A stretch of 30,575 nucleotides of DNA, from positions 1 to 30,575 of the IMG/VR virus record IMGVR_UViG_3300033146_004663; one strand, 5' to 3'. Below are positions 1 to 30,575 of the stretch, piece after piece (the first letter of the stretch is position 1; each line of letters opens with the position of its first letter). The notes under the pieces were generated by a model that saw only the letters and a program-made list of their open reading frames with translations, made no database searches and was not told the DNA's origin. This DNA comes from a virus. The translations under genes and the position numbers were made by a program.

Positions 1-146
1 TTACCGATGAAGTATGGTTCTCCTTTGTACTCAATTACACTTAGTGTCCCGAAATCTTTGTTCTCAAAAACCTTCATTCCTCTGTTTGATTCATTGGATT
101 TTGCTACAAGATCTGCCATTTCAGGTGTGTTGATCTCAACCATCAT
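1..146 (-). CDS. Bro-N/antirepressor-like protein, N-terminal fragment
   Basis: An open frame on the minus strand starts at one of two adjacent ATGs (146 or 143) behind the site AAGGAG (complement of 151-156). Spacing favours the ATG at 143. It runs off the left edge after about 48 codons. The end of the visible part reads FGTLSVIEYKGEPYFIG, which matches the opening strand pattern of Bro-N domains (F-G-x-x-x-V-I-x-x-x-G-E-P-x-F-x-G). Bro-N is a DNA-binding domain common in phage antirepressors and roadblock-type proteins. The rest of the domain and any C-terminal partner are outside the window, so the role stays open. Family match is by eye. Confidence 0.6.
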   Translation of the reverse strand, partial: MMVEINTPEMADLVAKSNESNRGMKVFENKDFGTLSVIEYKGEPYFIG

Positions 147-252
147 TTTGCTCCTTTAAATATTAGTATGTTTGAGCAGTGACTGAATATCGCTGCTTTT
201 GTTAGTAGTATTTAAAAGGTTCATTGGCCAGTTCCTGGAGAATATTACGGAG

Positions 253-289
253 AAGGGTACTGAATTAATTTTCAGTACCCTTTCTTTTT
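253..289 (+). terminator. Rho-independent terminator
   Basis: A perfect 12-bp stem (AAGGGTACTGAA at 253-264, TTCAGTACCCTT at 271-282) with a six-base loop is followed by TCTTTTTG. It closes transcription coming from the left and insulates the promoter that starts at 302. Confidence 0.85.
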
Positions 290-301
290 GTTTAAAAATT
301 G

Positions 302-330
302 TTGACATATCTGATTCATTGGAATATATT
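302..330 (+). promoter_or_regulatory. sigma70-type early promoter
   Basis: TTGACA at 302-307, a 17-base spacer, and TATATT at 325-330. It lies 35 bases before the ATG at 365, directly after the terminator. It has the same architecture as the other early promoters in the window. Confidence 0.85.
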
Positions 331-364
331 CATTAATCAACATCAACAAACAAAAGGAAATCAT

Positions 365-940
365 ATGAAAGTCATCGACAAGTTCATCATTGCATTATCA
401 GTTCTCTTCATAATTGCTTCATTTACAATGATTAGTTTTGCTCATATTCATAATCAACAAGCACTCAGAGAGATAGAGCTACAAAATCAAGTTCATGAGG
501 AAACCATACATATTAATAATCTGCAACTGCAATCATTAATAGAACATATCTCTGATCTTGAAACTGCTTTAGAAGACCAGGAAATCACTCTCAAGTCAAC
601 TATTATGAAATTGTCTAAGTACAATGTCACTGTTACTTTCTATGTTCCGAGCCTTGGTGGGATCAATTCAGAAGGAAACCCAAATCATACAGCTACGATG
701 GAGAAACCAGTTTCAGGCAGAACCATTGCAGTCTCCAGGGATTTGATACATTTGTTATATAAGAAAGTCTATATCAAAGGATTTGGAGTTAAATATTGTA
801 ATGATCTATTGGCTGACAGGAATCCAATATCTGGGAAAAAGATTAGAAGACAAATTGATATCTGTGTAGGGAAAATATCAGAGATTCCAAAGAAGGGTAA
901 ATATGAAAATGTTCCCATAGCAATTAAATGGCAATATTAA
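365..940 (+). CDS. Membrane-anchored 3D-domain (double-psi barrel) protein
   Basis: 191 aa from the ATG at 365, chosen because AAAAGGAAA precedes it and an upstream in-frame ATG at 299 would lie before the promoter. Residues 6-26 form one hydrophobic segment. Residues 30-85 are rich in E, Q and L and look like a coiled coil. Residues 88-170 resemble the 3D domain: HTATMEKPVSGRTIAVSR, then VYIKGFG, and spaced aspartates near 147, 151 and 165. That domain forms a double-psi beta barrel and occurs in murein transglycosylases (MltA type) and cell-wall proteins. A membrane-anchored enzyme acting on peptidoglycan, perhaps in lysis or superinfection control, is an inference. The final part (171-191) matches nothing I know. 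Confidence 0.6.
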   Translation: MKVIDKFIIALSVLFIIASFTMISFAHIHNQQALREIELQNQVHEETIHINNLQLQSLIEHISDLETALEDQEITLKSTIMKLSKYNVTVTFYVPSLGGINSEGNPNHTATMEKPVSGRTIAVSRDLIHLLYKKVYIKGFGVKYCNDLLADRNPISGKKIRRQIDICVGKISEIPKKGKYENVPIAIKWQY

Positions 941-951
941 AAAAAAAAGTC

Positions 952-980
952 TTGACAAAGGCCAACATTCAAGTTAGAAT
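952..980 (+). promoter_or_regulatory. sigma70-type early promoter
   Basis: TTGACA at 952-957, 17-base spacer, TAGAAT at 975-980. The ATG at 1026 follows 45 bases later behind AAAAAGGAAG. The spacer is almost the same as at 8561-8589 (both contain TTCAAGT before TAGAAT). Confidence 0.85.
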
Positions 981-1025
981 CATTTTAAGTTAGTAAATTC
1001 AACCATTCATCAAAAAGGAAGACTC

Positions 1026-1268
1026 ATGACATGTAAAGGATTGTTTTTCAAAATTGACCCTATTACCAAAAACATTAACACCATTCCATCAATCTCTTGC
1101 TCTGGTTGCCCTGCTTGTCGGCAGACTCTCATGGCAGTTGCCAAAGCCTTCAAAGCAGGTAGACTTGAAGACTTCATCTTTGAACCCAATGTTGTTTACA
1201 CACCACTCGTGGACTTAAAAACTGACGTTCTTCGTTTTACCCCAACAACCATTTACAAGGAAAATTAA
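1026..1268 (+). CDS. Small protein with a CxxCxxC motif
   Basis: 80 aa, ATG at 1026 behind AAAAAGGAAG and first in a transcript from the promoter at 952. I do not recognise the family. Residues about 25-31 read CSGCPAC, a cysteine cluster able to bind a metal or to form disulfides. The helical segment TLMAVAKAFKAGRLEDF follows. It is separated by one base from the next gene, so the two are probably co-translated. Its place among early genes suggests a small host-takeover or regulatory protein, which is only an inference. Confidence 0.6.
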   Translation: MTCKGLFFKIDPITKNINTIPSISCSGCPACRQTLMAVAKAFKAGRLEDFIFEPNVVYTPLVDLKTDVLRFTPTTIYKEN

Positions 1269-1269
1269 A

Positions 1270-1701
1270 ATGTCTGTAGTTAAACTATCTGAATCCGATA
1301 GATCATATTGTTCAATGTTGATGTCTCTCTTTTCTCCTGAACTCCAGGATGAAATGGATATCTGTAATGATGTTGAAGCCATCTTTGGAACCAAGTTCTC
1401 AGCTACACACAAGCGTTTAGAACTGGCAGCCAAGGTAGTATCCACACTGCAAGCTGAACCGGCTTCTGTGGTTGTTCTCAACTGTATGAACGTCAATTTC
1501 CTTTTGAAAGAACCTCATTTGTATGGATTCAAATCTGAAATGACTTCAATCGTTTTTTCCATAAGCTACATGGAAATTTACAACATGTATCAGCATATCA
1601 AAAACCCCTTTCAGGACACCTCAGAGGAAACCATCAGACTATTTGATGATATCATCGGGGAACTCAATCACCCAGAACTTATTAAGCACGGAGATGCTTA
1701 A
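1270..1701 (+). CDS. Conserved-looking early protein, unknown function
   Basis: 143 aa, ATG at 1270 behind AAGGAAAATTAAA, where the preceding gene ends at 1268. The stop codon overlaps the next start (TAATG at 1699-1703), a sign of translational coupling in a three-gene operon. The protein is soluble and mostly helical in appearance, has no signal peptide or membrane segment, and has no motif I can tie to a family. It is acidic near the N-terminus (SPELQDEMDICNDVEAIF). Confidence 0.6.
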   Translation: MSVVKLSESDRSYCSMLMSLFSPELQDEMDICNDVEAIFGTKFSATHKRLELAAKVVSTLQAEPASVVVLNCMNVNFLLKEPHLYGFKSEMTSIVFSISYMEIYNMYQHIKNPFQDTSEETIRLFDDIIGELNHPELIKHGDA

Positions 1702-2699
1702 TGGACAAAGAAATTATCTTGGTTATCGGAAAGATGTGTTCAGGAAAAGATTTCTATTGTCAAAATGTCTTGTCTGACTATCATCAAATTACAACTCATG
1801 ATATAGTCAAAGATTTGATCAAATGTGAAGTCAGGTCAGCTATGCAAGATACCAAGTCACTGGATATGGTTATTGCAGATGAATTGATAGCTACCATCAA
1901 ACAAACCACTGCCCAAAAGATAGTAGTATCTGGTATCAGGCAACTCTCTATCATGACGAGCGTGTTTTACTATTTCAAGGATGTTTCCATCAGACTAATA
2001 GAGACATCCAGGGCAACCAGAATGGAACGTTATTACAGTAATAGACAGCGTTCAGAGGATATCTCATTCATTAAGGCAGATAAGAATGAATATGAATTGG
2101 GAATTGAGGATCTCATATATGGTATCCGAGATAGATATGAATATACAGAAGTTGATGGCAATGCCAGAACAGTGATTGTCATGATGGGTTCATCTGGCTC
2201 AGGGAAAGGTAAAGTGTATAAAATTCTCAAAGAATTGAAAGCTGAAGTTGGGATTGATGTTGTTCTTACTTCAATTATTGATCCCATAAAGGAGATCAGT
2301 TTTGAATTATTTGGAGAGAATGATCCTGACCCTACTCAGAGGACACCCGAAGCCAGGGCATTCCTTGCAAATCTCAAAGACCTTGTAGATGAGTATGGCG
2401 GGAAAGAGAGGGCCACCCGGCATATGATTGTAGATAGGATCAAACGGATGCAATCTGGTTCCATGGTGGTATGTGATTGCCGGGAAATCAAAGATGCTGA
2501 ATATATCAAGAGTCAGATAGATGATTGTTATATCGTTTTCATTGACCGTGCAGATAAAGAGTCATTTAAGCTCAGATGCGAAAATGTTGATGAATTGGAG
2601 TTATCTGCTTTTGCTGATTATATACTCCCGAACATATCTAATATCACTGATCTGAAATATGAAGTTCAATACTTCATTGATTGGATTAGGGAAAATTAA
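1701..2699 (+). CDS. Tandem P-loop kinase (two NMP-kinase-like domains)
   Basis: 332 aa with two Walker A loops: GKMCSGKD at residues 10-17 and GSSGSGKG at 163-170. Each is followed by a similar layout. In the second half a helix reads ERATRHMIVDRIKRM, then a strand-Asp (MVVCDCREIKDAEYI) and a hydrophobic strand (CYIVFID). This resembles deoxynucleoside monophosphate kinases and dephospho-CoA kinases, including T4 gp1. The likely role is phosphorylation of a nucleotide or related small molecule, in support of phage dNTP supply. Two complete P-loop halves in one chain is unusual, and the first half may be regulatory. The start overlaps the previous stop by one base. A strong terminator follows at 2703. 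Confidence 0.6.
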   Translation: MDKEIILVIGKMCSGKDFYCQNVLSDYHQITTHDIVKDLIKCEVRSAMQDTKSLDMVIADELIATIKQTTAQKIVVSGIRQLSIMTSVFYYFKDVSIRLIETSRATRMERYYSNRQRSEDISFIKADKNEYELGIEDLIYGIRDRYEYTEVDGNARTVIVMMGSSGSGKGKVYKILKELKAEVGIDVVLTSIIDPIKEISFELFGENDPDPTQRTPEARAFLANLKDLVDEYGGKERATRHMIVDRIKRMQSGSMVVCDCREIKDAEYIKSQIDDCYIVFIDRADKESFKLRCENVDELELSAFADYILPNISNITDLKYEVQYFIDWIREN

Positions 2700-2702
2700 A
2701 TC

Positions 2703-2744
2703 AAAGTGGGTTTGAGATTATTTTTTCTCAAACCCACTTTTTTT
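2703..2744 (+). terminator. Rho-independent terminator
   Basis: A perfect 15-bp stem (2703-2717 with 2726-2740, core GTGGGTTTGAGA), an eight-base loop and a T tract running into 2745. It ends the three-gene operon 1026-2699, and the next promoter begins two bases later. Confidence 0.92.
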
Positions 2745-2745
2745 G

Positions 2746-2774
2746 TTGACAGGACCAAAATCATGTAGTAGGAT
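2746..2774 (+). promoter_or_regulatory. sigma70-type early promoter
   Basis: TTGACA at 2746-2751, 17-base spacer, TAGGAT at 2769-2774. The -35 box lies directly against the T tract of the terminator. It serves the gene at 2815. Confidence 0.85.
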
Positions 2775-2814
2775 CACATCAGAGTTTAACTTCAACTAAC
2801 CCAAAAGGTAATTC

Positions 2815-3150
2815 ATGAAGAATCTCATTAATCAGAGAATGAAAAATCATGTAGAAAGCATCATCCTTGATCGTCTTGGTAAATCAAATGCAATTACAGT
2901 CAAAGAAATTACCACCATGATTGGTGAAGATTGGAATGAAGACGTAACCGGTCGCCCTGTTCGATTGATCGTCAGAGATATCCTCAAGACATCAAATTTG
3001 CCCATAGGATCATGCAATGCCGGGTACTTTACTATCCAGACAGAAGAGGAATATCAAGAGGTGCAGGCAAACCTCAGCGCCAGGGCAGAAGCCATCTTTG
3101 AACGACAGGGCATGATTGAAGACCTTTGGCTTAAATCCAAAAATATCTGA
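2815..3150 (+). CDS. Winged-helix-like DNA-binding protein
   Basis: 111 aa, ATG at 2815 behind AAAAGG. Residues about 25-85 look like a winged helix: AITVKEITTMIG, then a basic recognition-like helix (GRPVRLIVRDILKTS), then a wing with LPIGSCNAGYFTIQTEEEY. The pattern P-I-G-S-x-x-x-G-Y-F is common in small phage and prophage regulators. A role as transcriptional regulator is inferred from this fold. It is first in its unit, and a TTTAAATA-type promoter follows right after its stop. Confidence 0.5.
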   Translation: MKNLINQRMKNHVESIILDRLGKSNAITVKEITTMIGEDWNEDVTGRPVRLIVRDILKTSNLPIGSCNAGYFTIQTEEEYQEVQANLSARAEAIFERQGMIEDLWLKSKNI

Positions 3151-3154
3151 TATT

Positions 3155-3187
3155 CTTTAAATAGTTATTGGGGCATCATGTGCCCCA
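3155..3187 (+). promoter_or_regulatory. Candidate late promoter plus 5'-end hairpin
   Basis: CTTTAAATAG at 3155-3164 is identical to a box upstream of the gp6 operon (minus strand, 19723-19714). T4 late promoters have TATAAATA at this place. A transcript starting about 10 bases downstream would begin with a 7-bp hairpin, TGGGGCA (3169-3175) and TGCCCCA (3181-3187), of the kind that protects mRNA 5' ends. Both roles are inferences from pattern. Confidence 0.45.
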
Positions 3188-3213
3188 TAATTGCCTTTAG
3201 AGGAGACATAGAA

Positions 3214-3690
3214 ATGCAGACTGTTCATATAATAGCTGGAAATGTAGGATTAGGAAAAGCTATACAAAGCAAAGCCATAATGGCTTCTTATCCTAATATT
3301 GTGCACTGGTCAGACGATGACTTTTGTACTATGATGACTCTGGATAGAACATTGATTGTAGAAGAATCTTCTTTGATCAAAAATACTAAAATGGATTTCA
3401 TTACCAGGGCAATCCAAGAGGGAAAGAGTGTAGTTGTTGAAGGTATTAACGCTACTGCTGATGAAAGAAATGATATCATTAACTGTTGTATTAAAGCAGG
3501 GAATATGAGCATTGTAATTGTTGGATGGGATTTTGGGGCAGGTGATAATCTATCCCTATCCAAGAAGATGTCAATACCTTCAAATAATCATAGAGCATGG
3601 GAAGATATTCATTTTCATTATCTTGGTGTATATGAGCCTATCACTGATGATGAGCTGTTTCATGAAGTCATCACTGAACCTACATTCTAA
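3214..3690 (+). CDS. P-loop kinase-like protein with atypical Walker A
   Basis: 158 aa from the ATG at 3214, chosen for GAGGAG just upstream. An in-frame ATG at 3178 lies inside the leader hairpin. Residues 9-16 read GNVGLGKA, a P-loop in which the usual Ser/Thr after Lys is Ala. Later the segment SVVVEGINATADERNDIIN matches the strand-and-helix after the P-loop in polynucleotide-kinase and zeta-toxin type kinases. The substrate is unknown. The altered P-loop could mean weak or lost magnesium coordination, or a non-enzymatic role. The nearest relatives by layout are T4 Pnk-like N-terminal domains. Confidence 0.5.
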   Translation: MQTVHIIAGNVGLGKAIQSKAIMASYPNIVHWSDDDFCTMMTLDRTLIVEESSLIKNTKMDFITRAIQEGKSVVVEGINATADERNDIINCCIKAGNMSIVIVGWDFGAGDNLSLSKKMSIPSNNHRAWEDIHFHYLGVYEPITDDELFHEVITEPTF

Positions 3691-3702
3691 GGATCATATC
3701 AA

Positions 3703-4209
3703 ATGGAATTCAAAGATTGGAGGCATTCAAAGAACCTCATATTGGAGGCAGCAAAGACTTTAGGTAAGATCAAACTACCTTCCAAAAAGAAATCTGATGT
3801 TAGTCTTGGAAAATATAAGGGCATTACCATGATAGCCAAAAATCATGCAATCGAAAGGCAACTTTCACGACTGCATTCAATGGACAATATCATATTTGCC
3901 GCAAAGAAAGCAATTGACTTCATGCTAAGCAAACCAGGAGAACAGAAATATGAAGTTTTGATCTATTCTATGAAGTTAGGGGCCGGAATCACCTACAATC
4001 CCAAATTTAACAAGAAGCAAATGATCATCACTACTGTCTTACCCAAGAAAGCAGTAAGCAAGACGGTGGTTAGCTCAAATTTCAAAAACAGACATAATCC
4101 AGAAACAGTAGAATCTCAACCATTCATCACGGAAAGTTTAATTTTAGATATTGAATCTTTTTTGTTGACAGAATCCAATATTCACGTTAAACTCTATTTC
4201 ATTGATTAA
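3703..4209 (+). CDS. Unknown early protein, possibly BECR-type fold
   Basis: 168 aa, ATG at 3703 behind AAGGATCATATCAA, 12 bases after the previous stop. Basic N-terminus (KLPSKKKSD). The central segment reads NHAIERQLSRLH, then a helix (DNIIFAAKKAIDFML) and strands (YEVLIYSMKLGAGITYNP, QMIITTVLPK). This H-A-x-x-R-x-x-x-R start, followed by a helix and a sheet with basic residues, recalls RelE/colicin-like RNase (BECR) domains. The similarity is by impression only. An early promoter for the next gene lies inside its 3' end. Confidence 0.4.
   Translation: MEFKDWRHSKNLILEAAKTLGKIKLPSKKKSDVSLGKYKGITMIAKNHAIERQLSRLHSMDNIIFAAKKAIDFMLSKPGEQKYEVLIYSMKLGAGITYNPKFNKKQMIITTVLPKKAVSKTVVSSNFKNRHNPETVESQPFITESLILDIESFLLTESNIHVKLYFID
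4165..4193 (+). promoter_or_regulatory. sigma70-type promoter inside a gene end
   Basis: TTGACA at 4165-4170, 17-base spacer, TAAACT at 4188-4193. It lies within the last 45 bases of the preceding coding sequence and serves the ATG at 4232. Confidence 0.7.
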
Positions 4210-4231
4210 CCAAACTTAAAAGGAATCTCAT

Positions 4232-4504
4232 ATGGAATCTAATTTTTTGAATGTAATTGAACAGTTTCATGGTCAAGACCTTGTAGATGATATCCAGACA
4301 TTTGTTGCCTCTATTGATATCAAGACACTGGATCAATTATTTGATATTGATTATTTCAATTCTCTTCCAGTAAACATCAAAGGGCATATCATTAAATTTT
4401 ACATCTGTGATATGGCCATCAATTCAATTTCATCAAAGAATTACGAATCCAACATCAAGATTCTGGATTCGATCGCCATTGGGTGTTTTAATATCAAGTC
4501 TTGA
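4232..4504 (+). CDS. Small early protein, unknown function
   Basis: 90 aa, ATG at 4232 behind AAAAGGAATCTCAT. Acidic and helical, no cysteine cluster, no membrane segment. I do not recognise it. Its stop codon lies inside the -35 box of the uvsX promoter, so the gene is packed between two promoters and is probably made as a single-gene transcript with read-through into uvsX. Confidence 0.55.
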   Translation: MESNFLNVIEQFHGQDLVDDIQTFVASIDIKTLDQLFDIDYFNSLPVNIKGHIIKFYICDMAINSISSKNYESNIKILDSIAIGCFNIKS

Positions 4505-4529
4505 CAAAATCCATCCTTTGAGTTAGAAT
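4501..4529 (+). promoter_or_regulatory. sigma70-type promoter of uvsX
   Basis: TTGACA at 4501-4506, 17-base spacer, TAGAAT at 4524-4529, then a 50-base leader ending in AAAGGAATTTTATAC before the ATG at 4580. The TTGA of the -35 box contains the stop codon of the previous gene. Confidence 0.85.
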
Positions 4530-4579
4530 TACTTCATTAGAGCAATTTTCATTAATCAGTAAACAAAGGAATTTTATAC

Positions 4580-5674
4580 ATGGCAAAAGTAAAAAGAAGC
4601 AGTCTAATGAGCAAGATGTTGAAAGTGGATAAATGTGCAATGGTTCTCTCTGAATCAAACTTACTGGATTCAGCCCCTCTTTTTCACTCTTCTGTTCCCA
4701 TGATCAATCTATTCATGTCTGGATCATTTGACGGTGGGATGGGTAGAGGTATAACCCAGTTTGTCGGAGAGTCAAAGACATTTAAGACTGGGTTTCTGTT
4801 CGTAATGGCAAATGACTTCCTGAGGCAAAATCCTAATGGTATTGTTTTATTCTTTGATTCAGAGATGGGAGCAGCTACACTCGTCAAATCTTCCGGGATT
4901 GATAAGGATAGAGTGGTTCATATTCCAATACTCAATATTGAAGACTTGAAACAGAAGGTGTCTGCATATTTGGATGAAGTTGAATATGAAGATGATGTAT
5001 TGGTTATTGTTGACTCCATTGGTACCTTGCCTTCAATCAAGGAAATCAATGATGCCCTGACCAAGAATACAGCAGCTGATATGACCAGGGCCAAGGAACT
5101 TAATTCTTTCTTCAGGATTATTGATCCACCCTTGAATATCAAGAATATTCCATGTATCATTCTCAATACAATGTATCTCACTATGGAAAAATATGCAAAA
5201 ACCATAGTAAAGGGTGGTGGTGGTTCTGTCCTGGCTTCTGAGAATATTTTCTTGATCGGTAAGAGACAGGTCAAAGACAACAAAGAACTTCTTGGGTTTG
5301 ATTTTGTCCTTAAAGCATTCAAATCCAGATACTGTAAAGAGAACTCTGTACTACCGGTCACTATCACGTTTGACGGTGGCATTGACTTGAATTCAGGCAT
5401 TTTGGATGTAGCCATATTCCTTGGGTTTGTAATCAGCCCAAAGGTGGGGTTTTTCGCCTTGGCAGGGACAGAAGCAGTATTAAACAAAAGCAAGTCAACA
5501 AAGAACAAAGAGTGTTGGGAAATACCTTGTAAGCGCAAGAAAATGCTGAAACAACCTTTCTTTGATGCCCTCCTGGCTGACGAAGAGTTCAGGAAAGCAG
5601 CTGAGAACATGTATTCATTGTCTTCAAACAAATTGTTGCAATTCCTGGAAGATGAAGATTCCCCCAGTGCTTAA
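4580..5674 (+). CDS. uvsX: UvsX-like RecA-family recombinase
   Basis: 364 aa, close to T4 UvsX (391 aa). It polymerises on single-stranded DNA and catalyses strand exchange in recombination-dependent replication and repair. Walker A is GESKTFKT at residues 63-70, matching the GPSKSFKS of T4 UvsX. Walker B is VLVIVDSIG. A glycine-rich loop (GGGGSVLAS) and the preceding TMYLTMEKY lie where the DNA-binding loop is expected. The C-terminus is acidic (FLEDEDSPSA). It has its own promoter and is followed by the replicative helicase. Its last codons form one arm of a stem that covers the helicase ribosome binding site. uvsY and uvsW lie 8 kb downstream. Confidence 0.93.
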   Translation: MAKVKRSSLMSKMLKVDKCAMVLSESNLLDSAPLFHSSVPMINLFMSGSFDGGMGRGITQFVGESKTFKTGFLFVMANDFLRQNPNGIVLFFDSEMGAATLVKSSGIDKDRVVHIPILNIEDLKQKVSAYLDEVEYEDDVLVIVDSIGTLPSIKEINDALTKNTAADMTRAKELNSFFRIIDPPLNIKNIPCIILNTMYLTMEKYAKTIVKGGGGSVLASENIFLIGKRQVKDNKELLGFDFVLKAFKSRYCKENSVLPVTITFDGGIDLNSGILDVAIFLGFVISPKVGFFALAGTEAVLNKSKSTKNKECWEIPCKRKKMLKQPFFDALLADEEFRKAAENMYSLSSNKLLQFLEDEDSPSA

Positions 5675-5729
5675 AGTTTAATTACAAGAGGTAGGCAAAG
5701 GCAGTCTACCTCAACAAAGGGGGAATCTT
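5655..5729 (+). promoter_or_regulatory. Stem covering the helicase ribosome binding site
   Basis: AAGATTCCCCC at 5655-5665 (inside the end of uvsX) is perfectly complementary to GGGGGAATCTT at 5719-5729, which holds the Shine-Dalgarno sequence for the ATG at 5733. Inside it a second hairpin forms (GAGGTAG 5688-5694, CTACCTC 5706-5712). The stem would hide the site until ribosomes finishing uvsX (stop 5672-5674) open the left arm. Translational coupling is inferred. Confidence 0.6.
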
Positions 5730-5732
5730 TAT

Positions 5733-7145
5733 ATGGCTGATTTAGCCACCGAAGTGATGATAATTGAACAACTGATCTGTAATGAAGAGTATTACAAGTC
5801 AGTCTTGCCATTTATGAAGCAGGAATGGTTCAGTGAAGTTGCATGTCAGTATCTACTGGGTGCAATAACTGCTCATTCTGGGCAATATAATTCAGCTCCA
5901 ACCATTGAGTCTTTATATATTGGCTTAGGAAATGAAAAACTCCCAGAACAACAATATGATGTTATCGCTGAAATCCTGGGATCTTTATCTGATAAATGTC
6001 AAGACCCAAAATGGATGTTTGATTCTACTGAAAAATATTGTAAGCAGAGAGCAATTCATTTGGCTCTTTCAAAATCAATCGCAATACAAACAGGTGAGGA
6101 TACCAAAACAAAAGTTGGAGCTATCCCTGAGATATTGGAGACTGCCCTGGCTGTTGATTTTTCTTCTGACACTGGTCTATCATATTTTGATGATTCAGAG
6201 GCATATTACAAGAGATATTATGAGCTATCCAGAATCAAGTATGCATTTGATATTGCACCACTGAATGAGGCAACTAATGGAGGGGTTGCAAGACAGACTT
6301 TAAACGTTGTTTTGGCTGGGATTGGTACTGGAAAGACTACTTGGCTATTGTGTGACTGTGTAAAGAAGACATTGGCTGGACATAACTGTCTATACATCTC
6401 ATTAGAAGTAGGGGCAGATATAGTTAGAGAACGTGCAGATGTCATCATGTTGGATACCATCTTTGGCACAGTCGAAAAGATGGATAGTAAAGAATATGTA
6501 TCCAAATTAAATGTTATCAAAGAGGCTTGTGGCGGTACTCTATTTATCAAAGAGTTCCCGGATGGTGCCAGTTCTACAGCTGATTATAAGCACCTAATCA
6601 GGGATATATGGTTAAAGTATAAGATCAAATTTGATTTTATATATATTGACTACATCACTAATGCAGCATCTGAGCAACTTGAGGTTTCTGCAAAATCCAA
6701 CTCCAATTTATATTTTGGTATTGTCGCCCAAGAGTTCAGAGCATTCGCCAAGAGAGAGGATCTGGTTGTATGGACAGCAGCTCAGTTGACAAGATCGAAA
6801 CAAACCTCAGAAGATGCAAACCTGGCAGATATTGGTTTGGCTATTACAGTATCAGCTATCGCAGACTTCATGATATTCCTGGCAGCTCCTGAGCAATTAT
6901 TAGATCAAAACTTATGTGTTGCCAAATTGTTAAAAAATAGATATGGTCATAGTAAACCAAAATTCTTAATAGGAGCTAACCAAGAGAAACAGATTTATTA
7001 TGAGAGGACAGACAGTAATCAAGCTCCACCGATGAAACCAACTCAGCAGGCAACTACATTACCATCCAAACCCAGTTCACAGGCATCTATACCAGGAACA
7101 ACTGATGGTAGTGATTTAAACAAACTCAAAAATTGGAAATTTTAA
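5733..7145 (+). CDS. 41: Replicative DNA helicase (T4 gp41/DnaB type)
   Basis: 470 aa, very near T4 gp41 (475 aa). A hexameric 5'-3' helicase that unwinds the fork and works with primase and loader. The N-terminal helical domain covers about 1-150. The RecA-like motor has Walker A AGIGTGKT (195-202), YISLEVGADIVRERAD (221-236), Walker B DFIYIDYIT (301-309), then VVWTAAQLTRSKQ and KNRYG. The last 45 residues are a flexible tail rich in P, T, S and Q ending in LNKLKNWKF, likely a short docking peptide for a partner. The start follows a GGGGG Shine-Dalgarno that is paired in the folded leader. Confidence 0.92.
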   Translation: MADLATEVMIIEQLICNEEYYKSVLPFMKQEWFSEVACQYLLGAITAHSGQYNSAPTIESLYIGLGNEKLPEQQYDVIAEILGSLSDKCQDPKWMFDSTEKYCKQRAIHLALSKSIAIQTGEDTKTKVGAIPEILETALAVDFSSDTGLSYFDDSEAYYKRYYELSRIKYAFDIAPLNEATNGGVARQTLNVVLAGIGTGKTTWLLCDCVKKTLAGHNCLYISLEVGADIVRERADVIMLDTIFGTVEKMDSKEYVSKLNVIKEACGGTLFIKEFPDGASSTADYKHLIRDIWLKYKIKFDFIYIDYITNAASEQLEVSAKSNSNLYFGIVAQEFRAFAKREDLVVWTAAQLTRSKQTSEDANLADIGLAITVSAIADFMIFLAAPEQLLDQNLCVAKLLKNRYGHSKPKFLIGANQEKQIYYERTDSNQAPPMKPTQQATTLPSKPSSQASIPGTTDGSDLNKLKNWKF

Positions 7146-7154
7146 AGGAATAAC

Positions 7155-7631
7155 ATGAGCATTACAGCACAGAACACAACATCATTGGCTTATAAGTTCA
7201 GAATTTACATTGATAATCATGGGGTCACAACACCAGAGACAGCCATCATTGGCCTAAAGAAATACAAGCTCCTGAATTCATTGGTTGAAGGAAGGGACAT
7301 CAGGCTTAGTAAATTGGTATATGATATTTCTACTAAAGGTTGCTCTCCAGGAACAACATTATTGAATTGTGGATATATGGAAGTAGAGATTGGTTGGGAT
7401 CTGCTCGAAAAATCAAAGGTACTTCAAAGCCTTTTTGCTTATGTTCAAGTATATAATTTGAACCTGATGAATTCCAAAATCATTTCCAAGTATTGTAAAT
7501 GGGTATGGAATGGTCAAGATACTTTGAACAATGATCACTTTACTTTAATTTTTGATGGGTATCAGTTTCAATTTGATATTGCTCATGGAAAGCTGTTGAT
7601 TGAAGGCGATACATTGTCACGTCCTAATTAA
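7155..7631 (+). CDS. Unknown protein between helicase and RNase H
   Basis: 158 aa, ATG at 7155 behind AAAGGAATAAC, nine bases after the helicase stop, so it is in the same operon. Alternating hydrophobic strands with few helices (AYKFRIYIDN, GYMEVEIGW, HFTLIFDGYQFQFDI) suggest a beta-rich fold. It does not look like T4 primase gp61 or loader gp59. Its position suggests a replication-linked role, but no motif supports one. A terminator follows at once. Confidence 0.55.
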   Translation: MSITAQNTTSLAYKFRIYIDNHGVTTPETAIIGLKKYKLLNSLVEGRDIRLSKLVYDISTKGCSPGTTLLNCGYMEVEIGWDLLEKSKVLQSLFAYVQVYNLNLMNSKIISKYCKWVWNGQDTLNNDHFTLIFDGYQFQFDIAHGKLLIEGDTLSRPN

Positions 7632-7642
7632 TTTCATGAACC

Positions 7643-7674
7643 AAAAGGGTACCTATTTCGGTACCCTTTTCTTT
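7643..7674 (+). terminator. Rho-independent terminator before RNase H
   Basis: AAAAGGGTACC (7643-7653) pairs perfectly with GGTACCCTTTT (7660-7670) around the loop TATTTC, then CTTT. The hairpin ends about 12 bases before the RNase H start, and no clear promoter sits between them, so rnh depends on read-through or RNA processing. Confidence 0.8.
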
Positions 7675-7686
7675 AGGAGGATTTTA

Positions 7687-8550
7687 ATGAGAAACATTAT
7701 GCTGGTAGACTTTCAAAATTTATTGATGATACATGGGCATGGTCATAGGGAATCCATATTGGATGATGATCCAATGCCCCTTATATCTACACTCCGAAAT
7801 GTTTTTACAGATTATCAACAGGTATTCAAGGTGGGTTCAGTTCTCTTTTGCCAGGAAGGAAAGAATAGATTAAATTGGAGAAAGGAGTTTTGGCCAGAGT
7901 ATAAAGAGAACAGAGCCAAATCCAAAGCCAAGAAATCTGAAGAAGATAAATTATATATCTCTAATTTGTTCTCTGCCGCAAATGAATTCATGGAGAACCA
8001 TGTTGATGGAGATAATCCAGCATGGAATCGGTTAGGCTTTGATAATACAGAGGCAGATGATATTATCAACATCGTGGCTATAAATACTGGCAATAGAGGA
8101 AAGAAAGCCACTATCATTTCAGTAGATGTTGATTATATGCTGTTATTGAATGTCCCGGGTGTAAAGATATATGATCCAAGGAAAAGACACCTCAAAACCT
8201 TTCCTCATACCACTACAGGAAAGGTACTTGTTGAATCAGTAGAAGACTTACTGGAACTGTATAAATTCAATGGTCAGGGTAAAGACAATATATTCAACGC
8301 CAAATCAACAGCAGAGAAAAAGGTACGATTTGGAGAGAAGACAGCCCAGAAAATTATTCAAGATCCTCTACAGAGAAAGGTCTTCAAGCAAGAGTTTGCG
8401 GTTGGCATCAAAAGAAATGATCAAATTCTGAATCCATTCAGAACACCTCAACATATTCAGGATATGATTATGGATGGTTATAACAACCTAAAATGGTTAG
8501 AAAAAAGACCCAAGGGGGTTTCATTTTTTGATCTCATGAAATCAAATTAA
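7687..8550 (+). CDS. rnh: T4 RNase H-like 5' nuclease (FEN-1 family)
   Basis: 287 aa from the ATG at 7687 behind AGGAGG (T4 RNase H has 305). The upstream in-frame start at 7600 would lie before the terminator. The enzyme removes RNA primers and flaps from lagging-strand fragments. Metal-binding acidic residues are visible: LVDF (Asp8), TEADD (122-125), SVDVDY (Asp147, Asp149) and GKDN (Asp200) in the helix-3-turn-helix segment, followed by RFGEKTAQKII. The basic stretch YKENRAKSKAKK (72-83) lies where the flexible arch is expected. It works with the helicase upstream and the ligase downstream. Confidence 0.88.
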   Translation: MRNIMLVDFQNLLMIHGHGHRESILDDDPMPLISTLRNVFTDYQQVFKVGSVLFCQEGKNRLNWRKEFWPEYKENRAKSKAKKSEEDKLYISNLFSAANEFMENHVDGDNPAWNRLGFDNTEADDIINIVAINTGNRGKKATIISVDVDYMLLLNVPGVKIYDPRKRHLKTFPHTTTGKVLVESVEDLLELYKFNGQGKDNIFNAKSTAEKKVRFGEKTAQKIIQDPLQRKVFKQEFAVGIKRNDQILNPFRTPQHIQDMIMDGYNNLKWLEKRPKGVSFFDLMKSN

Positions 8551-8560
8551 CAAAAAGTTC

Positions 8561-8589
8561 TTGACAAAGGTCATCTTTCAAGTTAGAAT
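8561..8589 (+). promoter_or_regulatory. sigma70-type early promoter
   Basis: TTGACA at 8561-8566, 17-base spacer, TAGAAT at 8584-8589, followed by a 39-base leader with AAAAGGAACAAC before the ATG at 8629. Very like the promoter at 952. Confidence 0.85.
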
Positions 8590-8628
8590 CATTTCAAAAT
8601 AGACAACTTCATCATTAAAAGGAACAAC

Positions 8629-8967
8629 ATGACTGAAAAAGTAAAGAACACAATTCATATTGACGGTTTCATTGTAACCGGGAAAAAGGCAACACATTGT
8701 AATCCCATGTCAGAGTTGATTAATCGATTGACCCCCGTGGAAATCAGGATGCTAACCCTGAAGCAGAAAGAGAACTGGCTGGTGGATATGAAAGAACTAT
8801 ATGCAGAGGCAAAGATTCCTAATCCAACTCTAAAGAGAACAGTTGCATATCTAAAATATTGCAAAGATGTCAGTACTACCGGAGCCTATGAATTACTACT
8901 TGAAAAAACTTGGTGGAATTGGATACTGGCTGCAGAAAACATGTCTGAAAATCTACAGAAATATTAA
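8629..8967 (+). CDS. Small early protein, unknown function
   Basis: 112 aa, ATG at 8629 with a good ribosome binding site and its own early promoter. Mostly helical and basic. Contains LTPVEIRMLTLKQKENWL and NPTLKRTVAYLKYCK, which could be helix-turn-helix-like, and a tryptophan cluster (KTWWNWI). No family recognised. It is a single-gene unit upstream of the branched stem-loop at 8998. Confidence 0.55.
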   Translation: MTEKVKNTIHIDGFIVTGKKATHCNPMSELINRLTPVEIRMLTLKQKENWLVDMKELYAEAKIPNPTLKRTVAYLKYCKDVSTTGAYELLLEKTWWNWILAAENMSENLQKY

Positions 8968-8997
8968 ATTATTTGACCCTTCAAATAAACCAGTCAT

Positions 8998-9066
8998 ATC
9001 AACTACTTACCAAACTACGTGAGGGTTCACTCAATACAGCCATTTTGGCCTTTGTAAGTAGTTGAT
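8998..9066 (+). ncRNA. Branched stem-loop element before the ligase gene
   Basis: A perfect 13-bp closing stem (8998-9010 with 9054-9066, core CAACTACTTAC) encloses 43 bases holding two small hairpins: GTGA/TCAC at 9019-9030 and GCCA/TGGC at 9039-9049. As RNA this is a three-way junction of 69 bases. It is neither a tRNA (closing stem too long, no T-arm signature) nor a simple terminator, since no T tract directly follows the stem. It lies in the 192-base gap before the ligase and could be a leader regulator, a stand-alone RNA or a DNA cruciform site. Confidence 0.5.
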
Positions 9067-9159
9067 TTGATTATATTAATTTTTGGCTTAAATTTGAAAA
9101 TCAGTTTTTTAGGCAAAAACATACTATATAGACTAAATCATGGATTAAAAGGAAATTAA

Positions 9160-10569
9160 ATGTCGAATGTAATCTCAGTTGTTGAAGAAATTAGAGCAAT
9201 CTCTGGCAAAGGGTCAAAAAAAGCAAAAGCTGATGTTCTCAAAAGAGAGATTGGAAATAAAGAATTCAGGGCAACACTCCAGGCAGCTCTTAACCCTAAA
9301 CTTAATTATTGGCAGTCAGACATTACCAAAGACCCTGAGAAGTTTGGTGCTTCTGGAACAAGGTCATTATTTGGTGATGACGGCGTTTTGATTGATCTTA
9401 TGAACAATCTCTGCACCCGTGAGGTGTCTGGGAATGCCGGTGAAACTCTCCTAACAAAACTCTTCCATTCCCTGGTACCAGAAGAACAACCTATATTGGA
9501 GATGATCATTGAACGTAGGATGGATATTGGAATGGGGGTAGGCTCCATCAATAAGATTTTTGGGCATGGGTTCATTTATGACTGTGCTTATATGAGATGT
9601 AAGGGATATACCCATAAGTTGGTTGAAAAGTGGAATTGGGGAGTTGATACTATATTCTCACAATTGAAATTGGATGGTATGTTTACCAACATTTCCATGT
9701 TCCCTGATGGTACCATTACCTTTCAGTCACGTTCAGGTGAAGACCTTGGGTTGTATGAGGCTATCCCAGAACACATCAAAGCTTTAACTGATATGTTCGA
9801 TAAAATTGATATCCAGGCAATCACGTTTCATGGGGAATTGGTTGTTCATGATGCCACTACTGGGATACCATTGAATAGGTCACTTTCAAATGGCATCATT
9901 AACCACATAAAACAGGGTGGTAAATTTACTCCAGATCAGAAATTGGTTATTATGATCTGGGATGTCATTCCCTTTGAAAATTTCGATCAGCATATCCCTT
10001 ACAAAGTTCCTTATGTTGATAGGTTCAAGGCCTTGGCTTCTTCAGTTGAATCTGCTGCTCTGGTTGGCATATGTGAAACCAAATTTATAAACTCTATTCA
10101 AGAAGGAATGGATCACTTCAAAGAAGTCTTGGAGCGTGGGCTCGAAGGAACTGTAATCAAGCATGAGTCATTGACCTGGGAAAATTCTGGATCAGGGGCC
10201 AAAGCTCAGTTGAAGATGAAGAATAAATTCAGGGTAGAGTTTAGGATCTGTGGGTTTGTTGAAGGCAAAGGCAAACTTGCTGGCAAGACAGGATCAGTCA
10301 AGATCATCTCAGAGTGTGGGCAGTTTGAATCCTCTATCAATGGCATCAAGGATGCAGTCAGAAATGATATCGATTCCAGGCAAGATTATTATCTCAACAA
10401 GATCGTGGAAGTGGAGATGAATGGAATTCATAAAAATGAGGACGGGTCATTTGGGGCAGTTCATCCAAGGTGGAAGGAGTTGAGAACTGATCGATCAGAA
10501 GCAGATACACTTGAGAGAATGCTTCAACAAGAACAAGATACAATTTTTGGTAGAAAAGCGGCTAAATAA
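9160..10569 (+). CDS. 30: ATP-dependent DNA ligase (T4 gp30 type)
   Basis: 469 aa (T4 ligase has 487). It seals nicks in duplex DNA, including Okazaki fragments after RNase H action. The adenylated lysine is Lys170 in motif I (LKLDGM). Other nucleotidyltransferase motifs follow in order: FQSRSG, TFHGELVVHD, LEGTVIKHE and AQLKMKNKFRVEF, then an OB-fold domain (about 360-450). The N-terminal 130 residues are the helical DNA-binding domain of larger ligases. The start at 9160 follows AAAAGGAAATTAA, and a terminator lies 11 bases after the stop. Confidence 0.93.
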   Translation: MSNVISVVEEIRAISGKGSKKAKADVLKREIGNKEFRATLQAALNPKLNYWQSDITKDPEKFGASGTRSLFGDDGVLIDLMNNLCTREVSGNAGETLLTKLFHSLVPEEQPILEMIIERRMDIGMGVGSINKIFGHGFIYDCAYMRCKGYTHKLVEKWNWGVDTIFSQLKLDGMFTNISMFPDGTITFQSRSGEDLGLYEAIPEHIKALTDMFDKIDIQAITFHGELVVHDATTGIPLNRSLSNGIINHIKQGGKFTPDQKLVIMIWDVIPFENFDQHIPYKVPYVDRFKALASSVESAALVGICETKFINSIQEGMDHFKEVLERGLEGTVIKHESLTWENSGSGAKAQLKMKNKFRVEFRICGFVEGKGKLAGKTGSVKIISECGQFESSINGIKDAVRNDIDSRQDYYLNKIVEVEMNGIHKNEDGSFGAVHPRWKELRTDRSEADTLERMLQQEQDTIFGRKAAK

Positions 10570-10579
10570 TATTAACCAG

Positions 10580-10604
10580 AGGGATTCAATTATGAATCCC
10601 TTTT
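10580..10604 (+). terminator. Rho-independent terminator after ligase
   Basis: AGGGATTCA (10580-10588) and TGAATCCCT (10593-10601) form a 9-bp stem with a four-base loop, followed by TTTC. It sits 18 bases before the next start codon, as with the terminator before rnh. Confidence 0.75.
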
Positions 10605-10621
10605 CAATGAAAGGATTTGAT

Positions 10622-11071
10622 ATGTCTGCTTCAAATAATAATGCAGTAAGTTGGACTTGGAGAGCTATAATTGACGACCTTGAAGATGTTACTTTCAAGC
10701 TGAAAACTTGCCCTATCCCTGGTTTGGCGTGTAACAATATAAATCTATACTCAGCTGATGAATTTCTCTTGCCTACAAGTGGTGATAGGCTGGGATTCAA
10801 TCCATTTGAGATTGAGTTCTTCATAGATGAAACCTGGGAAAATTATATCAAGATTCATGAGTGGATCTTGAGGTATGCCGCCGATGGAGTAGTAGAAACC
10901 AAAGATATCACTATTCAACTTCTCAATAACGTCAATAAGCTGATTAGAACATTTTATATGCAAGACTGCTTTCCAATTAATATGAGTGACGTATCGATGA
11001 CTACAATCGATGATGATTCATATTTGTCTGTTACTACTGAGTTCGCATATTCCAAATGGTCTTTTGTTTGA
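10622..11071 (+). CDS. Tail-tube-fold protein (gp19-like), 3' end at IS607 junction
   Basis: 149 aa from the ATG at 10622 (AAAGGATTTGAT precedes it; an in-frame ATG at 10511 lies inside the ligase gene). The pattern is PIPGL, then TSGDRLGFNPFEIEFFID, then ETWENYIKIHEWI, then paired beta strands near the end. That resembles the tube fold of contractile-tail proteins (T4 gp19, gp54 or gp48 class), in which a strand pair and a helix link tube subunits. The C-terminus is SKWSFV followed by TGA supplied by the inserted element. Joining the far flank instead restores SKWSFVD and TAA. So the insertion cost one residue. Confidence 0.45.
   Translation: MSASNNNAVSWTWRAIIDDLEDVTFKLKTCPIPGLACNNINLYSADEFLLPTSGDRLGFNPFEIEFFIDETWENYIKIHEWILRYAADGVVETKDITIQLLNNVNKLIRTFYMQDCFPINMSDVSMTTIDDDSYLSVTTEFAYSKWSFV
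11057..11068 (+). repeat. 12-bp direct repeat, left side of IS607 element
   Basis: TGGTCTTTTGTT here is repeated exactly at 12803-12814 on the other side of the element. It includes the GG dinucleotide that IS607-type serine recombinases often use as crossover core. The exact crossover point within the 12 bp cannot be read from sequence. Confidence 0.75.
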
Positions 11072-11099
11072 GCAACAACTAAATCATTTAAATATATAC

Positions 11100-11672
11100 A
11101 TGATTAAGATACAATGGAAAACAGCGTACCAACTGGCAAGGGAAGAAGGAGTCCAACCTCAAACTATTAGACGTTGGATTTCTTCAGGAAAATATGAACT
11201 TGTAAAACGAACCAAAGGCAATGATTACCGTGTCGGGTTTGAGGTTAATTGCACTAATATCATATATGCCCGTGTTTCGTCTTCAAAACAAGTTCAATCA
11301 CTTGAGAATCAATTAAAGATTTTAAGAAAGGAGGTACCTGATCATGAAGAAATCAAAGACATTGGTTCTGGCTTCAACTTTAAACGAAAAGGCTTTAAAA
11401 CCCTTCTGGAACGAGTCTTGCAGGGAGACAAGCTCAGAATTATGGTTACCCACCCAGACCGGTTTACAAGATCAGGATATGAATTCATTAAATGGATCAT
11501 TGAATCATCTGGAAGTTCAATCCAATCATTGGATGACGCAGATAATGATGAAGAACAATTCGACACCTCTACCCTCATATCTTTTGTCACCTGCTTCTGT
11601 TCGTCCTTTCATGGAAAAAGGGGTGCCAGAGTTAAGGCAAGTAATAACCAAAAAGATCAGGATCATTCCTGA
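11100..11672 (+). CDS. tnpA: IS607 transposase TnpA (serine recombinase)
   Basis: 190 aa from the ATG at 11100, although its ribosome binding site is weak. It cuts and rejoins the element ends by a covalent serine link. Residues 6-45 form a MerR-type helix-turn-helix (KTAYQLAREEGVQPQTIRRW). The resolvase-like catalytic domain starts at about 54 with IIYARVSSSKQ, where Ser60 is the expected nucleophile, and continues with SLENQLKILRKE, DIGSGFNFKRKGF and VTHPDRFTRSG. It ends in a FHGKRGARVK stretch typical of the family. Length is usual. It overlaps tnpB by 62 bases in another frame. The protein looks intact. Confidence 0.9.
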   Translation: MIKIQWKTAYQLAREEGVQPQTIRRWISSGKYELVKRTKGNDYRVGFEVNCTNIIYARVSSSKQVQSLENQLKILRKEVPDHEEIKDIGSGFNFKRKGFKTLLERVLQGDKLRIMVTHPDRFTRSGYEFIKWIIESSGSSIQSLDDADNDEEQFDTSTLISFVTCFCSSFHGKRGARVKASNNQKDQDHS

Positions 11673-12744
11673 GAACGAAGAAATATACACGGCTGCATGT
11701 GACTTGGCCAGGGCCTCTTACAATATGTGCATATCTGCATATATCAATTACAAAGAGGATGTGAGAACTGACCCTGAGATTAGGCATGATGTTACAGCGT
11801 CTTGTAAAGATTGGCAATTAGTAATCGCTCATATTACCGATGGCTCTGCCTACAACGCTAAAATAACCAAACAAAAAGTAATCAAAGAGAGAACCAAAGG
11901 CAAGAAATGTGGCTATCATTTCAAAACCAGAAAGGATAGCAGGCAAGGTTTTAATATCTCCAAGCTTCCAAAGAAATGGATTTACCCCCAAAAACTTGGC
12001 CCGGTTACATTCCTTGAAGAAATCCCTGAATATGCATTTGGTAGATCAGCAAGGGTCATCACAGAATATGGAGAATGGTACTTATGTTGTCAGGATGTCA
12101 TCATAATTCCCAAGATCAAAGCTCGAAAGCTCAGTGCTGTAGCCATTGATCCTGGTGTGAGAACATTTGCAACAACCTACTCTCCTGATACTGTTTGTGA
12201 ATATGGAGCAGACTATGCAAAGCAATTAAAGGTCATTCAGGTGGAGTTGGATCATGCAATTTCACAAAGAGCTTTGATCTTGAATCAAAAGAAGCAATAT
12301 AAGAATATGCAATGGTACCAAGACAAAATCAAGCATTGGACAAACACGATAAACAAGTGCAAGATTGATGCAAGAAATTTGATTGATAACATGCATAAGC
12401 AAATTGCAGCTCATTTAACTAAAAACTATGATGTGATTTTACTTCCAACATTTGAAGTTTCTAATATGGTTGACAAGCAAAGACGGTCAATCGGAAGAGA
12501 AACTGTTCGTGGAATGTTGGGCTTGAGTCATTTTAGGTTTAAGTGCATATTGAAATGGCATGCAAAGAAACGTGGGAAACTGGTTTTGGACGTGAATGAA
12601 AGTTATACATCCAAAACCAATAGTTTCACAGGCGAATTGATGGATATAGGTTCTAAGAAGCAATTTAAGCACGATGGACAGACATTTGATCGTGATATTA
12701 ATGCCGCAAAGAACATATTCATCAAACATATCAAAATAAAGTAG
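11611..12744 (+). CDS. tnpB: TnpB, RNA-guided nuclease with rearranged RuvC site
   Basis: 377 aa from the ATG at 11611, which gives the usual TnpB N-terminus (VITKKIRIIPENEEIY, then ARASYNMC). TnpB uses an RNA from the element's right end to cut DNA at sites where the element is absent, which favours its retention. RuvC-I Asp180 is in AVAIDPGVRTF. The usual RuvC-II Glu position is Pro279 (ILLPTFEVSNM), and a Glu appears 51 residues later (VNESYTS, Glu330). RuvC-III is FDRDINAAKNI (Asp360/Asp362). This shift is the arrangement reported for Fanzor-like proteins. The zinc finger that normally has two CxxC pairs has no cysteine here (KTNSFTGEL, then FKHDGQTFD). Confidence 0.88.
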   Translation: MEKGVPELRQVITKKIRIIPENEEIYTAACDLARASYNMCISAYINYKEDVRTDPEIRHDVTASCKDWQLVIAHITDGSAYNAKITKQKVIKERTKGKKCGYHFKTRKDSRQGFNISKLPKKWIYPQKLGPVTFLEEIPEYAFGRSARVITEYGEWYLCCQDVIIIPKIKARKLSAVAIDPGVRTFATTYSPDTVCEYGADYAKQLKVIQVELDHAISQRALILNQKKQYKNMQWYQDKIKHWTNTINKCKIDARNLIDNMHKQIAAHLTKNYDVILLPTFEVSNMVDKQRRSIGRETVRGMLGLSHFRFKCILKWHAKKRGKLVLDVNESYTSKTNSFTGELMDIGSKKQFKHDGQTFDRDINAAKNIFIKHIKIK

Positions 12745-12802
12745 CGTACACTTTAATCGGGACTGCAACCAGTTAGTTCGGGTTGTTGCGATTTACAGTA
12801 CG
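12745..12802 (+). ncRNA. Candidate omega RNA / right-end structure
   Basis: Directly after the tnpB stop, three nested stems are visible: CGTAC/GTACG (12745-12749 with 12798-12802), AATCG/CGATT (12755-12759 with 12789-12793) and CAACC/GGTTG (12766-12770 with 12781-12785). The structure ends 1-3 bases before the GG at the element boundary, so the flanking TCTTTTGTTGATTAAA would be the guide. Known TnpB omega RNAs come from this position; the assignment is by place and fold. Confidence 0.6.
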
Positions 12803-12814
12803 TGGTCTTTTGTT
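12803..12814 (+). repeat. 12-bp direct repeat, right side of IS607 element
   Basis: TGGTCTTTTGTT, exact copy of 11057-11068. On this side it continues into GATTAA, which restores the last codon (Asp) and stop of the interrupted gene. Confidence 0.75.
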
Positions 12815-12865
12815 GATTAAATATCCCCAAGAGTAACTTACAACTGGATTGCAAAGGGGAATCCT

Positions 12866-13165
12866 ATGATATCAATTTACGAGTGGATGAAATCGAATGT
12901 AATGGGGGCTTTGATTGTTGGTGTAACCTTAATATTCATTGGAATGACGTTTGACTGTAGAAGTGGCCTGGCAAATTTGCGCACTGAAACCAGAACATCG
13001 AACATTCGACATGAAGAAAGATTAGAAGCGTATGCCAGAAGCACAAAAACAGCTATCTTTGAAATCAACAAACAACAGGATTACATCAAAGTGGAAATTA
13101 GTGAAATGAGAAAGGATATGAATCAGAAGTTCAATTTCATGATTGAGCATTTAGTTAAAAATTAA
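12866..13165 (+). CDS. Small membrane-anchored coiled-coil protein
   Basis: 99 aa, ATG at 12866 behind AAAGGGGAATCCT. One hydrophobic segment at about 12-31 (VMGALIVGVTLIFIGMTF) and a charged helical remainder (NIRHEERLEAYARSTK and DYIKVEISEMRKDMNQKF) that looks like a coiled coil. The layout fits phage lysis accessories such as inner-membrane spanins or holin-like proteins, but no family motif is visible. It was probably next to the gene at 10622 before the insertion element arrived. TTAAATA at 12817-12823 may be its late promoter. Confidence 0.55.
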   Translation: MISIYEWMKSNVMGALIVGVTLIFIGMTFDCRSGLANLRTETRTSNIRHEERLEAYARSTKTAIFEINKQQDYIKVEISEMRKDMNQKFNFMIEHLVKN

Positions 13166-13178
13166 TTGAAATTACGTG

Positions 13179-13207
13179 TTGACAAATGGTGTATTTTGAG
13201 GTAATAT
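13179..13207 (+). promoter_or_regulatory. sigma70-type promoter of uvsY
   Basis: TTGACA at 13179-13184, 17-base spacer, TAATAT at 13202-13207, 35 bases before the ATG at 13242. The spacer is one arm of a long inverted repeat. Confidence 0.85.
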
Positions 13208-13226
13208 CACTCAAAATACACCATTT
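13184..13226. promoter_or_regulatory. 17-bp inverted repeat over the uvsY promoter (operator candidate)
   Basis: AAATGGTGTATTTTGAG (13184-13200) and CTCAAAATACACCATTT (13210-13226) are perfect complements. The nine bases between them hold the -10 box. Transcription would start in or near the right arm, so the left arm is not in this transcript and a terminator role is unlikely (no T tract follows). A repressor operator, or a cruciform that masks the promoter, fits better. Confidence 0.6.
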
Positions 13227-13241
13227 CTATAGGGGGCAGCT

Positions 13242-13676
13242 ATGTTAATCAATGCAGAGATAGTCAATTCAGATATTCATAAGCTCATGGAACTACCAAT
13301 TGAACTTGATGAAGCCATCATAAATACCAATAACCTTCATTATCGACTTCAAACAATGTATATTGAATTTGCTAAAGCTTTAAGAAAAGAAACGATCACC
13401 TTGAACAAACTTGTCAAGCAAAGACGTAGATATTATCTGGGTCAAGAATCTCCAGCCTATTACAAAAAGTATCCTTTGAATATTCAAGTCAATAGGCAAC
13501 AGATCAATAAATATATTGAAGCTGATGATCTGGTAGTGGAACAGAATGGAAATATTGATGAAATTGAATCTTGCCTTAAAATTATAGAAGATGCAAAAAA
13601 GAGGTTGACATTCCGAACTAATGATGTTAAAGTAATTCTTGACTATAGGAAGTTCAAAGCAGGTAACAATTTTTAA
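13242..13676 (+). CDS. uvsY: UvsY-like recombination mediator
   Basis: 144 aa (T4 UvsY 137). UvsY loads UvsX on gp32-coated single-stranded DNA. The middle matches the T4 pattern: RRRYYLGQESPAYY parallels the T4 RLDYYSG region. The C-terminal half, with IEADDLVVEQNG, an amphipathic helix (IDEIESCLKIIEDAKKRL) and VILDYRKFKAG, parallels T4 LSADKDVLKV and IQDMRAFEAG. The start follows ATAGGGGGCAGCT. It is next to uvsW, as in T4. Its promoter carries a long inverted repeat. Confidence 0.82.
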   Translation: MLINAEIVNSDIHKLMELPIELDEAIINTNNLHYRLQTMYIEFAKALRKETITLNKLVKQRRRYYLGQESPAYYKKYPLNIQVNRQQINKYIEADDLVVEQNGNIDEIESCLKIIEDAKKRLTFRTNDVKVILDYRKFKAGNNF

Positions 13677-13687
13677 AGGAGAATCCA

Positions 13688-13849
13688 ATGAATGAAATAG
13701 AATTGAAAAGAATTGATCTCTGGAACAAGATGTACATTATATCAACTGAATTCCAATTGAAGACTACTGGCAAAATTGTACATTATTTAGCCAAATGTGA
13801 AGCAGATGATGCTGTGACCAGGTTTAATGAGATGCTGGCGAAATCATGA
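13688..13849 (+). CDS. 53-aa protein between uvsY and uvsW
   Basis: ATG at 13688 behind AAAGGAGAATCCA; the stop overlaps the uvsW start (ATGA at 13846-13849). The protein begins MNEIELKRIDLWNKMYIIS and ends with a helix (EADDAVTRFNEMLAKS). The KIVHYLAKCEADDAV stretch looks like a strand followed by a helix. T4 also has tiny genes between uvsY and uvsW, so the position is shared, but function is unknown. The strong ribosome binding site and the overlap support it as a real gene. Confidence 0.7.
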   Translation: MNEIELKRIDLWNKMYIISTEFQLKTTGKIVHYLAKCEADDAVTRFNEMLAKS

Positions 13850-15318
13850 AGAGTATTCAAGAAGAAATCCCAGATATTGTATTGGTATTCTTTAATCATA
13901 CAGATGTTCTGGTTATCCCTAAAAATGATCAGATTCGATCAAAGTTGTTCTATAATTTCAAATATACTCACTATGAAAATGGAATGGCAAATACAATCTA
14001 TCTATATCGGAAACTATCCAGTAAGAAAGATCGATTGCCTATAGGGTTACTTCATGATATTCTCATCTTTGCCAATGATAATCATTTCTCAATAGAAGTA
14101 GACCCATATTTAAAGAACATCGATCCTATCACTAAGCCAGAGCTACAGGATTGGATCCTATCATTGAACTTACCCTTTGAATTGAGAGATTTTCAATTTG
14201 AAATGGTATATGATGCAATCAAGTACAAAAAGCTGACTATGATTGCAGCCACATCCTCTGGGAAATCATTGGTCATCTATTGTTTGATTAGATGGTTTAC
14301 GCATAAAGATCCTACAGCCAAGAAATTCTTGATTGTACCTTCAGTTCTTTTAGTTGATCAGATGTTGCAAGACTTTGAAGATTATTCTGAGCTCAATGGG
14401 TGGTCTGCTTCTCTTCATGTTGCCAAGGTATATGCCGGGAATACCAAATACCCAGATCAGAATATCATAATCTCAACGTGGCAGTCATTACAACACCTCC
14501 CTAAAGATCACTTCAAAAATACCAAGTACCTTCTCATCGATGAGGTTCATGGGAGCACTGCTGCTAAATTGAAGCAGATCACTAAACAATCAATCAATGC
14601 AGAAGTAAAGATAGGGACTACAGGAACATTAAAAGCAAACAATGTACATGAAAAGGAAGTGAAGTCACTGTTTGGAGTAGTAAAGACGTACATCACTGCT
14701 AAACAACTGATTGAGAGAGGTTTAGCTCCTCCCCTTATGGTTTATGCTCTTCATCTTAAATACAGCGACAAAGACAGGTCAGACGTGTCCAGGCTGAATT
14801 ACTTGGATGAGGTAGACTGGATATGCGAAAATGAAAAGAGAAAGCAGATCACTTGCAATATTCCTAAGTTGTCACCTGGAAATAATCTCTATCTCTTCAA
14901 CTTCAAAGAAAAGCATTTATATCCAGTCTTCAAACAAATGTCTGAAATGTATGAGAGTGTGGAGATGATTACTGGTTCCATCCCCAGATCTAAGAGAATG
15001 CAGATCAAAATGGCAGCAGAGAAGAGTGATGGGCTTCAATTATGCGCCACCTTCGGCACAATGTCAACTGGAGTGTCAATTAAGAAACTGAACTCTATGA
15101 TATTCTGCCAATGTTCCAAATCCAATATTAGGGTAATTCAATCAATCGGTAGAATCCTCAGAATGCATCATTCTATTGAAACAGTTAATGTATTTATTCT
15201 TATCGATGACCTTGAGTGGCATGGCAAACAAAATGCATTTTTAAAACATGCCCTTGAAACACTGGAGATCATCAAATCAGAAGGCCACGAAATCATTTTT
15301 AAAACCATTAATTTGTAG
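13846..15318 (+). CDS. uvsW: UvsW-like superfamily 2 helicase
   Basis: 490 aa (T4 UvsW 503). It remodels R-loops, stalled forks and Holliday junctions, and in T4 moves replication from origin to recombination start. After an N-terminal domain of about 110 residues come the Q-like LRDFQFEM, Walker A AATSSGKS (134-141), motif Ia IVPSVLLVDQM, DEVH (232-235), motif III GTTGTLK, and in the second RecA fold QSIGRILRMH (motif VI). All helicase motifs are intact. The start overlaps the previous stop by four bases, so it is translated with the uvsY unit. Confidence 0.92.
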   Translation: MKSIQEEIPDIVLVFFNHTDVLVIPKNDQIRSKLFYNFKYTHYENGMANTIYLYRKLSSKKDRLPIGLLHDILIFANDNHFSIEVDPYLKNIDPITKPELQDWILSLNLPFELRDFQFEMVYDAIKYKKLTMIAATSSGKSLVIYCLIRWFTHKDPTAKKFLIVPSVLLVDQMLQDFEDYSELNGWSASLHVAKVYAGNTKYPDQNIIISTWQSLQHLPKDHFKNTKYLLIDEVHGSTAAKLKQITKQSINAEVKIGTTGTLKANNVHEKEVKSLFGVVKTYITAKQLIERGLAPPLMVYALHLKYSDKDRSDVSRLNYLDEVDWICENEKRKQITCNIPKLSPGNNLYLFNFKEKHLYPVFKQMSEMYESVEMITGSIPRSKRMQIKMAAEKSDGLQLCATFGTMSTGVSIKKLNSMIFCQCSKSNIRVIQSIGRILRMHHSIETVNVFILIDDLEWHGKQNAFLKHALETLEIIKSEGHEIIFKTINL

Positions 15319-15327
15319 GAGAAATCT

Positions 15328-15555
15328 ATGAAAGAAGATGAGTTTGAAGGTAAAAATGTCATTTGCAACCATGCTCATGATTGCCCAGATATGTTATGTG
15401 GACATAGAGAAGTGCACAAGTACAACACTGACTGCAAGGTCATTTGTAATAGATTCATTGATTCACAGTGCATCGTAAAAGACATCAACTGGATGCTGCT
15501 ACTTTTTTGCCTATTTTGTAATTTAGATATTGACAGAGCCGAAATCATGTGTTAG
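15328..15555 (+). CDS. Small cysteine/histidine-rich protein
   Basis: 75 aa, ATG at 15328 behind TAGGAGAAATCT, nine bases after uvsW. The first 50 residues hold a C-x-H-x-x-x-C-x-x-x-x-C-x-H array (CNHAHDCPDMLCGH, then CKVICNRF and C), a likely zinc-binding knot. A hydrophobic stretch follows (MLLLFCLFCNL). The reading frame ends inside the next promoter (the TAG stop is part of the -10 region). Family unknown. The last 20 codons overlap the promoter and may be less constrained. Confidence 0.5.
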   Translation: MKEDEFEGKNVICNHAHDCPDMLCGHREVHKYNTDCKVICNRFIDSQCIVKDINWMLLLFCLFCNLDIDRAEIMC

Positions 15556-15558
15556 GAT
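15530..15558 (+). promoter_or_regulatory. sigma70-type early promoter
   Basis: TTGACA at 15530-15535, 17-base spacer, TAGGAT at 15553-15558. The spacer shares AATCATGTG/T with the promoters at 2746 and 19731. Leader of 58 bases to the ATG at 15617. Confidence 0.85.
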
Positions 15559-15616
15559 TTGAGCAACTTAGAAAGACTTAATCATATCAAGCTTAACAAC
15601 AAAAAGGAATATTAAA

Positions 15617-16309
15617 ATGACTGAAACAACCAGCATTAAAGTAATCAATCTCAGCGACAAAGACTCAGATGTTCATGGATGGGAACACGTCATGGATGCA
15701 ATGAAGAATCCATGCAATGAAGACTCATGTACAATATGTACAGAAACTCGATGCATCTTTCATCCCAATACAATCATTCATTGTTCACCCGATGATTGTG
15801 ATAGTTGTGATGATTGTGATAGTTGTGATGATTTTAATCATCCGGCATATGCAGATAATCTTTGTGATATATGTACCAATGAGTTTTGTGATTCACGTCC
15901 CAAGGTGGCTGCTAATGAAAATTGGGATTTGAATCATCTTCAAGAATTGAATCTGGCCAAGCAGACCATCTTGAGTAAAGTCAATGAATATGATTCATTC
16001 ATAGATCAATTGAACATGAACCTCATTGATCTTCCCTTTGCTCTACGGAATGCGTTAAATCAAGAAATTGAATTTTTGTCTAAGTCGGCAAAACAAGTTG
16101 TTGCTGACATCGACAATGAAAAAGAAAATATCCTTCAAGATGATGAAGATTTCAACGAAGCATATTCTGATCTTGATTCCTGGACGGAGGCATATTCCAT
16201 TCTGCAGGACAATATGTCCGAATTACCTGAATCCATGGATCAATATCACCGGGCACAGATTGAAGCAAAACAAGCAGTAATTGATGCCATGAAGGAGGCT
16301 TTAAAATGA
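15617..16309 (+). CDS. Cysteine-rich N-terminus plus coiled-coil protein
   Basis: 230 aa, ATG at 15617 behind AAAAAGGAATATTAAA. Residues about 34-93 hold some 13 cysteines in C-x-x-C-type pairs (SCTICTETRC, DDCDSCDDCDSC, LCDICTNEFC), so likely metal binding. An 18-bp tandem duplication encodes the DDCDSC repeat. From about residue 105 the protein is acidic and helical, with QEIEFLSKSAKQVVADID and later AQIEAKQAVIDAMKEA. No family recognised. The gene is followed by the IS607 vestige and then a terminator shared with the converging gp4 operon. Confidence 0.65.
   Translation: MTETTSIKVINLSDKDSDVHGWEHVMDAMKNPCNEDSCTICTETRCIFHPNTIIHCSPDDCDSCDDCDSCDDFNHPAYADNLCDICTNEFCDSRPKVAANENWDLNHLQELNLAKQTILSKVNEYDSFIDQLNMNLIDLPFALRNALNQEIEFLSKSAKQVVADIDNEKENILQDDEDFNEAYSDLDSWTEAYSILQDNMSELPESMDQYHRAQIEAKQAVIDAMKEALK
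15791..15826 (+). repeat. In-frame 18-bp tandem repeat (DDCDSC twice)
   Basis: Two exact, codon-aligned copies of GATGATTGTGATAGTTGT (15791-15808 and 15809-15826), with a third partial unit GATGATT after them. A slippage-prone repeat that changes the number of cysteine pairs in the protein. Confidence 0.9.
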
Positions 16310-16321
16310 TAGTGCTTGGGA

Positions 16322-16397
16322 TTTGAGCAACACTGAATCATTTAAAAATATGAAAAATGAATTACCAACTGGTAAGGGAGTCCAACCTCAAACTATT
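16322..16397 (+). pseudogene. Vestige of an IS607 left end and tnpA start
   Basis: 76 bases align to the left end of the element at 11067-11168. Shared blocks, in order: TTTGAGCAAC, AATCATTTAAA, ATATG-like bases, TACCAACTGG then AAGGGA, and GTCCAACCTCAAACTATT. The copy lacks about 26 bases, including a 7-base loss (AAGAAGG) that breaks the tnpA frame. There is no tnpB or right end nearby. It lies 12 bases after the preceding gene. Confidence 0.8.
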
Positions 16398-16418
16398 TCC
16401 ATCAAGCTTTGATCATCA

Positions 16419-16455
16419 AAAAGGGCATTGACTAAAATACAGTCAATGCCCTTTT
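16419..16455. terminator. Bidirectional terminator between converging operons
   Basis: A perfect 15-bp stem (16419-16433 with 16441-16455, core GGGCATTGACT) with A4 on one side and T4 on the other, so it can stop transcription from both strands. It separates the plus-strand gene ending at 16309 from the minus-strand gp4 gene ending at 16457. Confidence 0.9.
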
Positions 16456-16456
16456 C

Positions 16457-16972
16457 TCATTTCTTCAAACGCTGATGTCTTTGTACCCCTTTCAGTGCAG
16501 GCGGTCTCTTGATCGGTTTCTGTCTATCAAATGTCCCGATACCGAGCTGTTGCTCTGTCCAGAGTAGAAAGACCCACCCACGATTCTTACAGTACTGCCT
16601 GGCTGCTTTCCACTTGCTCTGATTCATATTCCATTCTAATAAAATCTGCAACTTGGCTTTCTTGGAAGAGTTGGGATTGATATTCAATTCTGTCTTACAT
16701 TTGGGTTTAATTTCAATCAACATCTCCTTGATTCCTTCTGGAGTGTTGACTTTCATCCATATATCCATAAAGTATCTACGAATCTTAGTTTCTCCTGGAA
16801 GCATATATGGAATGATTATCTCTTCTGAATTCCAGGCAATGACATTAGGATCGCATTCAATCATATTAAATGCCTTTAATTCATATGAACTTCGATATAC
16901 TATCTGCTTTGCATCACCTTTATATTTCTCTGGGTATTTGCATGCATATACCCCTTGTACATATCCAGCCAT
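16457..16972 (-). CDS. 4: Head completion protein (T4 gp4 type)
   Basis: 171 aa (T4 gp4 150). The N-terminus MAGYVQGVYACKYPEKYKGD parallels T4 gp4 (MSGYVQGYY...NPEKYIGD). It then has IVYRSSYELKAF, VIAWNSEEI, RRYFMDIW and EMLIEIKPK. Glu31, Asp70 and the ExK pair Glu87/Lys89 form a PD-(D/E)xK-like nuclease core. In T4 this protein finishes the filled head before tail joining, perhaps by trimming DNA ends. WNMNQSKWKAARQYCKNRGW is also conserved in T4. The last 25 residues (KPIKRPPALKGVQRHQRLKK) are an extra basic tail. Last gene of the gp6 operon. Confidence 0.9.
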   Translation of the reverse strand: MAGYVQGVYACKYPEKYKGDAKQIVYRSSYELKAFNMIECDPNVIAWNSEEIIIPYMLPGETKIRRYFMDIWMKVNTPEGIKEMLIEIKPKCKTELNINPNSSKKAKLQILLEWNMNQSKWKAARQYCKNRGWVFLLWTEQQLGIGTFDRQKPIKRPPALKGVQRHQRLKK

Positions 16973-16981
16973 TCAGACCTC

Positions 16982-17902
16982 CTACGTTTCTAAGTCAACA
17001 TAAAACCCTGCCGGGTGGAAATACACCTTGTAGATTTCTTCAAAGATAAATTCAATAAAATCAGTCTTCTTGGCTACTTTGACAATATATGAAAATTCAG
17101 ACCATTTGCCATCATCTCTGAGCTTGGATGTACCGTCAATATGGTTCTGTATTGTATCTTCTCCATCCAGTACCATCAAATATTCTTTGGGATACATAAC
17201 GTCATTGACGGGAACCCCCGAGAATATATTAAAAAATAGCTCAATCCCTTTCCTGGTTCCCTTGATGACATGAACAAATTTCAACAACTTGATCATCCTA
17301 ATATGATCCATGGTTCTCATTGTTGTTCTCTCTGTTCCATCATCAACTAAAATGTATCTACCTTTGGAATCTTTGACGAACTCTCCTGCAGACGTCATCT
17401 TTCTTTCAAACGTCAAGATCTGTCCATTGGAGGATACTGGGAACCCAAACTTTTTGTAATATTGATCTATGTAATCAGATCTGTCCTTGGTGACCATAAA
17501 AGGTCTTGGTGCTTCTCCCTTAAAAACATCATCTCTGGCAGATAAGAACCATTCCCCGTCTGCAGTTGCAAAGTTAGAGAATGCCCTTTCCAGGTTAGTA
17601 TCAGAGAACAAAGAATTGGACAGCTCATACATCTTTGATCTGTGGTTGTTGAGGATGGTTTCTGCTTTATACTCAGTTGAATCAAAATCCAAGTATTTTG
17701 TTTCACCAGTGTCCAAGAATTTCTCTAAGTCATGAGCTATCCAATTATCATCTTCTAATAGTTCATTCATTTCTTGGTAAGTAATATCAGTTGAATTTAA
17801 CCAATCAAAATATGCTTCCATAAACTTGATAAATTTAGGATAAAATTCAGTGAAATGGTCAGGTAATTGACTATCCAAATTTATTGCTTCAAGACTATTC
17901 AT
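16982..17902 (-). CDS. Baseplate/tail structural protein, unassigned
   Basis: 306 aa, ATG at 17902, one base after the gp6 stop, so co-translated with gp6 and gp4. The N-terminal PDHFTEFYPKFIKFMEAYFDWL is a signature I associate with phage baseplate-associated proteins. The segment LLKFVHVIKGTRKGIELFFNIFSGVP followed by VMYPKEYLM also recurs in such proteins. T4 has gene 53 beside gene 4, but the sequence does not look like gp53. A role in baseplate wedge assembly is inferred from operon partners and these motifs. Confidence 0.55.
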   Translation of the reverse strand: MNSLEAINLDSQLPDHFTEFYPKFIKFMEAYFDWLNSTDITYQEMNELLEDDNWIAHDLEKFLDTGETKYLDFDSTEYKAETILNNHRSKMYELSNSLFSDTNLERAFSNFATADGEWFLSARDDVFKGEAPRPFMVTKDRSDYIDQYYKKFGFPVSSNGQILTFERKMTSAGEFVKDSKGRYILVDDGTERTTMRTMDHIRMIKLLKFVHVIKGTRKGIELFFNIFSGVPVNDVMYPKEYLMVLDGEDTIQNHIDGTSKLRDDGKWSEFSYIVKVAKKTDFIEFIFEEIYKVYFHPAGFYVDLET

Positions 17903-17903
17903 A

Positions 17904-19685
17904 TTAAGCTCTCAATGATGTTAGGGTTACATTGATATTATCAGTATTGACTGTAATAATTTCAGACTGTCCTGGAAATACATCCATATTATGACTTCCT
18001 GAATCAGCAGTAATAATCATGTAATCACCTACTATTGTAGTTGGAATGAAATTATTAATAGTAATGATCCCTGTTGTATAATCCACAGTCCCGACTTTAG
18101 TTATTGTGGATGTATTTCCTTCTATGGTAACTATCTTCATAGTCAGGAATCCAGATTCATCATATATGGTGTAAGTGGGATTGACTATTTCAGTATTGGC
18201 GACAGTAAACCCAGATATCTTGACTGTTCCTGGTTCAATGATATGATGAAATTTAATTTCAAGGTTATTGATCTTATTTACATTTGGTACCACTCTCTTT
18301 TCAAAGCTAACACTGGTGGTATTACCCACGATTGATTTATCTATTTTATTGATATATTCTACCAAGGTTGAACAGATGAATTGAGTAGAGAATTTACCAA
18401 GCTGTTTATTTGAATATGTAGTAATGTAGTCTTTGATCTTAACTTTCAGGAGTGTCTCTTTGATACTGGTCAAAGAAGGATCAAATTTGATATCAGTGTT
18501 AACTCGTAAATAATAATATCCAGGATCAACTATCTTGGGTGTAATAGAACCAACATTATATCTTTCAAGTCTATTGATTACTGATTCTTTCTGGGTGGTG
18601 GTAAGAGTATCGGCACCAGATGGTTTAATTGATATCATGACATAACCAACCATTTTGGGATCATTCTGTTCTCCACCCCACGCAATTACATCTTCAGCAC
18701 TGGAATATAATCGTTTGGTAATAGTTTGATAATCATTTGCAGTGACTGCATTCCCCTGCGTGGAAAAGGTCTTTGGGGCCATCAATTTGATTGACTCTAT
18801 ACTTTCAAAGTCAGATCCCCCTGACGCTGGAGCATCAAGTGATACAGAGATGTTTGAATAACCACCAATAGATTCAGTAGAAGATATAGCATTCACCCCA
18901 TTAGCATCTATACCGTCAGTCACGATGTAATCACAAATGACTATATTTCCATCGTTTGGTTTGATAGATATCTGGTTGTCTCCAAACTCTATTTCATAGA
19001 ATCCAAATCTGTTCTTCTGGATGTAGTATAAATTAGCTGATGAGTCAAGTTGATGGGGTGAATAGAACTGTTCAAACTGATCTTGGTTAAGACTATACTC
19101 TGACTTCTGTATGGCTACATTTAAGGTGTTTATGTCGATGTTAGCATTTGGAATAGAAAAGGAATCTACTGCTGTCCCTGCATACTCAAATGTTGAGATA
19201 GTTCTGATTCCTTGAATTAGAACTACATTTTCAAATGCATATTGCCCAGACTGAACATTAAATGTACTGGTATAGGTTTCATCTGGAGTAAAGATGTATG
19301 AAATATTATTCATTACACCCACAAACTTAGCATACTTGGATAGTATAATAGTTGCATCTGCAGTAGTAGGATCAGATGGAATTACTGTTATCCCACAAGT
19401 CACTGATGAACCAGTCTTTGATCCTGGAACATATGAAAGTAAAGAAGCATCAGAGCATACATTATCATATAGTTGGGCTGAATCTAAATGCAATTCATTA
19501 AAGGTGATGTTTGTTTCTATAGCTTTCTGTGTTGCATGATAAGCAAGCACTTTGATAATAGATGACATCCCACCTGAATTGAGATTGTAATCTTTCCAGT
19601 CTTCGTGAGTTCTCAAGTATCTGAGTAAACCTGTATGTACTGCATCATAGTCAAAATTTGATATACGCACTTTGTCGTTTTCCAT
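17904..19685 (-). CDS. 6: Baseplate wedge protein gp6
   Basis: 593 aa (T4 gp6 660). gp6 dimers form the inner ring of the baseplate wedges. The N-terminus matches the family: ISNFDYDAVHTGLLRYLR, then MSSIIKVLAYHATQKAIETN, then NELHLDSAQLYDNVCSDA and LSYVPGSKTG. The central region is beta-rich, with VTANDYQTITKRLY and VIAWGGEQNDP, typical of gp6/J-like wedge proteins. The start at 19685 follows CAAGGGGATATGAAAT. Upstream is a TTTAAATA-type late promoter candidate. It begins a three-gene operon ending with gp4. Confidence 0.88.
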   Translation of the reverse strand: MENDKVRISNFDYDAVHTGLLRYLRTHEDWKDYNLNSGGMSSIIKVLAYHATQKAIETNITFNELHLDSAQLYDNVCSDASLLSYVPGSKTGSSVTCGITVIPSDPTTADATIILSKYAKFVGVMNNISYIFTPDETYTSTFNVQSGQYAFENVVLIQGIRTISTFEYAGTAVDSFSIPNANIDINTLNVAIQKSEYSLNQDQFEQFYSPHQLDSSANLYYIQKNRFGFYEIEFGDNQISIKPNDGNIVICDYIVTDGIDANGVNAISSTESIGGYSNISVSLDAPASGGSDFESIESIKLMAPKTFSTQGNAVTANDYQTITKRLYSSAEDVIAWGGEQNDPKMVGYVMISIKPSGADTLTTTQKESVINRLERYNVGSITPKIVDPGYYYLRVNTDIKFDPSLTSIKETLLKVKIKDYITTYSNKQLGKFSTQFICSTLVEYINKIDKSIVGNTTSVSFEKRVVPNVNKINNLEIKFHHIIEPGTVKISGFTVANTEIVNPTYTIYDESGFLTMKIVTIEGNTSTITKVGTVDYTTGIITINNFIPTTIVGDYMIITADSGSHNMDVFPGQSEIITVNTDNINVTLTSLRA

Positions 19686-19713
19686 ATTTCATATCCCCTT
19701 GGAGTTTTTAAAA

Positions 19714-19723
19714 CTATTTAAAG
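19714..19723 (-). promoter_or_regulatory. Candidate late promoter of the gp6 operon
   Basis: Read on the minus strand: CTTTAAATAG, the same ten bases as at 3155-3164, placed 28 bases before the gp6 ATG. It is analogous to T4 late TATAAATA. Inference from position and recurrence. Confidence 0.5.
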
Positions 19724-19730
19724 AAACTTG

Positions 19731-19759
19731 TTGACAAAGCCAATATCATGTGATAGGAT
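19731..19759 (+). promoter_or_regulatory. sigma70-type early promoter
   Basis: TTGACA at 19731-19736, 17-base spacer, TAGGAT at 19754-19759. It is divergent from the gp6 operon, and its -35 box lies only a few bases from the late promoter box on the other strand. It drives the three small genes 19804-20609. Confidence 0.85.
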
Positions 19760-19803
19760 CATGTCAAGTCGAACAAACCATTAACACTCAAAAGGAAATG
19801 AAC

Positions 19804-19953
19804 ATGAAAATCACTGCTAATTTCGTCAAAATGAATCGCAGGGCACCAGTGAAGTTTTGTAAATATTGCGGAAAAGTGATTAGGGGCACTAAATGTAATT
19901 GTATCAATAGTGGCAGGGTAACTAAAACGAATAAAAGAAGATATCATGTTTAG
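19804..19953 (+). CDS. 49-aa zinc-ribbon-like basic protein
   Basis: ATG at 19804 has the better spacing from AAAAGGAA; an in-frame ATG at 19798 is too close. The protein is very basic (MKITANFVKMNRRAPVK, then TKTNKRRYHV) with one cysteine array FCKYCGKVIRGTKCNC, a zinc-ribbon-like knot. It could bind nucleic acid or a host protein. The stop overlaps the next start (GTTTAG/ATGTTTAG), so the genes are coupled. Family unknown. Confidence 0.65.
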   Translation: MKITANFVKMNRRAPVKFCKYCGKVIRGTKCNCINSGRVTKTNKRRYHV

Positions 19954-20254
19954 AAGATTCAGACGATGGATAGCTTTAAAGTTCATCAAGGCTTCAATGA
20001 GCCATAAATATTCAGATGATCGGAATCTCATATTCAGGGCAATTTCAGAAGGGATGAAAGGGGAATTCACTGAAGAGAATTACCAAACGAATCTCTTCTC
20101 TACCATTACGTGGTTTTTGAAAAACGATTCTCGTTTCATTGAAGGTTGCTTCAGGGATAGGATGAGGTTTGAAATGATCATTGAAGAGATTACAACCGAA
20201 GCAGTGGCCACAGCATATCAAGATATCATTTACATTGGAAACCAAGGAGATTAG
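19946..20254 (+). CDS. Small early protein, unknown function
   Basis: 102 aa, ATG at 19946 overlapping the preceding gene by 8 bases. Basic amphipathic N-terminus (MFRRFRRWIALKFIKASM), then an acidic helical body (TTEAVATAYQDIIYIG at the end). The basic start could attach to membrane or nucleic acid. No family recognised. It is the middle gene of a three-gene unit. Confidence 0.55.
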   Translation: MFRRFRRWIALKFIKASMSHKYSDDRNLIFRAISEGMKGEFTEENYQTNLFSTITWFLKNDSRFIEGCFRDRMRFEMIIEEITTEAVATAYQDIIYIGNQGD

Positions 20255-20255
20255 A

Positions 20256-20609
20256 ATGAATTTTGACAAGTACATCTACCAAGAACCAACAATTGAAAAG
20301 CCTATTGAACTTTGTAAATGCTCAGAATGTGGCAAATATTGCCCAGATGCTAAATATTGCCCAGAATGTGGCCAGAATTTAGCCTATAGAATCAAAATTA
20401 GTAAAGAATGGATTGCAGCAAGGAATCAGCAGCGTTGTGATCAGACAGCACTCTCAGAGGCTTTCGCACAAGACGTCCTCAAAGAATCAGGTTTCCAGGA
20501 TCATCCCAAGGCCAGAGAAATTTTTCTATACGCTTGGGATGGGTCAGGTGGATATGCTTCATGCTTTGAAACTCTTGAAGAACTCTATGACCTGTTCATG
20601 GTGGAGTAG
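20256..20609 (+). CDS. Zinc-ribbon protein with acidic C-terminal domain
   Basis: 117 aa from the ATG at 20256 (GGAGATTAGA precedes it), one base after the previous stop. Residues 20-40 hold two CxxC pairs (CKCSECGKYCPDAKYCPECG), a double zinc-ribbon. A helical domain follows: IAARNQQRCDQTALSEAF, then REIFLYAWDGSGGYASCFETLEELYDLF. The last part resembles small host- or RNA polymerase-binding phage proteins in length and charge only. Unknown function. The unit ends at the hairpin starting at 20646. Confidence 0.6.
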   Translation: MNFDKYIYQEPTIEKPIELCKCSECGKYCPDAKYCPECGQNLAYRIKISKEWIAARNQQRCDQTALSEAFAQDVLKESGFQDHPKAREIFLYAWDGSGGYASCFETLEELYDLFMVE

Positions 20610-20645
20610 ATTATATTGAATTAAATCAATAGGTTATATTATAAA

Positions 20646-20697
20646 ACTACGAAATTTGTAAAATTGATAGTAATTAAATGCGAATTTCGTAGTCTTT
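20646..20697 (+). terminator. Hairpin with T tract, probable terminator
   Basis: ACTACGAAATT (20646-20656) pairs with AATTTCGTAGT (20683-20693) around a 26-base loop, then CTTTT. It is 36 bases past the end of the three-gene unit. The stem also belongs to the repeated CTACGAAATT set of the adjacent repeat module, so it may have another role. Confidence 0.45.
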
Positions 20698-20712
20698 TAA
20701 GAAAACTACAGA

Positions 20713-20781
20713 AAATTCTCAGACTCAAACCCATGAAAATAGATGTAGGAATGTAATGATTTCAACCACTTGACTTTTTTG
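20713..20781. repeat. 69-bp direct repeat, copy A
   Basis: 66 of 69 bases match copy B at 20947-21015, with three transitions as the only changes. Copy A is bounded by ACTACAG-AAAATT on the left and GCGAATTTCGTAG on the right, forms of the same short element that makes the hairpin at 20646. It has no start codon of its own on either strand. It lies in a 421-base region (20610-21030) that has no credible gene. Confidence 0.9.
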
Positions 20782-20879
20782 CGAATTTCGTAGAATATAA
20801 GGAATTATGGGTAATTAAGAGGTAATTCAAAAGATTGGTCATCAATAATCTTCATTGGGCAATTGTTCATAGTAATGAA

Positions 20880-20926
20880 TTGAGGAAAACCTCAAAATAG
20901 ATAGGCTAAATTGAGGGAAACCTCAA
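20880..20926. repeat. Two near-identical 16-bp palindromes
   Basis: TTGAGGAAAACCTCAA (20880-20895) and TTGAGGGAAACCTCAA (20911-20926), 15 bases apart, each a 6-bp stem with a four-base loop. Further half copies GAGGTTTTC follow copy B at 21016 and 21035. They could be protein-binding sites or weak bidirectional terminators for the converging transcripts. Confidence 0.8.
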
Positions 20927-20946
20927 TACACCTGGATGCAATCACT

Positions 20947-21015
20947 AAATTCTCAGACTCAAACCCATGAAAATAGATATAAGAATGTAATGATTTCAGC
21001 CACTTGACTTTTTTG
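20947..21015. repeat. 69-bp direct repeat, copy B
   Basis: Copy of 20713-20781 with three transitions. On the minus strand the repeat reads as KKVKWLKSLHSYIYFHGFE-like codons in both copies, and all three differences are synonymous in that frame. Copy B is flanked by the TTGAGG/CCTCAA palindromes rather than the CTACGAAATT set. Confidence 0.9.
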
Positions 21016-21030
21016 AGGTTTTCCGCAATT

Positions 21031-21501
21031 CTATGAGGTTTTCTTTCTTGAATTATTCCAAGCAACAAATCCAAATGACCATAGGGCTGAATGAGCTATA
21101 TGAGAAATAGTCTTCATTCCAGTAGTTTCGATGACGATGTTTTTGAAGATAGTATCTAAAGACTTCTGATCCATCTCAATGAAAACCAAGTCTCCATTTG
21201 TTAGGATGATATTCAAACCTCCATATTGATATCCATAGTCATGAATGATTGAAGCAATCAATGCAGTTCCAACTGGATTCATCAAATTATGGAAGATTTT
21301 AGGTACCGAAGCTGCATTGAATTCAAATCCCCGATGAATGAACATAGTGATATTATTTGCATCCGTATAGGTCCAATCCTCTTCTAACTTCCATATGCGA
21401 TTGTAATTTGCCCAGACCTTGATCTTCTTCCACCAGCTCATATTCTTGGTATTCATTGGAATTGGTCTCAAGATAGGCATATTTTCGATATTCATTTCCA
21501 T
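21031..21501 (-). CDS. DUF1353-like phage protein
   Basis: 156 aa, ATG at 21501 behind AAAGGAGATTATC. The core IHRGFEFNAASVPKIFHNLM followed by GTALIASIIHDYGYQ matches the DUF1353 pattern (G-F-x-x-x-x-A-S-V-P-x-x-F ... A-x-x-x-H-D-x-x-Y), a phage family of unknown biochemistry with a possible hydrolase-like HD pair. Last gene of the gp48-gp13 operon. Its final codons and stop lie in a GAAAACCTC element of the adjoining repeat module, so the 3' end may have been reshaped. Confidence 0.6.
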   Translation of the reverse strand: MEMNIENMPILRPIPMNTKNMSWWKKIKVWANYNRIWKLEEDWTYTDANNITMFIHRGFEFNAASVPKIFHNLMNPVGTALIASIIHDYGYQYGGLNIILTNGDLVFIEMDQKSLDTIFKNIVIETTGMKTISHIAHSALWSFGFVAWNNSRKKTS

Positions 21502-21515
21502 GATAATCTCCTTTG

Positions 21516-22289
21516 TTAACCTATGTACATGCGTAATGTTGCCGTATTGTTTTCTTCCAGGATATCCTCTTTAAGCTTTTCAATACCTTCAATAGCCTCA
21601 GCCTTGAGTGCAGCTCCATCCAGGTCTAATCCACCAGGAAGCCTCACACCTGCAAATTTAGTAAGAATGCCACCCCACCGTTTCTGTAGTTCAAGTTCAG
21701 CCATCTTTTGAAATAAAGTATTATTGAATAGGCTATTAGTGAGATCATCTTCTGTAATGAGAGCCTCCCAAGCATGAATGCAAATGACTCTATTCAACAC
21801 CAAAATATCCAGGAGTTTGATAGTATGCTCAGAGAGAGTGAAGATAAACCTCTGGGTGTCTTCATATTGTTTAATAACTGTCTCATTGAAAATATCAAAT
21901 ATTTCCCTGGATACAGCATCCCAGGCTCCACTTCCACCAGATATCTGATTTGCTATATTATGATCATATGCATTATGGTATGCATAAGTCCCGAATCCAC
22001 CAGTATCACTGCCTGCAATCCCAGTATAGCTGTTATTTTCGCATAGTTCAGATATCGTGGTTATCCTATCAGGAACGACAATCAATCCATGATCAATATC
22101 CTCTTGTTCGATAGTATGTTGATAGAACACTTCTTTGATGAAATCTCTATGTTGAAGAACAAAATAGCTAATAGCATCATCAATGGCATCATCAATCTGC
22201 TTTTGACTCACATTAATCTTTATAACAGGATGCCCTAAGTTCCTCAATATTTTCTTCCCGAAATCCTTCCTGGTTCTAATTGTTGCCAT
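21516..22289 (-). CDS. 13: Neck protein (T4 gp13 type)
   Basis: 257 aa (T4 gp13 309). In T4 gp13 forms the neck ring with gp14 that closes the head and docks the tail. The N-terminus follows the family: IRTRKDFGKKILRNLGHPVIKINVSQKQIDDAIDDA is the typical gp13-like start with an R-x-x-F, G-x-P-V-I and Q-x-D-D-x-I-D-x-A series. The C-terminal helices (GAALKAEAIEGIEKLKEDI) and the final RMYIG also fit. ATG at 22289, overlapping the preceding gene by 14 bases. Confidence 0.72.
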   Translation of the reverse strand: MATIRTRKDFGKKILRNLGHPVIKINVSQKQIDDAIDDAISYFVLQHRDFIKEVFYQHTIEQEDIDHGLIVVPDRITTISELCENNSYTGIAGSDTGGFGTYAYHNAYDHNIANQISGGSGAWDAVSREIFDIFNETVIKQYEDTQRFIFTLSEHTIKLLDILVLNRVICIHAWEALITEDDLTNSLFNNTLFQKMAELELQKRWGGILTKFAGVRLPGGLDLDGAALKAEAIEGIEKLKEDILEENNTATLRMYIG

Positions 22290-22482
22290 CTTTTGACTCC
22301 AATAGTGCTTTCAATAGTGTTTTGATATCAAATAATTCAGCTTCCAAAGAGGATATCCTTTCTTTATCAGCCAAGATATTGTCTCTTTGCTGTAGATAAG
22401 CCTCATATGAATCTCTATCTGTATTGATTATTACACCAGTAACTTCATTCTTTTCTAAGTTGCTATAATTTTTGACTTTCAT
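22276..22482 (-). CDS. 68-aa coiled-coil protein
   Basis: ATG at 22482 overlaps the gp48 stop (TAATG). The N-terminal half reads VTGVIINTDRDSYEAYLQQRD, a pattern (T-G-x-I-I-N-x-D-x-x-x-Y) seen in short proteins of T4-like phages near the neck genes. The C-terminal half is a heptad coiled coil (RISSLEAELFDIKTLLKALL). Probably a small virion or assembly protein. Function unknown. Confidence 0.65.
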   Translation of the reverse strand: MKVKNYSNLEKNEVTGVIINTDRDSYEAYLQQRDNILADKERISSLEAELFDIKTLLKALLESKDGNN

Positions 22483-23435
22483 TAGTAACCCTCATCTAAA
22501 ATTCGATTTTTACAAATGATTTCAATTTCCATGAATTGAAGAGTGAAGTCAATCGCAACGGGGGCACCATCTACAAAAAAGGAACTTGAACCAGCGGCAG
22601 TATAATTGACATCAACTTTAGTTAGAGCCATTGTACTGAGTTTTGGTATATTTTCATTCTCTTTTCCATCATGAAGGAAGATAACTTCAAATAATGCTGG
22701 TGGAGATAGAAATGTAGTTCCTCCTGACATCTTGGCTACAGCCGAGAATCCTCTCAGTATTCTTAAGATTTCTTTAATATTTGCCGACTCACTTGCATTC
22801 TGTGGTAAGCACTTATAAGGCAAAGATATTGCTCTTGCAGATTGATTCTGAAACAATACTTCAACATTTGAATTGACTACTTGTCCTGATTCAGCCTGCA
22901 AGATTGCCTCTCCATTCCCTCCAGTACCAGCTGAGATTAAGGACGCTGTCATTGATTGCTTCATTGTACTTCCTGCTACTGACATGACACCTTTGGCTGC
23001 TGACAAAGCCCCAGTCCCGTCTAATGCCCCGGCAGCTCGAACTGCATCCATTACATTCCCAGCCATTCCGGCACCCATACCCAATTCAGTTTCTGACCAA
23101 TTTGCAGATTGATTGACAGCCAGATCATTAGGACTTGGTAACAAAACATATTTATCATAACTTTTATAATAAGGTTTGGTTAATTTCAAACCAAGAGCAT
23201 TATCTTGAAAGGCACGTGGAGCTGCAGCTGCAATAGCTCCATAATTACCTGCCACACCTACAGTCGAACCACTTTCAAAGGTGGACTTAAGAGCTTTTTT
23301 ATTACTAAAGATTTTGATTAAGATAGTATCTGGATAAATATCAATATTTTCTACATTATTAGGATAAGATAATACAGGCCCAGCTGTTGTGCTACCACCA
23401 TTTATTTTGGTTGTTTGTTCTTGTTTTGTAGACAT
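22482..23435 (-). CDS. 48: Baseplate tail-tube cap protein (T4 gp48 type)
   Basis: 317 aa from the ATG at 23435 (AAGGAG nine bases before; a GTG at 23441 is too close). gp48 sits on the baseplate hub and starts tail-tube polymerisation with gp54. Recognisable pieces are VLLPSPNDLAVNQSANWSE, an Ala/Gly-rich insertion (about 120-180), the tube-like EILRILRGFSAVAK helix and the strands ALFEVIFLHDG. Then come TKVDVNYTAAGSSSFFVDG and IDFTLQFMEIEII, the usual end of tube-fold domains. T4 gp48 is 364 aa. Confidence 0.72.
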   Translation of the reverse strand: MSTKQEQTTKINGGSTTAGPVLSYPNNVENIDIYPDTILIKIFSNKKALKSTFESGSTVGVAGNYGAIAAAAPRAFQDNALGLKLTKPYYKSYDKYVLLPSPNDLAVNQSANWSETELGMGAGMAGNVMDAVRAAGALDGTGALSAAKGVMSVAGSTMKQSMTASLISAGTGGNGEAILQAESGQVVNSNVEVLFQNQSARAISLPYKCLPQNASESANIKEILRILRGFSAVAKMSGGTTFLSPPALFEVIFLHDGKENENIPKLSTMALTKVDVNYTAAGSSSFFVDGAPVAIDFTLQFMEIEIICKNRILDEGY

Positions 23436-23447
23436 AAACACTACTCC

Positions 23448-24215
23448 TTAGAGTGAAACGAATTGCCTGGCATTTATTACTCCAGTAGATGTAGCAGTTA
23501 CTGATACAGTGACTATGGCTCCACCTATTGCTTCCACTGAGAACCAAGGTGTATTGTTTGTTGATATCTCACCAAATGAAGAGATATATGAATCTGATCC
23601 ATCATAGATTACCACGCAATCCACAGCCTGCATAATCCCACCTGAGCTTAATCCAGAGACAAAAAACCTCACAGCCTTGAAAGTAGGAAAACTGAAAGTA
23701 CCAATTGGGAAAGTACCTGGAATTGTAATAGTTGTAGTTATTGGTTTTTCCAGGCCAATGATGAAATCTTCCCAGATGAATAATGTACTATTCCATCTTT
23801 GAATGACTTTCTGCCCTGACCCATTATCCTCTAAAATACACATTTCTACACCAGTAAAGTGCAGAGTATCTACACCTGGAACAATAGCAACATCTCTGAA
23901 TCCTGCATTTGCATAGATTCCTTGGAAATACCAGTTATTCCTGTTATACTGATCAAATAGGTCTTGTGTAAACGGTACCAGGTCAATACTACTATCACCT
24001 GTGAAAATCTTAAAACGCTCGTCAACATATGATTTCAAAGCTTGTATTGCATATGCAGAGACACCTGTTGTTTTACTTCCAGCACCGCCATCCATTGATA
24101 ATTCAAGTTCAGAGGATGATACTTTATCCGATATAGACATCAATCTACTATCAATTTCAGCGCCAGTCAATAAAGATTGATATCTTTCTACTGGAGTTTG
24201 TTGTAAGTGTTTCAT
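23448..24215 (-). CDS. Virion structural protein, unassigned
   Basis: 255 aa, ATG at 24215, one base after the preceding gene ends, 13 bases ahead of gp48. The N-terminal third is helical (TGAEIDSRLMSISDKVSSSELEL, as a descriptor: helix rich in S and E), with ALKSYVDERFKI like fibre or neck attachment helices. The rest is beta-rich with many T, V, I strands (ITTTITIPGTFPIGTFSF, AIVTVSVTATSTGVI). It fits a neck, collar or fibre-attachment protein. No family named. Confidence 0.5.
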   Translation of the reverse strand: MKHLQQTPVERYQSLLTGAEIDSRLMSISDKVSSSELELSMDGGAGSKTTGVSAYAIQALKSYVDERFKIFTGDSSIDLVPFTQDLFDQYNRNNWYFQGIYANAGFRDVAIVPGVDTLHFTGVEMCILEDNGSGQKVIQRWNSTLFIWEDFIIGLEKPITTTITIPGTFPIGTFSFPTFKAVRFFVSGLSSGGIMQAVDCVVIYDGSDSYISSFGEISTNNTPWFSVEAIGGAIVTVSVTATSTGVINARQFVSL

Positions 24216-24216
24216 A

Positions 24217-24462
24217 TTATATCCTTAATTCAGTATTTGGTTTATCTAATACAGTGACAAAACACTCATTTCTGTTTAATAATCCATTTCTAATGAGTCT
24301 TTTGAGTATATCTTCATCTGAATGACCCAAAAAGTCTATTCCATTGGAGCAATCTTTTGATATCGAAACATGTGTGATAATATCATCATTTGAAGTTATC
24401 GGCAATGCTTGACCACAATATGGACAAATGAATGTCTTGGTTATAATCTCCTTTATAGGCAT
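24217..24462 (-). CDS. Small zinc-finger-like protein leading the neck operon
   Basis: 81 aa, ATG at 24462 behind GGGGGAAAGGTCTA. A C-P-Y-C-G start (FICPYCGQALP), then H at IITHVSISKDC gives a C-x-x-C ... H ... C array like a zinc finger. First gene of the late minus-strand operon (24462 to 21031), 32 bases from a TTTAAATA-type box. It could regulate or help assemble late proteins. Unknown family. Confidence 0.55.
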   Translation of the reverse strand: MPIKEIITKTFICPYCGQALPITSNDDIITHVSISKDCSNGIDFLGHSDEDILKRLIRNGLLNRNECFVTVLDKPNTELRI

Positions 24463-24475
24463 TAGACCTTTCCCC

Positions 24476-24503
24476 CTTTAAATATCTTTAAACATATTTA
24501 AAG
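24476..24503. promoter_or_regulatory. Divergent late promoter pair (10-bp inverted repeat)
   Basis: CTTTAAATAT (24476-24485) and ATATTTAAAG (24494-24503) are perfect complements eight bases apart. Each arm is a TTTAAATA box facing one of the two late operons that start at 24462 (minus) and 24534 (plus). No TTGACA is near. Late promoter role is inferred from T4 TATAAATA. Confidence 0.55.
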
Positions 24504-24533
24504 AAATTTTAATTTCAATTTAAGGAGGCATAC

Positions 24534-25688
24534 GTGTCGTATCTATCCATACATACAGGGCCTGTAATGGATGACGCTGATTCTAAGGCGTTGTTGGCAC
24601 TTCAAGTTGGGGATATTATAGATAATTATACTTCAGCTTCAATAGTGAATCCATTATCTGCGAATATAGGAAGAGTATTATTCAATCTAATTACTAACAA
24701 TACAGCAAACACGGTGCTCTTGACTGGGGCCCAAAGCATTAATGGAACCAAGAGTTTCGTTAATTCAGTATCTCTACAGGGAGGGTTTATTGTTGCTCCA
24801 GGGCAGACTGGATCCATCTCTACAGTTCCAACTAACCCAGATGATATAGTCAATAAATTATATGTTGATTCTATCGCTGGCATTCTCTTGGGAAATGCTG
24901 GTGCCGGGATTTCATTTCTTGCAGGGGCACCAAGTAAATTATCTGCAGATATAGTTCCAGTTTCGAGTGGTTTGAAATTTGATGTACCCGGTGATACTGG
25001 AAGGCTTCAAGTGGATATTAATGGTCTGGTATCTTCTATTGATCCCAATACCAGTGATGAGATTTTGATATATGATATCTTAACCAATTCATTAAAGAAA
25101 ACTACAAGAGAAGCATTTCTTGGTGATACTACCAGATCAATTAAATTCAAGGGCACATGGGATGCCTTTGCTAATTTTGTCTCTGGAGATCCTCTAAATG
25201 CAAATTTAGCCAAAGCAGTAGCTCCAGCTGTTGATGCAGGTGAAAATCCAATAGGAAGTCAATATATTTGTGATAAAGCAGGTTTACAAGATATCACGGG
25301 AGATGGAACCCTGGAATCAATCAATTTAGGCGATCAGGTAATTTGGACTGGAACTGAATGGTTGGTAATATCAACAAAACCCAAACCAGTGGAGTATGTT
25401 TTATTGATAGGTGACAATCTCAATATATCTTCTATTGATTTGACACTCGGGACGTGTCTTAAAGTTATCATACACGCTGTTGAAACAATAACAGGTGAGA
25501 TACATACCATGGAAGTCATGGCCAGCGCAAAGGGGGCTGTAGACTCTTACTGCACTATATACGCAGAAGTGATGTCCAACTATGATTTATTCATAGTTGA
25601 CTCTATAAATGATGGATCCAATTTGAATATAAATATTACGGCAACTAAGGATATAACTATTGCTGCTGAATTGGTTGCTGTACTTTAA
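24534..25688 (+). CDS. Tail-fibre-type virion protein
   Basis: 384 aa with a GTG start at 24534 behind AAGGAGGCATAC. Fibre hallmarks are INPLSAN-like NPLSANIGRVLFNLI, GAQSINGTKSFVNSVSLQGG, NPDDIVNKLYVDSIAG (a fold-unit join common in tail fibres), and FKGTWDAFANFVSG with QVIWTGTEWLVI. The last 90 residues form a beta domain (YVLLIGDNLNISSIDLTLG). It probably builds a shaft near the baseplate or a short fibre. First gene of the plus-strand late cassette. Confidence 0.7.
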   Translation: MSYLSIHTGPVMDDADSKALLALQVGDIIDNYTSASIVNPLSANIGRVLFNLITNNTANTVLLTGAQSINGTKSFVNSVSLQGGFIVAPGQTGSISTVPTNPDDIVNKLYVDSIAGILLGNAGAGISFLAGAPSKLSADIVPVSSGLKFDVPGDTGRLQVDINGLVSSIDPNTSDEILIYDILTNSLKKTTREAFLGDTTRSIKFKGTWDAFANFVSGDPLNANLAKAVAPAVDAGENPIGSQYICDKAGLQDITGDGTLESINLGDQVIWTGTEWLVISTKPKPVEYVLLIGDNLNISSIDLTLGTCLKVIIHAVETITGEIHTMEVMASAKGAVDSYCTIYAEVMSNYDLFIVDSINDGSNLNINITATKDITIAAELVAVL

Positions 25689-25703
25689 CATAGGAGCACT
25701 AAA

Positions 25704-27683
25704 ATGAATAAAAAATCACCATTTATTGCCAGGAATGGTTTGCTTGTGCCTCAAGGTGAAGTAAACTTTGATGGGACAGAAGGTATGCAAGTTCCGATAG
25801 GAACTACAGCTGAAAGACTTCTGGTTGGATTAAGAAATGGAGCATTTAGATATAACACCGATTTAAACGTTTTTGAGGGATATTTGAATGGTTCATGGGA
25901 AAGTATTAATGTAGGTATTACCCCTATAAGTCATATAACCAATGAAACTCTCATGGTTGCCGGATCAATTGCAAATGAAATCATAGTCACTGATGCGGGT
26001 AATATTTATTATTGGCATATAGGTCTGTTGAAATGGACTATCATATCAGGTGGGAATAAATATCTAACTTTACCTTTACATACGACTTATAATATCACCA
26101 ATGGTACTATGGCATATCAGACTTCTGATAATAGTATGTATATATCCAATGGGATTACGTGGGTACCATATTCCTCTGTATTAATCTTTACTAACCAGGC
26201 TGCCATGACTGCTGGTGGTAAAGATGGAATTCAATGCATTACCACTGATTCAGGTAATACATATTCATGGGATGCAGTCACTACTAAATGGAGATTAGAT
26301 TCGGGTAATATCTATGCCTCTGATCCAAGTGGCATTGTGTATGATATCCAACCAGGAACCATATATAATACTACCACTGGAGATATTAAAGTCTGGAATG
26401 GTACCGTCTGGACAGCAGTAGGCACTGGAATAGGCTGGGAAATTACCAATATCAGTAAATTAGCTGATCCAGGAACAGGATACTTTCTTGATGGTACTAT
26501 AGGTGATATCCAAATCACTTTACCCTTAACACCGTCATTTGGTGATTCAGTTGGAGTTAGTGATTATACTGGTGCTGCTGGATCAAGGGTATTTCAAATA
26601 ATGAATAATGGTTCTAATATTATGGGATCATTGACTAATCTAACATTCACTACACCAAAATCCAGTATCATATTGATGTATACTGATGCATCTGCTGGCT
26701 GGGTTCCTATCTATGATTTTAATTTCTTGGGTGATGGTATTCCAATACCAATAGATGCTGACATTACAGCTGCATTGGGTTCAATCAATACCATGGCAAT
26801 CACTACCAAAAGGACTATAACTTTACCCAATGCAACCAGTGTGGGCAATAAGATTACAATCAGTGATGTCTCTGGGGGTACTGGAGAATATGGTATCCAG
26901 GTAAATCCATCGAATAATGGTTCTATAAATGGGATCGGTACTATTGAGATCAATAAACATTTTGGTTCAGTTGATTTTTATGCAACCACTACTGGTGGAG
27001 CAACAGAATGGATTACTAATGGCGAAATAAGGGATTCACGCACTCCACAGGGTGTCAAATTGACTGATATAACCTTAGTGGATACTCTCAGTAAGACTTT
27101 ATATACAAACGGTTTATTCAGGACAAAATGTGACTTCATGATGATTCATAATATTGACGTTGTGGATAGAACATTCACTTTACATAAAGTTTCTTCTGCC
27201 GGTACTGCAAATAATTCAAATAGATTTATGAAATTTACATTAGAACCATCAGAAACATTGGTGCTTGAAAAAGTAGTGCCAATTATATCAGGTAATGGCG
27301 AATCAATTGTAATCATTCCAGATGTTATAAATATGCTAACTGTGCAGCTATATGGGAATGGTAGATTTGAAGATCATGTTGATATTTTAGCTGATCTGAC
27401 TGAATATACTGCAGGGACAAGTACAATATTAAATACACCAAGTAACATGACAAGATTAAATATAACTAACACTTCTATCGGTGATGCTAATGTCTCGTTA
27501 TATAAATTATCAGGTGCTGGTGTACCTGCAATCACAGATAAATTTATGACTATCGTTATTTCAGAGAGTGAATCATTAATTTATGAATTGTGTACTCCGG
27601 GTATCATATTAGAAGGAACAGACACTATTATGATGTATACCGATAAAACTGTAACCGTCCAACTATCTGGATCAATCAACTAA
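25704..27683 (+). CDS. Large mosaic tail-fibre/adhesin protein
   Basis: 659 aa, ATG at 25704 behind ATAGGAGCACTAAA. The N-terminus IPIGTTAERLL-like QVPIGTTAERLLVGLRNG, then FRYNTDLNVFEGYLNGSWE, is a common fibre attachment module. Next come short W-containing repeats (YYWHIGLLKWTII, YSWDAVTTKWRL, IKVWNGTVWTAV). Two beta domains of the TITLP...GDKITI type follow (about 255-345 and 350-440), then two related domains of about 90 residues each at the end (FMMIHNIDVVDRTFTLHK; then LNITNTSIGDANVSLYK). The latter two families recur in the next two genes. Confidence 0.7.
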   Translation: MNKKSPFIARNGLLVPQGEVNFDGTEGMQVPIGTTAERLLVGLRNGAFRYNTDLNVFEGYLNGSWESINVGITPISHITNETLMVAGSIANEIIVTDAGNIYYWHIGLLKWTIISGGNKYLTLPLHTTYNITNGTMAYQTSDNSMYISNGITWVPYSSVLIFTNQAAMTAGGKDGIQCITTDSGNTYSWDAVTTKWRLDSGNIYASDPSGIVYDIQPGTIYNTTTGDIKVWNGTVWTAVGTGIGWEITNISKLADPGTGYFLDGTIGDIQITLPLTPSFGDSVGVSDYTGAAGSRVFQIMNNGSNIMGSLTNLTFTTPKSSIILMYTDASAGWVPIYDFNFLGDGIPIPIDADITAALGSINTMAITTKRTITLPNATSVGNKITISDVSGGTGEYGIQVNPSNNGSINGIGTIEINKHFGSVDFYATTTGGATEWITNGEIRDSRTPQGVKLTDITLVDTLSKTLYTNGLFRTKCDFMMIHNIDVVDRTFTLHKVSSAGTANNSNRFMKFTLEPSETLVLEKVVPIISGNGESIVIIPDVINMLTVQLYGNGRFEDHVDILADLTEYTAGTSTILNTPSNMTRLNITNTSIGDANVSLYKLSGAGVPAITDKFMTIVISESESLIYELCTPGIILEGTDTIMMYTDKTVTVQLSGSIN

Positions 27684-27693
27684 GGAGTTTAAA

Positions 27694-28716
27694 ATGCCCG
27701 TATATACAATACCACCAAGGATATCAAGTGGAAGTACACCACCACCTGTTACACCACCTACAAGCGTGGTTGATAGTGATATGACAGGAGTAGTGGGTAT
27801 CATCTATGATATCACTGGTTTAACAGCTCCAAGAACATTTACACTACCTGATGCAACATCAATTGGCGATACTATCACAATTACCAATACAGATGGATCA
27901 TTCGATGCTTTTGATTTGACTGTTGATGTTATTCATGCTGGTACAGTCAATGAAAAGTCTTCTATTGTCGTCAATAGAGGATTCGCTGAAATTGAATTTA
28001 AAGCAATTTCAACTGGAGCAGGATCACAGTGGTCTGCTTTGGGTGATATTACAGTAGGTGACGTTACTATCCCGGATAAAGGAAGTACAGCAACTGAAAT
28101 TGGTTTTATAGGTTCTCTTACCGATACATTGATCACTAATGGTGCATCACGAACTAATATATGTTTAATGATTTTACACAATACCAATACAGTCGTAGAA
28201 ACATTTAGTCTATATAAAGTTCCTCCAGCCGGTTCACCCACTAATGCAAATAAATTTTTATCTATGCCATTAGAACCTAATGAGACCATTGTACTGGGTA
28301 CTGATATGTTGCCTACATTAGAAAATTCAGGTGATATGTTAAGTATAATCGTATCCACTATTAATATTTTCACGGTTCAGGTTTATGTGAATGGTGAAAG
28401 TGTTGAGACATTTGACACCCTATTGGATATGACTGCTTATGCTGCCGGAACTCATGATATATTATCAGGTGGTGCTAAAAATTGGTTAAAAGGTTCTATT
28501 ACCAATGTTGCCGCAGTGGATAATACAATCACTCTGAATAAAACCGTACCTGCTGGGGCACCGTCGTCATCCAATCAGTTTCTTAATCTTGTGTTGACTC
28601 CCAATGAAACTTTATTTTTAGATTTCGATGATCCTGGCATCAAAATTGGAGCCACTGATTCAATTAAGATGACTTGCACACAATCGACTACCATGCAAAT
28701 GTATGGCACAATTTAA
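27694..28716 (+). CDS. Fibre/adhesin paralogue 1
   Basis: 340 aa, ATG at 27694 behind AAGGAGTTTAAA, 10 bases after the previous gene. N-terminus MPVYTIPPRISSG, a Pro-rich spacer, then one TITLP-type beta domain (about 27-125), then two copies of the HNT-x-x-F-x-L-x-K-V domain (about 145-235 and 240-340). The first domain is almost the same DNA as in the gene at 28802. A terminator follows. Receptor binding or capsid/tail decoration is the likely role. Confidence 0.65.
   Translation: MPVYTIPPRISSGSTPPPVTPPTSVVDSDMTGVVGIIYDITGLTAPRTFTLPDATSIGDTITITNTDGSFDAFDLTVDVIHAGTVNEKSSIVVNRGFAEIEFKAISTGAGSQWSALGDITVGDVTIPDKGSTATEIGFIGSLTDTLITNGASRTNICLMILHNTNTVVETFSLYKVPPAGSPTNANKFLSMPLEPNETIVLGTDMLPTLENSGDMLSIIVSTINIFTVQVYVNGESVETFDTLLDMTAYAAGTHDILSGGAKNWLKGSITNVAAVDNTITLNKTVPAGAPSSSNQFLNLVLTPNETLFLDFDDPGIKIGATDSIKMTCTQSTTMQMYGTI
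27751..28047 (+). repeat. 297-bp direct repeat, copy 1 (fibre domain)
   Basis: Aligns without gaps to 28847-29143 at an offset of 1096. The first 68 bases are identical, and differences accumulate toward the 3' end. It covers the N-terminal beta domain of the two paralogues. Confidence 0.9.
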
Positions 28717-28721
28717 TCATT

Positions 28722-28754
28722 AAAGAGCAAAGGACATGAGTTCATTGCTCTTTT
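28722..28754 (+). terminator. Rho-independent terminator in the fibre cassette
   Basis: AAAGAGCAA (28722-28730) pairs with TTGCTCTTT (28745-28753) around a 14-base loop and is followed by TCTTTT. It separates the first three fibre genes from the next unit, which has its own late promoter candidate. Confidence 0.8.
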
Positions 28755-28755
28755 C

Positions 28756-28765
28756 TTTTAAATAT
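28756..28765 (+). promoter_or_regulatory. Candidate late promoter
   Basis: TTTTAAATAT directly after the terminator, 36 bases before the ATG at 28802. Same box as at 24476. Inference from recurrence. Confidence 0.45.
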
Positions 28766-28801
28766 GATTAAATTAACAATATGACAAAATGGAGAATATA
28801 T

Positions 28802-29812
28802 ATGGGCTTAACAATTATGCCTCCAAGGATATCAACTGTTGTAGTCACACCACCTACAAGCGTGGTTGATAGTGATATGACAGGAGTAGTGGGTATCATC
28901 TATGATATCACTGGATTAACAGCGGCAAGGACATTTACGCTACCTGATGCAGTTGCAATTGGTGATACTATCACAATTACCAATTCAGATGGATCATTTG
29001 ATGCTTTTGATTTGACTGTTGATGTAATCAATGCAGGGACAGTAAACAAAAAAGCTAATATTACACTTTCAAGAGGCTTTGCTGAAATTGAATTTAAAGC
29101 AATTTCTACTGGTGCTGGTTCTCAGTGGTCTGCTTTAGGTGATGTTGATGTTGCATGTGACCCCCCTTTAGGAGAAGTTGGTTCAGATATTGCAATAGCT
29201 GGCAGTGCTACAAATCTATTATATACCAACGGCACTGGGTCTAACGTATGCAGTCTATTAATCCTACATAATACTGATATACTTGATGTGTCATTTGATT
29301 TACACAAAGTCTTATCAGGTGATTCCCCAACTGTAGGCAATAAATTTATAAGTGCAACACTATCGCCAGGAGAAACCATTATTTTAGATGCAGAAAATTT
29401 ACCTGTGTTTGAAAATAGTGGTGACATGTTAAATTTGGCAGTCAGTACAGTTGGTAAGATCACAGCTCAGTTGTATATGAACGGTGAAACACAAAATTTA
29501 ACAGATATGGAAATCTTGAAAGAGATTACCACGTATGCAGCAGGTAGTAATGTTATCCTTAATGGGGCTATTCAAAGTTGGCTATATGGAACTATCACGA
29601 ATACTGCGGCGGTAGCTAACACAGTACAAATCTTTAAAATGGTTCCAGCTGGGGCAACTTCATTATCAAATAGGTTCATTAAAGTTGATTTAGCTATTGG
29701 TGAAACATTGACCTTTAGTCTACACCCGCCAGGTATTCACTTAAGTGCTGCTGATTCAGTTGTCGTTGAATCTACTGACAATATTACAGTCCAATTTTAC
29801 GGGAGAAAATAA
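28802..29812 (+). CDS. Fibre/adhesin paralogue 2
   Basis: 336 aa from the ATG at 28802 (ATGGAGAATATAT before it; MGLTIMPPRIS parallels the N-terminus of paralogue 1). The upstream ATG at 28781 has no such site. Same order of domains as paralogue 1. The two C-terminal domains are only moderately alike between the proteins (LLILHNTDILDVSFDLHKV versus LMILHNTNTVVETFSLYKV), while the first domain is nearly identical. The stop overlaps the next start (TAATG). Confidence 0.65.
   Translation: MGLTIMPPRISTVVVTPPTSVVDSDMTGVVGIIYDITGLTAARTFTLPDAVAIGDTITITNSDGSFDAFDLTVDVINAGTVNKKANITLSRGFAEIEFKAISTGAGSQWSALGDVDVACDPPLGEVGSDIAIAGSATNLLYTNGTGSNVCSLLILHNTDILDVSFDLHKVLSGDSPTVGNKFISATLSPGETIILDAENLPVFENSGDMLNLAVSTVGKITAQLYMNGETQNLTDMEILKEITTYAAGSNVILNGAIQSWLYGTITNTAAVANTVQIFKMVPAGATSLSNRFIKVDLAIGETLTFSLHPPGIHLSAADSVVVESTDNITVQFYGRK
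28847..29143 (+). repeat. 297-bp direct repeat, copy 2 (fibre domain)
   Basis: Partner of 27751-28047. A homologous block of this size next to uvsX-type recombination genes could allow deletion or exchange of the fibre gene between the copies. Confidence 0.9.
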
Positions 29813-30135
29813 TGGCAATTATATTTATACCCCCAAGGGTCTCAATATCAGGCGGGTTTACAATCAAATCTATTAATACTGATATCACAGCCATTGTAAA
29901 AGACGAAATTTGGGTAGATTCCAGTAGTAATGTCGTTGTAATAACATTACCCCTTACTCCAGTAGTCAATGATGAAATTATAGTATATCGGTTAGGTGTA
30001 AATGATGTAACGATTGATGGTAATGGAAATAATGTTGGCGGGGATACCACATTGGTATTAGACTTGGATAAAACAGGAGTTAAATTAACATTTATTTTAG
30101 GACAGTGGCAAGCTGTTCAAAGGACGGTAGCTTAA
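29812..30135 (+). CDS. Small single-domain fibre protein
   Basis: 107 aa, ATG at 29812 overlapping the previous stop by one base. The N-terminus (MAIIFIPPRVSIS) matches the IPPRIS start of both paralogues, so the short tag is shared across the cassette, perhaps a docking peptide. The rest is one beta domain (VVVITLPLTPVVNDEIIVYR ... LTFILGQWQAV) of the same family. It lacks the C-terminal HNT domains. Confidence 0.6.
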   Translation: MAIIFIPPRVSISGGFTIKSINTDITAIVKDEIWVDSSSNVVVITLPLTPVVNDEIIVYRLGVNDVTIDGNGNNVGGDTTLVLDLDKTGVKLTFILGQWQAVQRTVA

Positions 30136-30136
30136 A

Positions 30137-30575
30137 ATGGCTGATTTTTCAACATTATTTGGTGGAATATATAGATTTTTTGAATCAGGTGGTAATTTTT
30201 ATAGAGTAGATATGGCCACCAATGAAGTTTCACTTTTAAACCCCACTACTAAAGTATATACACCTGTTACTGATATTGTATCTGATAGTGAATATAATAT
30301 ATCTGGTGTTGGATATTTGGGTATATTTGGAACAGGTAGGTATTTTACGTATCCACCCGGAGTTCACACTTTTAAAGTTCCGGTAGGCATTACTGAAGTT
30401 AGAGTTAGAGTTGTTGGTGGTGGTGGCGATGGTGGTGCTGGTGGTGGTGGTGGTGGTGGTTTTGCTTGCTCAAGAATTATAGTTGTTCCCTCTTCTTCGA
30501 TTGGTATTAATGTTGGTGGCAGTGGCGGTACTTCATCTTTCGGTGTTTATCTTTCAGGTGGTGGCGGTGCTTCTG
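30137..30575 (+). CDS. Glycine-rich adhesin, N-terminal part
   Basis: 146 codons visible, open at the right edge. ATG at 30137 two bases after the previous stop. The N-terminus (MADFSTLFGGIYRFFESGG) has the fibre-like YRVDMATNEVSLLNP. Then FTYPPGVHTFKVPVGITEVR leads into a run of glycines (positions about 95-108, GGT codons) and further GG pairs (GGSGGTSSFGVYLSGGGG). This resembles glycine-rich receptor-binding tips of T4-like gp38 adhesins and similar phage/bacterial surface proteins. The end is missing. Confidence 0.65.
   Translation, partial: MADFSTLFGGIYRFFESGGNFYRVDMATNEVSLLNPTTKVYTPVTDIVSDSEYNISGVGYLGIFGTGRYFTYPPGVHTFKVPVGITEVRVRVVGGGGDGGAGGGGGGGFACSRIIVVPSSSIGINVGGSGGTSSFGVYLSGGGGAS

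What the first reader, a model, noticed from the sequence alone, without database searches (positions are those of the whole stretch)
11611..12744. Phage TnpB with Fanzor-like shifted RuvC glutamate and no zinc-finger cysteines
The sequence shows Pro279 where canonical TnpB has the RuvC-II Glu (ILLPTFEVSNM), and a Glu at 330 (VNESYTS). Asp180 and Asp360/362 are kept. Fanzor and closely related prokaryotic TnpBs are known to carry a moved glutamate some 45-50 residues downstream. In this protein the CxxC pairs of the zinc ribbon are also gone (KTNSFTG, FKHDGQTFD). The combination of moved Glu and lost zinc ribbon in a T4-like phage element may be a distinct TnpB group.
Basis: partly seen in the sequence, partly recalled or inferred. 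Interest (0 to 1): 0.72.

Follow-up and report, generated by a model that had tools for sequence, protein, structure and literature searches.

The report
Zinc-less Fanzor-type TnpB in phage IS607
A T4-like phage carries a small IS607 mobile element whose RNA-guided DNA-cutting enzyme has the moved catalytic glutamate of eukaryotic Fanzors but no zinc-binding cysteines; it belongs to a large, apparently undescribed zinc-less branch of Fanzor's bacterial relatives, found in many bacterial phyla and phages.

Summary
The protein has Pro at the canonical RuvC-II glutamate position, Glu at the Fanzor 'Ealt' position, intact RuvC-I and RuvC-III Asp, and no zinc-ribbon cysteines. It is not a one-off. 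All 65 non-redundant relatives of this type keep Pro at the canonical site, the moved Glu is conserved with it, and about 50 lack the cysteines, usually with a TSKTxSWxG motif instead. They occur in cyanobacteria, Pseudomonadota, Campylobacterota, Chloroflexota, Latescibacterota and many phages. The window protein sits in a 100/100-supported zinc-less clade without cyanobacteria. The published pro-Fanzor search pattern required CxxC..CxxC, so it could not find these. AlphaFold2 gives a confident model, closest to mimivirus Fanzor2. Best reading: an RNA-guided nuclease of a phage IS607 element, a zinc-less 'pro-Fanzor' variant. Cleavage is untested.

The parts
11057..12804 (+). whole IS607-type element as inferred (left end to right end)
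   Evidence: tnpA + tnpB + right-end RNA; right end placed by alignment with relatives whose ends are set by paired copies; left end placed from the direct repeat. Exact core dinucleotide (TG or GG) not settled.
11057..11068 (+). left copy of 12-bp direct repeat TGGTCTTTTGTT; last codons of the upstream tail gene (K-W-S-F-V-stop)
   Evidence: only two copies in the window; 0 of 100 shuffles had two; 0 of 1000 shuffles gave a common stretch this long in the two end regions
12803..12814 (+). right copy of the repeat TGGTCTTTTGTT, followed by GATTAA (would read W-S-F-V-D-stop)
   Evidence: starts at the right end predicted from the RNA alignment
11100..11672 (+). tnpA, IS607 serine recombinase, 190 aa, catalytic YARVSSSKQ and HPDRFTR motifs present
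   Evidence: NF033518 equivalog 113.7 bits against cut-off 110; PF00239 E 3.5e-16
11330..11334 (+). Shine-Dalgarno GGAGG, 9 nt before ATG 11344, inside tnpA
   Evidence: sequence
11344..12744 (+). tnpB, 466 aa, starts inside tnpA in the +1 frame
   Evidence: PF07282 43.8 bits, NF040570 E 2.9e-22
11344..11672 (+). dual-coding overlap of tnpA and tnpB (329 nt)
   Evidence: 42/42 relatives with intact tnpA keep the +1 frame open, mean 162 codons against 41 in codon shuffles
11383..11571 (+). conserved N-terminal TnpB domain (residues 14-76; PFWN..C....LWLP....SxxW)
   Evidence: P20, W22, P36, S60 at least 90% conserved over 62 sequences; detected in tnpA-less relatives at E 1e-10 to 1e-3, not in canonical TnpBs; pLDDT about 80-91 in most of it
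12148..12156 (+).
   Evidence: Asp invariant in 74/74
12445..12447 (+).
   Evidence: Pro in 65 of 74 aligned, all of the Fanzor-like prokaryotic group
12598..12600 (+).
   Evidence: invariant in alignments A3-A5
12616..12693 (+). target-nucleic-acid-binding (TNB) loop without zinc cysteines (TNSFTG..FKHDGQTFDR)
   Evidence: no CxxC; modelled confidently, pLDDT 87-92
12694..12696 (+).
   Evidence: invariant in 74/74
12745..12804 (+). right-end RNA scaffold: outer stem 12745-12749/12798-12802, middle stem, inner hairpin
   Evidence: 12 relatives: 25 cells changed on both sides against 7.2 in shuffles, at most 5 in slid controls; 93.7% of cells paired
12805..12824 (+). presumed guide segment (right flank, start of the tail-gene 3' end copy)
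   Evidence: inference from IS607 reRNA layout (PMC10711439); not tested

Best explanation
An IS607-family mobile element sits at the 3' end of a tail gene in a T4-like phage. It encodes the serine recombinase TnpA and, partly overlapping in the +1 frame, a 466-aa TnpB. TnpB is an RNA-guided DNA nuclease of the Fanzor-like type: its RuvC site is Asp269-Glu419-Asp451, with the glutamate moved to the Fanzor position and proline left at the old one. Its TNB domain has lost the four zinc cysteines but keeps its fold. The transcript's 3' end folds into a right-end RNA used as guide, with the guide reading into the right flank. The nuclease would cut element-free copies of the site, so that repair copies the element in. 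Shown: sequence, motif conservation, dual coding, RNA covariation, predicted fold. Inferred: cleavage, guide use and homing.
For: Catalytic columns conserved across diverse relatives. IS607 TnpA above its equivalog cut-off; nearly all relatives with upstream sequence also have a tnpA. Right-end RNA with covariation. AF2 model pLDDT 84, pTM 0.81; best PDB match mimivirus Fanzor2 9b0l, then ISFba1 and ISDra2 TnpB complexes. Tree: window in a 100/100 zinc-less clade, mimivirus Fanzor2 branching next to the whole group. Mobility in phages: Vibrio phage F88 carries a related element; phages F97 and K408 (flanks about 98-99% and 88-93% alike) have the empty site.
Against: No activity data. Distances within the active site could not be measured. 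No empty site was found for the window itself. The window protein is a long branch (1.29) and has F where most zinc-less members have W, so it could be drifting, although its reading frame and all catalytic residues are intact.
Confidence: 0.82

Rival explanations
1. A nuclease-dead RNA-guided binder (TldR-like): the protein has lost zinc and the canonical Glu and only binds DNA to repress a gene.
For: TnpB relatives that act as RNA-guided transcription factors are known in phages (PMC13418256); the canonical Glu is absent here.
Against: Both Asp and the alternative Glu are conserved in essentially the whole group, including elements with intact tnpA. A dead binder would not be expected to keep the triad, and it sits in a transposon rather than next to a regulated gene.
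Confidence: 0.08
2. A decaying insertion: the cysteines were lost by drift in a dying phage element.
For: Some relatives are decaying: Vibrio phage 355E48.1 has a stop in tnpB and several tnpA copies are broken.
Against: About 50 non-redundant relatives from several phyla share the cysteine loss with a consistent replacement motif; the region is modelled confidently; the window tnpA, tnpB, ribosome site and RNA stems are all intact.
Confidence: 0.07
3. The upstream extension of the tnpB frame is only a shadow of the conserved tnpA sequence, and the protein really starts near 11611.
For: In most loci the N-terminal motif lies over conserved tnpA codons, so some similarity is forced.
Against: Eight tnpA-less loci with 4-14 stops in the tnpA frame keep the motif; the frame stays open four times longer than codon shuffles allow; good ribosome site at 11330-11334; folded in the model.
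Confidence: 0.07

Closest known systems
Pro-Fanzor TnpBs of cyanobacterial IS607 elements (Yoon et al. 2023, PMC10711439)
   Same: DPG in RuvC-I, Ealt, IS607 TnpA next to it, right-end RNA
   Different: No CxxC zinc finger (their search pattern required it; 0 of 50 zinc-less members match it); window clade is from Pseudomonadota, Campylobacterota and phages, while they call pro-Fanzors exclusively cyanobacterial
Mimivirus Fanzor2 (L79, PDB 9b0l)
   Same: Best sequence and fold match, DPG, Ealt, alignment over nearly the full length
   Different: Eukaryotic virus; zinc finger kept; about 20% identity
Canonical TnpB (ISDra2, ISFba1)
   Same: RuvC/TNB/WED-REC architecture, RNA-guided nuclease family
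   Different: Glu at the canonical place, zinc finger present, no N-terminal extension
Vibrio phage F88 / 184E37 'transposase' (L002)
   Same: Closest annotated relatives (37-40% identity), zinc-less, Ealt, same RNA fold
   Different: Inserted before the tape-measure gene; only the C-terminal two thirds of its tnpA were detected; named only 'transposase' or 'hypothetical protein'

Membership tests
TnpB / IS607 element | IS607-family serine recombinase TnpA adjacent | tested here: met
   NF033518 113.7 bits over cut-off 110
TnpB / IS607 element | TnpB RuvC and TNB domains | tested here: met
   PF07282 over cut-off; NF040570 79.5 bits, under its cut-off of 100; fold match to 8iaz and 8h1j
TnpB / IS607 element | structured right-end RNA next to tnpB | tested here: met
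   covarying structure; transcription and guide use not tested
TnpB / IS607 element | RNA-guided DNA cleavage | not testable with these tools
   needs experiment
Pro-Fanzor (Yoon 2023) | DPG motif in RuvC-I | tested here: met
   IDPGVR at Asp269
Pro-Fanzor (Yoon 2023) | Ealt six residues before the zinc-finger position | tested here: met
   E-SYTSKT-N: Glu419 then six residues, then the place of the first Cys
Pro-Fanzor (Yoon 2023) | CxxC...CxxC zinc finger in the defining pattern | tested here: not met
   pattern run on 62 sequences: no zinc-less one matches
Pro-Fanzor (Yoon 2023) | cyanobacterial | tested here: not met
   window clade is Pseudomonadota, Campylobacterota and phages
Fanzor2 | encoded by eukaryotes or their viruses | tested here: not met
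   T4-like phage genes: UvsX, UvsY, baseplate wedge, head closure
TldR (nuclease-dead TnpB-like repressor) | loss of RuvC catalytic residues | tested here: not met
   Asp, Glu(alt), Asp all present and conserved

The most novel reading that the evidence does not exclude
Zinc-less Ealt TnpBs are a major bacterial and phage lineage overlooked because searches demanded cysteines. Their N-terminal domain, apparently matched by mimivirus Fanzor2 in the fold comparison, arose by overprinting inside the tnpA recombinase gene, so part of the Fanzor fold was born as an overlapping gene; phage copies use the nuclease to home into the 3' ends of structural genes and re-supply the gene end.
Probability: 0.3. 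Interest if true: 0.82.

Novelty: new variant of a known kind. Interest (0 to 1): 0.62.

Why it matters
It shows that the Fanzor-type active site is neither tied to the zinc finger nor confined to cyanobacteria, widening the pool from which eukaryotic Fanzors could come. It supplies small natural nucleases without a zinc site in the TNB domain, with a defined candidate guide-RNA scaffold, ready to test. Dual coding of TnpB's N-terminal domain inside tnpA explains why gene callers mis-start or miss it and links the two genes evolutionarily.

Tried and rejected
Rfam search of the element: no hit. Single-sequence relative search in viral contigs: nothing; alignments were needed. Empty site of the window itself: none by DNA similarity, tail-protein search or exact search for the presumed target (45 hits, all unrelated). 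Single-strand folding of 12640-12880 alone was not significant (z -1.7); covariation was. A PDB search with the N-terminal motif found no match outside the core. The idea that zinc loss is one clean event was dropped: at least 3-4 changes on the trees. Some loci first collected as canonical controls (L159, L164, L168, L171, L172, L177) turned out to belong to the group and are not counted as controls.

Full report
What was claimed and what is there. Translation of 11611-12744 gives the quoted protein. It carries PF07282 above its cut-off, a weak OrfB_IS605 hit, and a guided_TnpB hit (E 2.9e-22, under that model's cut-off). The window is a T4-like phage record: UvsX, DnaB-like helicase, ligase, tail tube, UvsY, DNA helicase, head closure, baseplate wedge.

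The moved glutamate. In an alignment of 74 sequences that includes true canonical TnpBs, the canonical RuvC-II Glu column holds P in 65, E in 7 and G in 2; the alternative column holds E in 67; the RuvC-I and RuvC-III Asp are invariant. The proline at the old site is fixed across the prokaryotic Fanzor-like group, so this is a settled rearrangement and not a mutation of this copy. It is the DPG + Ealt signature described for Fanzors and pro-Fanzors (PMC10711439).

The lost zinc finger. The window has no CxxC, nor do most of its relatives. Typical members read TSKTxSWxGe...lGG.k.i......DRDiNGA where zinc-finger members read TSKTCsxCG...C..C. About 50 of 65 non-redundant group members are zinc-less. 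They come from cyanobacteria, Pseudomonadota (Thiomargarita, Vibrio, Pseudoalteromonas, Salipiger), Campylobacterota (Thiovulum), Chloroflexota, Latescibacterota, Bacteroidota, Poribacteria and many phages. The search patterns of Yoon et al. required CxxC...CxxC; run here, they match 8 of 62 sequences, none zinc-less. That paper states pro-Fanzors are exclusively cyanobacterial. Within the held open-access library I found no description of the zinc-less type; subscription papers and supplements were not available.

Tree. With the zinc-finger columns left out, the window falls in a zinc-less clade of Pseudomonadota, Campylobacterota and phage sequences at 99 (quick) and 100/100 (careful). Mimivirus Fanzor2 branches beside the whole group, on a long branch. 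The zinc state needs at least 3-4 changes, so the loss is old or repeated.

The rest of the element. An intact IS607 tnpA lies at 11100-11672 and overlaps tnpB. The tnpB frame is +1 to tnpA in 42 of 42 relatives with intact tnpA, and stays open for a mean of 162 codons against 41 in shuffles that keep the TnpA protein and its codons; every locus is at 0.04 or below. The window has GGAGG at 11330-11334 and ATG at 11344. The resulting N-terminal domain has near-invariant P20, W22, P36 and S60. A profile made only from tnpA-overlapping loci finds it in eight tnpA-less TnpBs (E 1e-10 to 1e-3), where the old tnpA frame has 4-14 stops, and not in canonical TnpBs or reversed controls. So it is selected as part of TnpB, and tnpA and tnpB are dual-coded here. 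That IS607 ORFs often overlap is known (PMC6188088); a conserved TnpB domain encoded that way I found nowhere described.

Structure. AlphaFold2 on 62 window and locus sequences gives pLDDT 84.1 and pTM 0.81, with the zinc-less TNB loop at 87-92 and most of the N-terminal domain at 80-91. The best PDB match is mimivirus Fanzor2 (E 1.2e-19, 496 columns, TM 0.65), then ISFba1 and ISDra2 TnpB. Coordinates are not released, so the Glu-Asp distances remain unmeasured.

Guide RNA. Ends of relatives were set by comparing copies. In the window clade the stretch after tnpB forms an outer stem (CGUAC/GUACG in the window, CUUGA/UCAAG, CUUAG/CUAAG, CUUAC/GUAAG or CUUC/GAAG in others), a middle stem and a hairpin. 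Nine of 16 pairs have changes on both sides, 25 such cells against 7.2 in shuffles and at most 5 in slid controls. The structure was chosen with these sequences in view, so the percentage paired leans towards it; the compensatory changes are the evidence.

Insertion. TGGTCTTTTGTT occurs exactly twice in the window, at the end of the tail gene (11057) and at the predicted right end (12803). The tail gene now ends W-S-F-V-stop; the right copy would read W-S-F-V-D-stop, and a relative, Pseudomonas phage Cygsa01, has F-I-D-D there, though another, FEC14, does not. In Cygsa01 and FEC14 the tail gene is directly followed by UvsY. The simplest reading is insertion in the last codons of the tail gene, with the left end re-supplying them. 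In Vibrio phage F88 a related element also interrupts the last codons of a gene and supplies a new short end, while F97 and K408 have the uninterrupted site; the junction is exact to within 2 nt. So these elements move among close phages.

How it likely works. TnpA excises and inserts the element at a dinucleotide. TnpB with the right-end RNA cuts element-free sites matching the right flank, which favours retention and spread. Shown: sequence, conservation, dual coding, RNA covariation, predicted fold, polymorphic insertion in relatives. Inferred: guide use, cleavage, homing, and active-site geometry.

Noticed in passing
window 11344-11672: tnpA and tnpB are dual-coded over 329 nt; the same holds in 42 of 42 relatives with intact tnpA, mostly over more than 120 codons.
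   Followed up: yes
window 11057-11068 and 12803-12814: 12-bp direct repeat at both element junctions, left copy restoring the end of the tail gene; relative L037 shows a similar 10-bp repeat (AGACCTTTTA) starting at its right end. IS607 elements are not expected to make such repeats.
   Followed up: partly
L002 (Vibrio phage F88) against L179 and L180: Clean presence/absence polymorphism of the element between phages about 99% alike in the left flank; F88 also has some 240 nt of unrelated DNA after the element and a re-supplied tape-measure start.
   Followed up: partly
L003, L004, L007 (Vibrio phages F100, 355E48.1, F88): A second, more distant zinc-less TnpB next to the thymidylate synthase gene, with decayed tnpA; broken by a stop in 355E48.1.
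   Followed up: no
L009, L010: One 259-kb viral contig holds two 92%-identical copies that lack any detectable tnpA.
   Followed up: no
window 12866-13165: 99-aa ORF of unknown function with a hydrophobic N-terminal segment, between the element and UvsY; absent between the same genes in Cygsa01 and FEC14.
   Followed up: no
L038-L058 (Thiomargarita, Parabeggiatoa): Many zinc-less TnpB copies in giant sulfur bacteria, some without tnpA.
   Followed up: no

What the first reader, a model, noticed from the sequence alone, without database searches (positions are those of the whole stretch)
20646..21045. Two 69-bp repeats, each wrapped in its own private set of palindromes
Copies A and B (66/69 identical) share the same core but differ in flanks. 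Around A all short elements are CTACGAAATT/GCGAATTTCGTAG; around B all are GAGGAAAACCTC types (including two 16-bp palindromes). A constant core with copy-specific matched palindromes on both sides is not explained by simple duplication. It could be a small mobile module that pairs with or copies its target, a replication origin or partition-type site, or a set of regulator sites.
Basis: seen in the sequence. Interest (0 to 1): 0.7.

Follow-up and report, generated by a model that had tools for sequence, protein, structure and literature searches.

The report
Twin phage operator arrays, different specificities
In a T4-like phage, a stretch of about 400 bases between two genes holds two copies of a control-site-like module with the same layout and the same 69-base core, but each copy carries its own set of palindromic (probably protein-binding) sites, suggesting a duplicated DNA control element whose copies came to bind different proteins; what it controls is unknown.

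Summary
Two 69-bp cores (20713-20781 and 20947-21015, 66/69 identical, 234 bp apart) are each flanked by copy-specific palindromes. Sites 1, 2 and 3 of copy B lie 233.5, 233.5 and 234.5 bp from those of copy A, with internal spacings of 31 and 101 bp (A) and 31 and 102 bp (B). Sequence between the sites has mostly diverged, with no net change in length. All six sites are individually near-palindromic: TRCGAAWTTYGTA in A, TTGAGGNNNNCCTCAA in B. So this looks like one ancestral ~147-bp module, duplicated, with core and geometry kept and all sites of a copy changed together.

Best reading (about 0.45): two paralogous arrays of operator-like sites for dimeric DNA-binding proteins of different specificity, perhaps bridging across the core. 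No output is shown. A promoter at the core's edge is plausible only in A, an IHF site is not conserved, and neither binding protein is identified. The core was not found elsewhere. RNA hairpins, a mobile inverted-repeat element and a decayed coding duplication remain rivals. A 22-aa minus-strand frame is open in both copies with only synonymous differences.

The parts
20647..20793 (.). Unit A: site A1 - AAAATTGATAG - site A2 - core - site A3 (147 bp)
   Evidence: in-register alignment with unit B at lag 234
20648..20660 (.). Site A1, TACGAAATTTGTA, near-palindrome 5/6
20660..20670 (+). AAAATTGATAG, conserved in register with B (20894), outside the core
20679..20691 (.). Site A2, TGCGAATTTCGTA, near-palindrome 5/6
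20713..20781 (+). Core A, 69 bp
20770..20775 (+). TTGACT (-35-like) at the core's right end; possible -10 in A only (TAGAAT at 15 bp or TATAAG at 20 bp)
   Evidence: weak
20780..20792 (.). Site A3, TGCGAATTTCGTA, same 13-mer as A2
20880..21028 (.). Unit B: site B1 - AAAATAGATAG - site B2 - core - site B3
20880..20895 (.). Site B1, TTGAGGAAAACCTCAA, 6/6 arms
20894..20904 (+). AAAATAGATAG, counterpart of 20660
20911..20926 (.). Site B2, TTGAGGGAAACCTCAA, 6/6 arms
20947..21015 (+). Core B, 69 bp, 3 transitions from core A
21004..21009 (+). TTGACT in core B; no -10 better than 3/6 follows
21013..21028 (.). Site B3, TTGAGGTTTTCCGCAA, 5/6 arms
21033..21048 (.). Half-site B4, ATGAGGTTTTCTTTCT (3/6 arms), 20 bp from B3, inside the 3' end of the DUF1353 gene; may be chance
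20256..20609 (+). Neighbouring early-type gene (zinc-ribbon-like cysteines, phrog_10980), convergent to the DUF1353 gene
21031..21501 (-). Neighbouring DUF1353 gene (phrog_1158, annotated tail assembly chaperone)

Best explanation
A ~147-bp module of three operator-like palindromes (two left of the core 31 bp apart, one right of it about 101 bp further) was duplicated. The two copies now carry sites for two different dimeric DNA-binding proteins while keeping the same core and the same geometry. Inferred mechanism: a dimer (or tetramer) binds the left pair and the right site of its own unit and bridges them, looping or wrapping the shared core. That controls either access to a factor that reads the core or a promoter at the core's edge. 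Shown: the sites, their symmetry, their register and the conserved core. Inferred: protein binding, bridging and the regulatory output.
For: Every one of sites A1-A3 and B1-B3 is individually symmetric (5/6, 5/6, 5/6, 6/6, 6/6, 5/6), against a background of 0.6-0.8% of positions at 5/6 or better and 0.06% at 6/6. Site centres keep the same offsets in both units to within 0.5 bp of the core lag, while most sequence between them has diverged to chance identity without a net length change. Sites 1 and 2 are 31 bp apart, near three helical turns. Sequence is conserved in the core and AAAATnGATAG but not at the sites, which changed coherently within each unit. The core alone shows no RNA-structure signal on the + strand (z +1.3 in both copies) and little on the - strand (+0.4, -1.2), so DNA rather than RNA looks like its level of action. 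The pattern was unique in 1.5 Mb of related contigs.
Against: No binding protein is identified. The TTGACT at the core's edge has a plausible -10 only in A, at odd spacings of 15 or 20 bp; B has none, while the phage's other TTGACA sites mostly have TAGAAT/TAGGAT-type hexamers at 17 bp. The region lies between convergent genes, so a promoter here would drive antisense or non-coding RNA. 101-102 bp is about 9.6-9.7 helical turns, not a clean integer. With only two copies, 'conserved spacing' is one comparison. MAFFT also allows an alignment with two 2-base gaps.
Confidence: 0.45

Rival explanations
1. RNA-level element: sites 1 and 3 pair to close a ~147-nt hairpin in the 3' ends of the convergent transcripts (or in a small RNA), with site 2 as an alternative partner. 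It protects, terminates or processes the 3' ends.
For: Sites 1 and 3 form a 17-bp stem in A (two mismatches are G-U wobbles on the + strand) and a ~22/24-bp stem in B; z is -3.0 to -5.5 on the two strands. No intrinsic terminator was found in this convergent intergenic region, though other intergenic regions carry hairpin-plus-T sequences.
Against: Any set of palindromic sites of one type pairs with itself, so the stem is expected under the operator reading too. Site 2, the palindromy of single sites and the rigid spacing are not needed for a stem. The conserved core is not structured. No T-run follows the right arms.
Confidence: 0.2
2. Recombination or replication site: the palindromes are arm or iteron-type sites for a recombinase or initiator and the core is the exchange or initiation region, duplicated with altered specificity.
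For: Constant core with variable flanking binding sites is the general layout of such sites (established knowledge). The region sits at the end of an inserted early-gene block within late genes.
Against: No matching recombinase or initiator was recognised in the record; the IS607-type recombinase at 11040-11672 has no copy of these sites near it. The core has no palindromic crossover centre. No other copy in the searched collections.
Confidence: 0.13
3. Mobile inverted-repeat element (MITE-like) present in two copies.
For: 17- and 24-bp inverted repeats enclose each unit.
Against: The terminal repeats differ completely between copies, whereas a MITE keeps its ends; no target-site duplication visible; no other copy in the record, phage or plasmid records, or by exact pattern in IMG/VR or GTDB contigs.
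Confidence: 0.07
4. Remnant of a duplicated protein-coding sequence on the minus strand; the palindromes are secondary.
For: Of six frames only one (minus strand) is open through the core in both copies, KKVKWLKSLHSYIYFHGFESEN, and all three differences are synonymous there (about 0.04 by chance for a frame named in advance).
Against: No start codon or length in A (stop codons on both sides); no relative in PHROGs, Pfam, phage or plasmid tblastn, or GTDB contigs by exact degenerate pattern. Does not explain in-register private palindromes or AAAATnGATAG.
Confidence: 0.08

Closest known systems
E. coli gal operator loop (GalR OE/OI, 113 bp apart, HU at the apex; PMC4693257)
   Same: Palindromic operators on both sides of a ~100-bp core that could be looped
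   Different: gal has one unit with promoters shown in the loop and a known repressor; here there are two units with different site types, no shown promoter, no known protein
Lambdoid OR/OL operator triplets (from knowledge, not tested)
   Same: Three or so operators per unit; specificity differs between related units
   Different: Lambda operators are 20-25 bp apart around divergent promoters next to the repressor gene; here spacing is 31/101 bp, between convergent genes
P1/P7 parS centromeres (from knowledge, not tested)
   Same: Shared layout with variant-specific boxes around a bend site
   Different: No conserved IHF site (1 mismatch in A, none in B), no ParB/ParA recognised in this record, lytic-type gene content
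Promoter-early stem-loop cassettes (PeSL) of T4-type phages (from knowledge; paper not in the library)
   Same: Repeated intergenic regulatory element in a T4-like genome
   Different: PeSL has a terminator-type stem-loop followed by an early promoter; here no terminator and no convincing promoter

Membership tests
Looped operator module (GalR/LacI-like control) | Two or more copies of one palindromic operator flanking a ~100-bp segment | tested here: met
   three symmetric sites per unit, 31 and 101/102 bp apart
Looped operator module (GalR/LacI-like control) | Promoter within or next to the loop | tested here: inconclusive
   TTGACT in both cores; possible -10 only in A; consensus scan finds no + strand promoter-like site in the region
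Looped operator module (GalR/LacI-like control) | Cognate dimeric/tetrameric DNA-binding protein | not testable with these tools
   record is a 30.6-kb fragment of the phage; protein unknown
Looped operator module (GalR/LacI-like control) | Conserved DNA-bending protein site (IHF/HU) in the loop | tested here: not met
   IHF consensus with 1 mismatch in A, none in B; background 0.54 such sites per 161 bp. HU has no strict consensus
MITE / inverted-repeat mobile element | Same terminal inverted repeats in all copies | tested here: not met
   A and B termini unrelated
MITE / inverted-repeat mobile element | Target-site duplication and dispersed copies | tested here: not met
   none seen; no other copy found
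T4-type PeSL cassette | Terminator-type stem-loop followed by an early promoter | tested here: not met
   0 terminator-like sites; no 17-bp-spaced -10
Curated RNA family | Match to an Rfam covariance model | tested here: not met
parS-type partition site | Conserved bend (IHF) site and partition genes nearby | tested here: not met
   IHF-like site absent in B; no partition gene recognised among the ORFs scanned, but the record is a fragment

The most novel reading that the evidence does not exclude
A T4-like phage carries a duplicated nucleoprotein module whose two copies keep one shared core and fixed geometry but have coherently switched all their binding sites to a second protein's specificity: a natural example of a multi-site control element rewired as a whole, possibly read by two paralogous phage regulators.
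Probability: 0.25. Interest if true: 0.7.

Novelty: new variant of a known kind. Interest (0 to 1): 0.45.

Why it matters
If confirmed, it would be a compact test case for how a multi-site DNA control element changes specificity without losing its geometry: two versions side by side in one molecule, sharing the part that does not depend on the binding protein. It would also point to undiscovered DNA-binding regulators in a T4-like phage, a group usually thought to use sigma appropriation and activators rather than operator arrays.

Tried and rejected
Other copies: none in the record, phages (only chance-level hits with E about 1), plasmids (a 36-bp hit in Paraclostridium covering part of core B, E 9e-3 and not shared as a unit, taken as chance), IMG/VR by three exact core patterns, GTDB contigs. 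Relatives by neighbouring genes: single-protein scans for DUF1353, gp6 and the zinc-ribbon gene found no close kin. Alignment-based scans gave 144 distant loci, none with the core (nhmmer) and none with the same grammar. Rfam: nothing; the two sub-threshold hits are eukaryotic families outside the units. tRNA: none. Peptide from the open minus frame: no relatives. Considered and dropped: diversity-generating repeat (the three differences run in both directions, G to A and A to G, and no reverse transcriptase was recognised); IS607 ends (no copy of the sites near the IS607-type genes); the Vibrio phage D506 tandem repeat upstream of gp6 is unrelated in sequence. The genome search does not draw relatives for a virus record. 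Literature searches on PeSL and parS returned nothing usable.

Full report
What is there. The record is a 30,575-base virus contig and the window is the whole of it. Its genes are those of a T4-like myovirus: gp6-type baseplate wedge, UvsX-like recombinase, baseplate tail tube cap. Its gp6 relatives in named phages stay under 60% identity; the best hit is 38% to Pseudomonas phage Cygsa01. The feature lies in a 421-bp gap between two convergent genes: a small plus-strand gene ending at 20609 and a minus-strand DUF1353 gene whose stop codon starts at 21031 on the plus-strand count.

Observation. Two 69-bp cores, 234 bp apart, differ at three positions. Each has its own palindromes: TRCGAAWTTYGTA around A, TTGAGGNNNNCCTCAA around B. 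Shared words within the flanks exceed all shuffles in A and equal the top of the shuffle range in B.

The new point: register. Sites 1, 2 and 3 of unit B sit 233.5, 233.5 and 234.5 bp from those of unit A, against a core lag of 234. Internal spacings are 31 and 101 bp (A) and 31 and 102 bp (B), with a possible half-site 20 bp beyond B3. Between sites most sequence has fallen to chance identity (about 5 of 20), yet no net length change has occurred; one short piece outside the core, AAAATnGATAG, is also kept. So the ancestor was probably the full ~147-bp unit, and the sites of one (or both) copies were later changed together. This corrects the statement that duplication does not explain the pattern: duplication explains the ancestry, and the coherent change of sites is what needs a function. 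A caveat is that MAFFT also offers an alignment with two 2-base gaps.

Why protein-binding sites. All six main sites are individually symmetric, which a pure site-1/site-3 stem does not require. Site 2, in register in both units, is also not required by a stem. Spacing is kept where sequence is not. The core has no RNA-structure signal on the + strand and little on the - strand. RNA pairing of sites 1 and 3 is strong on both strands, but any array of like palindromes would do that. I therefore prefer paired operator-like arrays, with bridging across the core as in the E. coli gal repressor loop, where operators 113 bp apart enclose two promoters with HU at the apex (PMC4693257). That is an analogy of layout, not membership.

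What is not supported. The core ends in TTGACT, but only A has a possible -10 (at 15 or 20 bp); the phage's other TTGACA sites mostly use TAGAAT/TAGGAT-type hexamers at 17 bp. An IHF-like sequence in A is broken by one of the three substitutions in B, and such sequences are common in this genome. No terminator is found in the gap. There is no sign of mobility: no other copy, no target duplication, and termini that differ between copies.

Loose end. The only frame open through both cores is on the minus strand, and all three differences are silent there. By chance that is about 0.04 for one frame named in advance, so it is a hint, not evidence of coding. No relative of the peptide was found.

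Verdict. A real and unusual arrangement, most likely a duplicated DNA-binding module whose copies differ in specificity; protein, output and phylogenetic distribution are unknown. The lack of any close relative in the searched collections is the main limit: two copies in one genome are all the comparative evidence available.

Noticed in passing
13179-13226: Promoter-like TTGACA...TAATAT whose -10 lies in the 9-bp loop of a perfect 17-bp inverted repeat (AAATGGTGTATTTTGAG / CTCAAAATACACCATTT), another operator-like design in this phage.
   Followed up: partly
11010-12744: IS607-type element: serine recombinase-like TnpA and TnpB with a Cas12f1-like TNB domain, inserted in a T4-like phage genome.
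   Followed up: partly
16366-16397: A 21-nt exact match to the IS607 tnpA coding sequence (GGAGTCCAACCTCAAACTATT) preceded by further similarity with a short gap, probably a decayed tnpA fragment.
   Followed up: partly
952, 4501, 8561 and 2746, 15530, 19731: Early promoters fall into two sequence classes, each with its own conserved spacer and downstream sequence (..CAAGTTAGAATCATTTCA versus ..ATCATGTNNTAGGATCA), suggesting more than one promoter-class regulator.
   Followed up: no
27748-28050 and 28844-29146: Neighbouring genes share 75- to 219-nt repeats at 88-89% identity, a recent gene duplication.
   Followed up: no
L007 5647-5704 and 5815-5872: Vibrio phage D506 has a 58-bp tandem element (98% identical, 168 bp apart) in the intergenic region upstream of gp6; unrelated in sequence to the finding.
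   Followed up: partly
about 19706-19722 (-) and 24480-24505 (-): TTTAAATA sequences upstream of the minus-strand late genes, resembling T4 late promoters.
   Followed up: no
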